A DNA stretch of 10,288 bases, taken from assembly GCA_002780065.1 (NCBI GenBank), contig PEWQ01000127.1:1-10288 (forward strand), written 5' to 3'. This DNA comes from Candidatus Hydrogenedentes bacterium CG07_land_8_20_14_0_80_42_17. Lineage in GTDB: Bacteria; UBA8481. This document shows positions 1-10,288 of the stretch, piece by piece; the stretch's first letter is position 1, and every line of letters begins with the position of its first letter. Made by a program: the position numbers and the translations under genes. Under the pieces are notes generated by a model. The model was not told the DNA's origin, did not search any database, and was given only the letters and a program-made list of their open reading frames with translations.

Positions 1-17
1 ATCGTGTCGTAGCAAAG

Positions 18-1019
18 TTACAGATAATATTTAGCCGTGCTGTTTCTTATGACTAATTCAGGTTCCAATAATATTTGCTTTGATACGTTAATGTCTTTAT
101 TCAATAAAGCCGTAAAGATTTCAAAAGCAAGTTTTCCCATTTTATGCAAAGGCTGTCGAACAGTAGTCAAAGAGGGTACAAGAGCTTCTGCAAGCAAAGT
201 ATCGTCAAAACCTACAACGGATATTTTATCCGGTATCTTTAATCCTAATTCATAAATAGCTTTGTAAGCTCCTGCTGAAATCCAATCTGAAGCAAGAACA
301 AATGCTGTTGGAGCATTTTTTTGTTTCAAAAGTTTTTTTACAATTTCGTATGTCTTTTCTTTGCTCATTTTAGAATCAAGAATCCACGACTGCTCTAATT
401 TACATTCTTTGAAACCTGCGGCAAATCCGTCAAGCCTCATCTCGCCGACGCCCTTCTTTTCGCCGATTCCGGCAATGCGTTTGTGCCCTAATGAATAAAG
501 GTATCTAGCGGCTTTCAGCGCACCGTTTATATTGTCCACAATTATCCATGGCAAAGCGTTGTCGGCTCGATTTATAGCTACGGCAATATGCCCTTCCTTT
601 ATGAGATCCTTAACTGCAGGCGAATCGAGCGCGGCGTCAAGAATCAGAGAACCGTCAACAAGTTCAGAATGATATTGAAGTAATTTCTTGTCATCAATTA
701 CGGAACCGAGCATAGAGAGATGCACTGTCCAGCCTGCTTTGCCGGCCGCTTCTGTCACTCCTGAAATAATTTCAGAAAGAAATAAATCTTTGTATGCGCG
801 TTCTCCACTAGGAACAATAAGTCCTACAGAATGTCTGCTCTTCCTTGCAAGCGATGTTGCAAGGAAACTCGGTTTAAATGCAAGTTTTTTAATACTTTTT
901 TCCAACCTACTGCATGTCGCAGGAGCAATTACGTTTAACCGTTTCAAATATCTTGAAACAGTAGCTATAGATACTCCAGCATCTTTTGCAACGTCGTATA
1001 TTGTAGCTCTTTTTTTCAT
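18..1019 (-). CDS. LacI/GalR-family transcriptional regulator
   Basis: A sugar-responsive DNA-binding regulator, 333 residues, the usual family length. The N-terminal helix-turn-helix is typical: TIYDVAKDAGVS at 6-17 then IATVSRYL as recognition helix (18-25). The hinge helix includes ATSLARK at 54-60, followed by the canonical link to the sensor domain, VGLIVP at 65-70. The sensor resembles ribose-binding-type periplasmic proteins: YLYSLGHKRIAGIGE at 173-187, SVVGFDD at 267-273, LTTVRQP at 284-290 and PELVIRNST at 320-328. The ATG at 1017-1019 shares one base with the upstream TAA (TAATG). An AGAGGA at 1031-1036 lies 11 bases upstream, somewhat far. Its place at the 3' end of an alpha-glucan enzyme operon suggests that it senses a released sugar, perhaps a maltooligosaccharide, and controls this operon, but neither ligand nor operator is visible. 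Members can repress or activate; repression is the default guess. Confidence 0.95.
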   Translation of the reverse strand: MKKRATIYDVAKDAGVSIATVSRYLKRLNVIAPATCSRLEKSIKKLAFKPSFLATSLARKSRHSVGLIVPSGERAYKDLFLSEIISGVTEAAGKAGWTVHLSMLGSVIDDKKLLQYHSELVDGSLILDAALDSPAVKDLIKEGHIAVAINRADNALPWIIVDNINGALKAARYLYSLGHKRIAGIGEKKGVGEMRLDGFAAGFKECKLEQSWILDSKMSKEKTYEIVKKLLKQKNAPTAFVLASDWISAGAYKAIYELGLKIPDKISVVGFDDTLLAEALVPSLTTVRQPLHKMGKLAFEIFTALLNKDINVSKQILLEPELVIRNSTAKYYL

Positions 1020-2014
1020 TATTCCATTTTTCCTCTAGGTAAATAAATTCTCACAACCCTTACCGGAATTTTTTCACACCACGGTGGATCATCAGGTTTT
1101 GAAAACCATACAATGTTCTCATGCTTTTCAATTATTTTCCAGTCTGCTTCTTTGACAAGAAAGAAAGTGCCTATTGCTCCTCGAGCTCTCGCATTCATCA
1201 CTGTTGAAGTGTCGCCGATAATTCTTGAAAATGTATCAGTAGAATCAGTACCCATGTATGCGTCTACAGCCCGAATACAATAGTAATACGTATCGCCAAA
1301 AATAAGATTAGTATCAAGATAAGTGTTGTATGAACCTTCTACAGTATTTATTTTTGTGAAAGGTCCCGTCTCATTCGTCCCGCGATAGATTTCATAATAA
1401 CCTCCGGCAAGCACATCAGCCGCTTTGAATGCCTCGCCGCTCTGCCCCCACGAGCCGTAAACGCCAGCCCATAAAAGTCTTATTATTGTCTCGCCTTCGG
1501 CCGCGGCTGTGAAGTTAGCAACAACGCCGGGAGTCTCTCCAAAATTATTGAAGACCCATATTGTGTCTCCTGGAATTTTCGATGACGCAATATTAAGAAC
1601 ACGCCGGGCATCGTAATTTACTGAAGAATAATATGCAGTAGTGTCCGGTTCATTCCACGAATATCCGTTGGAAGAACATTTGATCACGCCATTTGCAGGC
1701 ATGATGTCGTAATAATCATTCCACGCTTGTAATCCTCCTGGAGCAGGACAGCCGGCATTTGCGAAAAAAATGTAATTATAAGTTTGCCCCGCAGATAAGC
1801 CTACAATATATTCGTAAGTCCCATCGCCGACTGCAGTCATTGTTGACTCGCCATTTGTCACCAGCGAACGATAAGCATCCTTCCATACTGAAACGCTTGT
1901 GCCTGGATTGATTGCAATGGTTTTTGAAACCTGCCCCCAAGTATCCGAAGCTGTAGCCGCTCGAACATTTGTAGAAAAGGTAATCAATAAAAACAATGCA
2001 AATATTTTTCTCAT
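1019..2014 (-). CDS. Small exported protein with starch-binding-like and FnIII domains
   Basis: No catalytic signature is recognised; the likely role is exported carbohydrate binding or assisting the giant enzyme. The start ATG at 2012-2014 overlaps the upstream TGA. It is preceded by AAAGGG at 8 bases and followed at once by a signal peptide (MRK, hydrophobic core FALFLLITF, then NVRA-A, cleavage near residue 19 or 20). Residues about 25-122 form a Tyr/Trp-rich sandwich resembling small CBM20/X25-type domains (TYEY at 67-70 and TYNYIFF at 78-84, like the strand that carries EYKF in such domains). Residues about 164-268 are FnIII, with YYEIYR at 206-211 and DTYYYCIRAVD at 241-251. The last 60 residues contain PDDPPW and end RGKME; I do not recognise them. 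Cysteines at 89, 113, 246 and 313 could form disulfides after export. The module order copies the C-terminal part of the upstream giant protein. The gene call is firm; the binding role is inference. Confidence 0.88.
   Translation of the reverse strand: MRKIFALFLLITFSTNVRAATASDTWGQVSKTIAINPGTSVSVWKDAYRSLVTNGESTMTAVGDGTYEYIVGLSAGQTYNYIFFANAGCPAPGGLQAWNDYYDIMPANGVIKCSSNGYSWNEPDTTAYYSSVNYDARRVLNIASSKIPGDTIWVFNNFGETPGVVANFTAAAEGETIIRLLWAGVYGSWGQSGEAFKAADVLAGGYYEIYRGTNETGPFTKINTVEGSYNTYLDTNLIFGDTYYYCIRAVDAYMGTDSTDTFSRIIGDTSTVMNARARGAIGTFFLVKEADWKIIEKHENIVWFSKPDDPPWCEKIPVRVVRIYLPRGKME
1031..1036 (-). promoter_or_regulatory. Ribosome binding site (AGAGGA) for the LacI-family gene
   Basis: On the minus strand AGAGGA lies 11 bases before the ATG at 1017-1019, inside the codons for the last residues of the upstream protein. 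The spacing is a little long, which fits re-initiation at the TAATG junction. Confidence 0.55.
1955..2014 (-). other. Sec signal peptide of the small exported protein
   Basis: Residues 1-20: basic MRK, an uninterrupted hydrophobic core, then a V-R-A-A cleavage region (small residues at -3 and -1). There is no cysteine at +1, so it is not a lipoprotein signal. This supports export of the protein to the periplasm or beyond. Confidence 0.85.
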
Positions 2015-5000
2015 TGCTCTCGCCCTTTTGCAATATCAGAGCGTATTTTGTCTATTGCATCAACTCTGAATCTGATCCAGACCGGCAGTTGCGGCGTCAC
2101 AGATACCATTCGAGACGCAGAGCTTTGGAGTTGAATCGCTCCTCCGTCAACCGAATAGATATAATAATAATAAGTATCACCATTGTTCAGTCCTGTGTCG
2201 GTATAAGCAGTATTCGATAGTATGCTCGAAGTAATTGTCACAAAATTTGTATCGGCTGAAGAAGCTCGTTTAACTGTGTATCCAATAACATCTACGCTGG
2301 AGTCTGAAGTCCACGACAAATATGCCGTCTGATTTCCTGAATATCCCTGAGGATTTGTCACGCCGGCCGGAGCATTGTTCCAATCCTGATTTAATGTTAC
2401 TGAATCAACCTCCGGCGGAGTGTATTCACGCAATGTCGATGAAGTGGCAAATGCATTTTCAGTGGCAGAACCGTTGTTGTAAGAATAACGGTATGTTAGA
2501 GCAACTCCTCCAAATACTGCGATAGTTTTGCTCCAGACAGTGCTTGCAGTATGCGTTAGCGCAACTCTGGTAGGAGACGGCCCCATGCTGTAAGCGCTCC
2601 CTGATATTTCCATGGAAGACGGATTGACGTTGGCAAGATCGATAGAAAAAGTTACAGCTACAATGTAGGCTGATTGGGTATCTGACGGTGTAGAAATATT
2701 TCTGACTTGATCTTGTGCACATATTTTATAGTAATACTTAATTCCATTCGTCACTGTTGAGTCGGTATAATAAGGCGATAAAGTTGGAGAGACCAGAAAT
2801 GCATTTACCCGATTCTCTAAAGTCATAGGCACTGAAGGGTCTTGAGAACGATAGATGATGTAGCCTGCCAGATCACCATCAGAATTTGGATTCCAAGTCA
2901 GCTTTATAGTGGAAGTGTCTACAGGATACAACGTGAGCCCCGTCGGTTTGGAAGGAGATGTCACATCATTCGATGTCAGTAGTGCTGAAGTTGTTGCCGA
3001 CCAGTTGCCGCCGTTATTCCACCAATCTACAGCCTTGACTTGATAATAATAAGTTGTTGCCGGAACTGCGCCTGTGTCTGTAAACAAATTTTGAGTCTTT
3101 GATGCATCTCCGATTTCAGTCCAATTAGATTGATCGGTCGATCTTCGAATTATGTAACGTATGACATCCGGCTCAATATTTGGAGTCCATCCGATTTTAA
3201 TTGAAGTGTCGCCGCCAGTCGCAACAGCATTTATCGGTTTGCGCGGAGCAACATCGCCATCTATATTCCAACGATGTGTAAATATTGTTGTGCCGTCTCC
3301 GGTATGATCGACAATCTTTACAAGACGAGGATTGTCGGTTGAGTAAAATATATTTGAAAAAACATTATTATATTCCCAATTGTCATCTCCGTTATTTACA
3401 ACATATTTGAATTCGGGCATTGATGTCGGATCCATCTCGCACTCGTAATACCACATCGTTGTATCTATGCGCGTCATTGAAATTGGAGCCCAATTTCCTA
3501 GATTCGATGTTGAGTTGCCGGCAATTTTAACTGATTGAACAGAATTAATATCGTCCCATACTCCCTCAAGATCAAAATAGAATTTGACTCGATATTTCTT
3601 CGGTACCACCATTGCTTCATTTGAATAGCCTGATAAGTTTCCGTTTCTGTCAACAGCTCGCACTCGATAGTAATACGTATCGTCGTTAGTTAGGAAATTG
3701 TCGAGATTGTTGTCGTAATACCATGATTGCATAACCTCTATGATCATTTGAGATGAAGGATCGTTGTGGATTTGTGAACGGTATATTTTGTATGTAATAA
3801 CGTTTTGAGGATCTTCATTAGAATAATCAGTCACTCCGCTCCAGCGCAAAAATGCGGCGCGATCCCGAACTACAGCGGCAAGGCCTGTTGGAGCTGGAGG
3901 CGGATTGTTGTCTGTAGTGGATAGAGTTTGAGTTTCTTCAAGCTGAGCTAAATTGCCGTCGCCAGAAGTAAGAGAAATTGTTTTTGAATGAACTGTATAT
4001 CCCTGTTTCCAAACATAAAGAGTTCTATCATAGTTTGGACCTCCCCCGCCCCAGCCTACTACATCTTCAATACTGCAATAACCGGTCGCATCTGTCTTTC
4101 GAGTCCACGCAGAATAATTATCTATCGAAACAATTGCGTCAGCTTGGCCTACATAGACGTGAACTGTTCTTCGTCCGTAGCCGCCTTTTACAAGCAACGA
4201 TCCGTCGCGAGCGTTCGTTGTCCAATTTACTTTTCCGCCGGCATCTGTGATAATTCCCCATTCTGGATGAAGCCAATCTAAGTATTCGATTCCGGCGGCT
4301 TCGCCGGTAGATATGTCCGCATTGATATTTGACTCGTAATTATTCAATATCGGAATGAATTTGTGTAGATCTCCATTGCCGTCTCCGCGTCTGTAAACAA
4401 GAATATAATTATCCGGTGTCGATAGATTCCTGTAAGCTTTCGAAGCCCGAATTTCGCTAAATATATTTCTTGCCCGAAACCATTTTTGAATTGACGGTCT
4501 TAACCACGAACTCGATGCATCATCGAAAACCATCTTGCGAGTATTTCCGAAACGCTCTGTAGATTGTACGTATTCGCCAGGGTATGGATACGTCCATGAG
4601 TGCCAACCTGATAATGGAATTTCGTCTCCGTAGAAGAGTACAGGATTTTGAGAATGAACTGATGCAAATGCAAATATTGCCCGAAGCATATCAACATACG
4701 CAGATTGTTTACTTCCATCATTATCTTGTCCGCCGCCAAGTTGATTGTATGCTCTCGAATGATCATGGTTTTCGACTAACGTTGCCATTACAGCTTCACT
4801 GCCATAGTCGTTCTCGTATCCCTGAAAATTTCCACTGAAAGTAGCGGCAGTTTGATTTGCCGATCCCCAACCGAATAATAAGTCCGACCGTATCGGAAAG
4901 TCGAGCTGTCCTTGCATTCGATTGTTGTCTTTCGTGTACATTCCAATATCAGCCGAACTTCCCGGCATCTCTCCGAATACGTATATCTCAGGAAATACCT

Positions 5001-8000
5001 CATCCCATTTTACGCGCATATACCTGTAGAACGGAAGACCTCGAGTAGGCTCGTCCCCGGGATCATAGAATTTGGTGTTGTCAGCTCGAAGTCCATAAAC
5101 TCCAAATGATGACATAAAGAGTGAATGGTCTGCCATGAACTGCCGTGCCTCAACAGAGCTCTCTAGAACTCTTTCTCCTCCAAATCTTTTTCCTAAAAAC
5201 ATATCCGGATGGTTGGTATAAGTTCGACCTGAATAAATTTGTCCCGGCACCCAGTCAACTATCAATCGCATGTTGTGATACCGGCAAGTCTTCGCAAGAT
5301 TCAATAAATCGTCGAATCCGTTATATTGTGACGAAGGATTTGTATAAGACCATTGAACTCGATAAAAATCGCTTTGATTGTAGCCCCAGCATCCACCGCC
5401 AAAGTCTAAAACAGGTGATGTGTAAAGTCCCGTAATTCCGAGTTCATTGAAATAAGTAATTGAATCTTGAAGACCTTTTAAGTCTCCGCCAGACATGTAA
5501 GGATCGCCAGGAACATTATCGCTTCTTCCTGAAACAAATCGATCAACAAAAACATTGTACATAATGTAATCACGATTCGAACTGAACGGCGCGCCATTTT
5601 GATTCGGCAGTTGCGGAGCCGGCGAAACTTCTGTATCGAGTTGGCAATTAGTTGCTCTGCCTTCGTTATCAATATCAACAGTCAAATACGCGTTTATGAC
5701 TTGATCAGATGAACTAACTTCGTCAGTCCATGTTGTCACTTGATTAGAAAGAGCATCTACAGTATTCGAATTTCCTGCTCCGTTCTGTCCGACCGAACCT
5801 GATGAATTCACAAAAGTCGCGACCGTAAATTTTAGACGTTGACCAAGAACTTTTGCAGATCCTCCGAAAAGTTCGAGCGGTGCGCAAAGCTCTACATACT
5901 TACTTGAAGAGTTCTCAGTATACCAGCCGGGCTGACCTGCATAAGCAGTATTCAATATGTAGCAATCATCGTTTCCTGTTCGCCATCTTACAAGTTTCTC
6001 CCACGCGGCATCGAGCGCGGTGAAGCTGTCTTCCGAATATGTTCCTGTTCCTTGAAATGCTCTAATGTCGGAAGACGCGTCAAAAGAAACTGCAATCTGG
6101 CCGATGCATTCTCCGCTCGAAAGTGCCGCAGTCGGAATTAAAAAGTAAAGATTGTATTTGTCGGCAGTGACATGAAACTGCAAAAGATCTCGCGAAGTTG
6201 AATTAGCAACATCGGTTCGCTGGTCACCCTGTGAATCGACCCAAATAGCTTCGCTTAATGTTGTGTCTAGATTTGCAGTTCTCAAACCATATCCGCCAGA
6301 CGATGCCCAATCGCTTGAATCTCCGTTCACCTGTCGTCTGCTTACATAAATGCCGTCAGATGCCGGAGATGTCCCGATGTAACCGCCCGTGTCGACAGCT
6401 TTTATTCGAGCATAATAAGTGTAGCCTCGCAAAGCGCTTGTGTAAGTGTACTTGCGAGTTGAACTCGAACGCGTATCGACTTTCAAAGGTGAAGTGAATG
6501 ATGTCGATGTATCGATCTCGATTATGTAGCTGTCGATCGGCGAACTTTCAGAATGCACTGCCGCAACCCAGTTCCACACTATTGTTGTTCCGGCTACCTC
6601 ATTCCCGTTCATCTGACGCATATTGCTTATGTTCTCTAAATCTGTCGGAGCCGAGACGAGAATGGTTTTTGATTCAGCAAGGAAGAATGACTGCGGCACT
6701 GAATATCCAACATGTCCGGCTCTGTCAATGGGTTTGGCTCGCCACGTGTAATAAGCGCTGTCGTTTAAAAGCCCCGGCAATAAGAAACTATTGCCGATGA
6801 CTGTCTGCCGATATGTTACTGCTCCATCAAGCGATGTTCCTGAATCTGCTAATTCGAAGATATATGCAACTACTGTGTCGTTCGCGTCTGTGTCGCTGGG
6901 AATTTCCCATGTAAATGTTGGAGGATTGACAAGTGAAGTATCACCATTTCCCGGTATTTGAGCTGGTGTTGGAGCTGGTGTGGAATTAAGTTCGAGTGAA
7001 GTATCGGTCAATGCTAATTGCACCCAGAAATCAATATCGCCATCTGATAGGTCTTCTTGCAAAGAAGTTCCGTACCACGAAGAATCATTGAAATTTGCTT
7101 TAGCCATTGTGACTGCGTCGAACGCATCGCATGGCGAATAGTTGCCGGTAGTGTTTGTTGTTGATGCCTGCCCCGGAACATTTTGAAATATCGCAGTTGC
7201 AATTCTGAAATTACAAGTGCCTTTCAACTGCAAATCTTGTCTTGCGATTCTAGCTTCGATTATTCCGGCAGAAGCTTTTACTGACATTGAAACTCCGGAC
7301 GGCGGAACGATCCAGTTGTTGCCGCCTGCTCCGCCGGTGTCAAGCTCCGCTGTCATTGCTCCGCCGGTGCTCGTTGAATGGAATATGATCTGTCGTTCGT
7401 GCTTTAATGGCGGAGTAGATATTTCTGAATCCAAAAATGTTGTTGTCTGGTCGCCAATCTCATTTCCTCCGCTTGAATCCAAAGTAGTATCGATAGCTAC
7501 GGCAATATTTATTGACCATTCAGTAAATGAACCAAGAGCAAAGTAGAAATATATGTAATCAGTGTCTGCTTGAACTCTTGCCTCTTTGAGGTCTAGGTTT
7601 GATGGGACAACCTCTCCAAATTTGTCCTTCCATATCCACTCCGTTATTCCATTCGTTGTGACGACATGAGCACGGTTCACCAAACTCGGAGCGGAACCCG
7701 GCCATGTCGCTAACGTTGAAACAGCGGCGACCGGTCCGGTTGTTGCGCTTGATGTCTCGATACCGTCTCCTGCTGAAACGTATACTTGCCATGTCTCGCC
7801 TTGAGTTGTCGATTCAGGCGGAACGGAAGATGTGTAAGGCGCAGTTGAATCATACGCAACAAATTGACTTACAGCGTTCTTCTTCCATTCAAAGCGATAC
7901 GTCAAAATATCGGTAGCATCGGAATCGAGCGCTCCGGAAGCGGTGGCAGTGATCGTATCGTTATCGTTTGGTGAATTTGAAGATAAAGTTATTGTGGTCG

Positions 8001-10288
8001 GAGAAGTTGGAGCAGAATTACTTATTTGAAAATAGAAAGCGTTCGTTTGAGCAGAAGCCTCTGAAGATGTTGCTGTAGAATAAGTGTCGGAACCATAAAG
8101 ATATGTCGTCATCTGATCAGAGTTAAATTTGAAGTAGTAGAATACTTGAGAATCCTTTGGAAGATTCGGAAGATCGCATGACCAATAAGAATATCCTCCG
8201 CTCTGAAATTCTTCCGTCACTGTCACACTTGACCACGAAGCTTTAGCGTTATTCGAATAATATAAAGTTGCAGAAGATGCGACTCCTACAGGAGTCACTC
8301 CAGCCATAAGATGAACTTTGTTAACGTATTTCGGTTGAGATGGAGAACGCATCTTGCCGTATCCAGTGACTGGAGTGCTTTCCGGCAGGTGATACGCGGA
8401 AATTACTCCTTGCTTGATCAGATACACAATTACCCGGGTATCTCTGAATTGAAGCGGATAAGCAACATCGGCATAAGGATAAGTTGCATCGGTATCGAAT
8501 GGAGTGCAATCATCTATTCCGTTCTTGTATCCATTATGTCTGCCATAATGAATTAGCGCTATGGTGTCTCCAGCCTGCATTCCTGAACGGATACTCGATA
8601 GAGGTATTCGAACTTCGCCCCAACCCGAACCATAGTCGTTCAAATATGCGGAATAATCCTTGTCTGTAAGATCAGTTCCTATATCCCATGAAGCTCCATC
8701 TGAAACATAACGATTGCCGCCGGCAAAATTGGTGTTGCCATAAGTCGCAAACAAATTAGTCCATACATTACAACCATAACCGTCAACTCTGGTTGCAGAC
8801 ATTGAGTTCTTCCACGGATCCCATGGCGAGCCCCACGAAGACGTATCAGTAATTACGAATCCGTAATGCGCAGACTGTTCTGATTCGTTAGGCTCATCAA
8901 GAGCGAAAGGATCTCCAAACGCCTGCCAGCCTATGTAGAGCCACTGCGCGTCGTTGGTCACGTAAACGTCGCGGCAGATTCCGCCTATTGGAACAACGGC
9001 AACTTGAGAATCACTGCCTTCGCCCGGAGCAGGATGCTCGTCGTATTGCGGAGAAGAATCGGAAGGAGTTGAACCCCAATCGAAATCTTTTACTCCATCA
9101 ATATTGGGACTGAAAGAAATTGGAGAAGGAGATGGATTTCTCCACGTTCGTTTAGATTTGTAATACTGTTTGCTGTTAGGAGCTACGCCAAGCAGTTTTG
9201 GAAATTCAAGATACGTTGCAAAATCTTTTCCAGCCGCACCATATTCATTAGTCGTAGGGCAACTCGACCACATGTAGTTGGAATTATTTTTATTTACAAC
9301 AGAAATCATTACTTTGAATTTCGATGGATTTCCTATGATCGACCAAGGAAAAGAAAATTCCAGTTGATAGTCTGTAGTGTTTTTATATTCCGAACCTCCG
9401 GTTGAAGCAACATAGTTCCATGCTCCTCCATTACTCCATTGATAATGTAAACCTCCGGATAAATATTGGTGCTCATAGTAAACGCATGTATCTGCATTGA
9501 ACGGTAAAGTATGAGTGCCTCCGCCGTTGAAGTTAACCGTTGTGTTGTTTCCTACTCCGAGATCTTCGTTATCAATATAAACCTGAATTAAATCCGAATC
9601 CTCAAATGCATTATTTCGTTTCCAAGCGCAATAAACATAATTCGAGTCCCATGTGATATACCAGCCGTAAGCATTTAATGCAGGAAAAAATTCGTTGCTG
9701 TTCCAATCTGAAAGGTCTCCGTCAACCGCAATAATTGCATTTATCTTAAAACTGAAGACAGAAGAATATGGGCTGACTTGACCTTCAGAATCTTTTGCTC
9801 TGACTCTCCAGTAATACCACTGATACGGATTCAAAGTTGTTGTGCAATTGTGCGTGACCGAACCGTTCGCCTGCCAGCCAACATCCGATGAAAAACTCGT
9901 AGTATCGCTCATTCCAACGTCAGTAGCTATTTCAAACCAATATGAGACAATCGTATCTCCATCCGCAAGATCTGAATCTCCGGCTTCTGACCACGTTATT
10001 GAAGGTCTTCGAGATTCTACAGTCGTTTGACCGTCGGTTGGATTTATTGCGGAAAGAGGTGCAACCGGCGTTATGGATCTAATTCTATAGACGAACGGCG
10101 ATGTTTGAGCAGTTCCTTCTCCAATCGTTGTTTGGCTGTCGTATGCATCAGCAACGCCTGTTCCATAAATGAAAGTAGTTTCTTTCTCTGTTTGAACCAA
10201 TCGAAAATAATATGAGACCGTATCGAGATAATCCCATTCAGTTGTATCTTCTTGATTCAGGATAAAACGATAATATGTCTTTGAGTCT
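2011..10288 (-). CDS. Giant exported multidomain GH13 alpha-glucan-active enzyme (5' end missing)
   Basis: Likely an extracellular or surface enzyme acting on starch, glycogen or related alpha-glucans. The frame is open for 29 codons beyond the TTG at 10198-10200, right to the window edge, so the true start and any signal peptide lie outside. Modules in order (TTG as residue 1): X-domain half to about 43, FnIII 48-154, CBM9-like 157-335 and 362-590, X domain 620-728, Ig-like 730-828, CBM9-like 831-1070, FnIII 1075-1176 and 1180-1287, CBM9-like 1288-1512, GH13 barrel 1540-1922, domain C 1925-2017, regulatory-like sandwich 2019-2080, FnIII 2100-2200, CBM20 2203-2310, FnIII 2317-2409 and 2413-2513, CBM20-like 2514-2607, FnIII 2609-2704. 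Catalytic residues by motif are D1707, E1744 and D1813. The C-terminus (ending AKGREQ) shows no LPXTG, membrane anchor or recognisable type IX signal, so attachment is unknown. The stop overlaps the next start by 4 bases. The GH13 assignment is firm. Exact specificity (amylase, pullulanase-like or transferase) is not decidable here. Confidence 0.93.
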   Translation of the reverse strand, partial: DSKTYYRFILNQEDTTEWDYLDTVSYYFRLVQTEKETTFIYGTGVADAYDSQTTIGEGTAQTSPFVYRIRSITPVAPLSAINPTDGQTTVESRRPSITWSEAGDSDLADGDTIVSYWFEIATDVGMSDTTSFSSDVGWQANGSVTHNCTTTLNPYQWYYWRVRAKDSEGQVSPYSSVFSFKINAIIAVDGDLSDWNSNEFFPALNAYGWYITWDSNYVYCAWKRNNAFEDSDLIQVYIDNEDLGVGNNTTVNFNGGGTHTLPFNADTCVYYEHQYLSGGLHYQWSNGGAWNYVASTGGSEYKNTTDYQLEFSFPWSIIGNPSKFKVMISVVNKNNSNYMWSSCPTTNEYGAAGKDFATYLEFPKLLGVAPNSKQYYKSKRTWRNPSPSPISFSPNIDGVKDFDWGSTPSDSSPQYDEHPAPGEGSDSQVAVVPIGGICRDVYVTNDAQWLYIGWQAFGDPFALDEPNESEQSAHYGFVITDTSSWGSPWDPWKNSMSATRVDGYGCNVWTNLFATYGNTNFAGGNRYVSDGASWDIGTDLTDKDYSAYLNDYGSGWGEVRIPLSSIRSGMQAGDTIALIHYGRHNGYKNGIDDCTPFDTDATYPYADVAYPLQFRDTRVIVYLIKQGVISAYHLPESTPVTGYGKMRSPSQPKYVNKVHLMAGVTPVGVASSATLYYSNNAKASWSSVTVTEEFQSGGYSYWSCDLPNLPKDSQVFYYFKFNSDQMTTYLYGSDTYSTATSSEASAQTNAFYFQISNSAPTSPTTITLSSNSPNDNDTITATASGALDSDATDILTYRFEWKKNAVSQFVAYDSTAPYTSSVPPESTTQGETWQVYVSAGDGIETSSATTGPVAAVSTLATWPGSAPSLVNRAHVVTTNGITEWIWKDKFGEVVPSNLDLKEARVQADTDYIYFYFALGSFTEWSINIAVAIDTTLDSSGGNEIGDQTTTFLDSEISTPPLKHERQIIFHSTSTGGAMTAELDTGGAGGNNWIVPPSGVSMSVKASAGIIEARIARQDLQLKGTCNFRIATAIFQNVPGQASTTNTTGNYSPCDAFDAVTMAKANFNDSSWYGTSLQEDLSDGDIDFWVQLALTDTSLELNSTPAPTPAQIPGNGDTSLVNPPTFTWEIPSDTDANDTVVAYIFELADSGTSLDGAVTYRQTVIGNSFLLPGLLNDSAYYTWRAKPIDRAGHVGYSVPQSFFLAESKTILVSAPTDLENISNMRQMNGNEVAGTTIVWNWVAAVHSESSPIDSYIIEIDTSTSFTSPLKVDTRSSSTRKYTYTSALRGYTYYARIKAVDTGGYIGTSPASDGIYVSRRQVNGDSSDWASSGGYGLRTANLDTTLSEAIWVDSQGDQRTDVANSTSRDLLQFHVTADKYNLYFLIPTAALSSGECIGQIAVSFDASSDIRAFQGTGTYSEDSFTALDAAWEKLVRWRTGNDDCYILNTAYAGQPGWYTENSSSKYVELCAPLELFGGSAKVLGQRLKFTVATFVNSSGSVGQNGAGNSNTVDALSNQVTTWTDEVSSSDQVINAYLTVDIDNEGRATNCQLDTEVSPAPQLPNQNGAPFSSNRDYIMYNVFVDRFVSGRSDNVPGDPYMSGGDLKGLQDSITYFNELGITGLYTSPVLDFGGGCWGYNQSDFYRVQWSYTNPSSQYNGFDDLLNLAKTCRYHNMRLIVDWVPGQIYSGRTYTNHPDMFLGKRFGGERVLESSVEARQFMADHSLFMSSFGVYGLRADNTKFYDPGDEPTRGLPFYRYMRVKWDEVFPEIYVFGEMPGSSADIGMYTKDNNRMQGQLDFPIRSDLLFGWGSANQTAATFSGNFQGYENDYGSEAVMATLVENHDHSRAYNQLGGGQDNDGSKQSAYVDMLRAIFAFASVHSQNPVLFYGDEIPLSGWHSWTYPYPGEYVQSTERFGNTRKMVFDDASSSWLRPSIQKWFRARNIFSEIRASKAYRNLSTPDNYILVYRRGDGNGDLHKFIPILNNYESNINADISTGEAAGIEYLDWLHPEWGIITDAGGKVNWTTNARDGSLLVKGGYGRRTVHVYVGQADAIVSIDNYSAWTRKTDATGYCSIEDVVGWGGGGPNYDRTLYVWKQGYTVHSKTISLTSGDGNLAQLEETQTLSTTDNNPPPAPTGLAAVVRDRAAFLRWSGVTDYSNEDPQNVITYKIYRSQIHNDPSSQMIIEVMQSWYYDNNLDNFLTNDDTYYYRVRAVDRNGNLSGYSNEAMVVPKKYRVKFYFDLEGVWDDINSVQSVKIAGNSTSNLGNWAPISMTRIDTTMWYYECEMDPTSMPEFKYVVNNGDDNWEYNNVFSNIFYSTDNPRLVKIVDHTGDGTTIFTHRWNIDGDVAPRKPINAVATGGDTSIKIGWTPNIEPDVIRYIIRRSTDQSNWTEIGDASKTQNLFTDTGAVPATTYYYQVKAVDWWNNGGNWSATTSALLTSNDVTSPSKPTGLTLYPVDTSTIKLTWNPNSDGDLAGYIIYRSQDPSVPMTLENRVNAFLVSPTLSPYYTDSTVTNGIKYYYKICAQDQVRNISTPSDTQSAYIVAVTFSIDLANVNPSSMEISGSAYSMGPSPTRVALTHTASTVWSKTIAVFGGVALTYRYSYNNGSATENAFATSSTLREYTPPEVDSVTLNQDWNNAPAGVTNPQGYSGNQTAYLSWTSDSSVDVIGYTVKRASSADTNFVTITSSILSNTAYTDTGLNNGDTYYYYIYSVDGGAIQLQSSASRMVSVTPQLPVWIRFRVDAIDKIRSDIAKGREQ
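2023..2028 (-). promoter_or_regulatory. Ribosome binding site (AAAGGG) for the small exported protein
   Basis: On the minus strand AAAGGG ends 8 bases before the ATG at 2012-2014. It lies inside the last codons of the giant gene, so ribosomes ending on the giant gene could restart at the overlapping ATGA. It supports this start choice. Confidence 0.6.
2089..2376 (-). other. FnIII domain 8
   Basis: Residues 2609-2704. AYLSWTSDSSVDVIGYTVKR, then AYTDTGLNNGDTYYYYIYSV, then RMVSVTPQLP. It is the last folded module. A charged tail of about 25 residues follows, with no recognised anchor or secretion signal. Confidence 0.82.
2380..2661 (-). other. Degenerate CBM20-like domain
   Basis: Residues about 2514-2607 open with VAVTFSIDLANV and contain MEISGSAYSMG, then VWSKTIAVFG, LTYRYSYNNGSATENAF and finally VTLNQDWNN. 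The strand order and the tail pattern (Y-x-Y-x-Y-N-N-G-S-x-x-E-N) follow CBM20/X25-type sandwiches. The LGNW tryptophan is missing and WE is replaced by TE, so site 1 binding is probably weakened or lost. It could instead be a purely structural copy. Confidence 0.55.
2662..3252 (-). other. Two tandem FnIII domains (6 and 7)
   Basis: Residues 2317-2409 (APRKPINAVATGGDTSIKIG, VIRYIIRRSTD, TTYYYQVKAVDWWNNGG) and 2413-2513 (SPSKPTGLTL, IKLTWNPNSDGDLAGYIIYR, IKYYYKICAQDQVRNIS). They lie between the CBM20 and the degenerate CBM20-like domain. Confidence 0.85.
3271..3594 (-). other. CBM20-type starch-binding domain
   Basis: Residues about 2203-2310. The order matches CBM20: VKFYFDL, then VKIAGNS, LGNW at 2234-2237, a central Trp at 2250, EFKYVVNN at 2263-2270, and NWEYNN at 2274-2279. 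In known CBM20 domains the Trp of LG(D/N)W and the Trp of the later WE motif form starch-binding site 1. Both are kept here (W2237, bases 3490-3492; W2275, bases 3376-3378). This supports raw starch or glycogen as the substrate. Confidence 0.82.
3601..3903 (-). other. FnIII domain 5
   Basis: Residues 2100-2200. PPPAPTGLAAVVRD opening, LRWSGVTD, ITYKIYRSQ, and DTYYYRVRAVDRNGNLSGYS. This is a textbook bacterial FnIII pattern and links the catalytic part to the CBM20 domain. Confidence 0.85.
3961..4146 (-). other. Carboxypeptidase-regulatory-like small sandwich
   Basis: Residues about 2019-2080 contain IVSIDNY, then RKTDATGYCSIEDV, then LYVWKQGYTVHSKTI. This is the usual run of these small Ig-like sandwiches (x-V-x-I, T-D-x-x-G-x-Y, K-x-G-Y). 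It probably acts as a structural spacer between the catalytic unit and the C-terminal binding modules. Confidence 0.6.
4150..4428 (-). other. GH13 domain C beta-sandwich
   Basis: Residues about 1925-2017 directly follow the barrel. They begin with NYILVYRRGD and include KFIPILNNYES, matching the strand pattern at the start of GH13 domain C, where the chain switches from barrel to Greek-key sandwich. The segment ends near RRTVHVYVGQ. The assignment is by position and strand pattern, not by a specific binding motif. Confidence 0.6.
4435..5583 (-). other. GH13 catalytic (beta/alpha)8 barrel of the giant protein
   Basis: Residues about 1540-1922. The family signatures run in normal, unpermuted order: GGDLKG at 1571-1576, YTSPV at 1593-1597, WGYNQSDFY at 1605-1613, region I VDWVPGQ at 1648-1654, region II GLRADNTK at 1703-1710 (nucleophile D1707, bases 5080-5082), region III VFGE at 1741-1744 (acid/base E1744, bases 4969-4971), region IV ENHD at 1810-1813 (transition-state D1813, bases 4762-4764) and PVLFYGDE at 1853-1860. 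All three catalytic acids and the region II arginine are present, so the enzyme should be active. Region I lacks the usual Asn-His (Gly-Gln instead). The subfamily and the linkage cut cannot be assigned from motifs alone. Confidence 0.93.
5665..6339 (-). other. CBM9/glucodextranase-C-like domain D
   Basis: Residues about 1288-1512, directly before the GH13 barrel. The domain opens with VNGDSSDWAS (1291-1300), then EAIWVDSQGDQRTD (1317-1330), LLQFHVTADKYNLYFLI (1339-1355) and IGQIAVSFDASSD (1366-1378). It combines a D-x-S-D-W opening with the amylase-associated W-x-D-x-x-G-D motif seen in domain C. Its position suggests that it packs on the catalytic barrel or presents substrate to it. Confidence 0.65.
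6340..6978 (-). other. Two tandem FnIII-like domains (3 and 4)
   Basis: Residues 1075-1176 (TPAQIPGNGDTSL, PPTFTWEIPSD, YYTWRAKPIDRAGHVGYS) and 1180-1287 (IVWNWVAAV, IDSYIIEIDTS, TYYARIKAVDTGGYIGTSP). A short Pro/Thr-rich linker (STPAPTPAQ) precedes the first. They separate CBM9-like domains C and D. Confidence 0.75.
6991..7710 (-). other. CBM9/glucodextranase-C-like domain C
   Basis: Residues about 831-1070. EWIWKDKFGE (854-863), then LKEARVQADTDYIYFYFAL (871-889), then INIAVAIDTTLDSSGG (897-912). This pattern, W-x-D-x-x-G-x followed by hydrophobic-x-A-D-x-x-x-(I/L)-Y-F, occurs in sandwich modules attached to exported amylases and pullulanases. It is clearly related to domain D of the same protein. 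Confidence 0.6.
7717..8013 (-). other. Ig/FnIII-like domain 2
   Basis: Residues 730-828. SAPTSPTTITLSSNSPNDND at 729-748, then LTYRFEWKKN and TWQVYVSAGDG. It resembles bacterial Ig-like (PKD or cadherin-like) spacers that follow an S-A-P-T-x-P linker. Function is structural. Confidence 0.6.
8017..8343 (-). repeat. Domain X copy 2
   Basis: Residues about 620-728. It contains VHLMAGVTPVGVASSATLYY, a WSCDLPNLPKDSQVFYYFKF run, then TTYLYGSD and AQTNAFYFQISN. It is a paralogue of the half domain at the window edge. Each copy is followed by an FnIII/Ig-like domain and then a CBM9-like domain, so the duplicated unit seems larger than one domain. Confidence 0.6.
8431..9117 (-). other. CBM9-like domain B
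   Basis: Residues about 362-590. NIDGVKDFDW is a variant of the D-G-x-x-D-W opening. It is followed by RDVYVTNDAQWLYIGW (410-425), the strand typical of CBM9/DOMON-like folds, and by WGEVRIPLSSIRSG (527-540) near the end. It is longer than domain A, with an insertion containing several Trp and Gly (454-506). The assignment is weaker than for A. Confidence 0.55.
9196..9732 (-). other. CBM9-like domain A
   Basis: Residues about 157-335. It starts with VDGDLSDWNS (159-168), the typical opening of CBM9-like sandwiches, then ITWDSNYVYCAWKR (182-195), DLIQVYIDNED (203-213) and YQLEFSFPWSIIG (278-290), the usual strand and amphipathic pattern. It probably binds or packs against carbohydrate, but no ligand-specific residues can be read off. 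Confidence 0.7.
9739..10059 (-). other. FnIII-like domain 1
   Basis: Residues 48-154. RRPSITWSEAGD, then VSYWFEIATD, then WYYWRVRAKDSEGQVSPYS. The W-x-x-x-x-D and Y-Y-W-R-V-R-A-K-D-x-x-G strands are typical of bacterial FnIII spacers. Confidence 0.75.
10072..10288 (-). repeat. Domain X copy 1 (C-terminal half, cut by window edge)
   Basis: The first visible residues include VSYYFRLVQTEKETTFIYGT and end with AQTSPFVYRIRS. They match, strand for strand, a second copy at 8017-8343 (FYYFKFNSDQMTTYLYGS and AQTNAFYFQISN). This is an Ig-like sandwich ending in aromatic strands, reminiscent of small N-terminal sandwiches of GH13 enzymes. The relation between the two copies is seen directly; the family name is uncertain. 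Confidence 0.6.

Follow-up and report, generated by a model that had tools for sequence, protein, structure and literature searches.

A separate GH13 branch with a GH70-like glutamine in region I, encoded in giant proteins of Candidatus Hydrogenedentes and other rarely sampled bacteria

The region-I histidine has been described as one of the best conserved positions in all of GH13 (PMC11239784). Of seven conserved active-site residues, it is reportedly the only one that differs between GH13 and GH70, the latter having Gln in its place (PMC4919382). In the GH70 enzyme GTF180, subsite −1 comprises Arg1023, Asp1025, Glu1063, His1135, Asp1136, Tyr1465, and Gln1509 (PMC4919382). GH70 has been proposed to have arisen from GH13_5, and in GtfC a domain IV of 110 residues is inserted in domain B (PMC9732880). 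A further mark of GH70 is motif III, with Trp, Gly, or Tyr two positions past the Glu (PMC11299179). Asn-His at the end of region I is typical of most GH13 subfamilies without defining the family, as the genome studied here illustrates with a GlgE and a GlgB that lack one or both residues. In glycogen branching enzymes (GlgB) the normal region I is DWVP[GAS]H, likewise without the Asn, a point missed in an earlier note on this DNA.

The stretch analyzed here (the window) is a whole contig of 10,288 nucleotides (PEWQ01000127.1; C120 of genome G000) from Candidatus Hydrogenedentes bacterium CG07_land_8_20_14_0_80_42_17, whose genome sequence of 2.39 Mb is 87% complete. It encodes a GH13 domain with region I VDWVPGQIY. 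In our reading, to which we give a probability of about 0.8, this motif marks an apparently undescribed GH13 branch of extracellular enzymes that most likely cleave α-glucans, with a Gln independent of that of GH70.

Organization of the contig and fold of the catalytic domain

The window contains a giant open frame, a partner gene, and a regulator gene on the same strand (Table 1). The giant frame is collinear, with 50% identity, with residues 742 to 3490 of a 3,499-aa frame from genome G001, whose sequence matches record RFFU01000040, labelled Candidatus Hydrogenedentota bacterium J006. Because the alignment begins at residue 742, approximately 740 N-terminal residues of the window protein are probably missing. 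Residues are numbered from a TTG codon that is no real start, as the frame extends without interruption to the contig edge. Besides the α-amylase catalytic domain, Pfam identifies one Ig-like and three fn3 domains in the protein. PF00128 matches the catalytic domain with 82 bits (E = 6e-23; cut-off, 22) and is the sole significant catalytic family. The CBM20 module was detected on searching the segment at 3256 to 3600 alone, and the G001 homologue has the same module (E = 2e-8). A second segment, at 2341 to 2670 on the minus strand, resembles CBM20 by eye; a Pfam search of it returned no match.

Table 1. Features of the window and copies of the partner gene in other loci
Feature	Coordinates	Strand	Remarks
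LacI-family regulator	18..1019	-	Adjoins two-gene unit; PF00356, PF13377
Partner gene, ~330 aa	1019..2014	-	Signal-peptide-like N terminus by eye; fn3-like segment
Giant-protein open frame	2011..10287	-	2758 aa; 5' end cut off at contig edge (full protein >2758 aa)
CBM20 starch-binding module	3256..3600	-	C-terminal of catalytic domain; PF00686, 26.6 bits (cut-off 23.3)
GH13 catalytic domain (domains A, short B, C)	4090..5604	-	505 aa; PF00128, AlphaFold model, nearest structures
Region IV, LVENHDHS	4756..4779	-	His 4765-4767; Asp 4762-4764, predicted transition-state stabilizer
Region III, FGEMP	4963..4977	-	Glu 4969-4971, predicted acid/base; Pro two residues on, invariant in branch
Region II, GLRADNTKF	5068..5094	-	Asp 5080-5082, predicted nucleophile; DNxKF invariant in branch
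Region I, VDWVPGQIY	5233..5259	-	Gln 5239-5241 at His position; Gly 5242-5244 at Asn position
Partner copy	L015:11405-12565		
Partner copy	L071:2594-3673		
Partner copy	L073:5404-6600		
Partner copy	L074:14277-15341		
Partner copy	L076:5791-6888		
Partner copy	L091:3087-4118		

A profile search of solved structures retrieved GH13 α-amylases, cyclomaltodextrinase, neopullulanase, and maltogenic amylase first, with E values down to 1e-39. The AlphaFold model of the domain has a pLDDT of 86.8 with an alignment of 26 sequences (54.8 with six sequences) and a pTM of 0.90. It presents an unpermuted barrel, its strands running from β1 to β8 in sequence, together with domain C and a short domain B. 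Domain IV is missing: regions I and II are only approximately 50 residues apart, and the model shows this interval as a loop, a short helix, and a hairpin.

The nearest structures among the matches listed are of the TVAII, GTA, and neopullulanase/maltogenic-amylase types, with Z scores of 36 to 39 (38.8 for the GH13_20 type) at 18 to 23% identity. These structures (1g1y, 1j0h, 1sma, 4e2o, and 5a2a, comprising GH13_20-type neopullulanase, maltogenic amylase, and TVAII, and GTA/ASKA-type α-amylases) share with the window domain the fold, the order of the conserved regions, the VDRF...GGD start, and the NHD of region IV. The window domain is 19 to 21% identical to them and differs in its shorter domain B, a region I without Asn-His, the DNxKF of region II, and the Pro after the acid/base. 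No GH70 chain is among the matches listed by Foldseek or VIA-align, which carries no weight alone.

Region I and the predicted active site

The earlier note placed the region-I motif at 5236 to 5259; the motif is real, and that span holds eight of its nine residues, leaving out the Tyr codon. The Gln is residue 1654 and, as the note described, region I lacks both Asn and His, with Gly-Gln in their places, while the other motifs follow in unpermuted GH13 order (GLRADNTKF, FGEMPG, and VENHDHS for regions II, III, and IV). A six-frame translation of the window contains DWVPxQ a single time. The codon pattern for DWVPxQ-x-Y was matched in 3 of 386 diverse genomes, all with branch members, and a reversed control pattern in none. 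The Gln is kept in seven of eight full-length branch domains, and it is thus neither a sequence error nor a chance occurrence.

The description of this motif as GH70-like holds in part. The Gln at the His position and the following I-Y do resemble GH70, but DWVPG is equally the motif of GlgB branching enzymes: region I reads DWVPGH in E. coli GlgB, one substitution away from the window over D-W-V-P-G-x, and DWVPAH (DWVPAHF) in the GlgB of the same genome (L007). Since DWVP[GAS]H is standard in GlgB, the GH70-like element is confined to the Gln and the I-Y. Next to this Gln, the window has a Gly where most GH13 enzymes have Asn and the GH70 references Asp. The Asn at this place is a calcium ligand in many members of the GH13 family. 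Because Gly replaces Asn/Asp, the calcium site has probably been lost in the window enzyme.

The remainder of the predicted active site is intact. All seven residues of GTF180 subsite −1 have counterparts in the window, namely Arg1705, Asp1707, Glu1744, His1812, Asp1813, Tyr1607, and Gln1654. The catalytic Asp (β4), Glu (β5), and Asp (β7), whose strands were located in the model, are invariant in all eight full domains, as is the NHD of region IV throughout the branch. Even homologues with as little as 28% identity retain the triad and the subsite −1 Arg and His; in one member Phe replaces the Tyr. The His of region II is absent from the branch (KH to KF). This loss and the invariant Pro that follows the acid/base are both unusual, and they could signify altered or weak activity. 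It is even conceivable that the domain is a noncatalytic α-glucan-binding relic in a surface scaffold protein, since regions I and II have lost Asn-His and His, respectively, and the protein is large with an adhesion-like fn3/Ig architecture. The persistence of the triad, Arg, and His in such distant homologues makes this improbable.

The DNxKF motif that is invariant in the branch recalls RVDNPHTKP of GlgE (GH13_3) encoded in the same genome (L010). This GlgE is also like the window in a region I without Asn-His (DFALNC), but it lacks the NHD of region IV. These similarities hinted at kinship with GlgE; in the tree GlgE lies away from the branch, on a very long branch of its own and with unsure placement.

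Relation of the branch to GH70 and to other GH13 enzymes

The domain was detected in G001, G270, G312, G030, and G072 by profile searches of the 386 diverse genomes; searches by phylum yielded two more copies, in G386 and G389, and a fragment in G390. The branch thus defined consists of eight full domains and fragments from four separate small phyla, all in frames of approximately 1,300 to 5,500 aa, some of them cut at contig ends. Region I is DWVPGQIY in the window, G270, and G386, DWVPGQVY in G001, DWIAGQIY in G312, DWVCGQVG in G072, and DWVPGQVG in G389. The one full domain with His is that of G030 (L020/L073), which reads DWITPHSG. A plasmid search yielded only distant GH13 sequences (23 to 26% identity), a scan of contigs with two poorly conserved stretches retrieved only the G001 record, and neither the branch nor the motif turned up in a literature search.

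Two trees were built without the region-I columns, the second also without long-branch rows, from about 40 references with partial coverage of the CAZy GH13 subfamilies. The branch has support of 100/99 in the two trees and falls within none of the known subfamilies available for comparison. GH70, represented by permuted sequences only, joins the GH13_5 α-amylases with support of 94/89 in the first tree and 100/99 in the second, in agreement with the published proposals of a GH13_5 origin (PMC9732880). The GH13_5 rows form a supported group of their own with GH70 beside it, and the branch is not in GH13_5. The branch is most likely a deep, apparently undescribed lineage at subfamily level, found within very large extracellular proteins from bacteria that are seldom sampled. 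"New subfamily" here means outside every group compared, with identity of at most 23% to solved structures among the matches listed. Because the references are partial and do not include GtfC/GtfD, an existing unsampled subfamily could contain the branch; characterized GH13_20 sequences are likewise absent from the trees, and GH13_20 is among the nearest structures at 20% identity.

The earlier note suggested a position near the transition from GH13 to GH70, in which case the domain would be an intermediate or a sister of GH70 and DWVPxQ-I-Y would have been inherited. The window does resemble GH70 glucansucrases and 4,6-α-glucanotransferases in the identical residues D-W-V-P-x-Q-I-Y, in addition to the seven residues of subsite −1. 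The GH70 profile PF02324 also matches the same stretch weakly in three of six members (best E value, 0.0019). In the window domain this match reaches 12.5 bits, below the cut-off of 24, and dozens of other GH13 sequences match equally well or better, several of which, when checked, were GlgB enzymes with DWVP[GAS]H. The profile match was therefore rejected as evidence for GH70, being unspecific. With region I left out, trees in which GH70 and the branch were forced together were rejected by AU tests (P = 0.0009 for the first tree and 0.0004 for the second). The window domain also lacks the circular permutation of glucansucrases and the GtfB type, its regions following the order I-II-III-IV, as well as the domain IV, the Asp of region I, and the motif III feature of GH70, which is replaced by the invariant Pro; moreover, one branch member has His. 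Under the models used, the trees and AU tests reject an intermediate, and common descent with GH70 is highly improbable.

Convergence, which the earlier note had allowed for, fits these results better. An ordinary-length GH13 protein of 703 aa found elsewhere in the trees (L045; G321:C56) also has Gln for His in region I (DMVCNQ), but it belongs to a separate lineage, keeps the Asn, and has DAVKH in region II. The same exchange in this unrelated protein indicates that Gln arose at this position more than once, and DWITPH in G030 together with DMVCNQ in L045 shows that the position changes within GH13, in G030 to His inside the branch itself. The best reading of these sequences is that the His-to-Gln change in the branch would be convergent with GH70, with an independent origin within GH13.

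Descent of the branch from glycogen branching enzymes (GH13_9) would account for the shared DWVPG, which E. coli GlgB has and its counterpart in the same genome approaches with DWVPA, and the two groups are neighbors in the second tree. The support for this grouping is weak (75/29), and it is missing from the larger tree. GlgB keeps the His and has SHDEV in region IV and AEES in region III, where the branch has NHD and GE-x-P; the domain start (VDRF...GGD) and regions III and IV of the branch are of the neopullulanase/α-amylase type, and the nearest structures among the matches listed are not GlgB. Such an origin is accordingly very doubtful.

Predicted reaction and the conserved partner gene

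Acting at the cell surface or beyond it, the enzyme would cleave α-glucans of the starch, glycogen, or pullulan type and bind the polymer through its CBM20 module. The usual retaining two-step mechanism is expected, with Asp1707 as nucleophile, Glu1744 as acid/base, and Asp1813 as transition-state stabilizer. Arg1705, His1812, and Tyr1607 would complete subsite −1, where Gln1654 probably forms a hydrogen bond with the sugar, as a counterpart of GH70 Gln1509. Use of α-glucans outside the cell is indicated by the CBM20 module, the adjacent GH13 genes, and the LacI regulators. By reading, a GH13 gene lies beside the unit in G001 (L015:2-1039), and a LacI regulator similar to that of the window lies upstream of it in G072, where a GH13 gene with a glycogen-binding CBM48-type module is also adjacent (L074:2372-4840). 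The window N terminus is missing, and the giants of G030 and G072 begin with hydrophobic stretches that by eye resemble signal peptides; secretion of the window protein is thus presumed.

Hydrolysis is taken as the default main reaction because of the nearest structures. The enzyme could instead be mainly a transglycosylase (α-glucanotransferase), with the His-to-Gln exchange as part of a convergent shift to transfer, as might be supposed from a set of seven subsite −1 residues that is complete and the same as in GH70, and from the likely binding of polymers by CBM20. However, no acceptor-site feature of GH70 or GlgB is conserved, with Pro in motif III and a region IV that continues as NHDHxR, and L045 shows the exchange in another GH13 background. 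Furthermore, transfer activity is not set by region I alone. A predominantly transferring enzyme is therefore possible but unlikely.

The partner gene follows the giant gene in all branch loci with sequence at that place, and its copies (Table 1) are 31 to 52% identical to that of the window. No Pfam family scored above cut-off in the partner protein. Among the 386 genomes, a partner profile gave matches along most of its length in seven, namely the six enzyme genomes and G213; other matches were mainly confined to the fn3-like segment. By reading, the G213 contig begins partway through the catalytic domain of the giant, in its C-terminal portion. This genome therefore also has the enzyme, and enzyme and partner occur together in all seven of the sampled genomes that have either. 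The presence of the six enzyme genomes among the seven partner genomes has a hypergeometric probability of 1.6e-12, in which related genomes are not independent. In G072 (L074) and G213 (L091), partner-like segments are repeated at the C terminus of the giant protein, and because of these segments the partner may be derived from that end of the giant.

A more far-reaching proposal, which we regard as quite unlikely, is that the branch, a deep GH13 lineage, re-created the subsite −1 of GH70 on its own and that, in several candidate phyla, its enzymes act outside the cell as α-glucan-remodelling transglycosylases together with a secreted protein dedicated to them. Under the preferred reading of an α-glucan-cleaving branch, a GH13 lineage with its own His-to-Gln exchange and one member with His offers a natural test of the role of this residue, apart from permutation and domain IV. 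Such a lineage also makes DWVPxQ unreliable for recognizing GH70 enzymes, and the conserved pairing of giant and partner genes suggests that little-known phyla have an α-glucan system outside the cell that has yet to be described.
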